DNA of 55,334 bases, taken from positions 1-55,334 of the forward strand of contig JAGVNC010000099.1 in assembly GCA_020053475.1 (NCBI GenBank), given 5' to 3'. Positions 1-55,334 of this stretch are shown here, piece by piece (within the stretch, counting starts at the first letter, position 1; each line of letters starts with the position of its first letter). A program made the position numbers and the translations under genes. The notes beneath the pieces are model-generated. The model ran no database searches. It had not been told where the DNA came from and was given only the letters and a program-made list of their open reading frames with translations. Source of the stretch: Candidatus Omnitrophota bacterium. GTDB taxonomy: Bacteria; Omnitrophota; Gorgyraeia; Zapsychrales; Zapsychraceae.

Positions 1-1
1 C

Positions 2-973
2 CTGGAGCGCGAGCTTCTTTTGTCAGAATTGAAAAATGACCCTCGAGTGATTGAGGCATTTGTATTATCAACGTGTAATCGTACGGAAATTTATGCCCAT
101 TTGATCAGTGATGATCCTTCGGCTCTTTTTGATGTGCTTCGTCAAATTAAGAAAAATGTCTTGATCCCCGATTTAGGTGAATATTTTTATATCAAGAGGA
201 ACGAAGATGTTATTCGCCATTTCTTTGAAGTAACATGCGGCTTAGATTCGTTGGTCATTGGCGAGAAGCAAATCCTCGGCCAAGTCAAAAGTTCTGCTGA
301 ATTAGCCCGCCGGATGGGAGCCCTTGGCAAGGTTTTTAATATTTTGATCAATACGGCACTCCACGTTGGCAAGGCTGCACAAACGAAAACTCAAATAGGA
401 TGCGGCGGCTCATCAATAAGCTGGGCAGCCGTTGCCATGGCCCAAAGGATGTTAGGCTCTTTTGAGAGCAAAGTCATTCTTATTATAGGCGCAGGGAAGA
501 TGAGCCAATTAACAGCCGGGCAGCTCCTGCGGAAATCGGTCCAGGATATTTTTGTCATGAACCGGACATTTGAAAAAGCCCAGGAATTGGCCCAAAGGAT
601 CGGGGGACAGGCCGTTACATTTTTGGACCTTAAAAATATTTTAACCCGTATCGATGTTTGCATCTGCTCGGCCGGGGCCTCTTATTTCCTTATTGATTCG
701 GAAGCTGTTGATGAGGTCATGAAATTGCGCGGGGGAAGGCCGATATTATTTATTGATATTTCCACCCCGCGGAATATTAACCCTGATGTCGTGAAGATCC
801 CCAATGTGCAGCTTTTGTCCATCGATGACCTGCATAAAGTCATCGATGAGAATATCCAATCTCGTTATGAGGCAATTGTTATAGTAAAACAAATGATTGA
901 ACAAAGTGTCGCCCTCTTTCATAAAAAAATGATCAAAGGTAGATGCATGCCGTTGCCGGTTTGTGTCCGTTAA
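2..973 (+). CDS. hemA: Glutamyl-tRNA reductase, 5'-truncated by window edge, lacks C-terminal domain
   Basis: Converts glutamyl-tRNA to glutamate-1-semialdehyde with NADPH, the first step of C5 haem synthesis in the cytoplasm. The frame is open to the left edge, so the true start lies outside; the TTG at 20 is probably an internal Leu. Seen: the catalytic-Cys motif STCNRTEIY, the family stretch around CGLDSLVIGEKQILGQ, and a Rossmann NADPH loop IIGAGKMSQ. The protein stops about 30 residues after IDDLH, in the first part of the spinal helix. Family members run to about 420 residues, so the C-terminal dimerisation domain (roughly 80-100 residues) is absent. It is not visible in another frame downstream, because a small ORF begins at once (TAATG overlap). 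Placement before a haem-rich cytochrome cluster fits haem supply. It may be an accessory copy. Confidence 0.93.
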   Translation: MERELLLSELKNDPRVIEAFVLSTCNRTEIYAHLISDDPSALFDVLRQIKKNVLIPDLGEYFYIKRNEDVIRHFFEVTCGLDSLVIGEKQILGQVKSSAELARRMGALGKVFNILINTALHVGKAAQTKTQIGCGGSSISWAAVAMAQRMLGSFESKVILIIGAGKMSQLTAGQLLRKSVQDIFVMNRTFEKAQELAQRIGGQAVTFLDLKNILTRIDVCICSAGASYFLIDSEAVDEVMKLRGGRPILFIDISTPRNINPDVVKIPNVQLLSIDDLHKVIDENIQSRYEAIVIVKQMIEQSVALFHKKMIKGRCMPLPVCVR

Positions 974-1110
974 TGCAAGAAGAATCAATGAAATCCAAGT
1001 TTGTATCCTTTATTTTATCTATGCCCTTCTTGACGATAACAACGTTGAGTTTCGCCAATGTTGATCAACTCAAAGTTTATCGGGAAGTTAACCCTGGAGA
1101 CAAGAAATGA
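973..1110 (+). CDS. Small exported protein, possible vestige of a small c-type cytochrome
   Basis: A 45-residue ORF not long enough for routine calling. Its ATG overlaps the hemA stop (TAATG) and its TGA overlaps the start of the next cytochrome gene (ATGA), so the three genes look translationally coupled. Residues 6-24 form a Sec-type signal or membrane segment (MKSKF, hydrophobic core, then SFA before a likely cleavage site). The tail contains LKVYREVNPGDKK. From memory, that resembles the stretch just before the CXXCH of small cytochromes in metal-reducing bacteria, but no CXXCH follows. It may be a vestige or simply a leader ORF; no function can be assigned. Confidence 0.45.
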   Translation: MQEESMKSKFVSFILSMPFLTITTLSFANVDQLKVYREVNPGDKK

Positions 1111-1874
1111 AAAATTTTTTAAAAAGACAGATGGCTTCTTACGGTTTGTTATTCACTCTAAGTTTGATTGTCGTTAATGCTCAAGCCGCTACGGAGAAAC
1201 AAGGAAATTCTTCTATTAAAAGTGAGGCTACGTATGTGGGCGCAGAGACATGTGCTGTCTGCCATGAAGAAAAGAACCGGGAATATCAGCTCTCAACGCA
1301 TGCCCGGATAGCCACATCAAAGGAGAGCGAGTTTGTTGCGAATGGTTGCGAAATGTGCCACGGGCCGGGAAGCATCCATGTTGATGAGGGCGGCGGGAAA
1401 GGCACAATGATCAATCCTTCTAAGAACCCCAGTATTTGTTTTACATGCCATTTGGATAAAAAAGCGGAATTTTCTTTGCCTTATCACCATCCGGTGAATG
1501 AGGGAAAAATGAGCTGTTCCGACTGTCATAACCTGCATGGGACAGATCCCCGGCCATGGACATCAAGCTCTATGGATGATGTCAATGCTGTCTGTTTTAA
1601 ATGCCACAAAGAAATGCGAGGGCCTTTTGTTTTTGAACATGAGGCGATCAGTGAAGGTTGTACAACATGCCATAAAGTGCATGGTTCCATTCACGAAAAA
1701 ATGCTGTTTATCCGGGATATCAATTTGTGTTTGCGATGCCATACGCAAACAAATTACCCGACCATCGGTGATTTTAACCACGGGGTAACAAGATTTACTC
1801 AAGGCACCTGTTTTAGCGGTGGATGCCATACGGCAGTGCATGGCTCTAATTTTGATGACCATTTACGGTATTAG
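1107..1874 (+). CDS. MtrA/DmsE-like periplasmic octahaem c-type cytochrome
   Basis: A 255-residue exported cytochrome with a signal peptide ending near NAQAA. It has seven CXXCH motifs (CAVCH, CEMCH, CFTCH, CSDCH, CFKCH, CTTCH, CLRCH) and one expanded site CFSGGCH (CX4CH) near the C terminus, giving eight predicted haems. The first site with following STHAR and the internal CHxxHG repeats are as in the MtrA/DmsE family. Those proteins are usually decahaem, but eight-haem periplasmic partners occur in porin-cytochrome complexes of Geobacter. An MtrB-type barrel starts 19 bases downstream, so the pair should form a transmembrane electron conduit with this protein plugged into the barrel. RBS GGAG lies 8 bases before the ATG. 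Whether the CX4CH site binds haem is not shown. Confidence 0.88.
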   Translation: MKNFLKRQMASYGLLFTLSLIVVNAQAATEKQGNSSIKSEATYVGAETCAVCHEEKNREYQLSTHARIATSKESEFVANGCEMCHGPGSIHVDEGGGKGTMINPSKNPSICFTCHLDKKAEFSLPYHHPVNEGKMSCSDCHNLHGTDPRPWTSSSMDDVNAVCFKCHKEMRGPFVFEHEAISEGCTTCHKVHGSIHEKMLFIRDINLCLRCHTQTNYPTIGDFNHGVTRFTQGTCFSGGCHTAVHGSNFDDHLRY

Positions 1875-1893
1875 TCCAAAATAGGGGGGCGTT

Positions 1894-3951
1894 ATGAGAA
1901 TTGTTAGCGGCGTCATTTTTTTGACTTTAGGGATTGGCTTAATGACGATTGTCCTAAGAGCCGGACCTTCTTTTGCCGAGGATCCGAATACTTCTTTTAA
2001 GACAAGTGTCATGGGCAAGTGCACCCATGTTAAAGGAGATGTCGCAAAATTCCGTGCTCATACCTGGGCGAAAGATGGATGTGTGGATGGAGAAGGGATC
2101 TTCTTTGAAAAAGAGTCATCCGACGGCACAATAATGACTTTCGATGGAGATGTTGTCCCCCAGGAGAATGATCAGGACATTGATTTTACGTTGAGCAATG
2201 AGAATTGGGGGAATGTTAATCTTAGTTATGAGATGTTCAGAAAATACTACGATAATTCCGGAGGCTTCTATTATCCCTTTGCGACGTTAGAAAGTAACGA
2301 TGCCCAAGATGCCGACCTGGAATTGGACATCGGGAATTTTATGCTTGAATTTAATCCCAACTTTGAACATTTTCATGATATTAGTTTCATGTATGAACGT
2401 GAAACTAAGGATGGGCGCAAATCGCGTTTGACCTGGACCCCGGTCACTGAAGGGGCGCTCACGAAAAATATCGGCCCCGCCTGGCAAGACATTGATGAAA
2501 CAGCCAACATTTTTACGCTTAAAGGCGCCACAACATTGGCCGGATTCGACGTCCAGGGCCAGCAGCAATTCGAAATTGTTGACGCGAATCTGTCGCGGGA
2601 AGAAAAAAATCTTTCGACAAATTCTACCGCGTCCGAGAAGAAAATGAGGATCCAGGAACAAGAGCCTAAGACTAAACTGATGACAACCATTTTAAACGGA
2701 GAAAAATGGTATAACGATGATAAATCATTTCTTTCTTACGCGTACCGCTTTACTAAGCTCGAGAATGATGAACACGAAAAAATCACTGAAACAAATGAAT
2801 TTGGCGTGCCTACGACCTTTTCTAACCCTAAACAAATACTCCCGTCCGATGCCTCTAATTCAGTTCATTCTCATGCGTGGGTTGGGCATTATATGACTAA
2901 GCCGACACAAAAATTAAAATTAGCCGGGAAACTTAAAACAGAATACCTCAAAAAGGAAAGCCACTCACAATATAACCTTGATGCCTCACCCAGCAGTTCC
3001 GGGGGATCAACGCCAAACGGAGTGATTGATTCGCAGGATAATAACTATTCTACTAATGGGATATTTAACGTTGGGGAAAATCTATCGTTAGACTACAATA
3101 TTACTGATAAGGCAACGTTCTTTGGGGAGGCCGAGCTTGCTCAGTTAAGGAATCATATACGAGAAGAGCAGAAGAATATCAGCAATGTGTTGAGTTGGGA
3201 GAGGGAGACCATCGCCAAAACCACAAAAGGGATTGGAGTGTTGGGGGTCAGGTATGTTCCCGCCCGCCAGTTTAATATGACAACATATGTCCGTCATCGT
3301 CTTGAAAACAATGATTACGATGACAAAGTCGATACCCTTTTGGGTGTTAATTCAGCCTTTGTTGACAGTATGAAGCTCAACTCGGATGAACTTGCGACAA
3401 AATTTACCTGGAAACCATCTCAATGGTTTCAAGGAGGATTTCGGTATCAATATGTTCAGAATTTATATGATCTTCGAGTCGAAGAGCAAGAGAATGCCGT
3501 TTCAAAGATCAAATCACATACGTTTACTTATGATATCCTGGTTCAACCCATTGAAACGATTCTTACGAATCTTTCTTTTTCGAGACAGACATTCAATGCG
3601 ACGACACCAGCCGGGTCTAAAAGCACTGTTAAAATCCCGGGATTCAACGCCGATGTGAATAGCTGGATTCTGAGCAATAGTTATGTCCCTAATGAGGAAT
3701 TAACTTTCTCCAATGTCTTTTATTATTCCTTTGCCGATAATTTCAATGATTTTACTTCAAGCGCCTTACCATTAGCAATAAGTAATACGCGATATTCTAT
3801 TGATCTTAATGCTAATTGGGCCCCGGCTCATAAAGATTGGTCGGTCGAACCGCATTTTGCGTATTATAATTATAAAGGGACTTCAATTTCCGAATTTGGG
3901 GATTATACCGCTTCGGCCGTTTGGTTAACATTTAAATACGATTGGTTTTAA
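1894..3951 (+). CDS. MtrB/PioB-family outer-membrane beta-barrel
   Basis: A 685-residue precursor with an N-terminal signal (MRIVSG, hydrophobic core, SFAE). The mature part is a long series of alternating polar/aromatic beta strands such as NLSYEMFRKYY, KSFLSYAYRFTKL and FQGGFRYQYVQNLYDLRV. It ends in an aromatic terminal strand finishing FKYDWF, the usual signal for BAM assembly. Length and texture match MtrB/PioB proteins, which sheath a periplasmic multihaem cytochrome in the outer membrane. It directly follows the octahaem cytochrome (RBS GGGGGGCG), supporting a two-component conduit. No outer-surface MtrC/OmcA-like decahaem protein is encoded nearby in this window, so the external electron partner is unknown. 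The family call rests on texture and context, not on one diagnostic motif. Confidence 0.85.
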   Translation: MRIVSGVIFLTLGIGLMTIVLRAGPSFAEDPNTSFKTSVMGKCTHVKGDVAKFRAHTWAKDGCVDGEGIFFEKESSDGTIMTFDGDVVPQENDQDIDFTLSNENWGNVNLSYEMFRKYYDNSGGFYYPFATLESNDAQDADLELDIGNFMLEFNPNFEHFHDISFMYERETKDGRKSRLTWTPVTEGALTKNIGPAWQDIDETANIFTLKGATTLAGFDVQGQQQFEIVDANLSREEKNLSTNSTASEKKMRIQEQEPKTKLMTTILNGEKWYNDDKSFLSYAYRFTKLENDEHEKITETNEFGVPTTFSNPKQILPSDASNSVHSHAWVGHYMTKPTQKLKLAGKLKTEYLKKESHSQYNLDASPSSSGGSTPNGVIDSQDNNYSTNGIFNVGENLSLDYNITDKATFFGEAELAQLRNHIREEQKNISNVLSWERETIAKTTKGIGVLGVRYVPARQFNMTTYVRHRLENNDYDDKVDTLLGVNSAFVDSMKLNSDELATKFTWKPSQWFQGGFRYQYVQNLYDLRVEEQENAVSKIKSHTFTYDILVQPIETILTNLSFSRQTFNATTPAGSKSTVKIPGFNADVNSWILSNSYVPNEELTFSNVFYYSFADNFNDFTSSALPLAISNTRYSIDLNANWAPAHKDWSVEPHFAYYNYKGTSISEFGDYTASAVWLTFKYDWF

Positions 3952-4002
3952 CGTAATATTAGCTTCTTTCCCTTCCTTTAATAAAAACAATAAGGCGTTC
4001 CT

Positions 4003-5268
4003 TTGGCTCAAGATAAATTTAAAAATCAAAAATTTTCAGACTATTCTTATCATGTTATTTTTCTTCTAGGCGCAATCCTCGCCATTTTTTTTGTGGTGTT
4101 CCCTGCCTTCGCAGGGGCGCAGAAGATCGAAGGGAATGCCTGCATTGCCTGTCATGAAGATATTTGGCAAGAAGCTCAAGACAGTGTCCATTCACGTAAC
4201 GGAATTCTTTGTCAAGACTGCCATGGCGGAGATCCAACAAAATCAGATCCAGCCCTAGCAAAAAGCCCTGAGACGGGGTTTCGGGGGATTCCTGAAAAGA
4301 AGCAAATCGCCGAAATCTGCGGGAAATGCCATGCCGATGTAGAGTTTATGAATGCGTACGGCGTGCGCACTGACCAGCTTGAACGCTATAAGACAAGTGT
4401 CCATGGGAAAAAGCTTCTCATTGAGGGAGATCATAAAGTCGCTGTTTGCAGCGATTGTCATGGTTATCACGATGTCCTTCCCATCAGTGACGCCAATAGC
4501 CCGGTTTATCCTCTGAATATTCCCAAAACATGCAATCGTTGCCACGGCAATGATAAACTGATGTCAGGTTATGGACTCCCGACGGATATGTTTGAGAAAT
4601 ACAGCAAAAGTGTTCACGGGCAGGCCTTATTCGAGAAAAAAGATTTTTCTGTTGCCAATTGTGCCAGCTGTCATGGAAGTCATGGAGCTGTCCCCCCGGG
4701 GGTCAAGGAAATCAGCGCAACGTGCGGCAAATGCCATATTAATGAAAAAAAATATTTTCTAGAAAGCGTGCATGCCAAAGCGAATGAAGAGGGCAATTTT
4801 TCTGAATGTATCTCTTGCCACAGTAATCACGCGATTCAGAAACCAACCCCTGCGCTATACGAAACGGCGTGTGTTCAATGCCATGACGAGAAGAGTGATG
4901 CCGTTGAGCAAGGAAGAAAGATATCCGGGATGCTGTATCATGCAAATGAAAAATTTAAGTTGACGGAAATTTTGGTTAAAAAGGCGTCCATGGAAGGGAT
5001 TTTTGTTGAGGAAGAAACGGCGTCGCTGGAAGAGGCTAAATCGAATGTCACCGGCATGGCTCCTCTTCAACATACATTGTCCATTGAAAAAATAACGGAT
5101 TTGGATCAGCAGGCCAACCAGAGATTCGCCGAGATTGAAAAAAATATTAATCAAAAACGGCAAAATCTTAAAATGCGCAAAATTGCGCTTATTCCTATTT
5201 GGATATTTATCGCCGTCATGGCAATTGTTTTATGGATGAAATACAACCGCCTCAAATCAGGAAAATGA
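4003..5268 (+). CDS. Nonahaem c-type cytochrome with C-terminal membrane anchor
   Basis: A 421-residue protein starting at TTG; no in-frame ATG lies near. An N-terminal membrane segment or uncleaved signal ends near PAFAGA. Nine CXXCH motifs follow (CIACH, CQDCH, CGKCH, CSDCH, CNRCH, CASCH, CGKCH, CISCH, CVQCH), with repeated SVHG/SVHA spacers typical of cytochrome c7/NrfH-like arrays. After the haem region come an acidic linker, a short coiled coil (roughly residues 360-400) and a transmembrane helix (IALIPIWIFIAVMAIVLW) with a basic tail, so the haem domain should face the periplasm. Rieske and cytochrome b genes follow within 11 and then 6 bases. It probably takes the place of cytochrome c1 as electron acceptor of that complex. 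The family name is uncertain; the haem count is read directly. Confidence 0.88.
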   Translation: MAQDKFKNQKFSDYSYHVIFLLGAILAIFFVVFPAFAGAQKIEGNACIACHEDIWQEAQDSVHSRNGILCQDCHGGDPTKSDPALAKSPETGFRGIPEKKQIAEICGKCHADVEFMNAYGVRTDQLERYKTSVHGKKLLIEGDHKVAVCSDCHGYHDVLPISDANSPVYPLNIPKTCNRCHGNDKLMSGYGLPTDMFEKYSKSVHGQALFEKKDFSVANCASCHGSHGAVPPGVKEISATCGKCHINEKKYFLESVHAKANEEGNFSECISCHSNHAIQKPTPALYETACVQCHDEKSDAVEQGRKISGMLYHANEKFKLTEILVKKASMEGIFVEEETASLEEAKSNVTGMAPLQHTLSIEKITDLDQQANQRFAEIEKNINQKRQNLKMRKIALIPIWIFIAVMAIVLWMKYNRLKSGK

Positions 5269-5278
5269 AAGGGATTCC

Positions 5279-5749
5279 GTGGATCCATCGTTAAATGAAA
5301 AGACAGGGGAGACTCTTTTAGAGAAAAAATCGGTTTCCAGGCGAGATTTTCTTGATTATATTATTCAGGGAGGGTTGTTGGCGACGTTCATGGCAATGTT
5401 ATTACCGGCATTGTCCTATTTATGGCCGGTGACGCGAAGAGGCCCTGCCGGGGGGATGATGGATGTTGGCCTTCTGGATGAAATCCCGATTGGCGGGTCA
5501 AAAAAGGTTGTTGTGGAAGGAAGCGTCTTTTTGCTAGTACGGACAGATGATGGCGTTAAAGCCTTTTCTGCTATTTGCACGCATTTAGGTTGTGTGGTCG
5601 CCTGGGATGCGGCCAAAAAACAGATTGAATGCCCTTGTCATGCGGGAGTTTTTGATTTGGATGGGAGGGTGGTTTCCGGGCCGCCTCCCAGGCCATTGCC
5701 TATTCATCTAGCCAATATTGTCGATGGGAAAATCTATATTCAGGTATAA
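5279..5749 (+). CDS. Rieske [2Fe-2S] subunit of a cytochrome bc-type complex
   Basis: A 156-residue Rieske protein starting at GTG, with AAAGGG about 7 bases upstream. Residues about 20-47 are a Tat-like signal anchor: SRRDFLDY followed by a hydrophobic helix. The cluster-binding boxes are complete: CTHLGC (Cys and His ligands plus a disulfide Cys) and CPCHAG, then the conserved GPPPRPLP loop. It takes one electron from quinol at the Qo site of cytochrome b and passes it to a c-type haem in the periplasm. The partners are the nonahaem cytochrome before it and cytochrome b after it; gene order and tight spacing indicate one operon. The length is normal for bacterial Rieske subunits. Confidence 0.95.
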   Translation: MDPSLNEKTGETLLEKKSVSRRDFLDYIIQGGLLATFMAMLLPALSYLWPVTRRGPAGGMMDVGLLDEIPIGGSKKVVVEGSVFLLVRTDDGVKAFSAICTHLGCVVAWDAAKKQIECPCHAGVFDLDGRVVSGPPPRPLPIHLANIVDGKIYIQV

Positions 5750-5755
5750 CAATAT

Positions 5756-6916
5756 ATGTCGATGAAAAACATTATTAGTCACTGGATTAATGAGCGCTTT
5801 GAAGTTGAGAAAATCAAAGGGCCGTTAAAAAAGCAGCTTGAAAAGCCGTTGCCGGGCCATGTTAGTTGGTTTCATACTTTGGGGAGCATGTCGTTTTTTC
5901 TTTTTATCAGCCAGGTGTTAACGGGAATCCTCCTCCTTGTTTATTATCGGCCGACGGTGGATGAGGCTTTTCAAAGCGTTAAGTTTATTACAACACAAGC
6001 GTACATGGGATGGCTGTACAGGCAAATTCATGCCTGGGGCGCCAACCTGATGATTATTATTGTTTTTTTACATATGCTGCGGACGTTTGTTACCGGCTCT
6101 TTTAAAAAGCCAAGAGAAATTACCTGGATTATCGGGGTCTTTCTTTTTATTTTGACGTTAGTTTTCGGCTTTACGGGTTACCTCCTTCCGTGGAATCAAT
6201 TGGCTTATTGGGCGACAACGGTCGGGACGGAGATTGCGGGGGCCATCCCTTTTGTTGGAGAATGGATTAAGACCCTTTTGCGGGGAGGGCCCAATGTCGG
6301 GGGAGAAACGTTGTCGAGATTTTTTGTTGTGCACGTGATCATTCTTCCTTGGGCAGTATTTTTCTTAATCGCTATTCATCTTTTCTTTGTGCGTTGGCAA
6401 GGGATTGCGACGATGGATCCCGTTGATCAAGCAAAAGAGCCCAAGCCGGAGAAGAGCATCCCATTTTTCCCTCATCATGCGTTGAAAGAGGGAATTGTAT
6501 TTTTTATTTTATTAGGCTGGATGATTACATTATCGGTTCTGATGCCGTTTGAACTAGGGGAGGTCGCTAATCCTCTTGTGACACCGTTAGCGATCAAGCC
6601 TGAATGGTATTTTCTTCCAATGTATCAAGTGATTAAATATTTCTCCAAGCTGGCTGGTATTTTTGTCGTTTCCCTTGCTCCGCTCTTTCTTCTGGTTTGG
6701 CCTTTTCTCGACAAAAGTAAAGAACGTCATCCGCTCAAGAGGCCGGTATCCATGACGATAGGGGTATTAGTTGTTTTTTCTTTATTGTTTTTTGGATTTT
6801 TGGGACATTTTTCAGAGTCGAAACGACGGATTTTGGGGAAAGAATATGAATTTGACATTTACGGCAAGCCACATGTTGTTTCGGGAGACGGTATCCAGCA
6901 AGAAGGTAAAAAATAG
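5756..6916 (+). CDS. Cytochrome b (fused b6/subunit IV type) of bc complex
   Basis: A 386-residue membrane protein with about eight transmembrane helices. The N-terminal half carries the b-haem His pairs (in RQIHAWGAN / VFLHMLRTF and VVHVIILPW / IAIHLFFVRW) and the LLPWNQLAYWATTV segment. The C-terminal half holds PEWYFLP, the PEWY signature of the quinol-oxidising Qo site. The two halves are continuous, as in cytochrome bc1 and Gram-positive-like fused cytochromes. It oxidises quinol in the inner membrane and splits electrons between Rieske and the low-potential b haems. Starts at 5756 and 5762 (ATGTCGATG) are both possible. It lies between the Rieske gene and two multihaem cytochrome genes. 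Confidence 0.95.
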   Translation: MSMKNIISHWINERFEVEKIKGPLKKQLEKPLPGHVSWFHTLGSMSFFLFISQVLTGILLLVYYRPTVDEAFQSVKFITTQAYMGWLYRQIHAWGANLMIIIVFLHMLRTFVTGSFKKPREITWIIGVFLFILTLVFGFTGYLLPWNQLAYWATTVGTEIAGAIPFVGEWIKTLLRGGPNVGGETLSRFFVVHVIILPWAVFFLIAIHLFFVRWQGIATMDPVDQAKEPKPEKSIPFFPHHALKEGIVFFILLGWMITLSVLMPFELGEVANPLVTPLAIKPEWYFLPMYQVIKYFSKLAGIFVVSLAPLFLLVWPFLDKSKERHPLKRPVSMTIGVLVVFSLLFFGFLGHFSESKRRILGKEYEFDIYGKPHVVSGDGIQQEGKK

Positions 6917-6956
6917 AAAATATTGAGTTCAAAGTATAACTTGAAAGGAGTGTCTT

Positions 6957-7511
6957 ATGATTAAACACAGTTCTTTTTTTGCCGCCATGGGGCTATTCAT
7001 CAGTTTGATCGCCTGCGATTCGGGTTCTTCCTGCCATGCGGCCACTGTCCCTGAGCATGAATTTGTCGGCGTAAGCAAATGTTCTCTTTGTCACAAGAAA
7101 CCAGAGAAGGGGGAACAATATCTGATTTGGCAGGAATCCAAACATTCTAAAGCATTCGAAGTTTTAGGGACTCCTGAAGCGAAAGAAATCGCTGCTCAAA
7201 GAGGAGTGGATGACCCGCAAACAAGCGGAAAATGCCTAAAATGTCATTCCACCGCTTATTGGTTTTCGGAAAATAAAGTTACCGAAAATATTCCCGTTGA
7301 GGAGGGCATTTCCTGCGAGACATGCCACGGCCCGGGGAAAGATTATATGAAGAAGAGCGTTATGGAAGATAAAGATGCAGCGATCGCCGCGGGGTTGGTC
7401 ATTGCAGATGAAAAAGTTTGTCTGCAGTGCCACAACGAAGACAGCCCTAACTATAAACCGTTTGATTTTAAAATAATGTGGGATAAAATTAAACATCCTA
7501 TTTTAAAATAA
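6957..7511 (+). CDS. Tetrahaem cytochrome c, cytochrome c-554-like
   Basis: A 184-residue exported protein whose N-terminal hydrophobic segment ends near SCHAAT; the LIACDSG stretch could also act as a lipobox. Four CXXCH motifs are present: CSLCH, CLKCH, CETCH, CLQCH. The order FVGVSKCSLCH, WQESKHSKAFEVL, GKCLKCHSTAYW, EEGISCETCHGPG is the arrangement of the cytochrome c-554/c family in which WxxSxH and CETCHGPG recur. It is probably a periplasmic electron shuttle or a peripheral subunit of the bc-type complex encoded just upstream. RBS AAGGAG lies 8 bases before the ATG. A strong hairpin terminator follows, so it may end a transcript segment. Confidence 0.88.
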   Translation: MIKHSSFFAAMGLFISLIACDSGSSCHAATVPEHEFVGVSKCSLCHKKPEKGEQYLIWQESKHSKAFEVLGTPEAKEIAAQRGVDDPQTSGKCLKCHSTAYWFSENKVTENIPVEEGISCETCHGPGKDYMKKSVMEDKDAAIAAGLVIADEKVCLQCHNEDSPNYKPFDFKIMWDKIKHPILK

Positions 7512-7529
7512 ACATATTTTTTAATTGAG

Positions 7530-7561
7530 ATAATGGGAGGTGATGAACCTCCCATTATTTT
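7530..7561 (+). terminator. Rho-independent terminator or attenuator hairpin
   Basis: A perfect 12-bp stem (ATAATGGGAGGT / ACCTCCCATTAT) with a 5-base loop, followed by TTTTA. It sits between the tetrahaem gene and the NapC-like gene, 13 bases before the next start codon. Both flanking genes belong to the same cytochrome cluster, so it may attenuate rather than fully stop transcription. Confidence 0.7.
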
Positions 7562-7573
7562 AATGGTGGTTAA

Positions 7574-9067
7574 ATGCCCCCTGAAAATCAACAAAAACAA
7601 AGTTACTTTCACAACTGGATCAGTGTCCTTGGAATAATCTTTTCTGTCATCTGGTTTGTCATCATTTTGTTTTTGTGGATATTAGATTTTACCGCGAAAG
7701 AAAAAAATCCCTATCTCGGCGTTGTCATCTATTTTTTCCTTCCCATGTTGCTGACTTTCAGCTTGGTTGTTATCCCCTTAGGCGCCTGGCGGGAACGGAA
7801 GAAAAGATTAAGAGGGATTAAAGTCAGGCGATTTCCTATTATTGATTTTAACAACCCCCATCATCAGCAGTTGGCTTATACCATCTGGGGGATTGTGACT
7901 CTGTTTTTCCTTTTTACGTTAGTTGGCGTTTATCAAGGGTACCATTTTACAGAATCAAATGAATTCTGCGGGAAGCTTTGTCATGAGGTGATGAAGCCGG
8001 AATTTGTCGCGTACTCCCAATCCCCTCATGCCCGGGTGAAATGTGTGGAATGCCACATTGGTCCGGGGGTGAACTGGTTCGTCCGTTCTAAATTATCCGG
8101 GACATATCAGGTTTTTTCCGTTCTTGCTAAGAAATATCCGCGCCCCATTGAGACCCCGGTTAAGAATTTACGCCCTGCCCAGGAAACCTGTGAAGAATGT
8201 CATTGGCCTAGGCAGTTTTATGGGGCGGTTGAAAGAAACCATCAATATTATATGCCGGATGAAAAGAATTCTCCCTGGCAGACGCGATTGCTCATTAGAG
8301 TCGGCGGGGGCGTTCCTCCGTATGGGAAAGAAGAGGGCATCCACTGGCACATGAATATTAAGGATAAAGTTTACTATATTGCCAGTGATGATAAGCGCCA
8401 GGTGATTCCGTGGATAAAAACTGTGAGCCCGGATGGGAAAGAAAGAATTTTCGTCGATAAAACATCAAAATTTACAGCGGCCAATCCTCCTGACAAAGAA
8501 ATGCGTTTGATGGATTGTATGGATTGCCATAACCGGCCTAGCCATGTTTTCAAATCTCCTTCAGTCGCCATTGATGAAGCGATGGCGTACGGAGCTATTG
8601 ACCAGTCGCTTCCCTATATCAAACGAGAAGCGGTTAAGGCCCTTTTCGCAGATTATTCTTCCCAGCCAGAAGCGAAAATAAAAATTCAGCAGAACCTGGA
8701 AAATTTTTATCAAAAAAATTACCCGCAAGAATGGTCGGAGAAAAAGGAAAATATCAACAAGGCGGTTCAATCTATTATACAAATTTATGGAACTAATTTT
8801 TTCCCGGAAATGAAAGTTTCCTGGAAAGAGTATCCGAATAATATCGGGCATTGGATTTTCCCGGGATGTTTCCGCTGCCACGATGAGAATCATAAAACGG
8901 AAGACGGAACAACTCTTTCGAGAGAATGCAACACCTGCCACACCATTATTGAACAGGGCGCGCCGGACTCTTTAGAAAAGAATGCGGAGGGGCTCAGCTT
9001 TCGTCATCCGGAAGAAGATGAATCGTGGAAAGAAATGAGTTGTAGTGAATGTCATGAGGGGAAATAA
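7574..9067 (+). CDS. NapC/NirT-like membrane heptahaem cytochrome c
   Basis: A 497-residue protein with three N-terminal transmembrane helices (about residues 15-37, 50-75 and 95-120), then a periplasmic haem domain. The first haem site is CGKLCH (CX3CH) followed by EVMKPEF and KCVECHIGPG, the layout of the NapC/NrfH quinol-dehydrogenase module, where the first haem site lies near the membrane. Five more sites follow: CEECH, CMDCH, CFRCH, CNTCH, CSECH, for seven in total. A long haem-free insert (roughly residues 215-310) is rich in aromatic and charged residues. It probably moves electrons from the quinone pool to periplasmic carriers. The neighbouring octahaem, Fe-S and NrfD genes suggest it is one of several quinone-linked modules here. 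RBS GGTGG is weak. Confidence 0.88.
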   Translation: MPPENQQKQSYFHNWISVLGIIFSVIWFVIILFLWILDFTAKEKNPYLGVVIYFFLPMLLTFSLVVIPLGAWRERKKRLRGIKVRRFPIIDFNNPHHQQLAYTIWGIVTLFFLFTLVGVYQGYHFTESNEFCGKLCHEVMKPEFVAYSQSPHARVKCVECHIGPGVNWFVRSKLSGTYQVFSVLAKKYPRPIETPVKNLRPAQETCEECHWPRQFYGAVERNHQYYMPDEKNSPWQTRLLIRVGGGVPPYGKEEGIHWHMNIKDKVYYIASDDKRQVIPWIKTVSPDGKERIFVDKTSKFTAANPPDKEMRLMDCMDCHNRPSHVFKSPSVAIDEAMAYGAIDQSLPYIKREAVKALFADYSSQPEAKIKIQQNLENFYQKNYPQEWSEKKENINKAVQSIIQIYGTNFFPEMKVSWKEYPNNIGHWIFPGCFRCHDENHKTEDGTTLSRECNTCHTIIEQGAPDSLEKNAEGLSFRHPEEDESWKEMSCSECHEGK

Positions 9068-9130
9068 TTGACAGACCGGTGAGGAACTGAACCGGCATCG
9101 CTGTAGTAAAAAAAACTATAGGAGTTTGAA

Positions 9131-9877
9131 TTGAAACTGCCAAAAATCCCCCAACAAATTATCAGTTTATTCATCCTTCTCTTGGTGGTCTTAACCGGTT
9201 TTCTTTTCGCCCGTAAATATTTTACACCACCCAGTTTTGGTCTGTACGGACATTACCGTGCTAATGCCGTTGATGAAATAAAAGCAAGGGGAATGAAGTA
9301 CGCAGGTTCTGAGTCTTGTATTGAATGCCACGACGATATCTATAATCTTAAAGCCAAGGGATATCATAAAAACGTCGCTTGTGAGATTTGTCATGGGCCC
9401 GCTGGAAAGCATGCCGACGATCCATCGGAAACATCACCGGAAATCCCTCATGATCGCAGCAAGTGTACGATCTGTCATGATTACAACCTGGCACGGCCGA
9501 CGGGATTCCCTCAAATTATTGCCAACCAGCACAATCCCGGGAAATTTTGTACACAGTGCCATCAAGCTCATAATCCGACACTGCCCCACACACCAAATGA
9601 ATGCGGCGCCTGCCATCGTGAAATCGCCAGCCAAAAAATGGTTTCCCATCACGCCTCGTTAGAATGCACAACGTGTCATGAGGCTCCCCTTGAGCATTTG
9701 ACGGACCCCCGTTCTTTTGAGGTCAAGAAGCCTATGACGAAGGAATTTTGCGGCCAATGTCACGCCCGCGATGCAAATAGCCCGGTGGAAATCCCGAGAA
9801 TCGATCTACAGATACATGGGGGGCGTTATCTGTGCTGGGATTGTCATTATCCGCATAACCCGGAGGCGAATCGATGA
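9131..9877 (+). CDS. Membrane-anchored octahaem c-type cytochrome
   Basis: A 248-residue protein starting at TTG, with TAGGAG 6 bases upstream that decides the start. One N-terminal transmembrane anchor (residues about 10-27) precedes eight CXXCH motifs: CIECH, CEICH, CTICH, CTQCH, CGACH, CTTCH, CGQCH, CWDCH. Distal His ligands are plentiful (KGYHKN, VSHHAS, QIHGGR). The stop overlaps the start of the ferredoxin subunit gene, which is followed by NrfD. A multihaem cytochrome, Fe-S subunit and NrfD set recalls the Hmc, Tmc and Qrc transmembrane complexes of sulfate reducers and the ActAB/NrfD family. It is therefore likely the periplasmic haem subunit of a quinone-reactive complex. The direction of electron flow cannot be told. 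Confidence 0.87.
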   Translation: MKLPKIPQQIISLFILLLVVLTGFLFARKYFTPPSFGLYGHYRANAVDEIKARGMKYAGSESCIECHDDIYNLKAKGYHKNVACEICHGPAGKHADDPSETSPEIPHDRSKCTICHDYNLARPTGFPQIIANQHNPGKFCTQCHQAHNPTLPHTPNECGACHREIASQKMVSHHASLECTTCHEAPLEHLTDPRSFEVKKPMTKEFCGQCHARDANSPVEIPRIDLQIHGGRYLCWDCHYPHNPEANR

Positions 9878-10641
9878 TCAAAGAAAGTACTTCAATGACC
9901 AGAAGGGAATTCTTAGAGATTTGCTTAAAAAGTTTCCCCTTGTTTGTATTTTTTCCTACTTTTTGGATTGATGAACTTTTGGCTTTCGATGCCGAGACCT
10001 ATGATCCAACCAAGCACAACTACGCCATGGGAATTGATATCGACAAGTGCATCGGCTGCGGACGATGCGTAGCCGCCTGCAAAATCGAAAATGATGTTCC
10101 CAAAGAACAGGAGTATTTCAGGACTTGGGTGGAACGTTATGTTGTTTCTACCGACGGAGAAACCCAAGTCGACAGCCCCAACGGAGGGATTGACGGCTTC
10201 CCAGTCTTAAATAGCGACGAAACTATTTTAAAATCATTTTTTGTCCCTAAATTATGTAACCACTGCTCGAATCCGCCTTGCGTTCAAGTGTGCCCTGTGG
10301 GGGCGACATTTAAAAGCCGGGACGGAGTTGTGCTGATTGATGAAAAATATTGTGTCGGTTGCCGCTACTGTATCCAGGCCTGTCCTTATGGGGCGCGGTA
10401 TATGCACCCGGAAAAACACGTCGCCGACAAATGCACGATGTGCTACCATCGGATTACCAAAGGAAAACTCCCGGCTTGTGTGGAGGTTTGTCCGACGAAA
10501 GCAAGAATTTTCGGGGAGTTAGGCCAGCAAAGCAGCCCGATCTTACGGTTCCTTCGTTTTAATGACACCAGGACATTAAAATCGGAACTGAATACCAAGC
10601 CAAAGATTTTCTATGCCGGTGCAGACGGCGAGGTGAGGTAA
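9874..10641 (+). CDS. Periplasmic 4Fe-4S ferredoxin subunit (PsrB/HybA/HmcB-like)
   Basis: A 255-residue iron-sulfur protein with a Tat-type signal near the N terminus (TRREFLE then a hydrophobic run). Cysteine groups come in ferredoxin order: CIGCGRCVAAC, CNHCSNPPCVQVC, CVGCRYCIQAC, and CTMC ... CVEVC. This gives sites for up to four 4Fe-4S clusters, as in PsrB, HybA and HmcB. It should link the octahaem cytochrome to the NrfD quinone subunit encoded 3 bases downstream. The ATG overlaps the preceding stop codon; an internal ATG at residue 8 is an alternative start just before the Tat motif. Confidence 0.92.
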   Translation: MIKESTSMTRREFLEICLKSFPLFVFFPTFWIDELLAFDAETYDPTKHNYAMGIDIDKCIGCGRCVAACKIENDVPKEQEYFRTWVERYVVSTDGETQVDSPNGGIDGFPVLNSDETILKSFFVPKLCNHCSNPPCVQVCPVGATFKSRDGVVLIDEKYCVGCRYCIQACPYGARYMHPEKHVADKCTMCYHRITKGKLPACVEVCPTKARIFGELGQQSSPILRFLRFNDTRTLKSELNTKPKIFYAGADGEVR

Positions 10642-10644
10642 AAT

Positions 10645-11808
10645 ATGCATCCAGTTTTTAGCGGATATATTTATCCTAATGAATATGAGCTCCACTGGGG
10701 ATTGTTGATTGTCATCTATCCGTATTTGACCGGTCTTGTTGCTGGAGCTTTTATTCTCGCTTCATTGAATAGAACTTTCAACGTCAAAGTCTTAGAACCG
10801 GTTTACCGATTGGCGCTGTTAACGGCTCTGTCTTTTCTTATTGTTGCACCCTTACCGCTGTTTTCTCACTTAGGCCATCCGGAACGCGCCTTGGAAATGC
10901 TCTGGACTCCCCACATTGGATCAGCCATGGCGATGTTTGGTTTTGTGTATGCCTGGTATTTACTTATGGTTTTATTACTCGAGATTTGGTTTGATTACCG
11001 GAAAGACATCGTGATTTATTCTCAAGAAAAGAAGGGAGTCGCAAAATATTTCTACAGGATCCTGACATTGGGAGCAACTGACATTTCTGAAGAGGCCTTG
11101 CGTTTTGATGATCGGGCTGGAAAATTCATCACGATTATCGGAATCCCGTCGGCCTTTTTGCTTCACGGCTACGTTGGATTTATTTTTGGTTCGGTGAAAG
11201 CGAATCCGTGGTGGAGCTCGGTCTTGATGCCTATTGTTTTTCTTTTCTCCGCTATTGTTTCAGGGATCGCCATGGTATTTCTGCTTCATATGATTACGGA
11301 TATGTTCCGCTGGAAAACTCCGAATATGGCTTGTCTCAATAAACTCGCAGAATTTCTCCTTTATGCGATGCTGATCGATTTCTCGCTTGAGATGTTGGAT
11401 TTTATCCATCGGCTTTATGAATCAGAAGAATCAATCCATATCCTCGGTGATCTCATCCAAAACCGTCTTTTTTTAAGTTTGATCATTAGCCAAATCGTGG
11501 TCGGCACGTTAACCCCTATTTTGGGGATCATCGTTGCCAGGTTTGGCAATCTCCCCGATGAAATGCGAAGGATGATGTATTTTCTTTCAACCATTTTGGT
11601 CCAGGTCGGTATTTTCAGCACCCGTTGGAATGTTGTCGTTGGAGGGCAGCTCTTCTCAAAAAGTTTAAGAGGCCTCACAATGTATAAGGTCCAAGTGCTC
11701 GGGCTGGAAGGCATTTTGATGTGCATCTTTTTACTCGTATTGCCTTTTATCATTTTGTACACGTTCATCAAAATTCTCCCGCCTTGGCCGCATGCCGAAA
11801 CAAAATAG
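10645..11808 (+). CDS. NrfD/PsrC-family membrane quinone-binding subunit
   Basis: A 387-residue polytopic protein with about nine or ten transmembrane helices. It has the NrfD features of an early helix containing YPYLTGLVAGAFILASL, an acidic pair in HLGHPERALEML, and LHGYVGFIFGSVKANPWW in the middle. It anchors the ferredoxin subunit and reacts with membrane quinone. RBS GAGGTGAGG lies just before the ATG. It closes the cytochrome/Fe-S/NrfD module. A cytoplasmic loop around residues 125-155 is longer than in minimal NrfD proteins. Confidence 0.93.
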   Translation: MHPVFSGYIYPNEYELHWGLLIVIYPYLTGLVAGAFILASLNRTFNVKVLEPVYRLALLTALSFLIVAPLPLFSHLGHPERALEMLWTPHIGSAMAMFGFVYAWYLLMVLLLEIWFDYRKDIVIYSQEKKGVAKYFYRILTLGATDISEEALRFDDRAGKFITIIGIPSAFLLHGYVGFIFGSVKANPWWSSVLMPIVFLFSAIVSGIAMVFLLHMITDMFRWKTPNMACLNKLAEFLLYAMLIDFSLEMLDFIHRLYESEESIHILGDLIQNRLFLSLIISQIVVGTLTPILGIIVARFGNLPDEMRRMMYFLSTILVQVGIFSTRWNVVVGGQLFSKSLRGLTMYKVQVLGLEGILMCIFLLVLPFIILYTFIKILPPWPHAETK

Positions 11809-11866
11809 TTCGTGAAATGAGACATCTTTTTATCTATTAATTCTCTTTTGGCTAAATTTTCACATC

Positions 11867-13096
11867 ATGTTCATTCCGAGTCTAAGATCCAGAATATTTT
11901 TCTTTCTTTTATCCCTCCTGTCATTTTCTCTGCCAACGTTATCCAGCGCTGATGATCTAGATAACGAAACTTGTTTGTCCTGCCATGAATCTGATAAACC
12001 AATTGTTGATCGTAAGATATTTGGGGCCTCGGTTCATCAAGGATTAAAATGCATCGATTGCCACACGTCCGTGGCTGAAATTCCTCACGCAGAGAAAATG
12101 CCTAAAGTCGAATGCTCCTCCTGCCATGAGGCTGAAAAAAAACAATTCGAGGATAGCCTTCATGGCAAGGCCTTAGCCCGGGGAGATGCCCTGGCTCCCC
12201 GCTGTCAGAATTGTCATGGGGATCACGGAATTCTTCCGGTAAAGAATCCGGACTCTAGAGTTGCCCCTTTACGTATCCTTTTTGTCTGCGGATCCTGCCA
12301 TCAGGAAGGGACCAAGGTGCAGGAACAGCGAAGCATCCATCAAGATCATATCCTTGAAAATTATTCTGAGAGTATTCACGCCGAGGGTCTTTTCAAAAAA
12401 GGGCTGAGCGTCAGTGCCACCTGTGTTTCCTGCCATCATGCCCACGACATTCTGCCTCCCGCAGATCCGCGTTCTTCCATTGCGAAAAGTAATATTGTCA
12501 ATACCTGTTTAAAATGCCATTCTGAAATTGAGAACGTCCATCAAAAAATTATTAATCATGAATTGTGGGAAAAAGAACCGCACCGCATTCCTGTTTGCGT
12601 CGATTGCCATCAGCCTCACACAGTGCGTAAAGTTTTTTACGATCAAGGGGTGGCTAACCGGGATTGCCTGGAGTGTCATGGGAGGGAAGACATCAAGTCT
12701 TCAGCCGATGGAGGGTCATTGTTTGTTAATCCAGAGGTACTTAAAAATTCAATTCACGCTAAGACCGCCTGCGCGCAGTGCCATTCAGAGGTTTCCCCAT
12801 CGAATGCCCGAGCCTGTGCCACGATTAAAAATAAAGTCAACTGTGGCGTCTGCCATAATAAAGAAGTTGAGATCTTCCAGGAAAGCATCCATGGAAAATT
12901 TTATGCCAAGAATGATCCCAACGCCCCGGGATGCACAGACTGCCACGGGACACATTCTGTTTTAGATAAGAAAAATATTTCGTCACCTACATATCCGACA
13001 AATGTCCCAACGCTGTGTGCTAGTTGCCATCAGGAAGGGGAAAAAGCTGCTGTACGCAGAAAGAATCAGGAACATGAAATTACCGTTCATTATTAG
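11867..13096 (+). CDS. N-terminal part (13 haems) of a frameshifted multihaem cytochrome c-b fusion
   Basis: A 409-residue frame with a signal peptide ending near LSSAD. Thirteen CXXCH motifs are present: CLSCH, CIDCH, CSSCH, CQNCH, CGSCH, CVSCH, CLKCH, CVDCH, CLECH, CAQCH, CGVCH, CTDCH, CASCH. The frame ends abruptly at EHEITVHY-stop, inside a repeat where an earlier unit reads HILENYSESIHAEG. The next frame continues with RESIHGKELLKGG, so one surplus base near 13093-13096 (cat-tat-t-aga) separates two halves of one protein. The complete product would have about 915 residues. The fused design recalls Geobacter CbcL, a quinone oxidoreductase joining a multihaem c domain to a cytochrome b, but has far more haems. 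No clear RBS is seen at the ATG. Confidence 0.85.
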   Translation: MFIPSLRSRIFFFLLSLLSFSLPTLSSADDLDNETCLSCHESDKPIVDRKIFGASVHQGLKCIDCHTSVAEIPHAEKMPKVECSSCHEAEKKQFEDSLHGKALARGDALAPRCQNCHGDHGILPVKNPDSRVAPLRILFVCGSCHQEGTKVQEQRSIHQDHILENYSESIHAEGLFKKGLSVSATCVSCHHAHDILPPADPRSSIAKSNIVNTCLKCHSEIENVHQKIINHELWEKEPHRIPVCVDCHQPHTVRKVFYDQGVANRDCLECHGREDIKSSADGGSLFVNPEVLKNSIHAKTACAQCHSEVSPSNARACATIKNKVNCGVCHNKEVEIFQESIHGKFYAKNDPNAPGCTDCHGTHSVLDKKNISSPTYPTNVPTLCASCHQEGEKAAVRRKNQEHEITVHY

Positions 13097-14621
13097 AGAA
13101 AGCATTCATGGGAAAGAACTATTAAAAGGAGGCCTGGTTGTAACCGCGACCTGCACCAGCTGCCATACCGCGCATAAAGAATTGCCTGCATCAGATCCGG
13201 AGTCCAGCGTTAACCGGAGTAAAGTTTCTGCCACTTGCGCTAGCTGTCATCAAGGGATTTATGAGAAATTTATCCGCAGTGTGCACGCCATAGGGAAGGG
13301 GAAGGATTCAGATAAGTTGCCTGTCTGCAATGATTGTCATTCCGCTCATACCATTAAACGGACCGACGCGGATAATTTCAAACTGGAAGTCATGGACCGT
13401 TGCGGGAAATGTCATAGGGATATTGCCATGACCTATTTTGATACTTTTCACGGGAAAGTTTCCAAGCTAGGTTACGGCAAAACAGCCAAATGCCATGACT
13501 GTCACGGATCCCACGAGATCTTGCCGATCGTGAATCCGCGCTCAACTTTGAGCCGGGAAAATATTGTGACGACCTGCATGAAATGTCATCCAGGTGCGAC
13601 CCGCCGGTTTTCGGGGTATTTGACGCACGCCACTCACCATGACCCCAAAAAATATCCATGGATATTCTGGACGTTTTGGTCAATGACAGGACTTCTCGTT
13701 GGGGTATTTTTTATGAGCGGCCTGCATACGCTTTTATGGCTGCCACAGTCTTTGGCCATGCGGAAAAAACATCCACCCCAAACCTACGATATCGATGAAA
13801 AACAATACGTCCGTTTTTCTCTGCGCTACCGCATCATGCACGCGATTATGATCGTAAGTTTCTTGACCCTGGCCATAACCGGCATGACATTGAAATTTTC
13901 CTATACGAAATGGGCTAATTTTATTTCGCATTTGCTTGGCGGGTTTGAAGTCTCCGGGTTCATCCATCGCACGGCGGCGGTCATTATGTTCGGGCTCTTT
14001 TTTGCGCATATCGGGGATCTCATCCGGTCAAGAAAAACACAATCCCTCACCTGGAAAGACATTCTGCTAGGCCCCAACACCATGCTCATTACCGGAAAAG
14101 ATATTAAGGAATTGATCGCCACGATCAAATGGTATATTGGCAAAGGGCCGCGGCCGGTTTATGGACGATGGACATATTGGGAAAAGTTTGATTATCTGGC
14201 GGTCTTTTGGGGGATTACGATTATCGGTTCCTCAGGGCTTATCTTATGGTTCCCGGAAGCCTTTACCCGTTTTTTGCCCGGATGGCTGGTGAATGTCGCA
14301 ACGATTATTCACAGCGACGAGGCATTGCTCGCGACAGGGTTTATCTTCACAATCCATTTTTTCAACACACATTTCCGGCCGGAAAAATTCCCGATGGACA
14401 AGGTGATTTTTACGGGAAGGACATCGATTGAGGAATTAAAACACGAGCGGCCGACTGAATATGAAGCCCTGATCGCTAAGCAGGAGCTCGAAAAGCATCT
14501 CGCCCCGCCGATGCTCCCGGAACAGGTCAAGGTAATTACAATTTTTGCCTGGATTGCGCTTATCATTGGAATAAGTTTAATCATCGGTATTATTTATTCC
14601 ATATTTTTTATCTACAAATAA
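13074..14621 (+). CDS. C-terminal part (6 haems plus cytochrome b domain) of the frameshifted fusion
   Basis: This frame joins the preceding one by a single-base shift near 13095; coding texture begins at RESIHG. An ATG at 13074 could start it independently, but that leaves it without a signal peptide. Six CXXCH motifs follow (CTSCH, CASCH, CNDCH, CGKCH, CHDCH, CMKCH), so the joined protein has 19. The last about 330 residues form a membrane cytochrome b domain with at least four helices and candidate b-haem histidines in RIMHAIMIVSF, GFIHRTAAVIMFG, FFAHIG and TIHFFNTH. Such a domain would take electrons from quinol and pass them to the periplasmic haem wire. A sequencing indel, a true pseudogene and programmed frameshifting are all possible; the downstream half shows no decay. 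Confidence 0.85.
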   Translation: MKLPFIIRESIHGKELLKGGLVVTATCTSCHTAHKELPASDPESSVNRSKVSATCASCHQGIYEKFIRSVHAIGKGKDSDKLPVCNDCHSAHTIKRTDADNFKLEVMDRCGKCHRDIAMTYFDTFHGKVSKLGYGKTAKCHDCHGSHEILPIVNPRSTLSRENIVTTCMKCHPGATRRFSGYLTHATHHDPKKYPWIFWTFWSMTGLLVGVFFMSGLHTLLWLPQSLAMRKKHPPQTYDIDEKQYVRFSLRYRIMHAIMIVSFLTLAITGMTLKFSYTKWANFISHLLGGFEVSGFIHRTAAVIMFGLFFAHIGDLIRSRKTQSLTWKDILLGPNTMLITGKDIKELIATIKWYIGKGPRPVYGRWTYWEKFDYLAVFWGITIIGSSGLILWFPEAFTRFLPGWLVNVATIIHSDEALLATGFIFTIHFFNTHFRPEKFPMDKVIFTGRTSIEELKHERPTEYEALIAKQELEKHLAPPMLPEQVKVITIFAWIALIIGISLIIGIIYSIFFIYK

Positions 14622-14666
14622 CTCAAGCCGATTTTCAAACCCGGAACCCGGAATTCATAAAAATCG

Positions 14667-14695
14667 TTGTACTAATTTTATTTTTCTGCTAGGAT
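14667..14695 (+). promoter_or_regulatory. Possible sigma70-type promoter for the cytochrome maturation operon
   Basis: TTGTAC and TAGGAT are separated by 17 bases in an AT-rich gap, 58 bases before the lipoprotein start. The match is moderate, but it is the best candidate in the gap between the fusion cytochrome and the maturation operon. Confidence 0.35.
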
Positions 14696-14752
14696 TATCT
14701 TCTTCAAAATTAATTAAAATTAATTTCAACCGAATTAAATAAGATAATTATT

Positions 14753-15445
14753 ATGAAACCAAAATCACCGTACATTCAGCTTTCCTCTTTTGTCGTTCTA
14801 CTCTTGATTAGTGGGATATCGGGGGGATGCGGGCAGCCGCCTTTAACCCGGAATTATGAAGAAATATTAATCGACTCTAAAGTAGAGAAACGTTCTGATG
14901 CAACTGAGATGGGGGAGATGCCTAATGACGATGTCCATGCGAAGCTTAAAATGGATCCGATGACTCTCTCCCAGCCAATCATGAATTCAGTCGCACCAAC
15001 ACCTTTAAGCTGGAGTACCCCTTCTGGTTGGAATGAGATCAAGGGAGATGGGATGAGACTGGTGACATTTACAACCCTTGATAAAGAATTTCCCATCGAA
15101 ACATCGATTGTCTCTTTGGCCGGGCCGGCCGGTGGGATTTCTGCCAACATTACCCGCTGGCTTAAACAATTGAATCTGCCTGATCCGTCGGGTCAAGAGT
15201 TAGATGATTTTATGAACCGACAAGAAAAGATTAAAATCTTATCAGGGTTGACGGCACAGCTCGTTGATTTTACTCAATGGCAGAAAGATGCGCCTCCCCA
15301 AACTTCGTCCATGATGGCGGCCATTATCGAGCAGGAAAATTCGAGAATTTTTGTGAAAATGACCGGGGCCAAATCAGGTATTCTTCAAAATACGGATTCC
15401 TTTAAATCACTTATTCAATCGCTGCATTTTACAGATACACAATGA
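14753..15445 (+). CDS. Lipoprotein of unknown function in cytochrome c maturation operon
   Basis: A 230-residue predicted lipoprotein: a basic N terminus, a hydrophobic segment and a lipobox ending SGGC at about residue 25. A low-complexity linker runs to about residue 80. The folded part begins LSWSTPSGW and contains MRLVTFTT, SIVSLAGPAGG and NITRWLKQLNLP. I recall this domain as common in planctomycete and verrucomicrobial genomes next to ResB/CcsA genes, but no function is established. Its stop overlaps the start of resB (ATGA), indicating coupling. It may help cytochrome c assembly at the outer face of the membrane; this rests on position only. Confidence 0.75.
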   Translation: MKPKSPYIQLSSFVVLLLISGISGGCGQPPLTRNYEEILIDSKVEKRSDATEMGEMPNDDVHAKLKMDPMTLSQPIMNSVAPTPLSWSTPSGWNEIKGDGMRLVTFTTLDKEFPIETSIVSLAGPAGGISANITRWLKQLNLPDPSGQELDDFMNRQEKIKILSGLTAQLVDFTQWQKDAPPQTSSMMAAIIEQENSRIFVKMTGAKSGILQNTDSFKSLIQSLHFTDTQ

Positions 15446-16584
15446 GCTTCAGGCAGGAATTAAATAAAATTAATTTTATCCGCTTTTTATCTTCCATCAA
15501 GCTGACGGTTGTCTGCCTCATTTTACTTTATATCTTAACTTTTGTCGGCACTGTCGCTCAAGTTCAATATGGCCTCTATCAAGCCAAAAGCCGGTTTTTC
15601 GAGTCGTTTTTCTTTTTGGCCTTTGGATTTCTGCCGTTTCCCGGCGGACAATTGGTGATGTGGATTTTATTCCTCAATCTGATGACGGTGGCCTTGACGA
15701 CGATTGACTACGCTTGGCGGAATATCGGCAGCATCATCACTCACTTCGGTCTGCTGCTTTTTCTGGTGTCAGGTTATATGATCATGCATGATGCTCATGA
15801 AAGTTTTCTTAATTTAAGAGAAGGCCAGGCCTCCAATGTCTCAAGCGCCTATCATGACTGGGAAGTCGCGGTTTGGGAAGCTGCCACTCACAAAGATCCT
15901 TTGACCACCAGCCGTCAAGTCACATCCATTGATACCCGTCAGATAAAACCGGGCCAGACTATCAATATAAGTGATCTGAATCTTCAGCTTACGGTAAAAG
16001 AATACTACAAGAATTGCGAGGCGTATTCTAGGCCGGTTAAAAATCATATCCTGAATGCCTCAGGGATTACGGAAATAGAAAAAGCCGATTTACTCAAAGA
16101 ACCTGAAAAAAACACACCCGGCGGTATTTTCCAAGTTGAGGCCAAAGACGGCAAGGCCGTTGATGTCCTTTTATTCGGAGGAGAAAACGGACCATTGACA
16201 TTGACGGCCGATAATAAAACTTATCACCTCAACTTGAGGCTAAAACATTATCCACTGCCCGTCACATTAAAATTGATTGATTTTAAAAAAGAAGAGTATC
16301 CCGGGACAGAAACGGCTCGCAAATACCAAAGTTTGGTTGAAATCAACGTTGATAAAATCAAGCGCGAGAAATTGATATCCATGAATGAGCCGTTGCGCTA
16401 TAAAGATTATACTTTTTACCAGTCTTCATTTTCCGTCGATAGATTTGGGAATGAATCGTCTGTTTTAGCGGTGGTTAAAAACAGCGGGTGGTTGATGCCT
16501 TATATTTCAACGTTTGTCACCTTTATGGGGCTGGTGATTCATTTTATCATGGTGGCTCTGCGCTTGAGAAAAAAAGTTTATTAA
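15442..16584 (+). CDS. resB: ResB/Ccs1-family cytochrome c biogenesis protein
   Basis: A 380-residue protein with three N-terminal transmembrane helices (starting KFLSSIKLTVVCLILLY), a large periplasmic domain, and a final transmembrane helix near the C terminus. The SSIKLT...FVGTVAQ start and the late YKDYTFYQSSF motif are typical of ResB/Ccs1. Together with CcsA it forms the System II haem-delivery and attachment complex for CXXCH apocytochromes. The start overlaps the preceding lipoprotein stop and ccsA follows after 12 bases. It is shorter than Bacillus ResB, as expected for this compact subgroup. The genes upstream provide many client cytochromes. Confidence 0.9.
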   Translation: MSFRQELNKINFIRFLSSIKLTVVCLILLYILTFVGTVAQVQYGLYQAKSRFFESFFFLAFGFLPFPGGQLVMWILFLNLMTVALTTIDYAWRNIGSIITHFGLLLFLVSGYMIMHDAHESFLNLREGQASNVSSAYHDWEVAVWEAATHKDPLTTSRQVTSIDTRQIKPGQTINISDLNLQLTVKEYYKNCEAYSRPVKNHILNASGITEIEKADLLKEPEKNTPGGIFQVEAKDGKAVDVLLFGGENGPLTLTADNKTYHLNLRLKHYPLPVTLKLIDFKKEEYPGTETARKYQSLVEINVDKIKREKLISMNEPLRYKDYTFYQSSFSVDRFGNESSVLAVVKNSGWLMPYISTFVTFMGLVIHFIMVALRLRKKVY

Positions 16585-16596
16585 AAAATTATCTTT

Positions 16597-18522
16597 ATGA
16601 ATAAATTTTCTAAAACTACGTTTATCTCAATAATAATATTTTTAGGTCTCATATTAAGCCCGCATGTTTTACATGCCCAAGCCATATGCCCTTTAGACAC
16701 GATTAAACCTAAAAAAGTCGAGTCCCTTGAAGCGTTCAAGAGAATCCCCATTTTAAATCAAGGGCGGATCAAGCCGTTAGAGTCTTACGCGCAAAGCCTC
16801 CTATTGCTATTTTCCGGGAAGACGCATTATAAAAAAGAAAGTGCTGATGAATGGCTGGCCCGTTTTCTTTTTGCCCCGCGGACAACATTTGACGATAAAA
16901 TCTTTCTGATCAACAGCCCCGAAATCGCGGAAGCATTAAAAATCGAGCCCGATAAACACCGCCGGTACAGTTACCATGATCTCGACCCGGGCTACGATAA
17001 ATTAAAAGAGCTGGCGGAAGCCAGTAATTCAATTGATGAAAAGAGCCGGTCTGTTGTCGATAGCGAAATCCTCCGCGTGTACAGCAATTTATTGTTATTT
17101 AGTCGTTTATCAGGGGCATTTAGTTTTGCCGTGCCGCATCCCGATTTTTATATTGAATCACCGGAAACCAAAAAGTTCCTTCATTGGGAGGGCGAACAAA
17201 CCAAGTTTAGTTTTTATGACATGCTTGAAAAATCAGAATCCTTAATGCAAGCCGCCAAGGATTTAGAGATCAAGGATCAGAAAGAATGGACTGACATCGA
17301 GAAAAATGTCGCCCGTATTCTGAGCGGCCTGGATTTTTGGGGGGAACATTATGCCAATTGTCCGATAGGATTGATCCCTACACAGAGCCATGATAATGAA
17401 GAGTGGATCAGCCCGATGGACACCATCCTTAGCGGGTTTTTTGATCCTGTTTACAAACAGGAAATAAAATATTTGCGGGAGATGGTTGTTTCTTATTGGA
17501 ACGGCTCACAGCTTGAGTTTGACATGAATGCCAAGTTGTTTAGCGGGTCGGTATTTGAGCGTTTATCCCCGAAGGAAAAGAAAATCGTACAGAAAATTCC
17601 CCTGGAACTCCTCTACAATAAATTCAATTTTTTGGCCTGGGCAAAATTGTTTTACGCACTTGGATTCTTTGTCTTTTTGCTGTCTTTAACCTTTAAACAG
17701 AAAAAATTGTATCAGGCCGCTGTTGGGGTGACCATTTTGGGGTTTATTCCGCACGCCTTCGCGTTGGTTTTACGAATATTAATTCTATCCCGGCCGCCTG
17801 TCAGCAATCTGTTTGAAACGTTTATTTTTGTCGGTTTGATCTGTGTTGTCCTGGGGGGCATCCTTGAACTAGTTAATAAAAACTGGCTGGGGCTTGTGGT
17901 GGCCAACACTTGCGGCGTTATCCTTTTAATGATCGCCGGGAAATACAGCGCTGAAGGGGACACCATGCAGATGTTGGTTGCCGTTTTAAACTCTAATTTC
18001 TGGCTCAGCACGCATGTTCTGGCGATCACCATTGGGTATGCGGGCTGCTGTGTTGCCGGGATCATCGGCCACATTTATATTCTACAGCTCTTAAACCGGA
18101 GATCTGATTCTAAAGGCCCTGAGATCACTTATAAATGCATGCTCGGCATCCTTGGGTTTGGGTTGACCATGACGTTTTTGGGAACAACCCTGGGAGGGAT
18201 TTGGGCCGATCAGTCTTGGGGGCGTTTCTGGGGCTGGGACCCCAAAGAAAACGGGGCATTAATGATTGTTTTATGGTGTTCGATTATTTTCCACAGCCGT
18301 ATCGCTAAAATGATTAATCCTCTGGGAGCCGCGGTCGGCTGTATTTTTGTGCTGATCAATGTCATGTGGGCATGGTTTGGCGTGAATTTACTCAGTGTCG
18401 GATTGCATTCCTACGGGTTTACTTCAGGGATCGCCAACACCCTGCTCGTCTATGTTCTTATTGAAATCCTCTTCGTTTCCATTACCGTTCCGATCCTCGG
18501 GAAAAGAAATATTAAATTTTAG
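16597..18522 (+). CDS. ccsA: CcsA/ResC-family cytochrome c biogenesis protein, long form
   Basis: A 641-residue protein. After a signal helix comes a periplasmic region of about 320 residues containing IPILNQGRIKPLESYAQ, as in the long CcsA proteins of PVC and Bacteroidetes-type bacteria. The C-terminal 300 residues are a multi-helix membrane domain with the WWD-type tryptophan-rich segment WGRFWGWDPKENG (about residue 545) that presents haem. Conserved His residues lie in STHVLAITIGYAG and in VGLHSYGF near the end. It carries haem across the membrane and, with ResB, attaches it to cytochromes. The RBS is weak and translation may be coupled to resB. The antiporter gene follows 15 bases later. 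Confidence 0.92.
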   Translation: MNKFSKTTFISIIIFLGLILSPHVLHAQAICPLDTIKPKKVESLEAFKRIPILNQGRIKPLESYAQSLLLLFSGKTHYKKESADEWLARFLFAPRTTFDDKIFLINSPEIAEALKIEPDKHRRYSYHDLDPGYDKLKELAEASNSIDEKSRSVVDSEILRVYSNLLLFSRLSGAFSFAVPHPDFYIESPETKKFLHWEGEQTKFSFYDMLEKSESLMQAAKDLEIKDQKEWTDIEKNVARILSGLDFWGEHYANCPIGLIPTQSHDNEEWISPMDTILSGFFDPVYKQEIKYLREMVVSYWNGSQLEFDMNAKLFSGSVFERLSPKEKKIVQKIPLELLYNKFNFLAWAKLFYALGFFVFLLSLTFKQKKLYQAAVGVTILGFIPHAFALVLRILILSRPPVSNLFETFIFVGLICVVLGGILELVNKNWLGLVVANTCGVILLMIAGKYSAEGDTMQMLVAVLNSNFWLSTHVLAITIGYAGCCVAGIIGHIYILQLLNRRSDSKGPEITYKCMLGILGFGLTMTFLGTTLGGIWADQSWGRFWGWDPKENGALMIVLWCSIIFHSRIAKMINPLGAAVGCIFVLINVMWAWFGVNLLSVGLHSYGFTSGIANTLLVYVLIEILFVSITVPILGKRNIKF

Positions 18523-18537
18523 GTCGGAAAGGCCGCC

Positions 18538-19785
18538 ATGTTGACAACGATTCTTCTCCTGATTTTTTCATTGGGCTACCTTGCGATTATCCTGGAACAT
18601 AAAATCAACATCAATAAAACGGCCATCGCGCTTTTAACGGGCGTTTTATGCTGGGTGCTGAATTTTGTGCGTGCCTTTCCCAACGATCACCTGGTCATGC
18701 AGGAAATGAACGCCCACCTGGGAGATACAGCCCAGGTTCTTTTTTTCCTCCTGGCCGCGATGACGATCGTTGAGTTGATCGATGCCCATCAGGGGTTTAA
18801 GGCGATCGTCACAATAGTCAAGACCAAGAGCAAACGTTTATTGCTGTGGATTTTTTCATTGTTGACATTTTTTTTATCGTCCGTATTAGATAATGTGACG
18901 ACAACGATTGTCATGATCACTCTGTTGCGGCGGTTTTTAAAGGAAGACGATGGCCGCATCATTTTTGTCAGTATGATTATTATCGCGGCTAATTCCGGGG
19001 GGGCTTGGTCTCCGATAGGAGATGTGACCACAACCATGCTCTGGATTGGAAACCGTGTCAGCACGGGAGGGATTATGAAAGCCATTTTTATCCCGAGCCT
19101 TGTTTCAGTGCTGATCCCTCTTATCTTCTTTACTTTTAAAATTAAAGGAAAGATTGCCAGCGCCCTGCATGTAATTAATTCCGAAAGAATCATTGGAGAA
19201 CGAAGGATCCTGATTTTAGGGATAGGTTCGTTAATCTTGGTGCCGGTTTTGCGCAGCACGACGGGAGTGCCACCCTATCTGGCTAGTATGTTAGGCATGA
19301 GCATCATGTGGATCTTTACAGATCTTCTCCATAAAGAACGGCATCTTTTACGTGTCCCGCATATTCTCACCAAAATTGACATCTCGAGCCTGCTTTTTCT
19401 TTTGGGGATATTAATGGCGGTGGCTGCCCTTGAAACTTCTTCCATTCTCTCTCAAATAGCCCAATTGCTGGAGAAACATATCGGGAACCTGGACATGACA
19501 ATTGTATTGATGGGCCTGCTGTCCGCTGTCCTGGATAATATCCCGTTAACCGCCGCGGTGATGGGCATGTATCATTTGGCCCAATACCCTATTGATTCAA
19601 AATTATGGGAAATGACCGCTTATTGCGTCGGGACAGGGGGGAGCATCCTTATTATTGGTTCTGCAGCGGGCGTTGTTGCCATGGGGATGGAAAAAATTAG
19701 GTTTGGCTGGTATTTTAAAAATATCTCCTTCTTCGCACTGTTAGGTTATTTGGGGGGAGTTATTTTAATTTTTTTGACACAATAG
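18538..19785 (+). CDS. nhaD: NhaD-type Na+/H+ antiporter (ArsB/NhaD superfamily)
   Basis: A 415-residue membrane protein with about twelve helices. Motifs of the ion-transporter superfamily are visible: SSVLDNVTTTIVMITLL in the first half and SAVLDNIPLTAAVMGMY in the second, an inverted-repeat pair, plus NSGGAWSPIGDVTTTMLW and GTGGSILIIGSAAG. These match NhaD antiporters, which exchange cytoplasmic Na+ or Li+ for H+. It is the last gene before a terminator and appears cotranscribed with resB-ccsA, suggesting a link between ion balance and respiration. The symbol is by family; the transported ion is not proved. Confidence 0.85.
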   Translation: MLTTILLLIFSLGYLAIILEHKININKTAIALLTGVLCWVLNFVRAFPNDHLVMQEMNAHLGDTAQVLFFLLAAMTIVELIDAHQGFKAIVTIVKTKSKRLLLWIFSLLTFFLSSVLDNVTTTIVMITLLRRFLKEDDGRIIFVSMIIIAANSGGAWSPIGDVTTTMLWIGNRVSTGGIMKAIFIPSLVSVLIPLIFFTFKIKGKIASALHVINSERIIGERRILILGIGSLILVPVLRSTTGVPPYLASMLGMSIMWIFTDLLHKERHLLRVPHILTKIDISSLLFLLGILMAVAALETSSILSQIAQLLEKHIGNLDMTIVLMGLLSAVLDNIPLTAAVMGMYHLAQYPIDSKLWEMTAYCVGTGGSILIIGSAAGVVAMGMEKIRFGWYFKNISFFALLGYLGGVILIFLTQ

Positions 19786-19833
19786 ATCATTGGAACATCC
19801 TCATGCCGCCGCTTAAGCAGGGGGAATTTATTT

Positions 19834-19870
19834 CAAAGACGCGTACTTACACAATACGCGTCTTTGATTT
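19834..19870. terminator. Hairpin terminator after the maturation operon
   Basis: A perfect 12-bp inverted repeat (CAAAGACGCGTA / TACGCGTCTTTG) with a 9-base loop, followed by ATTT. It lies in the 155-base gap after nhaD and before the CDF gene. The weak T tract suggests moderate efficiency. Confidence 0.6.
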
Positions 19871-19939
19871 AAACGGCCGGGTTAACTTAATTTTTGGTTA
19901 AGGGCAATGATCCGTATGTTTAAATAGAGTGCAGCCACT

Positions 19940-20842
19940 ATGGGCATCAACTATAATCAAGTTTTTGTGAATGCCAATCGTGCCGGTAAAGGGATGAAAA
20001 TGGCGTTCATTAATATTTCCCTTAGCATGTTTCTTTCGGCGGTAAAAATTGTTACAGGATTCTTAGGCCACAGCTACGCTTTGATTACGGATGGGATTGA
20101 GTCTCTCGTGGATATTTTTTCATCAACAGTTGTGTGGGGCGGATTAAAGATTGGAGTTCGTCCGCCGGACAGTAATCACCCCTTTGGCTATGGCAAAGCC
20201 GAGTCCTTGGCTGCAATGATTGTTTCAGGGACATTGCTCGGCGTCGCTATTGGCATTGCGATTCAAAGCGTTAAAGAAATTTTGACTCCCCATCATACTC
20301 CAGCTTTATTCACTTTGTTTGTGTTAGTGGGTGTTATTTTAGTTAAAGAATTGATGTATCGATTTTTATTAAAGACTGGGGAAGAGATTGACAGTAATGC
20401 TCTCAAAGCGGATGCCTGGCATAGCCGATCAGATGCCCTGACCTCCTTAGCCGCATTTATTGGGATTTCGATTTCTTTGATAGGGGGGAAAGGGTATGAA
20501 AGTGCAGATGATTGGGCCGCGCTTTTTGCCAGCGGAGTGATTTTTTTCAATGGGTTTAGGCTCCTGAAATCAGCCGTTGCCGATATTATGGATGCCGCAG
20601 TATCTCTTGATTTTGAGGGCAAGGTTAAGAGCCTATCGAAAACAGTGCCGGGAGTGATCGATATTGAAAAATGCCGGATAAGAAAAAGCGGATTAGACTT
20701 TTTTATTGAAATACATATTATTGTTGATGGGAAGATTTCTGTCGCGGAAGGCCATCGCATTGGACATGAGGTTAAGCAGGCTTTATTTAATGCGGACTTG
20801 TGTATTATTGATGTTGTCACTCATGTTGAGCCTGTTGCTTGA
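19940..20842 (+). CDS. Cation diffusion facilitator (CDF) metal efflux transporter
   Basis: A 300-residue protein with six predicted helices and a C-terminal cytoplasmic domain. CDF hallmarks are present: GHSYALITDGIESLVDIFSS with the first metal-site Asp, HPFGYGKAES, and ALKADAWHSRSDALTS with the paired His/Asp of the second half of the site. The C-terminal part (FEIHIIVDGKISVAEGHRIGHEV) is the dimerising domain that senses metal. It exports divalent metal such as Fe, Zn, Co or Mn in exchange for protons; sequence alone does not give the metal. It is a single gene bounded by hairpins on both sides. Confidence 0.92.
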   Translation: MGINYNQVFVNANRAGKGMKMAFINISLSMFLSAVKIVTGFLGHSYALITDGIESLVDIFSSTVVWGGLKIGVRPPDSNHPFGYGKAESLAAMIVSGTLLGVAIGIAIQSVKEILTPHHTPALFTLFVLVGVILVKELMYRFLLKTGEEIDSNALKADAWHSRSDALTSLAAFIGISISLIGGKGYESADDWAALFASGVIFFNGFRLLKSAVADIMDAAVSLDFEGKVKSLSKTVPGVIDIEKCRIRKSGLDFFIEIHIIVDGKISVAEGHRIGHEVKQALFNADLCIIDVVTHVEPVA

Positions 20843-20866
20843 TATTCAATAGGGGTTAACCTCGTT

Positions 20867-20915
20867 CCCGTGAAAGGCAAAGCCTTTCCGGGATTAAATC
20901 CCCGCCAGGGCGGGG
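20867..20915. repeat. Dispersed palindromic repeat pair (CCCGTGAAA type and CCCCGCC type)
   Basis: The first hairpin, 20867-20892, has arms CCCGTGAAAGGC and GCCTTTCCGGG. The second, 20900-20915, is CCCCGCC-AG-GGCGGGG. The first recurs with compensating changes at 21215-21240, and the second core recurs at 41079, 48484, 48761, 48782 and 50261. The compensated stem supports a repeat family selected or copied as a hairpin. Confidence 0.75.
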
Positions 20916-20934
20916 CCAGCCCAGTTTGTCGCGT

Positions 20935-20974
20935 AGGCAGAACTTCGCTTGTTGACGTTCTGCCTTTTGTTTTT
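20935..20974 (+). terminator. Rho-independent terminator after CDF gene
   Basis: A 9-bp perfect stem (AGGCAGAAC / GTTCTGCCT) with a 13-base loop, followed by TTTGTTTTTG. It lies about 95 bases after the CDF stop codon. Confidence 0.7.
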
Positions 20975-21034
20975 GTGGGCAGGGGAAGGTGCATCCGGTT
21001 GATGTCGTATTTAAAAGAAGAGATTTATCAGATA

Positions 21035-21058
21035 ATGCTCGCATGCGAGCATGCTCGC
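21035..21058. repeat. Overlapping perfect palindromes
   Basis: ATGCTCGCATGCGAGCAT (21035-21052) and TGCGAGCATGCTCGCA (21044-21059) are both perfect palindromes sharing one arm, so the middle arm can pair with either neighbour. AATTTTTAT follows. It could act as a terminator or a regulator site; no decision is possible from sequence. Confidence 0.5.
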
Positions 21059-21160
21059 AAATTTTTATAGTAAGCGACAATTTGTTGCATTATAATGATT
21101 TATAATTTTTTCGTAAATGGAATGGACTTAGCGTATAAAGCGTTTGTGATGTAATTCAAT

Positions 21161-21296
21161 GCGCCGCCTTAAACGGTCCTTTATCCGCCTTCGCAGAATA
21201 CCACGGCTTTTAGTCCCGTGAAATGCGAAGCATTTCCGGGATTGAATCCCTGAAATCGCTGTGCGATTTCTAGGGACCGTTTGATGGCGCCTTTTT
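21161..21296. repeat. Structured palindromic element upstream of the Crp/Fnr gene
   Basis: The outer arms GCGCCGCCTTAAACGGTCC and GGACCGTTTGATGGCGCC pair with few mismatches. Inside lie two hairpins: 21215-21240 (CCCGTGAAATGC / GCATTTCCGGG) and 21252-21270 (GAAATCGC-TGT-GCGATTTC). A TTTTT run follows the outer stem. This three-stem structure ends 15 bases before the regulator start, so it may be a composite repeat element, a terminator or a leader RNA. Confidence 0.6.
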
Positions 21297-21311
21297 AAAA
21301 AGAATATTACG

Positions 21312-21992
21312 ATGCCTTTATCTCTAGAGTTTAATGATATCGCCCTTTTCAAAAATCTTTCTTTAAAGGAATTGCGGTATTTACAAAAATGTCTGAAAGA
21401 AAGAATTTTAAAGAAGGGGGAAATCCTGTTTGAACAATCGCAGCCCTGCGAGAATATTATTATTGTGAAATCAGGGAGGGTAAAGATTTTCCGTTTGTCT
21501 TCGGGAGGACAAGAGCAAATCCTTGAAGTATTACTGCCAGGGGATACATGTGCCTGTAATCCCGGCAGAGTAGAGTGGGCCTGCTCTTCATGGGCAGAAG
21601 CCCTTAGCGACTGTACAGTGTGGACTCTGGGGCGAAGGCATTATGTTGACATGGTTAAAAATAATCCTAAATTAGCCCATGCTCTTTCCGATATTTTTGC
21701 TAAAAGATTATGTAAATTTTGTGCGCTCATTGAACAAGTTTCTTTAGAAACACCTCAGCGCCGGTTGGTTAAATTTTTGTTGGATATGCTTGATTCACCA
21801 GAATGCCGCGGTCAGAAAGAACTTTGTTTAAGCTTCCCCTTCACTCATGAGGAAATAGCCCAGCGTTTAGGGCTTGTCCGTGAAACTGTTTCCCGGCAGT
21901 TAATGCACCTCAAAAAGTTGAAATTAATTCAAATCGACCGCGATAAAATAACAATTTGTGATCAAAAAGCCCTAGAAAATATCCTCTCTTAA
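21312..21992 (+). CDS. Crp/Fnr-family transcription regulator
   Basis: A 226-residue protein. Residues about 5-120 are the cyclic-nucleotide-binding-like beta barrel (LKKGEILFEQSQPCENIIIVKSGRVKIFR and VLLPGDTCA). A long dimer helix follows, and residues about 155-225 form a winged helix with recognition region EEIAQRLGLVRETVSRQLMHL. Several Cys residues (TCACNPG, WACSS, SDCTVW, KRLCKFCAL) leave room for an Fe-S, haem or NO sensor, but no standard FNR N-terminal Cys cluster is present. It lies directly before a hemerythrin-like gene carrying a perfect Crp-type box, a likely target. No clear RBS precedes the ATG. Confidence 0.9.
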   Translation: MPLSLEFNDIALFKNLSLKELRYLQKCLKERILKKGEILFEQSQPCENIIIVKSGRVKIFRLSSGGQEQILEVLLPGDTCACNPGRVEWACSSWAEALSDCTVWTLGRRHYVDMVKNNPKLAHALSDIFAKRLCKFCALIEQVSLETPQRRLVKFLLDMLDSPECRGQKELCLSFPFTHEEIAQRLGLVRETVSRQLMHLKKLKLIQIDRDKITICDQKALENILS

Positions 21993-22014
21993 TCATTTTA
22001 TCATTTTCCCCGGT

Positions 22015-22057
22015 TGTGACTGCAGTCACAGACAACTTCCTTTAAGTTTTATATAAT
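22015..22057 (+). promoter_or_regulatory. Crp/Fnr-type operator and promoter for the hemerythrin-like gene
   Basis: TGTGACTGCAGTCACA (22015-22030) is a perfect 16-bp palindrome with Crp consensus half-sites TGTGA and TCACA. A -10 box TATAAT lies at 22052-22057, with no good -35. The palindrome centre would be about 41.5 bases before a start point near 22064, the class II activator position. The adjacent regulator gene is the obvious candidate to bind. Confidence 0.75.
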
Positions 22058-22063
22058 CTAGCC

Positions 22064-22624
22064 GTGAAGATTAAAGCCGTCCAGAGAGGGCGAGATTATT
22101 TTTTCAAACATCTCGTTGATGAAGAGAAGGCTTCTGTCCTTTCCAAATTGGAACAGTTAGAGAAAGCGCTTTTGGGCCTGCAATATGAGGGGAAGGTATC
22201 TTCATCTAATCATATTAAAAAAATTGAAGAGATCGTGTGTTTCCTTAGAAAGAAGTACCAAGAGCATACCAAACTTGACGAGAAGATCATATTCCCGTTT
22301 TTATCAAAACATGTCCCCAGGCTTTACCCCACATTGCAATTTTTAAAAATGGAAAGCCAAGATTTTCAAGGCATCTTTGAAATATTTGACAAGGTTTTAT
22401 CAGAGTTTAAAGGAAAAAATAAGATACTTTTACGCAATAGCATTATTGAGCAAGTACGGGATAAAGGGATTTATTTGGTTTGTTTGATAAAAAACCACAT
22501 TCATTTGGAAGAAAAGAGTGTTTATCGGGCCATTTTTCAAGAGTTACATCAGGAAGAAAGAAATCTTCTGCAAGAAGAAATAAAGCTTTTTTTGCTGAAG
22601 GATGGTAAAAAACTAAAAAAATGA
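22064..22624 (+). CDS. Hemerythrin-like (HHE) domain protein
   Basis: A 186-residue, strongly helical protein starting at GTG. Candidate metal ligands sit in four-helix-bundle spacing: FKHLVDEE early, EHTKLDEKIIFPFL in the middle and KNHIHLEEKSVYRAIF late, as in HHE proteins that bind a diiron site. Such proteins sense or buffer O2, NO or iron. The promoter's -10 box ends only 6 bases before the GTG and no Shine-Dalgarno sequence is visible, so the mRNA may be leaderless. Control by the upstream Crp/Fnr protein is inferred from the palindrome. The ligand set is not complete to the eye, so the family call is moderate. Confidence 0.6.
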   Translation: MKIKAVQRGRDYFFKHLVDEEKASVLSKLEQLEKALLGLQYEGKVSSSNHIKKIEEIVCFLRKKYQEHTKLDEKIIFPFLSKHVPRLYPTLQFLKMESQDFQGIFEIFDKVLSEFKGKNKILLRNSIIEQVRDKGIYLVCLIKNHIHLEEKSVYRAIFQELHQEERNLLQEEIKLFLLKDGKKLKK

Positions 22625-22872
22625 TGTTTGGAACACAGTATTCTTTGTCTCGATCAATTTTTAAAATACGAATGCGAAGATTTTTGAATTAGATTTTCCT
22701 TTAAGTTCTCGTTTAGGAAGATTTAAGGTTGATTTTGGAGAAGAAACATTTTCCGACAATCCAGTCAAGGGTGTCTTAACCTCTAATTCCGCCGGCAAAG
22801 TTTCGGGGGTTGAACGAAAGTGAAAAAAAATAACTTCTAAGTAAAGTGAGGGCGTGTTCATGTGCTCGTAAT

Positions 22873-22894
22873 TATCTGAATCGTATCTGAATCG
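22873..22894 (+). promoter_or_regulatory. Tandem 11-bp direct repeat upstream of porin gene
   Basis: TATCTGAATCG is repeated twice without a gap, one helical turn apart, 62 bases before the porin start. Such 11-bp tandem boxes are typical of OmpR/PhoB-family response regulators. A possible -10 (TATAAA) lies about 35 bases downstream. The rest of the 331-base gap (22625-22955) shows no convincing gene. Confidence 0.45.
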
Positions 22895-22955
22895 TAGAGG
22901 GGGAAACCGAATTGGTAGGTTTTCTGATTATAAAATTTAATAAGGAGGGAAGGCA

Positions 22956-24191
22956 ATGACGAGATATTCTCAAAGAATTTTCCAAGCACTATTTTTTTCG
23001 CTGACGTTATTAGCGATAGCGACCTTTTCTTGCGAGGCCTCGGATGGGCCTACAGGGGGAGACTGGGAAGAGCGATTCAAAACCCTCGAGAGCCGTGTCG
23101 GAGAACTTGAGGCTGAAAATAGTGCACTTAAGGACGAGGTCAAAACGTTAAAAATTCAACGCCAGGCACAGGAAGCTCCCATTTCTGGTTCTTCGGATCA
23201 GATTACCACTCTTAAGGAGCGTGTGACCAAAGTTGAGAAAGGATTATCCAAACAAGTACAGGTGGGGACGGGAAGTTTAAAAATTACCGGGCTTCTGCAG
23301 GGATGGTATGTGGTCGATCAGGATGCCAACGACCGCTTTCGTTTGCGCCGTTCTGAAATTAAATTCGCAGGAAAAATCGCCGAAGAACAACCCATCGAGT
23401 ATACCGTTATGATTGATCCAGCCCAACTGACAGAAGATGCATCACGAAAGAGTCCCTTGCAAGATGCTTTCATTACCTTGGGGTACATTCCACATCATAC
23501 CATTGACATTGGTCAGTACAAGGTCGGCCTAGGGGAAGAGGGAACGCGTTCCTCTGCCAAGATTGATACCATCGAGAGAGCTTATATCTCAAGAACGTTT
23601 GGTGACCAGCGGGATATCGGGGTCCGCCTGTCCGGCAAATGGCCGTATGTGGATTATAACGTGGGTGTTTTTAATGGTTCGGGGATGAACCAAGCCGATG
23701 CAAATGATCAAAAAGATATTGCCGGGCGGATGGTTTTTAAACCTTTTAAAGATAGCGAAAAATTAAAAGGTTTGGAAATGGGCGTTTCCGGCTATCATCG
23801 TCCAGCCCATGGAAATACCTTTGCGAAAAAAAGACTTGGGTTTGAATCACGTTATGAATACAAGAAATTCTCCATTAAAGGCGAATACATGAGCGGACAG
23901 GGAACAGCCTCATCAAGCGCCACGACCGAGAACAGGACTTTAGCCAACGGCTGGTATAGCCAACTGGGGTATTATTTTGTTCCCAAACTGCAAGGGGTCT
24001 TAAAATATGAGCAATATGATCCTAATGAAGAGGCCGCGAATGATAGGGCTCAAGAGACCACAGCAGGTTTAAATTATTTTATCGAAAAATACAATGCCAA
24101 ATTGCAGCTCAATTACATTCATAAAGATGAACAAAAAGCAAGCGAAGTGAATAACGACCAGGTTATTGGTGCCATCCAGGTGGCCTTCTAA
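22956..24191 (+). CDS. Outer-membrane porin, phosphate-selective porin O/P-like
   Basis: A 411-residue protein with a signal peptide ending near SCEAS. Residues about 40-75 form a short coiled coil (ERFKTLESRVGELEAENSAL) of the kind that anchors OprO/OprP-type porins to peptidoglycan, followed by a second helical stretch. The rest is a 16-strand-like barrel: FRLRRSEIKFAGKI, QDAFITLGYIPHHTIDIGQYKV and GLNYFIEKYNAKLQLNYI. It ends in AIQVAF with a terminal Phe for BAM recognition. It heads the molybdoenzyme locus with the Fe-S gene 11 bases later, so it probably admits the oxyanion or other substrate of that enzyme. RBS GGAGGG is good. Confidence 0.85.
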   Translation: MTRYSQRIFQALFFSLTLLAIATFSCEASDGPTGGDWEERFKTLESRVGELEAENSALKDEVKTLKIQRQAQEAPISGSSDQITTLKERVTKVEKGLSKQVQVGTGSLKITGLLQGWYVVDQDANDRFRLRRSEIKFAGKIAEEQPIEYTVMIDPAQLTEDASRKSPLQDAFITLGYIPHHTIDIGQYKVGLGEEGTRSSAKIDTIERAYISRTFGDQRDIGVRLSGKWPYVDYNVGVFNGSGMNQADANDQKDIAGRMVFKPFKDSEKLKGLEMGVSGYHRPAHGNTFAKKRLGFESRYEYKKFSIKGEYMSGQGTASSSATTENRTLANGWYSQLGYYFVPKLQGVLKYEQYDPNEEAANDRAQETTAGLNYFIEKYNAKLQLNYIHKDEQKASEVNNDQVIGAIQVAF

Positions 24192-24202
24192 GGAGGTGAC
24201 GA

Positions 24203-25042
24203 ATGGCTACGCCGACTAAATCAGAAACGATGTTTGAGGAGGTTATTGATCAGCAATTGGGACGCCGGTCATTCTTAAAGTTAACAGCGCTGGGCATTGT
24301 CAGCGCCGCGGCAGCGACACTTCCGGCAGAAATAGCGGAAGCCGCTAAAGAAGCTGTGACAAAGCGGAAGTTCCGTTACGGAATGGTGATTGATCTAAGA
24401 CGATGCGTAAACTGCAAGGCCTGCACGATTGCCTGCAAGCTGGAGAATAAAACACCTCCCGGAGTTGAATATAATCCGGTCATTGAAGAGGAGATAGGGG
24501 AGTATCCGTATGTCAAGCGCAACTGGTTTCCCAAACCATGTTTTCATTGTGAGAATCCTCCTTGTACGAATGTCTGCCCTGTAAGCGCTACTTATAAAAG
24601 ACCGGAAGATGGGATTGTGGTTGTTGATTACAAAAAATGTATCGGGTGCCGTTATTGCATCACGGCCTGTCCTTACGGAGCGCGTTATTTTGATTTTGGC
24701 GAGAATTATCCGGCGCAAGAAACGGATTATGGAAAGATCCTTTCGCCGGAATTTAAAGGAGAATATGGTCTGCGCAAAGAAGGCAAGAGCCCTGATGGGA
24801 ATGTCCGTAAATGCACTTTTTGCTTACATCTTCAGGATGAAAAGGGGCATTATAGCCGCCCACCCGCATGTTCTGAAACGTGCATGGCTAAAGCGATTCA
24901 TTTTGGCGATTTCGGTGAGAATTCCGATGGTGGCTGTATTACTCATCAGGATTGTAATTTAAAACAGCTCTTGGTGGCAAGAAGATGGATTCGATTAAAA
25001 GAAGAATTAGGAACTGAACCCAATGTTTATTATCTAATGTGA
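24203..25042 (+). CDS. Molybdoenzyme 4Fe-4S electron-transfer subunit (PsrB/ArrB-like)
   Basis: A 279-residue protein with a Tat signal (GRRSFLKLTALGIVSAAAAT). Ferredoxin cysteine groups occur in order: CVNCKACTIAC, CFHCENPPCTNVC, CIGCRYCITAC, and CTFC ... CSETC, giving four cluster sites. This is the standard electron wire of DMSO-reductase-family complexes. It passes electrons between the NrfD quinone subunit and the molybdenum subunit encoded next. An insert at about residues 175-205 lies between the third and fourth clusters. RBS AAGGAGG lies 6 bases before the ATG. Operon order is Fe-S, NrfD, Mo, TorD. Confidence 0.93.
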   Translation: MATPTKSETMFEEVIDQQLGRRSFLKLTALGIVSAAAATLPAEIAEAAKEAVTKRKFRYGMVIDLRRCVNCKACTIACKLENKTPPGVEYNPVIEEEIGEYPYVKRNWFPKPCFHCENPPCTNVCPVSATYKRPEDGIVVVDYKKCIGCRYCITACPYGARYFDFGENYPAQETDYGKILSPEFKGEYGLRKEGKSPDGNVRKCTFCLHLQDEKGHYSRPPACSETCMAKAIHFGDFGENSDGGCITHQDCNLKQLLVARRWIRLKEELGTEPNVYYLM

Positions 25043-25050
25043 GGCGCCAT

Positions 25051-26181
25051 ATGATTAAAAAATTGTTGTGGGGTGTTTGGTTAGTCTTTTTTGGTATTGG
25101 GGCCGTAGGGGTCTGGCAAAGATTAGTCTATGGGCATCACTTCGCAAATTATGGATCGTTTGTGCCCTGGGGATTATGGGTTGCAGCTTATATTTACTTT
25201 GTAGGGCTATCAGCGGGATCATTTCTTCTCTCTTCTTTAATTTATGTGTTTAATGTGAAGCAATTGGAGCCCATAGGGCGATTATCACTTGTTACCGCGA
25301 CAATCACTTTATTTATGGCTTTGCTTTCCATCTGGTTTGATATTGGCCACATGGAACGCTTTTGGTATGTATTTGCCAGCCCCAATTTTCATTCGATGAT
25401 GGCCTGGATGATTTGGCTTTATACAGCGTATTTTATTTTATTGCTCGCAGAACTGTACACCGTCTTTCAAAACCATAGTGAGAAGCAGCAAAGAATTATG
25501 AAAATACTCGGCTCAATAGGAGTTCCTTTGGCTATTGCTTTTCACGGCGGGGTGGGCGCACTTTTTGGCGTTGTCGGTGCAAGAATATATTGGCATTCCT
25601 CGATGTTTCCAATTTTATTTTTAACCGGGGCGCTAACTTCCGGAGGGGCATTATTGTTGGCTATTGTTGCGTGGTTTTGGCCTCACAAAAATGTTCAGCA
25701 TCAACAGCTTGTTCGGTTCCTCGCCCAAATCACTCTAGGTTTATTGTTATTCGATTTACTTTTGGAATGGGCTGAAATTTCTATTCCGCTTTGGGGGGGC
25801 ATGACAGAGCATACAGCCAGCTTAAAACTTATCTTATTTGGCCCTTATTGGTGGGTCTTCTGGATTCTTCACTTATTCATGGGAACTCTAGTCCCGATTA
25901 TCCTTCTTCTTAAAGGACTTAAGAAACCCTATGTAGCAGGTTGGGGCGGGGCATTGATTGCAATCTTGTTTTTGACGGTACGTTTAAATTTGGTTATTCC
26001 GGGGCAAGCCGTTCCTATTCTTTCAGGGATCGAGGAGGCCATTAAAAATCATCGATTAACGACAGCCTACGTACCCAGTCTTCATGAATGGATGGTGTTA
26101 TCATTCATTGTTTGTTTAGGAATACTTGTCTTTAGCCTTGCAAAAAGAAAATTAAACATCTTCCATTTGGAAGCGAGGTGA
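25051..26181 (+). CDS. NrfD/PsrC-family membrane anchor of the molybdoenzyme
   Basis: A 376-residue membrane protein with about nine or ten helices. Conserved NrfD elements are visible: ANYGSFVPWGLWVAAYIYFVGLSAGSF, the FDIGHMERFW segment and AFHGGVGALFGVVGAR. It provides the quinone site for the Fe-S and Mo subunits. I chose ATG 25051 over an upstream GTG at 25039 that overlaps the previous stop, because GAGG stands 6 bases before this ATG and the hydrophobic start MIKKLLWG is sensible. Its stop codon is adjacent to the next gene's start region. Confidence 0.92.
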   Translation: MIKKLLWGVWLVFFGIGAVGVWQRLVYGHHFANYGSFVPWGLWVAAYIYFVGLSAGSFLLSSLIYVFNVKQLEPIGRLSLVTATITLFMALLSIWFDIGHMERFWYVFASPNFHSMMAWMIWLYTAYFILLLAELYTVFQNHSEKQQRIMKILGSIGVPLAIAFHGGVGALFGVVGARIYWHSSMFPILFLTGALTSGGALLLAIVAWFWPHKNVQHQQLVRFLAQITLGLLLFDLLLEWAEISIPLWGGMTEHTASLKLILFGPYWWVFWILHLFMGTLVPIILLLKGLKKPYVAGWGGALIAILFLTVRLNLVIPGQAVPILSGIEEAIKNHRLTTAYVPSLHEWMVLSFIVCLGILVFSLAKRKLNIFHLEAR

Positions 26182-26186
26182 TATCC

Positions 26187-28637
26187 ATGCATCCCATAAA
26201 TCGTCGAGAATTTCTGAAGTTAACTGGTGTTGTCGGAAGCGGTATTTTAGGGGCCGGGGCCTTAAGGCCTCTTAAGGCCATTGCAAAGGAAGAATTGGGG
26301 CGCGGGCCGTACGATAACGGCAAATGGATTCCTTCTTGCTGTCATATGTGCGGAGGAACGACCGGGATTATGTGCCAGGTCGTGGACGGGCGCCTTGTTC
26401 GCATTAAACCGAATAATCATAATCCGGTAGGTTTTACGAATATCTCTGATGATTTCTTCGCCAACGCTGACAAAGAAGGGGCCGTGATGTGTCCTAAGGG
26501 GAATGCGGGAATCATGGCGCTTTATGATCCGGACCGCGTTCGACAACCTTTGCGAAGGACCAATCCGCAGAAAGGGATCGGCATTGATCCTCAGTGGAAA
26601 GTTATTTCGTGGGAAGAGGCTTATTCAGAAATTGTGTCGAAACTTAAAAACCTCCGTGATGCCGGAGAGGCCCATCAGTTACTTTGGTTTTCCGAGGATC
26701 ATTGCTTTACCCATATTCAAGATGATTTCTGTAAATTGTTTGGAACGCCCAATTACAATATGCACTCAAATCTTTGCGATGTTGGGCGGAAGGCCTCTTT
26801 TAAAATTCTCATGGGCGATGAGCGGCCCCTCATCGACGCTATTAATTCTAAATATATGCTGATCTTTGGTTGGAATCCTTTGTCAGCCACCAAGTGGTCT
26901 CATTTACCCAGGATCATTACCAGAGGAGTGGAACGGGGAGCTAAGTTGGTCGTTGTGGATCCGCATCTTTCTTATACCGCATCGAAAGCCCATCAATGGG
27001 TTCCTCTTCGGCCAGGGACAGACGGAGCTCTGGCTTTAGCCATGGCCCATGTCATTCTTCGTGATAATCTTCAAGACCAGGCTTTCATCGATGAATGGGT
27101 GACGGGGTTTACTGAATTCCGCGAATATGTAAAAGATAAAACACCTCAATGGGCGGAAGGGATTACGACGGTCCCAGCCAAAACTATCGAGCAGGTTGCC
27201 CGTGAATTTGCTTCAACAAAACCGGCCTTGGTGGATGTTTGGTCAGGCACACATCATACCAATGGCGTTTATGCAGGCTGGGCCATCGGGAGTCTGGCCG
27301 TAATTACAGGCAATGTTGAAAAGCCAGGGACCCTTGTATTGCCGGATAAGAAAGGTAATAAACATATTGAAGTCGAAGCGGATGAAGCCGCTAAAGTAAC
27401 TTTAAAGCAGCCGCGTTTTGACGGCGGGAAAGACAAATATCCTTATTTCAACAAATCGGGAGTTTATGCCGAGATCATCAATCGTTTGAGCAAAGGGGGC
27501 GGTCCTTACCAGCCAAAGATGGGGATGATTGTTTTTCAAAATCTTCTTATGGCGGTTGTTGGCACAAAGAATGTTGAAACTGCGCTTCGGAAATTTGAGT
27601 TCCTTGTTGTGGTCGATACGATGTTGAGTGAGACAGCAGAATTTGCCGATATTGTGATCCCCGGCACAACTTATCTTGAGCGTTACGATTTGAATAATCA
27701 TTGGGTGACTTGGCCGATCCTTGGGTTACGTCAGCCCGTTGTGAAACCGCTTTTTGGCCAGCCGGCGGAATATGAATTTGTCTGTGAACTTGGCCGACGG
27801 CTTGGTCTGAAAGAAGGGAATGGAGGAGATTTCTTCTGGACAGGGCATATGTCTCATCAGAGGATCGAGGATAAGACAAAATGGTATGAAGAGCTTTTGA
27901 GTAAAGAATTAAAAGAAGGGGAGCCGAAGATCACACTTGAAGAGTTGAAAGCGCTCCCTGGCGCCACATGGGTCAGTAAAAATGGAACAAAATACAATAA
28001 GCATACGGGTGCCATTGCGCCTGAAAAAGTACAGGATGCCTTTACCGAAGGGGCTCTTCTTTTTTCAAAGAAAAAAGACGGATCCAAAGACAAACAGATT
28101 GGTATGCTTAAAGCAGATGGGACAGCTGTTCGCGGCTTCATGACACCTTCCGGCAAATTGGAGTTGTACGCCGCCAAACATACCGGTAAAAAAGATGCCA
28201 ATGGAAAAGAACTTTCTCCCTTGCCTGCCTATGAACCGCGGGAGTGGCAACCGGACGATAAATATCCATTGTATTTGATTAACTGGAAAGAGGCGTCCCA
28301 GACACACTCGCGCACGCAGAATAATGCGTTTTTAGCAGAGATTAAATCCACGGATGGATTGCGAATGAATAAAAAAACAGCCCAGCGACTTGGGATTAGC
28401 CAGCATGATGAAGTATGGGTTGAATCGCCTTACGGAAAAGTAAAAATGAAAATTGAATTAACTGAAGGGATCCATCCTGAAGTGGTCGGGACCCAGCATG
28501 GCTGGGGACACTGGGCCTTGGGGCGCATTGCCAAGGGCCGTGGGGCTCATACCGGGATTTTGGCACCGACAAAACCCTGTGCTCTGTCTGGTCAATCCCT
28601 TAACAAGGAGATTTGTGTGAATGTTACCAAAGCTTGA
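26187..28637 (+). CDS. Molybdopterin oxidoreductase catalytic subunit, Arr/Arx/Srd-like branch, substrate unknown
   Basis: An 816-residue member of the DMSO reductase family with a Tat signal (NRREFLKLTG). ATG 26187 is preferred over GTG 26178 because GAGGTGAT stands about 6 bases upstream. A 4Fe-4S site is formed by CHMC, a more distant Cys (IMC) and CPKG. The Mo ligand is probably the Cys in HSNLCD (about residue 197), as in thiosulfate, polysulfide and arsenate reductases. LYDPDRVRQPLRRTNPQKG and KGIGIDP closely resemble ArrA, but the ArrA RGRYS motif is replaced by FSEDHCF. The C-terminal domain includes GTQHGWGH. Porin, Fe-S, NrfD, TorD and Tat genes surround it. Candidate substrates are arsenic, selenium, sulfur or nitrogen oxyanions; none is proved. 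Confidence 0.9.
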   Translation: MHPINRREFLKLTGVVGSGILGAGALRPLKAIAKEELGRGPYDNGKWIPSCCHMCGGTTGIMCQVVDGRLVRIKPNNHNPVGFTNISDDFFANADKEGAVMCPKGNAGIMALYDPDRVRQPLRRTNPQKGIGIDPQWKVISWEEAYSEIVSKLKNLRDAGEAHQLLWFSEDHCFTHIQDDFCKLFGTPNYNMHSNLCDVGRKASFKILMGDERPLIDAINSKYMLIFGWNPLSATKWSHLPRIITRGVERGAKLVVVDPHLSYTASKAHQWVPLRPGTDGALALAMAHVILRDNLQDQAFIDEWVTGFTEFREYVKDKTPQWAEGITTVPAKTIEQVAREFASTKPALVDVWSGTHHTNGVYAGWAIGSLAVITGNVEKPGTLVLPDKKGNKHIEVEADEAAKVTLKQPRFDGGKDKYPYFNKSGVYAEIINRLSKGGGPYQPKMGMIVFQNLLMAVVGTKNVETALRKFEFLVVVDTMLSETAEFADIVIPGTTYLERYDLNNHWVTWPILGLRQPVVKPLFGQPAEYEFVCELGRRLGLKEGNGGDFFWTGHMSHQRIEDKTKWYEELLSKELKEGEPKITLEELKALPGATWVSKNGTKYNKHTGAIAPEKVQDAFTEGALLFSKKKDGSKDKQIGMLKADGTAVRGFMTPSGKLELYAAKHTGKKDANGKELSPLPAYEPREWQPDDKYPLYLINWKEASQTHSRTQNNAFLAEIKSTDGLRMNKKTAQRLGISQHDEVWVESPYGKVKMKIELTEGIHPEVVGTQHGWGHWALGRIAKGRGAHTGILAPTKPCALSGQSLNKEICVNVTKA

Positions 28638-29313
28638 AAATCAGGAGAATCAAGCACTGTTAAACCAGGAAATCGCCGGGGGGTATTTCTTGTTTGCCAG
28701 TCTTTTTTATCAGCCCCCCAGGCAGGATTTTTTAAAGATGATCATCGAGGCCCAACTTTTAACCCAAGCCAGGAATATTCATCATCAAGGTATTGAGCCA
28801 CTGGCTAAAAGTATTGAGGACCCCCGGTGGCTTCATCAAGAAGAAAAAATTGCGGTTGAATTCGCTTCTTTGTTTGTGGTCCCTGGGCAAGGCATGATAA
28901 CCCCTTACGAATCTTATTATTGCGATACACTCATCATTGATCATTCAACGGCGTGTTCTCCCTATTTTCAATCCCAAGAAGGGTCTGTGGGTTTAAAAGG
29001 GTTTTTGGGAGGAAATTCTAACCAGTCTGTTCAGGCCCTTTATAAAAAATTTGGATTTGAGATCAATCCCGCCTTTTTTGATTTACCCGATCATGTCTCC
29101 GCCGAGTTGGAATTTATTGGCAAACTTTACGAATCGGGATATTATGCGGAAGCAGAAAATTTCCATCAAAAACATTTGGGTAGATGGGTCGGATTGTTTT
29201 TAAATAAACTTTCTGGGCAGGCAAAGTCAAGTTTTTACAGAGCTGTCGCCGAAAGTCTCCAAGGATTTTTGTCGATGTATGATGGAAGGAGGGACGGAAA
29301 ATGTTTGGACTAG
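28621..29313 (+). CDS. TorD/DmsD-family molybdoenzyme chaperone
   Basis: A 230-residue, mostly helical cytoplasmic protein. Features of the family are seen: an N-terminal YFLFASLFYQPP segment, TPYESYYCD, and PDHVSAELEFIGKLYE in the second half (usually PDHLxxELxFM). It binds the Tat signal and apo-form of the molybdenum subunit until cofactor is inserted. The ATG overlaps the end of the Mo subunit gene by 17 bases, and AAGGAG lies 10 bases upstream. The 3' end overlaps tatA by 13 bases. Length is normal for the family. Confidence 0.88.
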   Translation: MLPKLENQENQALLNQEIAGGYFLFASLFYQPPRQDFLKMIIEAQLLTQARNIHHQGIEPLAKSIEDPRWLHQEEKIAVEFASLFVVPGQGMITPYESYYCDTLIIDHSTACSPYFQSQEGSVGLKGFLGGNSNQSVQALYKKFGFEINPAFFDLPDHVSAELEFIGKLYESGYYAEAENFHQKHLGRWVGLFLNKLSGQAKSSFYRAVAESLQGFLSMYDGRRDGKCLD

Positions 29314-29465
29314 GAATGCCAGAGTTGATTGTTATATTTTTCATCATTTTGATTTTGTTTGGGGGTAGTCGAGTCGTAGATATTGCCAAGGGTTTGGGCA
29401 AGTCGATCAAGGAATTCAAGAATGCAGTATCCGACAAAGAAAACTCCTCTCAAACCAAGACATAA
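29301..29465 (+). CDS. tatA: Twin-arginine translocase subunit TatA, short
   Basis: A 54-residue protein easily missed by length filters. It has the TatA architecture: MFGLGMPELI, a single transmembrane helix (IVIFFIILILF), the conserved FG hinge (LFGGSR), and an amphipathic helix VVDIAKGLGKSIKEFK followed by an acidic, polar tail. It forms the pore for folded Tat substrates, which here include the Fe-S and Mo subunits just upstream. Its start overlaps the end of the TorD gene and tatC follows after 161 bases. GGAGG lies upstream of the ATG. Confidence 0.93.
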   Translation: MFGLGMPELIVIFFIILILFGGSRVVDIAKGLGKSIKEFKNAVSDKENSSQTKT

Positions 29466-29626
29466 CGTATAACGCTCCGAGTCCTATGGCCTACGTTCGC
29501 TCGCGTCGTGAGTGAATATGGTTTATGGACCGATTCGGGGTATCTCGCGGGAAACCGAATACCCTCCTCGTAACTGCTGATAAAAGCAGGTTATCCGATT
29601 TACTCGGGTAGTTTGGAAAGGGGCCT

Positions 29627-30343
29627 ATGGGAATAGACGATAAACAGATTTCAATTGGCGCGCATTTAGACGAATTCCGCCGAAGGATTATCGTTGTCGC
29701 TATTTTTTTTATAATTCTTGCCAGCATATCGTTTTATTTTATTGAAGATATTTTACGCCTTCTCAAGCTCCCTGCCGGTTCGCATCTGGGCACACTTTCC
29801 GTCTTCAGCCCGACAGCCGCTATCCTGGCTTTTATTAAAATTGGGTTCTTTGCCGGTTTCATCCTCACAACCCCCGTCCTTTTGTATGAAATTTGGATGT
29901 TTATCCTTCCGGCGCTTGAACGAAGGCACGCGCGTTACGGTCTATTATTTGTGTTATCGGGTGTCGTTTTGTTTATCGCCGGTATTTTATTCAGTTTTTA
30001 TTTTTTGGTCCCGGCATCCTTGAAATTTTTGTTAAATATCGGTAAAGGGGAATTGCAATTCATTATCTCTTTGGATTCGTATATCTCTTTTGTACTCCTT
30101 TTTTTGGTGGCCGGAGGGGTGGTATTTGAGATGCCGGCGATGGTCTTTATATTGGCCAAACTGGGAATTTTAACAGCACAAAAAATGATCCGCTCCTGGA
30201 AGCTGGCCATTGTCGTTATTGTCACCGTAGCCGCGCTTTTGACGCCGACACCCGATATTGTTAATATGGCCTTAATGTCTTTGCCGATGTTTCTGCTTTA
30301 TATTGTATCAATTGGAGTGGCGGGATTGGCACAAAGGCGGTGA
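29627..30343 (+). CDS. tatC: Twin-arginine translocase subunit TatC
   Basis: A 238-residue protein with six transmembrane helices. TatC signatures are present: HLDEFRRRII at the N terminus (usual HLxELRxRL), SPTAAILAFIKIGFFAGFILTTPVLLYEIWMFILPAL in the first loop/helix region, and FEMPAMVFILAKLGI (usual FExP). It recognises twin-arginine signals and recruits TatA. AAAGGGG stands before the ATG. The 161-base gap after tatA holds short imperfect hairpins only. Dedicated Tat genes in a molybdoenzyme locus suggest coexpression with their substrates. Confidence 0.94.
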   Translation: MGIDDKQISIGAHLDEFRRRIIVVAIFFIILASISFYFIEDILRLLKLPAGSHLGTLSVFSPTAAILAFIKIGFFAGFILTTPVLLYEIWMFILPALERRHARYGLLFVLSGVVLFIAGILFSFYFLVPASLKFLLNIGKGELQFIISLDSYISFVLLFLVAGGVVFEMPAMVFILAKLGILTAQKMIRSWKLAIVVIVTVAALLTPTPDIVNMALMSLPMFLLYIVSIGVAGLAQRR

Positions 30344-30397
30344 ATCGTTCGCTAATAAAAGCGATTTTATAATACATACTTAAAAATAGGAGGGAAC

Positions 30398-30724
30398 ATG
30401 GAATCGGTATCCGCACCACCGAAGATGTACGAAACGTTTAACAAGCGTTATCCCAAACTCAAACAGGCCTATGAATTAATTGCCCAAGCCGGGAAAGACG
30501 GCCCGTTGGATGAACGGACAGCAAGGCTCATTAAACTCGGGATAGTGCTGGGGGCCATGCGGGAAGGGGCCGTGCATGCGAATGTGCGTAAGGCCTTAAC
30601 CTTAGGGATCTCAAAAGAAGAAATTGAGCAGGTTGTATGTTTAGCGGCTCGAACACTGGGGCTCCCGTCAACGGTGGCTGTTTATTCGTGGATCCAAGAT
30701 GTCCTTAAGAAGGGACAAAAATAG
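30398..30724 (+). CDS. Carboxymuconolactone decarboxylase/AhpD-like family protein
   Basis: A 108-residue helical protein. The CMD-domain pattern is clear: ERTARLIKLGIVLGAMREGAVHANVRKALTLGISKEEIEQVV. The redox CXXC pair of AhpD is absent; its place is taken by an Arg/Glu-rich REGAVH stretch, so peroxidase activity of the AhpD kind is unlikely. The location between tatC and moaA is of unclear meaning. AGGAGGG precedes the ATG. No specific reaction can be assigned. Confidence 0.85.
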   Translation: MESVSAPPKMYETFNKRYPKLKQAYELIAQAGKDGPLDERTARLIKLGIVLGAMREGAVHANVRKALTLGISKEEIEQVVCLAARTLGLPSTVAVYSWIQDVLKKGQK

Positions 30725-30757
30725 GAATCACGCTATTCAATTTTTCAAGAAATCACG

Positions 30758-31717
30758 ATGAATAACAATTGTTCAACATCTTGTATAGTCGATAATAACG
30801 GGCGTGTCATGCATAAACTACGCGTCCAATTGACGGATGCCTGTAATTTCAGGTGTTTTTATTGCATGCCTCCTGACGCCCGCTTCCTTTCTTCGTTAGA
30901 GCGTCTTCGCGCCTCGGAATTAATTGGGATATGTTCGGCATTAGTGGATTTGGGGATTGATGAGATAAGGCTTTCCGGGGGTGAACCAACGATACGCAAA
31001 GACTTTGATGAAATCGTCCGTGGCTTGTCTGATCTGCCATTAAAGAAACTGGGAGTCACAACCAATGGATTTTGTCTCGAGGAGAAGCTGTCGGTTCTGA
31101 AGGATACGCGCTGTCAGCACATCAATGTGAGCCTTGACAGCTTAAAGGAAGAACGATTCCAGGCCATAACTAAGGCCAATCATTTTAAAAATGTTTACCG
31201 GGGGATTCTTTCAGCCCAAGCGATGGGATTTCATCTTAAAGTGAATGTTGTCCTCATGCGGGGAGTCAATGATGACGAAATTCTCGATTTCTTGGAATTC
31301 TCAAGGAGACATCATATTGAAGTGAGGTTTCTGGAATTGATGAAAATCGGCTGTGCCCGGCTGAACCATGAACGTCATTTTATCCCCGCAAAAGAAATCA
31401 TCGGAAAAATAGAAGAACGCCATTCATTGACCCCGCTTTCTGTGAACATTGATTCGACGGCGTTTAATTTTGTTACCGATCATGGTGCTAAAATCGGTTT
31501 CATTGCTTCAGAATCACAGCCGTTTTGCGGATTTTGTTCGCGGCTTCGTTTAACCGCAAGTGGGATTTTAAGATCCTGTTTGATGTCAGAAAGAGGGATT
31601 AGTTTGAGGGGAAAGGACAGGTCACAGTATCTCGAAATTTTAAAAACTGTAATAGCCATGAAGCCGATGGATCGCCTGGAAAAAATCGGCCAGCCTATGT
31701 ATCAAATTGGAGGATAA
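30758..31717 (+). CDS. moaA: GTP 3',8-cyclase MoaA (molybdenum cofactor synthesis)
   Basis: A 319-residue radical SAM enzyme that starts molybdopterin synthesis by converting GTP to 3',8-cyclo-GTP. The N-terminal cluster motif is CNFRCFYC, followed by RLSGGEPTIRKD. The second 4Fe-4S site that binds GTP is present at FCGFCSRLRLTASGILRSC. The protein ends in the conserved Gly-Gly needed for activity (QIGG). It is placed behind the Tat genes and in front of two MOSC genes, consistent with serving the local molybdoenzyme. The stop is adjacent to the next ATG. Confidence 0.95.
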   Translation: MNNNCSTSCIVDNNGRVMHKLRVQLTDACNFRCFYCMPPDARFLSSLERLRASELIGICSALVDLGIDEIRLSGGEPTIRKDFDEIVRGLSDLPLKKLGVTTNGFCLEEKLSVLKDTRCQHINVSLDSLKEERFQAITKANHFKNVYRGILSAQAMGFHLKVNVVLMRGVNDDEILDFLEFSRRHHIEVRFLELMKIGCARLNHERHFIPAKEIIGKIEERHSLTPLSVNIDSTAFNFVTDHGAKIGFIASESQPFCGFCSRLRLTASGILRSCLMSERGISLRGKDRSQYLEILKTVIAMKPMDRLEKIGQPMYQIGG

Positions 31718-31990
31718 ATGGATAAACAATTAACTGATGATAAAATCAATGGGGCAGTGTTGGTGATATCAATTTCCGAAAGCCGGGGTATCAAAAAACG
31801 AAATGTCGAATTCGCAGAATTAAGGGAGGATTTTGGGATTGTCAATGACGCCCATGCAGGCAAATGGCACAGACAGATTAGTCTTCTTGCCATAGAGCCT
31901 ATGCAGAAGATTAAAGAGAAGGGCTTGAATGTCAAGTTCGGGGATTTTGCCGAGAATATTTTCCCGCGTATTAAAGGGTGGAACAATTAA
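31718..31990 (+). pseudogene. Truncated MOSC-domain protein
   Basis: A 90-residue frame starting directly after the moaA stop. It reads like the first half of a MOSC domain: AVLVISISESRGIKKRN, REDFGIVNDAHAGKWHRQISLLAIE, GDFAENI. After GDFAENI the homology ends with FPRIKGWNN and a stop, where family members continue for roughly 60 more residues with the conserved Cys. No other frame restores it. It is probably an inactivated duplicate of the adjacent full MOSC gene, or a short form of unknown use. MOSC proteins bind or sort Mo/sulfur groups. Confidence 0.65.
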
Positions 31991-32026
31991 ACCACTAAAT
32001 CAGCCGTAGTTTTTCAGGATCATAAA

Positions 32027-32524
32027 ATGTTGGATAAAAAGAATCTCCCCTATATAGTATCAATCAACATATCTTCGGGTGGAGTCCCCAAATTGCCCAT
32101 TGATTCTATTTATGTGTCATGTTCTGGCCTGAAAGGAGATGGACATAACCATGCCAAACATTATGATCCTATTCAGGCGGTTTGTCTTCAGGATGTCGAA
32201 CAACTGGAAGGGCTTAACCTTAAAGGGTATTCTCTTGTCCCCGGGGCAACGGGAGAAAATCTCACCGTAAAAAATCTTCATGTCAATAAACTTCCCTTAA
32301 AAGCGGTTCTGAAATTTTCCGGTGGCGTTGTTGTAGAGATATCAAAAGTTCGCAAGCCTTGTTACGTAATGGATGCTATTCATCCTCGGTTAAAAGAAGA
32401 CACCGTTGGCTGTCATGGGATGTATGCCAGGGTGATTCAGGAAGGCATGTTGACTTCCGGAGAAATGATTGACGTTATTCTTCCCTCGTTATCAAATGAG
32501 CTAATTAAATCGAGCGCATTATGA
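32027..32524 (+). CDS. MOSC-domain protein
   Basis: A 165-residue protein with a complete MOSC fold by eye: IVSINISSGGVPKLP, the GLKGDGHNHAKHYDPIQAVCLQD segment, GATGENLTVKNLHVN, and the late conserved Cys in KVRKPCYVMD followed by GCHGMYARVIQEG. MOSC domains carry sulfur to, or recognise, the molybdenum cofactor. It follows moaA and a truncated MOSC copy, so it is probably a maturation factor for the upstream Mo enzyme. It is the last gene of this direction before the arsenic operon promoter. Confidence 0.88.
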   Translation: MLDKKNLPYIVSINISSGGVPKLPIDSIYVSCSGLKGDGHNHAKHYDPIQAVCLQDVEQLEGLNLKGYSLVPGATGENLTVKNLHVNKLPLKAVLKFSGGVVVEISKVRKPCYVMDAIHPRLKEDTVGCHGMYARVIQEGMLTSGEMIDVILPSLSNELIKSSAL

Positions 32525-32609
32525 CACCCCACCGCTAACCATCACTGGTTATTTCTAAGTCGAAAAAATTTTTAATCGATGCCGTTTTATTTAACCCACA
32601 AATGGATTA

Positions 32610-32656
32610 TTGACAAAAAAATATACGTCTGTTAATCTATATAACAAATTTGTTAT
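32610..32656 (+). promoter_or_regulatory. Promoter and ArsR operator
   Basis: TTGACA (32610-32615), a 17-base spacer and TAATCT (32633-32638) form a strong promoter. A perfect 16-bp palindrome ATAACAAATTTGTTAT (32641-32656) covers the expected start point. The same half-sites (ATAAC-N6-GTTAT) recur at 33021-33036, so this is very likely the ArsR binding site. Confidence 0.8.
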
Positions 32657-32662
32657 GTGAAT

Positions 32663-33001
32663 ATGCTTGATAAGACTGAAAAGTTATTTAAGATTTTTGC
32701 TGATAAGAATCGTTTGAGGATATTCAATCTCCTTCAACAGCGGAAAATGTGTGTCTGCGAAATCGCCTTTGTGTTGCAAGTGACTCAGCCCAGCATTTCA
32801 CGGCATTTAAGGAAGATGAAGGAATCTGGATTAGTCGGAGATGAGCAGGACGGTTTCTGGACAAACTATTTCTTAAAGAATTCTTCGGGAGAAAACAATA
32901 TTGTTTTTTGGATTAAATCCTTCTTGAAGGGCGACAATGTCCTCAAAGCGGATATGAATCGATTGAAAAAGGTGGATCGGACAAAACTATGTTGTAGGTA
33001 A
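32663..33001 (+). CDS. arsR: ArsR/SmtB-family repressor
   Basis: A 112-residue winged-helix protein (GTG 32657 is an alternative start). Sequence order matches ArsR: FKIFADKNRLRIFNLLQ, MCVCEIAFVLQVTQPSISRHLRKMKESGLV with the recognition helix and Cys residues positioned as metalloid ligands, then a C-terminal LCCR. It should repress the operon and release DNA when As(III) binds. Operators lie before and after the gene. The leader before the start is at most about 18 bases and has no Shine-Dalgarno sequence, so translation may be near-leaderless. Downstream arsenic genes make the assignment firm. Confidence 0.93.
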   Translation: MLDKTEKLFKIFADKNRLRIFNLLQQRKMCVCEIAFVLQVTQPSISRHLRKMKESGLVGDEQDGFWTNYFLKNSSGENNIVFWIKSFLKGDNVLKADMNRLKKVDRTKLCCR

Positions 33002-33016
33002 ATTTTTTTAACGAAA

Positions 33017-33040
33017 TTACATAACAAGGCAGTTATGTAA
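33017..33040 (+). promoter_or_regulatory. Second ArsR operator
   Basis: The arms TTACATAAC and GTTATGTAA are perfect and separated by AAGGCA. The core ATAAC-N6-GTTAT equals that of the operator before arsR. It sits between arsR and the small Cys-rich gene, 17 bases before that start. Confidence 0.75.
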
Positions 33041-33056
33041 ATTAAGGAGGTTGAGC

Positions 33057-33209
33057 ATGGCTCAAAAAAATGGAGTAAAACAAGAAAAGAAGAGAGGATT
33101 CTTGAGTGGGTTGATGGAAAAGTTGGATAAAAAGATGGAGGAGAAGGCGCAAAAATCATCCTGCTGTGGCGGCGGCTCTGGCCAAAAGAAAGGTTCGTCA
33201 TGCTGTTAA
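33057..33209 (+). CDS. Small cysteine-rich protein of arsenic operon
   Basis: A 50-residue ORF with an excellent RBS (AAGGAGG). It has a basic N terminus, an amphipathic helix (FLSGLMEKLDKKMEEKAQK) and a tail with CCGGGSG and a final CC. I recall similar peptides beside ArsR and ArsP-type permease genes in anaerobes; no function is established. Paired cysteines could bind As(III), acting as a metallochaperone for the permease. It overlaps the possible original start of the permease gene at 33200. Confidence 0.75.
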   Translation: MAQKNGVKQEKKRGFLSGLMEKLDKKMEEKAQKSSCCGGGSGQKKGSSCC

Positions 33210-33235
33210 AATTTGCGGACTGACTGACGTACGGG

Positions 33236-34159
33236 TTGTTTGGCTTATCGTCTGAAACAAGGTTTGGGGCATCTGTTAATTTTTTTGTCTATGATTCCAT
33301 CAAGATTCTTCTGCTTCTTTTTGTCCTGATTTTTGTTATTGGCGTATTAAGAACATTCCTGCCTCAACAAAAAATAAAACAGTGGATGGGCAAAAGAGGG
33401 GCGGCAGGGAACTTTTATGCCGCTCTTTTTGGAGCCGTCACGCCGTTTTGTTCGTGCTCTTCGATTCCGATCTTTCTTGGTTTCTTGGAGGCGGGTATTC
33501 CTTTGGGCGTAACATTTTCCTTCCTGATCACTTCCCCATTAATTAATGAGTATCTTGTCATTCTGATGTTGGGGTTCTTCGGTTGGAAGATTACACTTCT
33601 GTATGTTGTTAGCGGAGTATTAATTGGAGTTGTCTCGGGATTAATTCTCGGACGAATGAACTTGGATCAGTATCTTGTGGCTGATCTTATTGAGAAAAGA
33701 GGAAATGATATCAAGGAAGAGTTGTTTCCTGCATTTACCGGCCGTCTTAAATTCGGCTGGGATGAAGCCGTTTCAATAGCAAAGAAAATCTGGCTGTGGG
33801 TTTTAGTCGGTGTCGGAATCGGGGCGGCTATCCATAATTATATTCCGCAAGAAATGATTCAAAAAATCATCAGCAAGACTGGTATTTTTTCCGTTCCGAT
33901 AGCTACGATTTTGGGTGTGCCGATGTATGGAAGCTGTGCTGCCATTGTTCCTATTGCCGTAGTGTTGTTTCAAAAAGGGATTCCTCTCGGTACGGCGTTG
34001 GCTTTTATGATGGCCGTCGCGGCGTTAAGTCTGCCAGAAGCGATTATGCTTCGCCGGGCTATGCGCTTACAGTTAATTTTTATTTTCTTTGGCATCACAA
34101 CGTTGGCGATCATTGTGACGGGTTATTTATTTAATTTTCTTCAGAATATTCTTATTTAA
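33236..34159 (+). CDS. ArsP-like permease (UPF0718/DUF318), start possibly lost to a TGA
   Basis: A 307-residue membrane protein with about eight helices. The family core [10 protein letters not shown] with its Cys pair and the second-half element [19 protein letters not shown] are clear. Relatives export trivalent organoarsenicals or arsenite. The frame opens at CTG 33224 or TTG 33236 without an RBS. Upstream in the same frame an ATG at 33200 begins MLLKFAD, then TGA (33221-33223), then LTYGLFGLS. From memory relatives read [12 protein letters not shown] or close to it, so the TGA falls where Trp is expected. The gene may therefore be 5'-disrupted and rescued by a weak start. Confidence 0.85.
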
Positions 34160-34209
34160 TGGAGGACGTAACCTCTATCTCTTCTTCAATCTCTAAAATA
34201 GGAGTGAGC

Positions 34210-35268
34210 ATGGCCGATTCTATTACAAAGAAATTATCTTTTCTGGACAGATTCCTGACGTTGTGGATTCTTTCGGCCATGGCCGTCGGAGTGGGGGCGG
34301 GATATTTTGTCCCTGGGATAACCCAGCTTTGGAATAAATTCCAAGTGGGCGCGACCAATATTCCGATTGCCATCGGGCTTATCCTGATGATGTATCCGCC
34401 GCTTGCCAAAGTAAAGTATGAAGAGATCGGCAAGATTTTTAAGAATAAAAAACTTCTCACGCTCTCTCTAGTGCAAAATTGGATCATTGGGCCGGTCGTT
34501 ATGACGGCACTGGCCATCATGTTTTTACGTGGATATCCGGAGTATATGATTGGTGTAATTTTGGTTGGTCTGGCGCGGTGCATTGCCATGGTCATTGTCT
34601 GGAACGATCTCTCAGATGGCGACCGGGAACTGGCGGCCGGACTTGTAGCGTTCAATGCGGTTTTTCAAGTTCTGTTTTATGCGCCGTATATTTACCTTTT
34701 CATCACGGTTCTTTTGAATATCTTAGGAATTGCGAAGGGACTTAACATTCACATTTCCATGGCGGAATCAGCAAAAACGGTTTTGATCTATCTCGGCATT
34801 CCATTCTTCGCAGGTGTTGTGAGTCGGTTCACGCTAATTAGAATGAAGGGGCGTGAGTGGTTTGACAATGTTTACATTCCACGGATTAGCCCAGTCACAT
34901 TGGTTGCGCTACTTTTTACGATATTCGTTATGTTTTCTCTTAAGGGCGAGGATATCGTCCGTTTACCATTGGATGTTGTTCGTATTGCGGTTCCCCTGAC
35001 GGTCTATTTTATCGTCATGTGGTTCGTGACCTATTGGTTCTCCAAGAAGCTTAAGTCAAATCACGCCGAGGCAACGGCGGTGTCGTTCACGGCGGCCAGC
35101 AATGATTTCGAGCTGGCGATTGCGGTGGCGGTTGCTATTTTTGGCATCAACTCCATGCAGGCTTTCGCAACCGTTATCGGGCCGCTGATTGAAGTGCCGG
35201 TGATGCTGTTGCTGGTCAATGTGGCCCGGATGTTTGAGAAAAAGGCTAACTTAAAGAAATGCTGTTAG
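34210..35268 (+). CDS. acr3: Arsenite efflux transporter Acr3
   Basis: A 352-residue protein with ten helices that expels As(III) using the proton gradient. Family motifs include [36 protein letters not shown] with the essential Cys, and [20 protein letters not shown] chose ATG 34210 because AGGAG stands 6 bases upstream; an upstream ATG at 34159 would add 17 residues and overlap the permease stop. The C terminus ends KCC, which may add a metalloid site. It lies between the permease and arsC in the ArsR operon. Confidence 0.95.
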
Positions 35269-35278
35269 GGGAAAGGGT

Positions 35279-35692
35279 ATGTTAAAGAAAAAAGTTTTGA
35301 TCCTTTGTACGGGAAATTCCTGCCGTTCGCAAATGGCCGAGGGTCTCTTGCGGCATTTCGGGGGGAAGCAGTTTGAAGTGTTCAGCGCCGGGACTAAACC
35401 ATCCCAGGTCAATCCGATCGCGATACGGGTGATGAAAGAAATCAGGATCGATATTTCCGGGCACCGCTCAAAACATGTAGATGAGTTTAAAGGACAGAAA
35501 TTCGATGATGTGATTACCGTATGCGATAACGCCAAAGAGTCCTGTCCAATCTTCCCGGGTGTGAAGCCGATGCACTGGCCTTTTCCTGATCCTCCTCATG
35601 GGCAGGGAGAGTCGGAAGTCATTCTCCATGAGTTTCGTACGGTCAGAGATATGATTTCTGAAAAGTTTAGAGATTTTGCCAAAAGTTATTAA
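35279..35692 (+). CDS. arsC: Arsenate reductase ArsC, thioredoxin-coupled LMW-phosphatase type
   Basis: A 137-residue enzyme reducing arsenate to arsenite for export by Acr3. The P-loop is CTGNSCRS with the nucleophile at Cys10, and the redox pair is Cys82 and Cys89 in VCDNAKESCP, the same positions as in Staphylococcus ArsC. WPFPDPP supplies the catalytic Asp. The gene starts 10 bases after acr3 in the same operon. All key residues are intact. Confidence 0.96.
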   Translation: MLKKKVLILCTGNSCRSQMAEGLLRHFGGKQFEVFSAGTKPSQVNPIAIRVMKEIRIDISGHRSKHVDEFKGQKFDDVITVCDNAKESCPIFPGVKPMHWPFPDPPHGQGESEVILHEFRTVRDMISEKFRDFAKSY

Positions 35693-35707
35693 AATTCGAC
35701 TTTCCCA

Positions 35708-35911
35708 ATGACTCGTAAATTAAAATCAATCATTAAGTGTCCCTATTGTGGTTTTGAAAAAGAAGAGACCATACCCACTGATTCCTGCCAGTTTTTCTAT
35801 CGGTGCAGTCATTGCGGGGTAAGGTTGAGGCCCAAAGAAGGGGATTGTTGTGTTTTCTGCTCTTACGGCACGATTAAATGCCCTCCGAAACAAAATGAAA
35901 AGTGCTATTAA
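35708..35911 (+). CDS. GDCCVxC-domain small protein
   Basis: A 67-residue protein with two CXXC pairs (CPYCGFEKEE, CSHCGVRL) and the hallmark GDCCVFCSYGTIKCPP. This is the GDCCVxC family, in which some relatives carry selenocysteine at the variable site; here a Cys codon (TGC/TGT) is used. The two CXXC pairs suggest zinc binding, and the GDCCVxC loop suggests redox or metalloid chemistry. It follows arsC by 15 bases and seems to end the operon. Confidence 0.85.
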   Translation: MTRKLKSIIKCPYCGFEKEETIPTDSCQFFYRCSHCGVRLRPKEGDCCVFCSYGTIKCPPKQNEKCY

Positions 35912-35924
35912 CTCTTCATTTTTT
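35892..35924 (+). terminator. Probable terminator of arsenic operon
   Basis: AAAATGAA pairs with TTCATTTT across a loop of about 15 bases and is followed by TT. The left arm lies within the last codons of the GDCCVxC gene. The stem is AT-rich, so strength is doubtful. Confidence 0.4.
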
Positions 35925-36048
35925 AGAACCCCAGATTCAATTTTCAGGTTCGCGAAAGTAAGAAGGTCGATGGTTTTTATGTCCAGTTGGATATGGCCAA
36001 GAAAAAGTCCATTGCGCATGCCGGGCAGGCGATGCTGATCTAAAATAA

Positions 36049-37104
36049 CTATTCTTTCAATGATTTAATGTACAGCATTTTTCCATAATCGTCCAGCGCC
36101 TTAACGTAGTTTCCCCTCTCGAATAGCTCTGGATTCGGGCAAGATTTTTGGCTCATCGAGCCTTTCATTTGGCTGACCGATTGATATTCGTTTTCAATCA
36201 TCCAATCCTTCATTTTCTCTAAGATTTCGCTGATGCGGCTTATGCCGTTTTTCAAAAGGGTAGAGCAAAGCATCGTTGCATCCGCCCCCACCATCAACAA
36301 TTTTAGAACATCTTCATGGGTGTGAACGCCGCTGGTTGCAGATAAACTGCATTTGATACGGCCATGCAAAATCGCAATCCAGCGTAAGGGAAGGCGCATC
36401 GCTTGGGGCGTGCTTAAAAGAACGTTGGGAGTAACTTCTAGGTTGGCCAGATCGATGTCGGGTTGATAGAACCGGTTAAAGAGAACCAAGCCATCAGCTC
36501 CAGTTTCTTCTAGCCGTTTGGCCATATTCGCCATGTTGCTAAAGAAGGGAGACAGTTTGATCGCCACCGGAATCGATATACTGGACTTTACTGAATGCAA
36601 TATATCAATATACTTTTGTTCAACATCGCTACCGGGAACATGGGGATCCGTCGGGATAAAATAGATGTTGAGCTCAAGCGCATCGGCTCCGGCATTTTCA
36701 ATTTTTTTCGCATATTTGGTCCAGCCTCCTAAAGAGTACCCGTTGATACTTCCGATAATGGGCACCTTAATTTCTTTTTTAAGTTTTTCAATATGGTTGA
36801 GGTACTCATCCGGGCCAAGGATAAACTGCGATGGTTCCGGGAAATAGGTCAAAGCTTCCGGATAGCTATCGGTCCCGCGGGTAAGATGATCGTGCAGGGT
36901 ATGCGTTTCATGAATGATTTGTTCTTCAAAGAGTGAAAACAAAACAATCGCACTGATGCCGGCTTCTTCAAGTTTGCGGGCATTACTCAATGTGTAGGAA
37001 AGAGGGGAGGCGGAAGCGATCAGAGGATTTTTAAGAGTCATCCCTAAATATTCAGTGGTAAGATCGGGGGACGTTTTGCTATGGGGTGTTTTCTGTTTTG
37101 GCAT
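36049..37104 (-). CDS. Dihydroorotate dehydrogenase-like FMN protein
   Basis: A 351-residue TIM-barrel flavoprotein. Seen in order: EYLGMTLKNPLIASASPLS at the N terminus, LELNIYFIP, SIPVAIKLSPFFSN, GADGLVLFNRFYQPDIDLANL and TSGVHTHEDVLKLLMVGADATM, the layout of class 1 DHODH-like proteins. These sit next to pyruvate:ferredoxin oxidoreductase in many genomes and may not make pyrimidines; their reaction is unclear. The start is taken as ATG 37104, overlapping the nifJ stop by 26 bases; an ATG at 37164 is also open. It is transcribed after nifJ on the minus strand. Confidence 0.85.
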   Translation of the reverse strand: MPKQKTPHSKTSPDLTTEYLGMTLKNPLIASASPLSYTLSNARKLEEAGISAIVLFSLFEEQIIHETHTLHDHLTRGTDSYPEALTYFPEPSQFILGPDEYLNHIEKLKKEIKVPIIGSINGYSLGGWTKYAKKIENAGADALELNIYFIPTDPHVPGSDVEQKYIDILHSVKSSISIPVAIKLSPFFSNMANMAKRLEETGADGLVLFNRFYQPDIDLANLEVTPNVLLSTPQAMRLPLRWIAILHGRIKCSLSATSGVHTHEDVLKLLMVGADATMLCSTLLKNGISRISEILEKMKDWMIENEYQSVSQMKGSMSQKSCPNPELFERGNYVKALDDYGKMLYIKSLKE

Positions 37105-40100
37105 TTTGATCTTTTCCCGGTTGATCAGCCATTTGTTTGTAAACAGCCCATCGCCGATCAACATCTTCTTGGGCTAATTTCATTAAGCGGTCAGCTTCGT
37201 CGGGATTTGTTTTTTTAAGTATTTGAAAACGATTTTGTCGATAGGTGTAATCCTTTAACTTTATTTTTGGATCTGAAGAATCGAGTTGTAAAGGGTTTTT
37301 TCCTTCCATCGCTAAAAGAGGATTGTAGCGAAAGAGCGGCCAATGACCAGAGAAAACAGCTGCCTTTTGGTCCTGCATCGCGGTTTTCATATCAATCCCG
37401 TGGGCAATGCAGTGAGAATAGGCAATGATCAAAGAAGGCCCATCGTAGGCCTCTGCTTCCAGAAAGACTTTTAATGTGTGTTCATCTTTCGCCCCCATCG
37501 CAATTGAGGCGACATAAACATGTTCATAGGTCATTGCGATACGCGCGAGGTCTTTTTTCGCATGAGTTTTCCCGCCAGCAGCAAATTTTGCAACTGCGGC
37601 ACGTGGGGTAGATTTGGAAGCTTGTCCGCCCGTGTTTGAATAAACTTCCGTGTCAAGAACCAGAATGTTAACGTTTTTCCCTGTGGCCATGACATGATCC
37701 AATCCGCCAAACCCGATATCATACGCCCATCCATCGCCGCCAATAATCCAAACACTTTTTTTGACCAGCGTATCAGCAAGGCTCAGGAGCTGTGCAGATT
37801 CCGAGGATTTTATTGCTTTTAATTTTTCTTTAAGTTGGGCAACGCGCTCGCGCTGTTCAAAGATTCCCGGTTCATCAGTTTGCCGTGCATGAATGATCGC
37901 GTCGCAGAGTTCTATCCCCAGGGACGAGGAGAGTTTTCGGAGAAGTTCAGCGGCAAATTGAGCCTGTTTGTCAATCGCTAGACGCATGCCGAGCCCAAAC
38001 TCCGCGTTATCTTCAAAGAGGGAATTGGCCCACGCGGGGCCTCTGCCTTGTTTATTTTTTGTCCAAGGGGTTGTCGGAAGATTTCCACCGTAAATTGAAG
38101 AGCATCCGGTTGCATTCGCCACAATCATCCGGTCACCAAAAAGCTGGGTGGCTAATTTTATATAAGGAGTTTCGCCGCATCCCGCGCAAGCACCGGAAAA
38201 TTCAAATAAGGGTTCGAGGATTTGCGAAGAACGGACGGTTGTCCGTTTAACCAAATTGCGATCGATTTCGGGGAGGTTGAGGAAGAATTCCCAATTCGCT
38301 TTTTCCTCTTCGCGAATCGGGGGTTGTGGCGTCATGTTGATGGCCTTGAAGCGGGTTTCTGTTTTATTTTTTACCGGGCAGACATCGACACAAATCCCGC
38401 AGCCGGTACAGTCTTCGGGAGCGACTTGCAGCGTATATTTAAGGTCTTTCCATCCGAGATCCCGGGCATCCGTTGACTTAAAGGTGGCAGGTGCGTTGGT
38501 CAATGCCTTTGGATCATAAACTTTAAAGCGAATCACGGCGTGGGGGCAGACCATGGAACATTTTCCGCATTGGATACAGATATTTTCATCCCAGGCAGGA
38601 ATTTCTTGGGCGATATTGCGCTTTTCCCATTTCGTCGTTCCGACGGGATACGTGCCGTCTGCCGGCAAACAACTCACCGGGATATCATCGCCTTGCCGCG
38701 CAATAATTTTAGCGGTGACATCCTGAACAAAATCCGGCGCTTCTTTGGCAACCGCGCGGAGTCGGTAGAATTTGCTGGTAGCTTTTTCAGGGACAATCAC
38801 CTCATGCAGATGCAACAGTGATTGCTCAACAGCTTTAAAATTCATTTCAACAATATGTTCACCTTTCTGGGAATATGTTTTTTGAATAAAGGCTTTAATC
38901 GCCGTGATCGCCTCATTGCGCGGCAAAATGCCAGAAATCGCAAAAAAGCAGGTCTGCATGATCGTGTTGATGTGCGAGCTCATGCCGTATTCCCGGGCGA
39001 CAGTATAAGCATCAATACTAAAAAGACGGAGATTTTTATCAATGATGCTCTGTTGAACTTCCCGCGGCAGATGGTCCCAGACTTGATTGGCTTCAAAGGG
39101 AGCGTTGATGAGAAAAGTCCCCCGGGGTTCGATTTCTTCTAAAACATCAAACTTTTCAAGGAATTCAAATTGATGGCATCCGACAAAGCTGGCTTGCGTT
39201 ATTAAGAAACTCGATAGAATAGGCTTGGGGCCGAAACGCAGATGGGATACGGTAATCGATCCAGCCTTTTTGGAATCATAGACAAAATATCCTTGGACAT
39301 AATTGGGTGTATTCTCACCGATGATTTTGATTGTGTTTTTGTTTGCCCCGACGGTTCCGTCTGAGCCTAATCCGTAAAAAATGGCCCGCACTCCGGAGCT
39401 GCTTTCAATAATAAAATTTTTATCATAATGAAGGCTCGTGTATGTGACGTCATCTTCAATGCCGATCGTGAAATGATTTTTAGGGTCCTCCTTTTTCATT
39501 TCATCAAAAATCGCTTTGACCATCGCCGGGGTAAATTCTTTGGAGGAAAGGCCGTAACGGCCGCCGATAATTCTCGGCAGCTGTGAAAAATATTTTTTAT
39601 GGCTGAATTCCATGACTGAGCTGACAACATCGAGGTAGAGCGGCTCTCCAACGCTCCCGGGTTCCTTGGTGCGGTCTAAGACGGCGATTGTTTTTGTTGT
39701 CTTTGGGAGGGCTTCAATAAAGGGGGGAATGGAAAAGGGGCGGAACAAGCGTACTCGTAAAACACCGACTTTTTCTCTGCTGTCATTGAGTTTGTGCACG
39801 GTATCGGCACAAGTATCTGCAGCCGAGCCCATGATCACAATCACGCGTTCAGCGTTCGGGTCGCCATCATAATCAAAAAGATGATATTCTCTCCCGGTTA
39901 ACTTGGAAAATTGATCCATTGTTTTTTGGACGATTGTCGAACAGTTGATATAGTAGGAATTGACGGTTTCGCGTGCCTGAAAATAAACGTCGGGATTTTG
40001 TGTGGTCCCGCGGATAACGGGATTATCCGGTGTCAATCCCCGCTTGCGATGCTCGAGAACTTTTTCTTCATTAATCATCTCCCGTATATGTTCAAGAGAA

Positions 40101-40726
40101 AGAGGCGTTATTTTTGAAATTTCATGGGAAGTCCTGAATCCATCAAAAAAATGGATAAAAGGGATCCGTGATTGCAGGGTTGCTGCATGGGCGATCAGGG
40201 CAAAATCCATTGATTCTTGGGCGTTCGAAGAACACAGAAAAGCAAATCCCGTTGCCCGGGCCGCCATAACATCGCTATGATCCCCAAAAATGGATAACGC
40301 TTGTGTGGCCAGTGATCGGGCTGCCACATGAAAGACCGTCGCGGTAAGCTCGCCGGCAATCTTGTACATATTGGGGATCATTAATAACAATCCCTGGGAG
40401 GCAGTGAACGTTGTGGCAAGGGCTCCGCACTGCAGGGCTCCGTGGATTGCTCCGGCTGATCCAGCCTCGCTCTGCATTTCTTGAATCAAGGGGACAGTTC
40501 CCCAAAGATTTTTTTCGCCCTTGGATGCCCATTCATCAGCTATTTCTCCCATCGTGGAAGCAGGGGTGATAGGATAAACGGCAATCACTTCATTGAGACG
40601 ATAAGCGATCAGGGCAGCAGCTTCATTGCCATCAATAACGATCTTTTTTTTCTTTGTTTCGGGATATTGATCTTTAGCTTGGTGGGGAGTCGATAAACCT
40701 TGTATTTTGGGTAAAATTTTACTCAT
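37079..40726 (-). CDS. nifJ: Pyruvate:ferredoxin (flavodoxin) oxidoreductase
   Basis: A 1215-residue single-chain enzyme that oxidises pyruvate with CoA to acetyl-CoA, CO2 and reduced ferredoxin. Domains follow the normal order: N-terminal AVYPITPASTMGEIADEW, the gamma/CoA domain (YGLGSDGTVGANKNTIKIIG), two 4Fe-4S sites (CIQCGKCSMVC and CTGCGICVDVC), then the TPP domain (CAGCGETPY, GGDGWAYDIGFGGLDH, SNTGGQASKST). A further proximal-cluster Cys is in FSGACAGCGE. The length is normal for bacteria. It reads leftward with a GGAGG-like RBS before ATG 40726. The reduced ferredoxin could feed the Ehr complex encoded on the other side of the gap. Confidence 0.97.
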   Translation of the reverse strand: MSKILPKIQGLSTPHQAKDQYPETKKKKIVIDGNEAAALIAYRLNEVIAVYPITPASTMGEIADEWASKGEKNLWGTVPLIQEMQSEAGSAGAIHGALQCGALATTFTASQGLLLMIPNMYKIAGELTATVFHVAARSLATQALSIFGDHSDVMAARATGFAFLCSSNAQESMDFALIAHAATLQSRIPFIHFFDGFRTSHEISKITPLSLEHIREMINEEKVLEHRKRGLTPDNPVIRGTTQNPDVYFQARETVNSYYINCSTIVQKTMDQFSKLTGREYHLFDYDGDPNAERVIVIMGSAADTCADTVHKLNDSREKVGVLRVRLFRPFSIPPFIEALPKTTKTIAVLDRTKEPGSVGEPLYLDVVSSVMEFSHKKYFSQLPRIIGGRYGLSSKEFTPAMVKAIFDEMKKEDPKNHFTIGIEDDVTYTSLHYDKNFIIESSSGVRAIFYGLGSDGTVGANKNTIKIIGENTPNYVQGYFVYDSKKAGSITVSHLRFGPKPILSSFLITQASFVGCHQFEFLEKFDVLEEIEPRGTFLINAPFEANQVWDHLPREVQQSIIDKNLRLFSIDAYTVAREYGMSSHINTIMQTCFFAISGILPRNEAITAIKAFIQKTYSQKGEHIVEMNFKAVEQSLLHLHEVIVPEKATSKFYRLRAVAKEAPDFVQDVTAKIIARQGDDIPVSCLPADGTYPVGTTKWEKRNIAQEIPAWDENICIQCGKCSMVCPHAVIRFKVYDPKALTNAPATFKSTDARDLGWKDLKYTLQVAPEDCTGCGICVDVCPVKNKTETRFKAINMTPQPPIREEEKANWEFFLNLPEIDRNLVKRTTVRSSQILEPLFEFSGACAGCGETPYIKLATQLFGDRMIVANATGCSSIYGGNLPTTPWTKNKQGRGPAWANSLFEDNAEFGLGMRLAIDKQAQFAAELLRKLSSSLGIELCDAIIHARQTDEPGIFEQRERVAQLKEKLKAIKSSESAQLLSLADTLVKKSVWIIGGDGWAYDIGFGGLDHVMATGKNVNILVLDTEVYSNTGGQASKSTPRAAVAKFAAGGKTHAKKDLARIAMTYEHVYVASIAMGAKDEHTLKVFLEAEAYDGPSLIIAYSHCIAHGIDMKTAMQDQKAAVFSGHWPLFRYNPLLAMEGKNPLQLDSSDPKIKLKDYTYRQNRFQILKKTNPDEADRLMKLAQEDVDRRWAVYKQMADQPGKDQNAKTENTP

Positions 40727-41050
40727 GGAGGAATCAATGCTTAAAAGATGGCGCTTTTTTTAAGATAAGTTTCAGCTTAACTATATAATTATTTAGATTA
40801 ATAATATAAGCAATATTTTACATGTTACGAGTATTTTGTAAAGATTATTTAATCTCTGGGGAGTGAAAAAGACTGATCAAATGTTAAAACTCAGCTTACC
40901 ACAATATTGCAGGTTATGGTATTTTTTATGTTTTGCGTCCCATCGCAGTGATGCTTCGTAAAAAGTTTAAGGAATCAGAAGAGGTGCTCAGCCCCTTGGG
41001 GAAAGACCAAACTTTCCTTAGGAAGCCTTGCGGCAATATTATTTTTGCTC

Positions 41051-41110
41051 CCATTTGACTCGTTCGCCGGCGCCCAAGCCCCGCCATTTATGGCGGGGAG
41101 AGTCGAATGG
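41051..41110. repeat. Long hairpin containing the CCCCGCC palindrome
   Basis: The outer arms CCATTTGACT and AGTCGAATGG pair with one mismatch. The inner arms CCCCGCCA and TGGCGGGG pair perfectly around TTTA. It lies in the 714-base gap between nifJ and the malic enzyme gene, and belongs to the CCCCGCC repeat family of this window. Confidence 0.7.
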
Positions 41111-41135
41111 GTTGATTTTTTAGATGTTCACTGTC

Positions 41136-41163
41136 TTGACATTCCGGGTGTTTTGAGTATGAT
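41136..41163 (+). promoter_or_regulatory. Candidate promoter upstream of malic enzyme gene
   Basis: TTGACA (41136-41141) and TATGAT (41158-41163) are 16 bases apart. ATATTCA and TGAATAT arms follow around the start point. The leader to the next gene would be about 270 bases, containing short hairpins but no riboswitch I recognise. The remaining gap (40727-41050) shows only AT-rich DNA and a 56-codon open frame of unknown meaning. Confidence 0.5.
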
Positions 41164-41440
41164 ATTCATATACGCAAATATTTGAATATTGCTAAAAAAC
41201 ATCCGGTTGATTCGATATAAAATTTATTCGTTAAGCGCCTAATTTCTGGTTCTCCTGGAAAACGGGAAATTCCTCTTCGGTGAATCTCATTGTATTTGGT
41301 GAGAAGGGACCACCTGCTTCCCTAACCAATCACTAATCTCGTCGGCATAGCAGATATTTCATGGGGGAAAACTGTAGCGATCAACGGGAAATTCATTGCT
41401 ATTTTAATTTGTTGCTATTTTATTGGATTGGAGGGAGCAG

Positions 41441-42865
41441 ATGGATCAATTAAATTCTTCATCAACAAATCGATTGACAGTCCGTCTTGAGCTGATGAAT
41501 AAGCCGGGAATTTTTGCTCAGGTTGTTAATGTTCTCGCCGATGAACATGCGAATCTGGGAGCGGTTGATATCGTCGAAGCCATGGCTGATAAGGTTATTC
41601 GGGATGTCACTTTTGATATCGCGAATGAAGAACACGGCCAGCGGATTATTGAGGCTTTTAATAAACTAGAGCATGTTCAGGTTGTTTCTTTCTCAGACCC
41701 GATCTTTCTTTTGCATTTAGGCGGGAAAATACATATTCAAAGCAAGGTCCCGTTAAAGACGAGAAATCAGCTTTCCATGGTTTATACTCCCGGAGTGGCT
41801 AAGATTTGCCGGGCCATCGCTGATGATCATAACAAAGTTAATATTCTGACCATTAAAAGTAATAGTGTCGCTGTTATCACCGATGGTTCAGCCATCTTAG
41901 GGCTTGGGAATCTTGGGCCGGAAGCGGCTTTACCCGTGATGGAAGGCAAGGCGATCATCTTTAAAGAATTTGCTGATATCGACGCTTGGCCGATTTGTTT
42001 AGCGACTCAAGATGTTGGCGAGATTGTCGAGACGATCAAGAATATCGCGCCGGTTTTTGGCGGGATTAATCTGGAAGATATTAGTGCCCCACGTTGCTTT
42101 GAAATTGAATCAACGCTTAAAAAAATATTGAATATCCCTGTGATGCATGATGACCAGCATGGGACAGCTGTGGTTTTATTAGCAGCTCTTAAAAATGCCC
42201 TAAAAATTGTAAAAAAGGATATTAAAAATATCCGGGTGGTGGTTAACGGGTTAGGGTCGGCCGGTTCTGCCTGTTGCAAAATTTTGCTCGCGGCAGGAGT
42301 CAATCATTTATTGGGATGTAATAGAAAAGGCGCCGTCTTAAGCGTTGATTCGGATAACGTCAATAAAGTTAAAGAAGACTTTTTCGCGCACATTGATAAC
42401 CAAAATCCGCTGATGACATTGCGTGAAGCTTTAAATGGAGCGGATGTGTTCATCGGAGTATCGGCGGGTAATCTTTTAACTCCTGAAGATTTAAAGAGAA
42501 TGAGCCAAGACAAGATCGTCTTCGCGATGGCTAATCCTGACCCGGAAGTTAATCCTCATGAAGCTTTTAAAATCTGCCGGGTCTTTGCAACAGGCCGTTC
42601 GGATTTCCCCAATCAGATCAATAATGCCCTAGCTTTTCCAGGGATTTTTCGAGGGGCGTTAAATGTCCGGGCTAGAGAGATTAATGAAGAAATGAAATTA
42701 GCCGCCAGCGATGCGTTAGCCAACCTTGTTTCACAGAGCCAGTTGAATGAGGAATATATCATCCCCAGTATTTTCGATAAAAGAGTTGTCCTTGCCGTCG
42801 CAACAGCCGTCCAAGAGGCGGCTTATAAAACAAAAGTTGCGCGTAAAAGGGCCTTCATTGCATGA
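41441..42865 (+). CDS. NAD(P)-dependent malic enzyme with N-terminal ACT domain
   Basis: A 474-residue protein. Residues about 10-80 are an ACT regulatory domain (TVRLELMNKPGIFAQVVNVLADEHANL). The malic enzyme part follows: MVYTPGVAKICRAIADD, NSVAVITDGSAILGLGNLGPEAALPVMEGKAIIFKEFADIDAWPI, MHDDQHGTAVV, then a Rossmann region VVNGLGSAGSACCK and the FATGRSDFPNQINNALAFPGIFRGA end. It decarboxylates malate to pyruvate; the ACT domain implies control by a small ligand, perhaps an amino acid. ATG 41441 has GGAGG upstream and is preferred over TTG 41423. Pyruvate links it to the PFOR encoded across the gap. The stop overlaps a 23-codon ATG frame before the next gene. Confidence 0.95.
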   Translation: MDQLNSSSTNRLTVRLELMNKPGIFAQVVNVLADEHANLGAVDIVEAMADKVIRDVTFDIANEEHGQRIIEAFNKLEHVQVVSFSDPIFLLHLGGKIHIQSKVPLKTRNQLSMVYTPGVAKICRAIADDHNKVNILTIKSNSVAVITDGSAILGLGNLGPEAALPVMEGKAIIFKEFADIDAWPICLATQDVGEIVETIKNIAPVFGGINLEDISAPRCFEIESTLKKILNIPVMHDDQHGTAVVLLAALKNALKIVKKDIKNIRVVVNGLGSAGSACCKILLAAGVNHLLGCNRKGAVLSVDSDNVNKVKEDFFAHIDNQNPLMTLREALNGADVFIGVSAGNLLTPEDLKRMSQDKIVFAMANPDPEVNPHEAFKICRVFATGRSDFPNQINNALAFPGIFRGALNVRAREINEEMKLAASDALANLVSQSQLNEEYIIPSIFDKRVVLAVATAVQEAAYKTKVARKRAFIA

Positions 42866-42935
42866 GAAATATTCAGCCGATGATTGATCACGCGATTGAT
42901 CGTGCCCGGCAGTTACGTTGGGAGAAAAAGTAGGG

Positions 42936-43643
42936 ATGGAACTGACGATCAATGACATCGTTAAGATTTTTGCGGTCTCCGAGGAGAGGGTTAATCACTG
43001 GATTGAAAAAAAGAATATGCCTTGTATCAAGGCTAATGAGCAATATCGTTTTAACTATATTGAATTGCTTGACTGGGCCTTGCAGAAGAAAATTAACCTG
43101 ACTCCGGAAATTTTAACTTTAGGAGATCGGGAAAATTATAGTTCAGATAGTTTGTATCAATCCATCAAAAATGGCCATATTTATTATGATATTCCCGGCG
43201 ATAGCCGGGAAGAGGTTTTAAAGGCCATCGTTGACCTGTTGCCTCTCCCGCCGAAATTGAACAGAAAATCTCTCTGGCAAATGTTAGTCGCCAGAGAGGA
43301 AATGATGTCAACAGCTGTTGGCAATGGGATCGCCATCCCTCATGTCCGCAATCCTGTTATTTTGCAGATGGAGCACCCTTCCATCACTTTATGTTTTTTA
43401 AAGAAGCCCGTCGATTTTAAGGCCATTGATGGCAAACCTGTTTTTATTCTCTTCACCATCCTGAGCCCCTCTGTTAAAAAACATCTGGCCATTCTCAGCC
43501 GGTTAGCTTTTTGTCTGCAGAACGCAAAATTAAAGCAATATTTGCATGCGAAAGCAACTCAAGAACAAATTTTGGCCGAAATCAGGATTCTCGAGTCAAC
43601 ATTATCCTCCGTTCCCGATGAGAATGGGAAGGAGGGCAGATAA
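42936..43643 (+). CDS. Helix-turn-helix plus PTS EIIA (PtsN-like) regulatory protein
   Basis: A 235-residue protein of two parts. Residues 1-55 form a MerR/excisionase-like HTH (TINDIVKIFAVSEERVNHWIEKKNMPCI). Residues about 75-225 are a fructose/nitrogen-type EIIA domain with phosphorylation-site His in GNGIAIPHVR. No EIIB or EIIC is encoded nearby, so it should signal rather than move sugar. ATG 42936 is chosen because AGGG stands before it; TTG 42918 is a weaker option. It abuts the first Ehr gene with no gap, so the regulator probably controls or modulates that complex. The HTH suggests DNA binding; the ligand is unknown. Confidence 0.85.
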   Translation: MELTINDIVKIFAVSEERVNHWIEKKNMPCIKANEQYRFNYIELLDWALQKKINLTPEILTLGDRENYSSDSLYQSIKNGHIYYDIPGDSREEVLKAIVDLLPLPPKLNRKSLWQMLVAREEMMSTAVGNGIAIPHVRNPVILQMEHPSITLCFLKKPVDFKAIDGKPVFILFTILSPSVKKHLAILSRLAFCLQNAKLKQYLHAKATQEQILAEIRILESTLSSVPDENGKEGR

Positions 43644-45623
43644 ATGACGGATTATTTTTTATCCAGTTTGGTTCTTTTATCGATCTCCGCGGTGTTGATC
43701 GTATTGACATCACGATTTCAAAAAATCAGCGGAGGTATTTTTTTGTTTTCTCTGGGAACAGGATGTGTTTTGGGGTTAATCTCTGCCGTTAGTGTCCTCG
43801 TTCATCGGGTACCAATTGATTATCGGCTGGATTTTCGAATGCCTATCGGCGAGTTCTACGTGGGAGTGGATCTTTTAAGCGCTTTCTTCTTATTGACGAT
43901 TGTTATGTTATCCCTCTTCGCTGGTATATACGGATATGGTTACTTAAAAGATGATGAGAAAAAAAACTTAAGTGTCCATTACGCCTTATATCTTGTTTTG
44001 TTAATTTCTCTGATGCTTGTTGTCACTGCCAAGAATGCTGTTCTATTTTTGGTTGCATGGGAGACGATGGCCATATCCTCGTATTTTTTGATTACATTTG
44101 ATGATGAGAAGGAAGCCGTCAGAAAAGCCGGATACCTTTATTTAATCGCCACCCATACCGGGACGTTTTGCCTATGGGTCATGTTTCTTTTGATGGGACA
44201 ACAGGCTGGATCGATGAATTTCGATCAGATGACGCTGGCATCATTCCCTTTGCCGCTCGCGGGGGTGTTGTTTATTTTAGGGATCATCGGGTTTGGAGTT
44301 AAAGCAGGGTTTATCCCGTTTCATATATGGCTGCCTCACGCGCATCCGGCGGCTCCAAGTCATGTGTCCGCTGTTTTATCCGGGGTTATGATCAAGATGG
44401 GGATTTACGGTTTGATGAGGCTTATTTTGATTGTGAAGAATTTTCCTGAATGGTGCGCGATGGTGTTACTGATGATTGGCATGATTTCGGGAGTAGGAGG
44501 CGTTTTGTATGCTTTAGGCCAGCATGAAATCAAGAAATTACTCGCGTATCACAGCATTGAAAATATTGGGATTATCACGCTGGGGCTGGGAATCGGTTTA
44601 TGGGGGCAGATTGATCATAATGAAGCGGTGGCTCTTATTGGCTATGCCGGCGCGCTTTTGCACGTTTTTAATCACGCGATCTTTAAAGGGCTTTTATTTT
44701 TAAGCGCGGGATCGGTCATCCGCTCAACGCATACCGGGGAGATCGATCATTTGGGCGGGCTTTTAAAAAAGCTCCCATGGGCGGGACATTTATTTTTGAT
44801 CGGTTCTTTATCGATCTGCGGGTTGCCGCTGTTCAACGGTTTTATCAGCGAGTGGCTTGTTTTTCGGGCATTGTTCGATGGGGTATTTCATTTTGAAACG
44901 AACGCGCTTGTCTTTAGCAGTTTAGCCATTATTTCTTTGGCTTTAATCGGGGGGTTAGCTACGGCATGTTTTGCAAAAGCGTTTGGCGCGATATTTTTAG
45001 GGAACAGCCGTTCGATCGATAATACTCATTTGGAGGAAAATTCTTCGCTGATGCGCGCCCCCATGCTTGTGTTGGGAGGGCTTTGTTTATGGGTTGGATT
45101 TTTTCCAAGCACGATGGTGTCCTTTGCGTTGGGAGCTGCCTCAACAATTGCTTCGTTAAAGATTTCTCCAATGGCGGAAGAAGCCATTATTTCACCTCTT
45201 TTGACGGTTGTTTGGGTGTTGATGATTTTGGTGACAATCATTACCGTCCTGGTCTTATTTAAAAGGATTGCGATGAAATTCCTGCCTATTGAAAAAGCGC
45301 CGACGTGGGGTTGCGGGTATTCTATGCCGACGAACCGGATGCAATATACCGCTTCATCGTTCGCGGAGCCTATTTTGCGGATTTTTAGGAATGTTCTTGG
45401 GTTTAATGTTACGGGGAATAAACCGCAAGGATATTTCCCGAAGGAAGAAGCAATTTCCTCGCATGTTATCGATGCCTCGGAGGACTTCATTTTTCGTCCC
45501 ATATTCCAGTTCATTAAGTCTTTATCAGCAAAATTAAAAATTATTCAATTCGGGGTTACGCAGTTGTATTTGCTTTATATTTTTATATTTCTTTTGATAT
45601 TGCTCATTTGGAAGATGGTCTAG
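43644..45623 (+). CDS. Ehr complex antiporter-like subunit (NuoL/HyfB-type)
   Basis: A 659-residue membrane protein with about fourteen or more helices. The Mrp/NuoL core is clear: LVAWETMAISSYFLITFDDE, FIPFHIWLPHAHPAAPSHVSAVLSGVMIKMGIYGL and LLAYHSIENIGIITLGLG, with Lys/His/Glu residues of the proton channel in place. The C-terminal extension, including APTWGCGYSMPTNRMQYTASSFAEPI, is typical of HyfB-like subunits of group 4 hydrogenase-related complexes. It should move protons or Na+ when the peripheral arm transfers electrons. Its stop lies just before the NuoH-like gene. Confidence 0.93.
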   Translation: MTDYFLSSLVLLSISAVLIVLTSRFQKISGGIFLFSLGTGCVLGLISAVSVLVHRVPIDYRLDFRMPIGEFYVGVDLLSAFFLLTIVMLSLFAGIYGYGYLKDDEKKNLSVHYALYLVLLISLMLVVTAKNAVLFLVAWETMAISSYFLITFDDEKEAVRKAGYLYLIATHTGTFCLWVMFLLMGQQAGSMNFDQMTLASFPLPLAGVLFILGIIGFGVKAGFIPFHIWLPHAHPAAPSHVSAVLSGVMIKMGIYGLMRLILIVKNFPEWCAMVLLMIGMISGVGGVLYALGQHEIKKLLAYHSIENIGIITLGLGIGLWGQIDHNEAVALIGYAGALLHVFNHAIFKGLLFLSAGSVIRSTHTGEIDHLGGLLKKLPWAGHLFLIGSLSICGLPLFNGFISEWLVFRALFDGVFHFETNALVFSSLAIISLALIGGLATACFAKAFGAIFLGNSRSIDNTHLEENSSLMRAPMLVLGGLCLWVGFFPSTMVSFALGAASTIASLKISPMAEEAIISPLLTVVWVLMILVTIITVLVLFKRIAMKFLPIEKAPTWGCGYSMPTNRMQYTASSFAEPILRIFRNVLGFNVTGNKPQGYFPKEEAISSHVIDASEDFIFRPIFQFIKSLSAKLKIIQFGVTQLYLLYIFIFLLILLIWKMV

Positions 45624-45637
45624 AAAAGAGAAAATCA

Positions 45638-46558
45638 ATGGGGATTCAGATTTTATTACACATCGGCATCGTGATGATTTTATCTCCCTTGCTGTTGGGG
45701 ATCATCGGAAAGACAAAGGCTTTTTTTGCCGGGCGCTGGGGCCCGCCATTGTTACAGCCTTATTATGATATTGGGAAATTATTTCAAAAGGGGAATGTTT
45801 ACAGCATCACAACAACGTGGATTTTTCAGGCCGCGCCGATTGTTTGCCTGGCAGTGGTCTTGGTTTCCTCTTTTTTTATTCCTTTGGGAGGATTGAAGGC
45901 TCCTATTCAATTTTGGGGAGATATTATCCTCTTTGCCTATCTTTACGGGTTAGCCAGGTTCTTGATGATGATCGCCGCGCTTGATACGGGATCAAGTTTC
46001 GAAGGCATGGGCGCAAGCCGGGAAGCGGCCTTTTCGTGCTTAGCGGAGGTTGTGTTATTTTTAGATTTTATTATCCTGGCGCTATTGTCTAAAAAGTTCG
46101 TTTTATCAGAAATCATCGAGGGGAATATCTTATCGTCGTGGCCGTTATTTGGGCCGGTGCTTCTTTTGGTCGGGGCAAGTTATTTCTTAGTTTTGTTAGT
46201 AGAGAATGCCCGGATTCCTATCGATGATCCGGCAATACATTTAGAGCTGACGATGATTCATGAGGTGATGGCCCTGGATCACAGCGGATGGGATTTGGCT
46301 TATATTTACTATGGGGGTGCGATTAAGTTATTTGTTTTGGGAGGGCTATTTGTCAATATTCTGATCCCGTACCACAGTTTATCTTCCGTCATGCAGACAG
46401 TGATGTTCTCCGGAGGAATGATTATGTTGGCGCTGACGATAGGGATTGTGGAATCTTGCATGGCACGATTGCGATTAAACCGGATTCCGCTGCTTTTGAT
46501 CAGCGCTTTTGTTTTGGCTTTGGTCGGAGGGATCGTTGTTTTAGTCAAAGGGGTGTAA
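45638..46558 (+). CDS. Ehr complex NuoH/HyfC-like membrane subunit
   Basis: A 306-residue protein with eight helices. NuoH features: KAFFAGRWGPPLLQPYYDIGKLFQKG after the first helix, SSFEGMGASREAAFSCLAE, and ENARIPIDDPAIHLELTMIHEVM with the acidic loop that faces the peripheral arm. It links the hydrogenase-like subunits to the antiporter subunits. I prefer ATG 45638 over TTG 45608, which overlaps the previous stop, because family N termini begin with the first helix. A weak GAGA lies upstream. It is cotranscribed with its neighbours. Confidence 0.92.
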   Translation: MGIQILLHIGIVMILSPLLLGIIGKTKAFFAGRWGPPLLQPYYDIGKLFQKGNVYSITTTWIFQAAPIVCLAVVLVSSFFIPLGGLKAPIQFWGDIILFAYLYGLARFLMMIAALDTGSSFEGMGASREAAFSCLAEVVLFLDFIILALLSKKFVLSEIIEGNILSSWPLFGPVLLLVGASYFLVLLVENARIPIDDPAIHLELTMIHEVMALDHSGWDLAYIYYGGAIKLFVLGGLFVNILIPYHSLSSVMQTVMFSGGMIMLALTIGIVESCMARLRLNRIPLLLISAFVLALVGGIVVLVKGV

Positions 46559-46563
46559 TCACC

Positions 46564-47193
46564 ATGTGGTTAGAACTGGCTTTAATTTTGATTATTTTCT
46601 TAGGGATCATTATTTTAGGAAATAACCGCCTGGGGACCATGATCCAGCTTTTTGCGTTGCAATCTTTTATTTTAAGCATGACGCCCTTATTGGTACATCC
46701 CGGGATCCACGCGGTTATCATGACGGCTGCGACGATCATCTTAAAAGTTTTGGTGATGCCGAGTTTACTTTTTTGGGCGATACGGCATGTATCAATCCGC
46801 CGGGAAGTCCAGCCTCTTATTGGTTACGGGAAGACATTAATTCTGGGGGGCTTTTTTATCGGCGCGGCTTTTTTCATCTCTTCAAAGATGGATTTGCCCG
46901 TCAAGGCAATATCGAATTTATTGGTCCCGTCAGCCTTTTCCATCGTGATGATCGGATTCTTGCTCTTAGTAAGCCGGTTTAAAGCGATCACCCAGGTGAT
47001 TGGTTATCTTGTTATGGAAAACGGTATTTTTCTTTTTGCTCTTTTATTGTTAGAGAAGACCCCGCTTTTAGTCGAGATGGGCGTATTGTTGGATATTTTT
47101 GTTGCTGTTCTTATCATGGGGATCGTGGTTAACCATATCAATGAAGAGTTCGAGAGCACCAATACTATTCATTTAACGGCGTTGAGGGATTGA
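46564..47193 (+). CDS. Ehr complex HyfE/NuoK-like membrane subunit
   Basis: A 209-residue membrane protein with about seven helices. The start MWLELALILIIFLGIIILGNNRLGTMIQLFALQSF and the later YLVMENGIFLFALLLL with its membrane Glu match HyfE, which contains a NuoK-like fold. ATG 46564 begins just after the NuoH stop; a longer open frame from 46456 would overlap the NuoH gene and is not credible. It is one of the ion-pathway subunits connecting to the antiporter modules. Confidence 0.9.
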   Translation: MWLELALILIIFLGIIILGNNRLGTMIQLFALQSFILSMTPLLVHPGIHAVIMTAATIILKVLVMPSLLFWAIRHVSIRREVQPLIGYGKTLILGGFFIGAAFFISSKMDLPVKAISNLLVPSAFSIVMIGFLLLVSRFKAITQVIGYLVMENGIFLFALLLLEKTPLLVEMGVLLDIFVAVLIMGIVVNHINEEFESTNTIHLTALRD

Positions 47194-47197
47194 AGGA

Positions 47198-48640
47198 ATG
47201 CTACTTTTCTTAATTCTTTTACCTTTGTTCGGCGGGGCAATTGCTTTTGTTTTGCCCAAGAATCAACAACGAAGAACGATTCTTCCCTGGGTATCTTTGA
47301 TTCACCTGATCGGCGTAGGCAGTCTCTGGAAATTTTTGCCAGACACCCAGTTTAACGGATTTCTGGGATTAGATGTCCTGGGCCGGCTGATTTTAACGGT
47401 TGTTAGTCTCTTGTTTGTGGCGGTGTCTTTTTATTTATGGGGCTATCTGAACGATGAAGAAAAACATTCCGATAGAATTTTTATGAGCAGTCTGTTGTTT
47501 TTCTTGTCGGCGATGACGTTGGTGACAATGAGCCGGCATATGGGCTTGTTATGGATCGCGATTGAAGCAACGACGCTTTTTAGCGCCCCTTTGATTAATT
47601 TTCACCGCAGCCCACACAGTGTAGAGGCAACGTGGAAATATCTACTGATTTGTTCGGTGGGGATTGCCTTGGCGCTCTTGGGGACATTATTCTTGGCGGT
47701 TGCCGCCACCAGTGTTGGAACGGTCTTCTTAGGCGCCCTGTTGGAGAATGCCTCTTTGCTTTCCATCCCCTGGTTAAAGTTAAGCGTTATTTTTCTTTTT
47801 GTGGGGTATGGAACCAAGATGGGGCTTGCCCCCATGCATACCTGGCTTCCCGACGCGCATAGTGAAGCACCGTCCCCCGTTTCGGCCCTTTTGTCCGGGG
47901 TTTTGTTGAATTGTGCCTTCTTGGGCATTTTGAGGGTTTTTCAAATTTGTGTGGCCGCCGGCCAGACAGCTTTTGCGCAGGATTTATTCTTGATAATGGG
48001 TTTGTTGTCGCTTTTGGTTGCGGCCATTTTTGTTATCGGGCAGGCGGATTACAAAAGGTTGTTTGCTTATTCCAGCGTTGAGAACATGGGGATTTTAGCT
48101 CTCGGGATAGGGTTGGGGGGCGTCGGGTTATACGGCAGTTTGTTCCATATGATTAACAATGCCTTTGCCAAAGGGATGATATTTTTGGTGACGGGGAACA
48201 TTTATCAGGCTTACCAAAGCAAGAAGGTCAAGGACGTTAAAGGGCTGCTGGGTAGTTATCCGGTAACGGGAATATTTTTAGTAATGGGATTTCTGGCGGT
48301 GACAGGGGTCCCGCCCTTTGGGACATTTTACAGCGAATTGATGATCTTGAATGCGGCTATTCAATCAAGGCATTATTGGGTGGCCTTTTTTTATATATTA
48401 TTTCTGGCGGTGATATTTATGGGGATAGCGGAGAGTGTGCTCAGGATGCTGCACCGGGGCACAAAAGGACAGACAACGGGCCCGGCCCCGCCGATGGCGG
48501 GGCCAGCCCATAAAGAAGATTTAAGGCTAATCCTGCCGATCCTATTTTTAGGAGCGATTGTTTTAATCCTGGGTTTCTATATGCCTTCTTTCTTGGACGA
48601 TGCCTTAAAGGGGTCCAGCGCGCTTTTAGGAGGAAGATAA
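47198..48640 (+). CDS. Ehr complex antiporter-like subunit (NuoM/NuoN/HyfF-type)
   Basis: A 480-residue membrane protein with about fourteen helices. Core motifs: LLWIAIEATTLFSAPLINFHRSP, KMGLAPMHTWLPDAHSEAPSPVSALLSGVLLNCAFLG and KRLFAYSSVENMGILALGIG. The Glu in WIAIEATT and the Lys in YGTKMG form the usual proton-channel pair. At about residues 427-440 a Pro/Ala/Gly stretch (TGPAPPMAGPAHKE) is encoded by a perfect GC-rich palindrome, an in-frame repeat insertion in a loop between two helices. GAAGGA precedes the ATG. Confidence 0.92.
   Translation: MLLFLILLPLFGGAIAFVLPKNQQRRTILPWVSLIHLIGVGSLWKFLPDTQFNGFLGLDVLGRLILTVVSLLFVAVSFYLWGYLNDEEKHSDRIFMSSLLFFLSAMTLVTMSRHMGLLWIAIEATTLFSAPLINFHRSPHSVEATWKYLLICSVGIALALLGTLFLAVAATSVGTVFLGALLENASLLSIPWLKLSVIFLFVGYGTKMGLAPMHTWLPDAHSEAPSPVSALLSGVLLNCAFLGILRVFQICVAAGQTAFAQDLFLIMGLLSLLVAAIFVIGQADYKRLFAYSSVENMGILALGIGLGGVGLYGSLFHMINNAFAKGMIFLVTGNIYQAYQSKKVKDVKGLLGSYPVTGIFLVMGFLAVTGVPPFGTFYSELMILNAAIQSRHYWVAFFYILFLAVIFMGIAESVLRMLHRGTKGQTTGPAPPMAGPAHKEDLRLILPILFLGAIVLILGFYMPSFLDDALKGSSALLGGR
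48484..48504. repeat. CCCCGCC palindrome inserted in frame in the HyfF-type gene
   Basis: GGCCCCGCC-GAT-GGCGGGGCC is a perfect 9-bp stem with a 3-base loop. It encodes part of the PAPPMAGPA loop and keeps the frame open. The same core occurs elsewhere in the window between genes. Confidence 0.8.
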
Positions 48641-48641
48641 C

Positions 48642-50210
48642 GTGGACAGCCAAGAATTTGATGTGCGCAATGGGCAAAGCTGGGAATGGAGCGCCGTTCC
48701 CGTCTTGGGCGAAGATTCATTCCGTCAAAAAATCCTGGAGGAATGTTCTCAGTGGGCCAGCCCCGCCGGTGGCGGGGCCAGCCCCGCCGGTGGCGGGGCC
48801 AGGCTCGTTAATCTGTTTGCTCAATTGGAAGACAGCGGGAGTATCCGGATTTTTGTGATGCTCGGGAGGGATCAAGAAGGGAAATTGCCAGTTTTTTCCA
48901 TGCGGATATCACAGGATCAGGCGTCTTTCCAATCGCTAACGCCTGAATTGCCCCAAGCTCACATGTTCGAGCGGGAAATGGCTGAACAGTTTGCCATTAC
49001 ATCTATCGGGCATCCTTGGCTGAAACCGGTGCGTTATCATCAGAATTATCGAAATGTTCCTGATTTGTGGGCGGGAATTCCTTCACGCCCGATCCCGGGG
49101 GCGTATCCATTTTATCGCGTGGGGGGAGAAGAAGCGCATGAAGTTGCTGTCGGGCCCGTTCACGCGGGGATTATTGAACCGGGGCATTTTCGGTTCCAAT
49201 GTCACGGAGAAGAGATTTTAAACCTGGAAATACAGTTGGGCTATCAACACCGAGGCATCGAGAAGATGATGGAAGATGTTTCGGCAGAAAGAGCGGTGCT
49301 CTTGGCCGAGTCGATTGCCGGAGATACCGTCATAGGGCACGCGATGGCTTATTGTAATGCCATCGAATCATTAAGCGATTGTGAAATATCGCCACGGGCA
49401 GAAGCCATTAGAGCCATCGCCCTTGAACTCGAAAGGCTCTCCAATCACGTTGGAGATTTAGGCGCCTTAAGCACCGACATCGGATTTTTACCGCCAGCGG
49501 CCTATTTCGGCAGGCTCCGGGGAGAATTTTTAAATTTATTGATGGAGTTAAGCGGGAACCGTTACGGGAGAAGCCTGTGCCGGCCCGGCGGGGTTTTATT
49601 TGATTTGGATCAACCAATGATTGAAAATTTTCGAAAGCGCCTCCTGATTGCCCGGAAAGATTTAAAAGAAATTTCTGACCTTTTCTTCACCAAATCATCC
49701 GTTCTTTCGCGGCTGGAAGGAACGGGGATCGTTTCAACCAAGATCGCTCAGGAATTGGGTCTTGTTGGCCCGGCCGCTCGTGCTTGCGGGTGTGGGCTTG
49801 ATGTTCGCACCGATTATGCCTTTGGGATGTACCGTTTTCATCACATTCCAATTTCGACAGTCCTTTCCGGAGATGTTTATGCTCGTTCACTGATTCGTTG
49901 GCTTGAGTCTCAACGATCCATAGAATTTCTTTTAGACCTGTTGACCCAGATTCCCGAAGGGGATTTACAAATCAAGGGATCGGGATTGAAACCAAATCAC
50001 ATGGCCTTGGCCATGATTGAGGGATGGCGGGGAGAAATCGTTCATGTGGCGATGACGGATTCCAATTCCCGGATCGCGCGCTACAAAATTAAAGACCCTT
50101 CTTTCAATAATTGGATGGGCCTTTCCATGGCTGTGCGCGGCGCCCAAATTTCCGATTTCCCGGTTTGCAATAAAAGTTTTAATCTGTCTTATGCCGGGCA
50201 TGATTTATGA
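48642..50210 (+). CDS. ehrL: Ehr complex large subunit (NuoCD/HyfG-like) lacking NiFe ligands
   Basis: A 522-residue fusion starting at GTG: a NuoC-like part (about residues 1-140) and a NuoD/hydrogenase-large-subunit part. YQHRGIEKMMEDVSAERAVLLAESIAGDTVIGH replaces the usual hydrogenase L1 motif. Its Cys pair is absent, and the C terminus (DFPVCNKSFNLSYAGHDL) has no DPCxxC. It therefore cannot hold a normal NiFe centre, which defines energy-converting hydrogenase-related (Ehr) complexes, known from Geobacter and others. RLSNHVGDLGALSTDIGFLPP is as in NuoD. At residues about 39-52 a doubled ASPAGGG unit comes from a tandem palindromic repeat. The true redox substrate is unknown. Confidence 0.92.
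   Translation: MDSQEFDVRNGQSWEWSAVPVLGEDSFRQKILEECSQWASPAGGGASPAGGGARLVNLFAQLEDSGSIRIFVMLGRDQEGKLPVFSMRISQDQASFQSLTPELPQAHMFEREMAEQFAITSIGHPWLKPVRYHQNYRNVPDLWAGIPSRPIPGAYPFYRVGGEEAHEVAVGPVHAGIIEPGHFRFQCHGEEILNLEIQLGYQHRGIEKMMEDVSAERAVLLAESIAGDTVIGHAMAYCNAIESLSDCEISPRAEAIRAIALELERLSNHVGDLGALSTDIGFLPPAAYFGRLRGEFLNLLMELSGNRYGRSLCRPGGVLFDLDQPMIENFRKRLLIARKDLKEISDLFFTKSSVLSRLEGTGIVSTKIAQELGLVGPAARACGCGLDVRTDYAFGMYRFHHIPISTVLSGDVYARSLIRWLESQRSIEFLLDLLTQIPEGDLQIKGSGLKPNHMALAMIEGWRGEIVHVAMTDSNSRIARYKIKDPSFNNWMGLSMAVRGAQISDFPVCNKSFNLSYAGHDL
48757..48798. repeat. Tandem 21-bp palindromic repeat inside ehrL
   Basis: Two exact tandem copies of a 21-base unit occur, each made of CCAG plus CCCCGCC-GGT-GGCGGGG, followed by the start of a third (CCAGG). 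Because 21 is a multiple of three, each unit adds seven residues (SPAGGGA) without breaking the frame. Confidence 0.85.
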
Positions 50211-50215
50211 GCGCA

Positions 50216-50298
50216 TAAGTTACGCGACTGTTAAGGAGTGTAACTTAGCGCGCGAGTTAACCCCGCCTCTTGCATTCTGCAAGAATGCGGCGGGGTAA
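50216..50298. repeat. Two hairpins between ehrL and ehrS
   Basis: The first has arms TAAGTTAC / GTAACTTA (50216-50223, 50240-50247). The second is larger: CCCCGCC (50261-50267) pairs with GGCGGGG (50289-50295), enclosing GCATTC / GAATGC. The second belongs to the CCCCGCC repeat family. Together they separate two genes of one complex by 140 bases. Confidence 0.7.
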
Positions 50299-50350
50299 AT
50301 TCGCCCAGCAAATTTATGTCACTTCGTTCCATAAACCTGGGGGCTCATTT

Positions 50351-51106
50351 ATGTGGGGTGTAATCGTTAACCGATTTAAACAAGGGTTTAGGACGCTGTC
50401 CTATCCCAAAGAAGTTCCTGTTTTTCCGAAACGTTTTCGCGGCCGTCTGATGATCTCAGCCGCAGAAACTCAATGTTCAATCGACAAAACGAAAGATCCC
50501 TTAGGCGCGGTCGTGCCCGGGAAGAAACCGGCAGTGGATCTTGGAAAATGTTTGTTTAATGAAGAGTTTAAGGCTGTTTGTCCAGAAGGGTTGACTTATT
50601 CGCAAGATCATCGCCTGGCTGTTTCAAAAAGGGAAGATTTAATCATTCGCGATAACGAAGTCAAGCTGGCCGCCGCGCTTAATGAAAAGACAAGAAGGAT
50701 TTTCGGGAGATCACTTAAGTTGAGAGAAGTCTGTGCAGGCAGTTGTAATGGCTGCGATGCCGAAATTCAGGCGATGGGCAATGTGGTGTTTGATTTATCC
50801 CGGTTTGGGATTCAATTTGTCGCGTCTCCCCGGCATGCGGACGGGTTGATGATTACCGGCCCGGTGACAAAAAATATGGAATTGGCGTTAAAGAAAACTT
50901 ATGAGGCTGTGCCTTCTCCTAAAATTGTCATCGCGGTCGGGGCCTGTGCCATCAGCGGCGGTCCTTTCGCAGGGGGGAAGGAAGTCCATAATGGAGTTGA
51001 TGGTTTGATCCCCGTCGATTTGTACATCCCCGGTTGCCCGCCGCATCCTTTAACAATTCTTGATGGGCTGTTAAGGATATTAGATAAGTTGGAAAAAGAA
51101 AGGTGA
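50351..51106 (+). CDS. ehrS: Ehr complex small subunit (NuoB/HyfI-like), 4Fe-4S
   Basis: A 251-residue protein starting at ATG 50351 with GGGGGC 7 bases before it; an open frame from 50270 runs through a hairpin repeat and is rejected. Residues about 1-105 resemble the N-terminal ferredoxin-like extension seen in some Ehr small subunits but keep few cysteines. The C-terminal part is NuoB-like: CAGSCNGCDAEIQAMGN, VAVGACAISGGPFAGGK and YIPGCPPHPLTILDGLL, supplying four Cys for the N2-type cluster. It carries electrons in the peripheral arm next to EhrL. It is the last gene of the complex. Confidence 0.92.
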   Translation: MWGVIVNRFKQGFRTLSYPKEVPVFPKRFRGRLMISAAETQCSIDKTKDPLGAVVPGKKPAVDLGKCLFNEEFKAVCPEGLTYSQDHRLAVSKREDLIIRDNEVKLAAALNEKTRRIFGRSLKLREVCAGSCNGCDAEIQAMGNVVFDLSRFGIQFVASPRHADGLMITGPVTKNMELALKKTYEAVPSPKIVIAVGACAISGGPFAGGKEVHNGVDGLIPVDLYIPGCPPHPLTILDGLLRILDKLEKER

Positions 51107-51152
51107 TCATTAAGGAAAGGCTTCGCTCGTCCTCGCCAATGACACCCCCGTT

Positions 51153-51219
51153 TGCCTGCCGCACAATCCTTCCTTGCCAATTTTTTCGTTTTATTTTAAA
51201 ATGCCATTTCCATGAAAAG
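51153..51219 (+). promoter_or_regulatory. Copy A of a duplicated promoter cassette
   Basis: About 60 bases closely match 52299-52365. TTGCCA (51174-51179), 17 bases, and TAAAAT (51197-51202) form the promoter. Ten bases later comes ATGAAAAG, here opening only a 16-codon frame. It is probably the left remnant of the cassette that drives the gene at 52357. Confidence 0.65.
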
Positions 51220-51347
51220 TACAGACTTTCAAAAACTTGACTTTTCCCGGTCTTCGGATTAAATTTCTATTGGTTCATCATAATGAACTTGAGTTCAAAT
51301 ATTTGAATGATCTCGATAACGCAGGCCGACGTTTTATTCCCAGTTCC

Positions 51348-51376
51348 TTGACGTCCACACGAGCGTGTGGTAGTAT
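51348..51376 (+). promoter_or_regulatory. Promoter with operator in spacer, BRO-N gene
   Basis: TTGACG and TAGTAT are 17 bases apart, and the spacer holds a perfect inverted repeat CCACAC-GAGC-GTGTGG. A protein bound there would block polymerase directly. The BRO-N gene starts 64 bases downstream. A perfect palindrome TTCAAATATTTGAA lies at 51294-51307. Confidence 0.6.
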
Positions 51377-51440
51377 GGTGTTGCTTAAATATCCATCCCC
51401 TGGACCGCAGATTCCCCCAAACACAAGAAAGGGGAAAAGT

Positions 51441-52274
51441 ATGAATGAAATGATCCAAACCAAAATCGCAATTTTTAAGGAAAAGAAGATCCGCCGTGCT
51501 TGGGATGAAGAAAAAGAAAAATGGTTTTTCTCCATCGTCGATGTTGTTGAAGCACTGACTAGTAGCCCGAATGCAAGGAGCTACTGGAAAGTATTAAAGA
51601 ATAGGCTTAAAAAAGAAGGCAGTGAGGTGGTTACAAAATGTAACCACCTGAAGATGCAGGCAGCGGACGGTAAGTATTACCTTACAGACGCCGCTGACAC
51701 TGAAGCAATGTTCAGGATTATTCAATCGATTCCTTCCCCCAACGCTGAACCCTTTAAGCTCTGGTTGGCGCGCGTGGGTTATGAGCGGGTGGAAGAGACG
51801 ATTGATCCGGAATTAGCCATTGCGCGGGCCATGCAGACGTATTTGAAGAAGGGGTATTCACCTGATTGGGTGAATATGCGGCTTAAAAGCATTGAAATCC
51901 GTAAACTGCTTACGGATGAATGGGTCAAACGTGGAGTTAAAACCAACGATGAATTTGCCGTGCTAACGGACGAAATCTCGCTGGCCTGGGCGGGAATGAA
52001 GACCAAGGATTACAAGAAATATAAAGAATTGAAGAAAGAAAACCTGCGGGATAATATGACTAATCTCGAGCTGGTGCTTAACATGCTGGCTGAGGCCAGT
52101 ACCACGGAAATTTCGCAGGTCAAAGAGCCTAAGACATTCCCGGAGAACAAAAAGATCGCCCGGCAAGGTGGGTCCGTGGCCGGTAAAGCGAAGAAAGCGA
52201 TTGAGGCCAAAACCGGCAGAAGCGTGATTGGCAAAGAGAATCATTTGAAGAGGATACAGAATAAAAATACTTGA
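51441..52274 (+). CDS. BRO-N domain (phage antirepressor-like) protein
   Basis: A 277-residue protein. Residues about 5-105 are a BRO-N domain: IAIFKEKKIRRAWDEEKEKWFFSIVDVVEALT, NARSYWKVLKNRLKKEG and PFKLWLARVGYERVEETIDPE. The second half is helical, with LAIARAMQTYLKKGYSPDWVNMRLKSIE and LRDNMTNLELVLNMLAEASTTEIS, ending in a basic tail. This full-length form is widespread in anaerobes and Patescibacteria-like genomes and is related to phage antirepressors and DinD; its role is not settled. AAAGGGG precedes ATG 51441. It is flanked by the two promoter-cassette copies, suggesting it arrived in, or interrupted, an accessory locus. Confidence 0.88.
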   Translation: MNEMIQTKIAIFKEKKIRRAWDEEKEKWFFSIVDVVEALTSSPNARSYWKVLKNRLKKEGSEVVTKCNHLKMQAADGKYYLTDAADTEAMFRIIQSIPSPNAEPFKLWLARVGYERVEETIDPELAIARAMQTYLKKGYSPDWVNMRLKSIEIRKLLTDEWVKRGVKTNDEFAVLTDEISLAWAGMKTKDYKKYKELKKENLRDNMTNLELVLNMLAEASTTEISQVKEPKTFPENKKIARQGGSVAGKAKKAIEAKTGRSVIGKENHLKRIQNKNT

Positions 52275-52298
52275 GGGGCGCGGATTGAACTCCGTCCC

Positions 52299-52365
52299 TG
52301 CCTGCCCCATAATCCCTCCTTGCCAATTTTTTAGTTTTTGTTTAAAATACTGTTCCATGAAAAAG
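52299..52365 (+). promoter_or_regulatory. Copy B of the duplicated promoter cassette
   Basis: It matches 51153-51219 over about 60 bases. TTGCCA (52320-52325), 17 bases, TAAAAT (52343-52348), then ATG 8 bases later. The short distance means the mRNA of the following gene could be leaderless. Confidence 0.65.
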
Positions 52366-52644
52366 CGCGGCGCAAACTATTACTGGAATGCTCGGGATAA
52401 AATCTACGCCCGACTCTCCCAATTGCCCCAAGGCACGATCAAAGAGCGCCGCATCTCTGGCCACACGTATTTTTACCTCCAACATCGGGAAGGGAAAAAG
52501 GTTGTCCACACCTACATCGGCAAAGAGCTTCCCGACAATTTAAAAAAGCAAATGCTCGAACGCCAAGCCCTGCGCGCCCAATTACAAAAAATCCAGGATG
52601 CCATGCTCAAGATCGTTGCGGAAAAAATAAAGGGCTTGGGGTAA
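52357..52644 (+). CDS. Small hypothetical protein of an accessory locus
   Basis: A 95-residue basic protein. It begins MKKRGANYYWNARDKIYARLSQLPQGTIKERRISG, has YFYLQHREGKKVVHTYIGKELP in the middle, and ends in a helix (KKQMLERQALRAQLQKIQDAMLKIVAEK). The YxxLxxREGxKxxxxYIGKELP pattern occurs in short proteins that precede nucleotidyltransferase genes. It has a near-leaderless start behind promoter copy B. A nucleotidyltransferase remnant follows at 52818, which fits an eroded two- or three-gene locus. No biochemical function can be given. Confidence 0.7.
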   Translation: MKKRGANYYWNARDKIYARLSQLPQGTIKERRISGHTYFYLQHREGKKVVHTYIGKELPDNLKKQMLERQALRAQLQKIQDAMLKIVAEKIKGLG

Positions 52645-52659
52645 GTAGGGAAACAGGGG

Positions 52660-52714
52660 TTTTACACTACAATTGTCGCCGCGCGGCGCGAATTGGCCTT
52701 TTACACTACAATTG
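52660..52714 (+). repeat. 16-bp direct repeat
   Basis: TTTTACACTACAATTG occurs exactly at 52660-52675 and 52699-52714, around a GC-rich palindrome GCCGCGCGGC. It may mark a site duplication or an operator pair upstream of the next promoter. Confidence 0.55.
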
Positions 52715-52731
52715 GGAAAAAAGCTCCAATC

Positions 52732-52760
52732 TTGACAAATGGTCAATATTGTTGTATATT
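52732..52760 (+). promoter_or_regulatory. Promoter of the eroded nucleotidyltransferase locus
   Basis: TTGACA (52732-52737), 17 bases and TATATT (52755-52760). The downstream AT-rich stretch repeats TACAATAT twice and may hold an operator. It reads into the remnant ORF at 52818 and the gene at 52904. Confidence 0.6.
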
Positions 52761-52817
52761 TAAGTACAATATATTGAGTAATAACATACAACTAATTGTA
52801 TTAATTTGTACAATATT

Positions 52818-52898
52818 ATGGAATACAGGATCAATCAAGAGGCACTGTTAACCCATTTGGCGCTTTGGGACGGCTTTTTAAAGCGCAAAGGGGGCTAA
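52818..52898 (+). pseudogene. N-terminal remnant of a nucleotidyltransferase (DUF6036/AbiEii-like)
   Basis: A 26-codon frame reading MEYRINQEALLTHLALWDGF and then LKRKGG before a stop. From memory, this is the N terminus of a family of predicted nucleotidyltransferases that continue VHLIACGGTALTLLG. The catalytic part is missing and the next gene begins 5 bases later, so an internal deletion joined the stub to the following gene. It could still serve as a coupled leader. The identification rests on a short stretch. Confidence 0.5.
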
Positions 52899-52903
52899 GT
52901 TAT

Positions 52904-53581
52904 ATGGCCAATCAAAAATTACTAGACAATGTCAGCAAACTGGGAGTGCCGATGATGGCCCCCGACGAACCGCTCGACGTCAACAAGACCCTGGCGGACG
53001 TGGTCAAAAGCCATGACACAAGGTTGTGGGAAAATTTTCCTGTGCTGTTGGCCAGCGCCGCCCAAAAGCAGCCTCTGGATCTTAAGAAAGTAAGCGAGCA
53101 ATTAAAGAAATCGGTCGATAAAAAGGCCCTGGGGGATCTCGTCGCGTTATCAAAAGCTGTTCATGATTATTATCATCTTCCCTGGACGGAGCTTAATAAA
53201 AGTCTGGATACATTTAAGAAATCGGCTTCGGATTTAGAGAAATCCTTCAAGCCGCTGCGCAATGCCTTGGCCCACGCGACGAATGTTCACGTTGCCCTGG
53301 TTTCCTTGTCCACCGACCGATTGAAGCGTTCCTTTGAAGATTACTTAACCCGCGTCAAGCAAGATGAGCAAAAAGAACAGGTTAAATACAAAGGGCTTTC
53401 GTTGGACTACGCCCTCTCCCAGGTGTTTTCGCCCAAGCAAAAGGAATTATTTCAAAAGAAATTAAAAGGCGAGCCGTTGACCAAGACCGAGCGCGAATAT
53501 TTCTCCCGGGCCGTGAAAAAGAAGGCCCAAGCGCTGGCCAACGACGAACTTCACGCCCTGGCAAGACAGGTAGTGGGGTAG
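52904..53581 (+). CDS. Hypothetical protein, helical, accessory locus
   Basis: A 225-residue, charged, mostly helical protein with no transmembrane segment. Notable stretches are SKLGVPMMAPDEPLDVNKTLADVVKSHDTRLWENFPVLLA and FSPKQKELFQKKLKGEPLTKTEREYFSRAVKKKAQALANDELHALARQ. The latter resembles the C-terminal helix-turn-helix tail seen in partners of AbiEii-like nucleotidyltransferases. ATG 52904 is preceded by AAGGGGG. Its usual partner, the nucleotidyltransferase, survives only as a stub just upstream. If the pair is a toxin-antitoxin type system, this would be a solitary remaining component. That function is inferred from context only. Confidence 0.7.
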   Translation: MANQKLLDNVSKLGVPMMAPDEPLDVNKTLADVVKSHDTRLWENFPVLLASAAQKQPLDLKKVSEQLKKSVDKKALGDLVALSKAVHDYYHLPWTELNKSLDTFKKSASDLEKSFKPLRNALAHATNVHVALVSLSTDRLKRSFEDYLTRVKQDEQKEQVKYKGLSLDYALSQVFSPKQKELFQKKLKGEPLTKTEREYFSRAVKKKAQALANDELHALARQVVG

Positions 53582-53669
53582 GGCGGCAGGGGATTAGGTA
53601 CGTGTCCCTGGGGATACTTAATTACTTATTTATTACTTATTTCTAATATTTCGGTAATTAATAAATAAT

Positions 53670-53711
53670 TTGACAATTTTTAATTACCAATTTATACTTA
53701 ATTGGTAATTA
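53670..53711 (+). promoter_or_regulatory. Fic gene promoter with operator centred on the -10 box
   Basis: TTGACA (53670-53675), 17 bases, TATACT (53693-53698). Perfect arms TAATTACCAATT (53681-53692) and AATTGGTAATTA (53700-53711) flank the -10 box, leaving it exactly in the 7-base centre. A further half-site GGTAATTA lies at 53653-53660. Strong repression by the palindrome-binding protein is expected. Confidence 0.8.
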
Positions 53712-53727
53712 AAAGGAGCCTTTAAAG

Positions 53728-55077
53728 ATGACAATCATTGAACCGCCGCCAAATCTTAAAGATATCTGGAGCAAAGAAAATACTTTGAATCAAATTTTTA
53801 AAGTCCCCCAGATTAAGGAATTGCGGGAATTAATTCACAGGGCAAATGACAAGTACTATTATTGGTCTGAGATCAAGCACAGGATTCCCGGGGAAGTTGG
53901 GGTGAGCGCTGAAGAAGTTTGGGCCTATATTCGAATGGGCAGAAATTCTAACTCCAAAATCACTCCCCTTACAGATATAAAGGGCAAATCGTTTCAATAC
54001 TGGATCCCGGATTGTTTACATAAGGTGATCAGCGAAGTGGATAAATGGTCGGGAGGCATTATCACCACCGATCAGCCCGGCTTTCCATCCAAAGAAAAAT
54101 ACATTATCAGTTCACTCATGGATGAGGCCATTGCTTCAAGCCAATTGGAGGGAGCTTCGACGGAATATAAGGTGGCCAAGGAGCTTTTAAGGACCGGCCG
54201 AAAACCTCTTGATAAAAATGAAAAAATGATCGTCAACAACTGGGAAGCCATGCGGTTTATCCGGGACAATGCTGATCAGCATTTTTCTTTATCTAGGATC
54301 CGGGAATTGCATTCCATTCTTACGCAAGGGACATTAGAGCACCCTGAAGAATCAGGCAATTTAAGAAAAAATGATGATATCGAGGTCCGTTATCGCGGAG
54401 AAGTTGTTTTTATTCCACCCAAAGCTGATGAGGTGGAGAGCAGGCTGGTCAAGTTATTAGAGTTTGCGAATATTGATGATGAGGATAATTGGATTCATCC
54501 TGTCATCAAGGGCGCCATGATTCATTTTTGGCTGGCATATATCCATCCCTTTGCTGATGGCAATGGCCGGACGGCCCGGGCGCTTATGTATTGGTATCTG
54601 CTTAGCCGTAATTACACGCTTTTTCAATATTTATCAATTTCAAAACATTTTTTGGTTGCTCCCGGGCAGTATGTTAAAGCGTACCTTTATACAGAACACG
54701 ATGATAACGATTTGACATATTTTCTGGTATACAACTTGAATTCTATCCGGGATGCTTTAATTGAGCTTAGGAAATATCTCAAGAAAAAACAGAATGAAAT
54801 GTCCAGCGCGAATCAATTGTTGACTAACTATAGAGGCTTGAATTCTCGGCAGAAAAGCCTCGTCTATCATTCGATTCAACATCCGGATCATGTTTATACC
54901 GTTGAAGCGCATAAAAACACTCATGGGGTCGCGTATGATACAGCCAGAAAGGATTTAATGGCATTGGCCTCTAAAGGTTTTTTGAGAAAGGAAAGGGAAG
55001 GAAAGAAGCTGTTCTTGTTTTTCCCATCAGGCCGGGCCATTGAGAAATTGAGAGAAACAAAGATTCTCAATAATTAG
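53728..55077 (+). CDS. Fic family protein with inhibitory motif and C-terminal winged helix
   Basis: A 449-residue protein. Residues about 1-105 resemble the N-terminal domain of DUF4172/Fic_N-type proteins. The inhibitory helix motif S-x3-E-G is present as SSQLEG (about residue 136). The Fic core has the complete active motif HPFADGNGRTAR (about residue 272), with catalytic His, so it should transfer AMP or a related group onto target proteins when relieved. The last 80 residues are a winged-helix domain (YTVEAHKNTHGVAYDTARKDLMALASKGFLRKE) that could bind the operator over its own promoter. AAAAGGAG precedes the ATG. It stands alone with an autoregulation-like promoter. Confidence 0.93.
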   Translation: MTIIEPPPNLKDIWSKENTLNQIFKVPQIKELRELIHRANDKYYYWSEIKHRIPGEVGVSAEEVWAYIRMGRNSNSKITPLTDIKGKSFQYWIPDCLHKVISEVDKWSGGIITTDQPGFPSKEKYIISSLMDEAIASSQLEGASTEYKVAKELLRTGRKPLDKNEKMIVNNWEAMRFIRDNADQHFSLSRIRELHSILTQGTLEHPEESGNLRKNDDIEVRYRGEVVFIPPKADEVESRLVKLLEFANIDDEDNWIHPVIKGAMIHFWLAYIHPFADGNGRTARALMYWYLLSRNYTLFQYLSISKHFLVAPGQYVKAYLYTEHDDNDLTYFLVYNLNSIRDALIELRKYLKKKQNEMSSANQLLTNYRGLNSRQKSLVYHSIQHPDHVYTVEAHKNTHGVAYDTARKDLMALASKGFLRKEREGKKLFLFFPSGRAIEKLRETKILNN

Positions 55078-55103
55078 GTGCAGGAGGTTCCAGTGCCCCC
55101 GGA

Positions 55104-55235
55104 ATTACCCGAAGGGGCATCGACGCGCCGGAGATGGACACCCCCGAAGGGAAGAGGGCGAAGGAGTTTGTGGCGCACGAACTCGCCAAAGTCCCGTACA
55201 TTATCCTCACCAGCTTCTGGTCCGATAAATACGAC
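55104..55235 (+). pseudogene. Thermonuclease (SNase-like) fragment cut by an insertion sequence
   Basis: A 44-codon frame reads ITRRGIDAPEMDTPEGKRAK, then EFVAHELAKVPYIILTS and SDKYD. GIDAPE, TPEGKRAKEF and SDKYD are hallmarks of the staphylococcal-nuclease-like domain. The frame ends exactly where the IS3-like terminal repeat begins (TGATC). The upstream part of the gene is missing after the Fic stop codon, so this is an internal fragment. Confidence 0.75.
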
Positions 55236-55334
55236 TGATCTTCCCCCGAAAAAGTGGACACTTTGAAGAGTTGGTATTAGCATAATACCGGCTCAGAAGG
55301 AGGTGTCCGATGGTGGGAGAAAATGGCAAGAAGA
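55236..55334 (+). mobile_element. Left end of an IS3-like insertion sequence
   Basis: The segment starts with TGATCTTCCCCCGAAAAAGT followed by GGACAC, the form of terminal inverted repeat found in several IS3-family elements (TG start, C-rich run, AAAAAGTGGACAC). A GGCTCAGAAGGAGG leader and an ORF start follow. The right end is beyond the window. It interrupts a thermonuclease gene. Confidence 0.65.
55310..55334 (+). CDS. Transposase OrfA start (partial)
   Basis: ATG 55310 is preceded by AAGGAGG and reads MVGENGKK to the window edge. Its location inside the insertion-sequence end suggests the small DNA-binding OrfA of an IS3 element. Too few residues are visible for a sequence-based identification. 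Confidence 0.45.

Follow-up and report, generated by a model that had tools for sequence, protein, structure and literature searches.

How did the same GC-rich palindrome come to lie in frame within two adjacent genes of an uncultivated bacterium? In-frame coding palindromes are known mainly from Rickettsia, and short intragenic REPs occur in some other bacteria. The locus lies in a window of 55,334 nucleotides (the whole stretch of DNA analysed) from an Omnitrophota MAG of 2.03 Mb, whose relatives belong to the Omnitrophota, WOR_2 group. The palindrome sought, CCCCGCC-N3-GGCGGGG, is 17 bp long and consists of 7-bp GC-rich arms around a variable 3-nt loop. The two genes and their inserts are as follows.

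47198-48640, forward strand: HyfF-type proton-antiporter gene, 480 aa, with one insert (Pfam Proton_antipo_M, 1.3e-51)
48482-48506, forward strand: HyfF insert, CCGG + palindrome 48486-48502 (loop GAT) + CCAG (sequence and orthologue comparison)
48642-50210, forward strand: ehrL, hydrogenase large-subunit-like gene, 522 aa, with a tandem insert (Pfam Complex1_49kDa, 6.5e-40)
48757-48802, forward strand: ehrL tandem insert, CCAG-palindrome-CCAG-palindrome-CCAG, a perfect 21-bp tandem (sequence)
48761-48777, no strand assigned: ehrL palindrome copy 1, CCCCGCCGGTGGCGGGG, loop GGT (exact match)
48782-48798, no strand assigned: ehrL palindrome copy 2, CCCCGCCGGTGGCGGGG, loop GGT (exact match)

These three exact matches are the only ones in the window and agree with the preliminary description, which placed one element in the HyfF-type gene and two exact 21-bp tandem copies in ehrL. 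With up to two mismatches allowed, the window holds three palindrome matches, against a mean of 0.17 in shuffled windows, none of 100 of which reached three. Pattern matching with exact arms required found 15 exact copies in the whole genome and none of a reversed control pattern; allowing loops of 0–28 nt gave 39 copies, again against 0 for the control. Eight of the 14 N3 copies in this genome lie within ORFs of at least 200 aa. None of its N2 and N6 copies do, once an apparently in-ORF N2 copy (L109) is dropped as a 5′ UTR copy on account of a downstream start codon (Fisher p about 0.002, on hand-corrected counts). Across 383 Omnitrophota genomes of at least 80% completeness, the palindrome is patchily present in 94, with a maximum of 41 copies, and the control pattern is found in two genomes, one copy in each.

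The ehrL tandem adds a net 42 bp, or two times seven codons, by which SPAGGGA is added twice to give the peptide SPAGGGASPAGGGAR. This segment is missing from 16 distinct EhrL orthologues of 44–84% identity. The best solved relative of EhrL is formate hydrogenlyase subunit 5, and in an AlphaFold model with an overall pLDDT of only 63.5, insert residues 38–51 form a low-confidence loop between helix 24–36 and strand 54–62. In another genus, the species G019 and G029 each have one 21-bp ehrL insert about nine residues further on, NLFA[CPAGGGA]CPED, which is lacking in their congener G025; this copy is independent of the tandem in the window. Neither site is occupied in the ehrL gene of GWA2_47_8 (L122), where each has the target tetranucleotide in single copy (GCCAG^GCTCG and GCCTG^TCCCG). 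The corresponding filled alleles read GCCAG-(17 bp-CCAG)x2-GCTCG in the window and GCCTG-17 bp-CCTG-CCCGG at the G019 site. Separately, EhrL of G019 (L079) has an extra 14-residue insertion in the PAEGSSPLGDLWPRGG region, which is found in none of the other orthologues and is not of the CCCCGCC type.

In the HyfF-type protein, the insert reads GPAPPMAGPA, which overlaps the local peptide APPMAGPAHK, with a net gain of seven codons, and the seven residues are missing from all 15 aligned orthologues. Its flanking repeat is imperfect, with three of four bases matching. The net gains of 21 or 42 bp uphold the earlier proposal that the 21-bp unit preserves the reading frame.

Similar inserts were found elsewhere in the host genome (G000). 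Its ComM carries ACPANGGG, which is common to G016 and missing from 23 other alignable sequences; in G016, a second palindrome is nested within the loop of the first. Its MutL carries DSPASGGGG (27 bp), which the other aligned orthologues lack; in G019 that position is taken by a different insert. Neither the MutL nor the ComM flanks show clean duplications. Downstream of the insert-bearing mutL, the part for the MutL C-terminus is present a second time at 94% identity (G000:C17:2995-3366 and 4577-4660).

The catalogue of copies inside ORFs that the preliminary description had called for yielded many in-frame copies in Pfam-confirmed genes of the host and related genomes, where gene calls rest on ORFs and Pfam matches without a gene finder, and copies in the relatives were sampled from listed places rather than exhaustively. 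This confirmed set comprises 40 exact copies in 35 ORFs. In-frame copies occur in CysS, PolA, SecA, a MiaB-like radical SAM protein and a glycosyltransferase of G016; in PheT and a YkuD protein of G003; and in a secretin and an RsmD-type protein of G019. Likewise, they occur in FtsK, RNase E/G, a secretin, PilM, SMC and a penicillin-binding protein of G037, and in an aminotransferase, PilM, an AMP-binding enzyme, NusA, an HD phosphohydrolase and a nucleotidyl transferase of G071. Many unrelated and often essential proteins therefore carry copies, as had been suggested for essential-looking proteins from the window alone. The congeners G037 and G071 differ in in-frame palindromic indels within one operon. 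Comparison with solved relatives placed a 9-residue insertion in PolA directly before VHDELVF, a 10-residue insertion in MutL and an 8-residue insertion in PheT, lengths that are approximate because the alignments are distant; a BioD-BioA alignment spans the BioA part only.

Such Pro-Ala-Gly-rich peptides could in principle be native low-complexity Ala/Pro/Gly linkers whose codons are palindromic by chance, and one match, SRQGGGIG in HflX (L113), was left out of the set as native; it lies within an apparent conserved motif of the protein, which we take to be its own. The preliminary description held that the same segments in orthologues would mark native sequence, but they are absent from the EhrL and HyfF orthologues and missing from nearly all those of MutL and ComM, which excludes native linkers for these four proteins. 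More generally, segments missing from orthologues lie within conserved cores, as in PolA before VHDELVF, and the same arms are read in three different frames, leaving a chance origin of this kind extremely improbable. Orthologue comparison instead shows the segments to be insertions, which have recurred independently at different sites and in different genes, the polarity (insertion, not deletion) resting on outgroup counts rather than on a tree. Misassembly is an unlikely source, since some inserts are common to relatives: ComM in G000 and G016, ehrL in G019 and G029, and PilM in G037 and G071. In-gene copies also lie mid-ORF with no T-run, which rules out intrinsic terminators.

The flanks of the inserts indicate how they may arise. 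Exact 4-bp direct repeats flank 28 of 133 copies, compared with 7.2 expected when flanks were re-paired within genomes (p = 5e-4), and 14 of the 40 copies in confirmed genes, compared with 1.7 (p = 2e-4); these tests and the frame test below treat copies as independent, which the PilM copies of G037 and G071 and the ehrL tandem are not. Direct repeats of 3 bp and 5 bp were not enriched at the 133 copies. The duplicated tetranucleotides are mostly CAGG/CCTG and CCAG/CTGG, and usually fit CNNG. Inverted 4-bp flanks are enriched too (16 of 133), largely in G043, whose palindromes simply extend further. In the family to which the window belongs (G000, G016, G003 and G019), the 4-bp flanks are clear, at 12 of 18 confirmed-gene copies. 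They are rare in G037 and G071 (2 of 20 confirmed-gene copies), so those copies may be old or of other origin. What is new here is that exact 4-bp direct repeats often flank the 17-bp palindrome, with empty sites available for comparison.

The reading frame of the copies is also biased. The 40 exact copies in the 35 Pfam-confirmed ORFs use the frames xPAxGG (24), xPPxAG (14) and PRxxRG (2; chi-square p = 1e-4); low-complexity 1500-aa ORFs of G003 (L212 and L213) were kept out of these counts. Because the disfavoured PR frame can never hold a stop codon, its rarity is best explained by selection acting against the Arg-rich peptide, and the order PA > PP > PR is consistent with selection on what is encoded.

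It is proposed that the copies make up a family of insertion elements, palindromic and very short, in which a 17-bp hairpin enters a target, most often CNNG, with a 4-bp duplication and a gain of 21 bp per event; we put the probability of this reading at roughly 0.7. A trans-acting enzyme or a repair process would make a 4-nt staggered cut at CNNG, insert the hairpin and then fill in the gaps. As 17 + 4 equals 21 bp, each insertion would be frame-neutral. Selection would remove all but in-frame insertions within tolerant loops and linkers, and the peptide (xPAxGGx or APPxAGx) would be a passive graft with no function that the protein needs. A bolder version, which we advance only tentatively, is that no smaller mobile-like DNA element would be known: an undescribed enzyme would move a hairpin of 17 nt into CNNG sites and duplicate 4 bp there, and the product, frame-neutral at 21 bp, would persist in essential genes across the phylum.

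The loops complicate a simple copy-and-paste model, which does not predict their diversity: 23 of the 32 strand-symmetric loop types are present among the copies. Within genomes, loops are shared more often than chance predicts (143 compared with 70 pairs), largely owing to G015 and G035, whose sampled copies lie mostly outside genes. Short quasi-palindromes can form through template switching, and the highly variable loops would suit an origin without mobility, by local template-switching or hairpin-templated repair plus tandem slippage, the shared arms then reflecting a GC-hairpin mutational bias. The ehrL tandem fits slippage. Furthermore, a second palindrome, CCTGCCTG-N3-CAGGCAGG, gives a 21-bp in-frame insertion in the PilM gene (L239 of G071 compared with L226 of G037). 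Yet dozens of unrelated loci share identical 7-bp arms, with the reversed pattern almost absent, and the tetranucleotide is already single at empty sites, as staggered-cut insertion predicts; a purely local origin is accordingly considered unlikely. A similar 7-residue insert is present in the ComM gene of G003 (L155), and other arm sequences appear to use the same 21-bp insertion format.

A mobile element might instead be moved by a known enzyme. REP elements are carried into genes by RAYT (TnpA_REP, Y1 family), and the size, the 2–3 nt loops and the PolA and tRNA synthetase locations of the present copies resemble intragenic REPs of the GTAG and CGTC families, short stem-loops whose loops span a few nucleotides and which lie within genes including those of DNA polymerase I and tRNA synthetases (PMC3733652). 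The host genome has three Y1_Tnp genes. The REP hallmarks, an end tag and a RAYT gene flanked by the repeat, were nevertheless not found: GTAG or CGTC lies near only 5 of the 133 copies, and the fetched flanks of the three Y1_Tnp loci contain no palindrome. Copy number and Y1 genes are not associated, and Y1 was rejected as the mobiliser; G043, a genome of 90% completeness, carries 26 copies without any Y1 match, many Y1-bearing genomes lack copies, and G014 has one Y1 gene and 0 copies. Y1 enzymes would not be expected to leave exact duplications of a 4-bp target. Movement by RAYT is thus very unlikely, and the Omnitrophota element differs from REPs in having neither the GTAG/CGTC tag nor a RAYT association. 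It also differs in its evident 4-bp duplications, a feature that the text of PMC3733652 does not mention.

Other known systems share some of these features. Rickettsia palindromic elements (Ogata 2000, 2002, reviewed in PMC10969869 and cited in PMC6649704) are about 150 bp long with a conserved peptide. The likeness to them drawn in the preliminary description holds for behaviour, namely in-frame palindromes in numerous functional and unrelated genes, an uneven distribution among species, and insert-free orthologues. It does not extend to the sequence hallmarks: against about 100–150 bp and a family-wide conserved peptide, the Omnitrophota element is 17 bp (21 net) and GC-rich, with a variable loop, three reading frames in use and a 4-bp duplication. 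Yeast mitochondrial GC clusters GC42 are 42 nt long and duplicate AG or ACT (PMC4478555). They too are GC-rich palindromes with stable stems, variable loops, short direct-repeat target duplications, merged copies and a putative mobility enzyme, and in the Omnitrophota copies loops vary and flanks are duplicated, the arms being exact by design of the search. However, the present element is bacterial rather than mitochondrial, 17 bp rather than 42 nt, duplicates 4 bp rather than AG/ACT, and is kept in frame within genes. MITEs are likewise non-autonomous inverted repeats with target duplication, as seen here in the 4-bp flanks, but measure 70–300 bp; the present element is far shorter, has no internal region and has no related transposase among the Y1/RAYT genes looked at. 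A literature search on such elements in Omnitrophota found no paper.

Between genes, the preliminary description had reported the same element at 20900, 41079 and 50261. These prove to be variants with loops of 2, 6 and 21 nt.

20900-20915, no strand assigned: intergenic variant with a 2-nt loop, CCCCGCCAGGGCGGGG, followed by CCAGCCC (sequence)
41079-41098, no strand assigned: intergenic variant with a 6-nt loop, part of a longer repeat (CGAATGGGTTGA flank) with further copies in the genome (sequence)
50261-50295, no strand assigned: intergenic hairpin with the same arms and a 21-nt loop containing an inner hairpin (sequence)

The last of these is probably unrelated to the 21-bp unit. The longer repeat, with the core CCCCGCC-AT(N2)AT-GGCGGGG and flanks like GACTCTC / CTTGCTCAGGGTTGA, occurs at 41079-41098 and at L045, L056, L057, L058 and L060; two copies lie at contig starts, which suggests a larger assembly-breaking repeat. 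A separate family, aagCCCCGCC-N2/3-GGCGGG(G/A)CAGGGAG, lies directly 5′ of the start codons of unrelated genes at 16 places (including L109, L110, L054, L048, L055, L047, L059 and L058), where its hairpin also appears to supply a Shine-Dalgarno-like GGGAG. An Rfam search of 14 loci, comprising 5′ UTR and other copies, returned no family. Elsewhere in the window, by the hydrogenase genes, 67-bp direct repeats of 79% identity (51153-51219 and 52299-52365) flank a 345-aa ORF (51237-52274) and could mark a mobile gene.

These copies represent a distinct palindrome family in uncultivated Omnitrophota, in which exact empty sites and target duplications allow the insertion event to be followed base by base. 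They also provide a natural survey of the positions at which PolA, SecA, CysS, PheT, MutL and NusA accept seven additional residues, and they bring the long-standing problem of palindrome movement within reach of testing.
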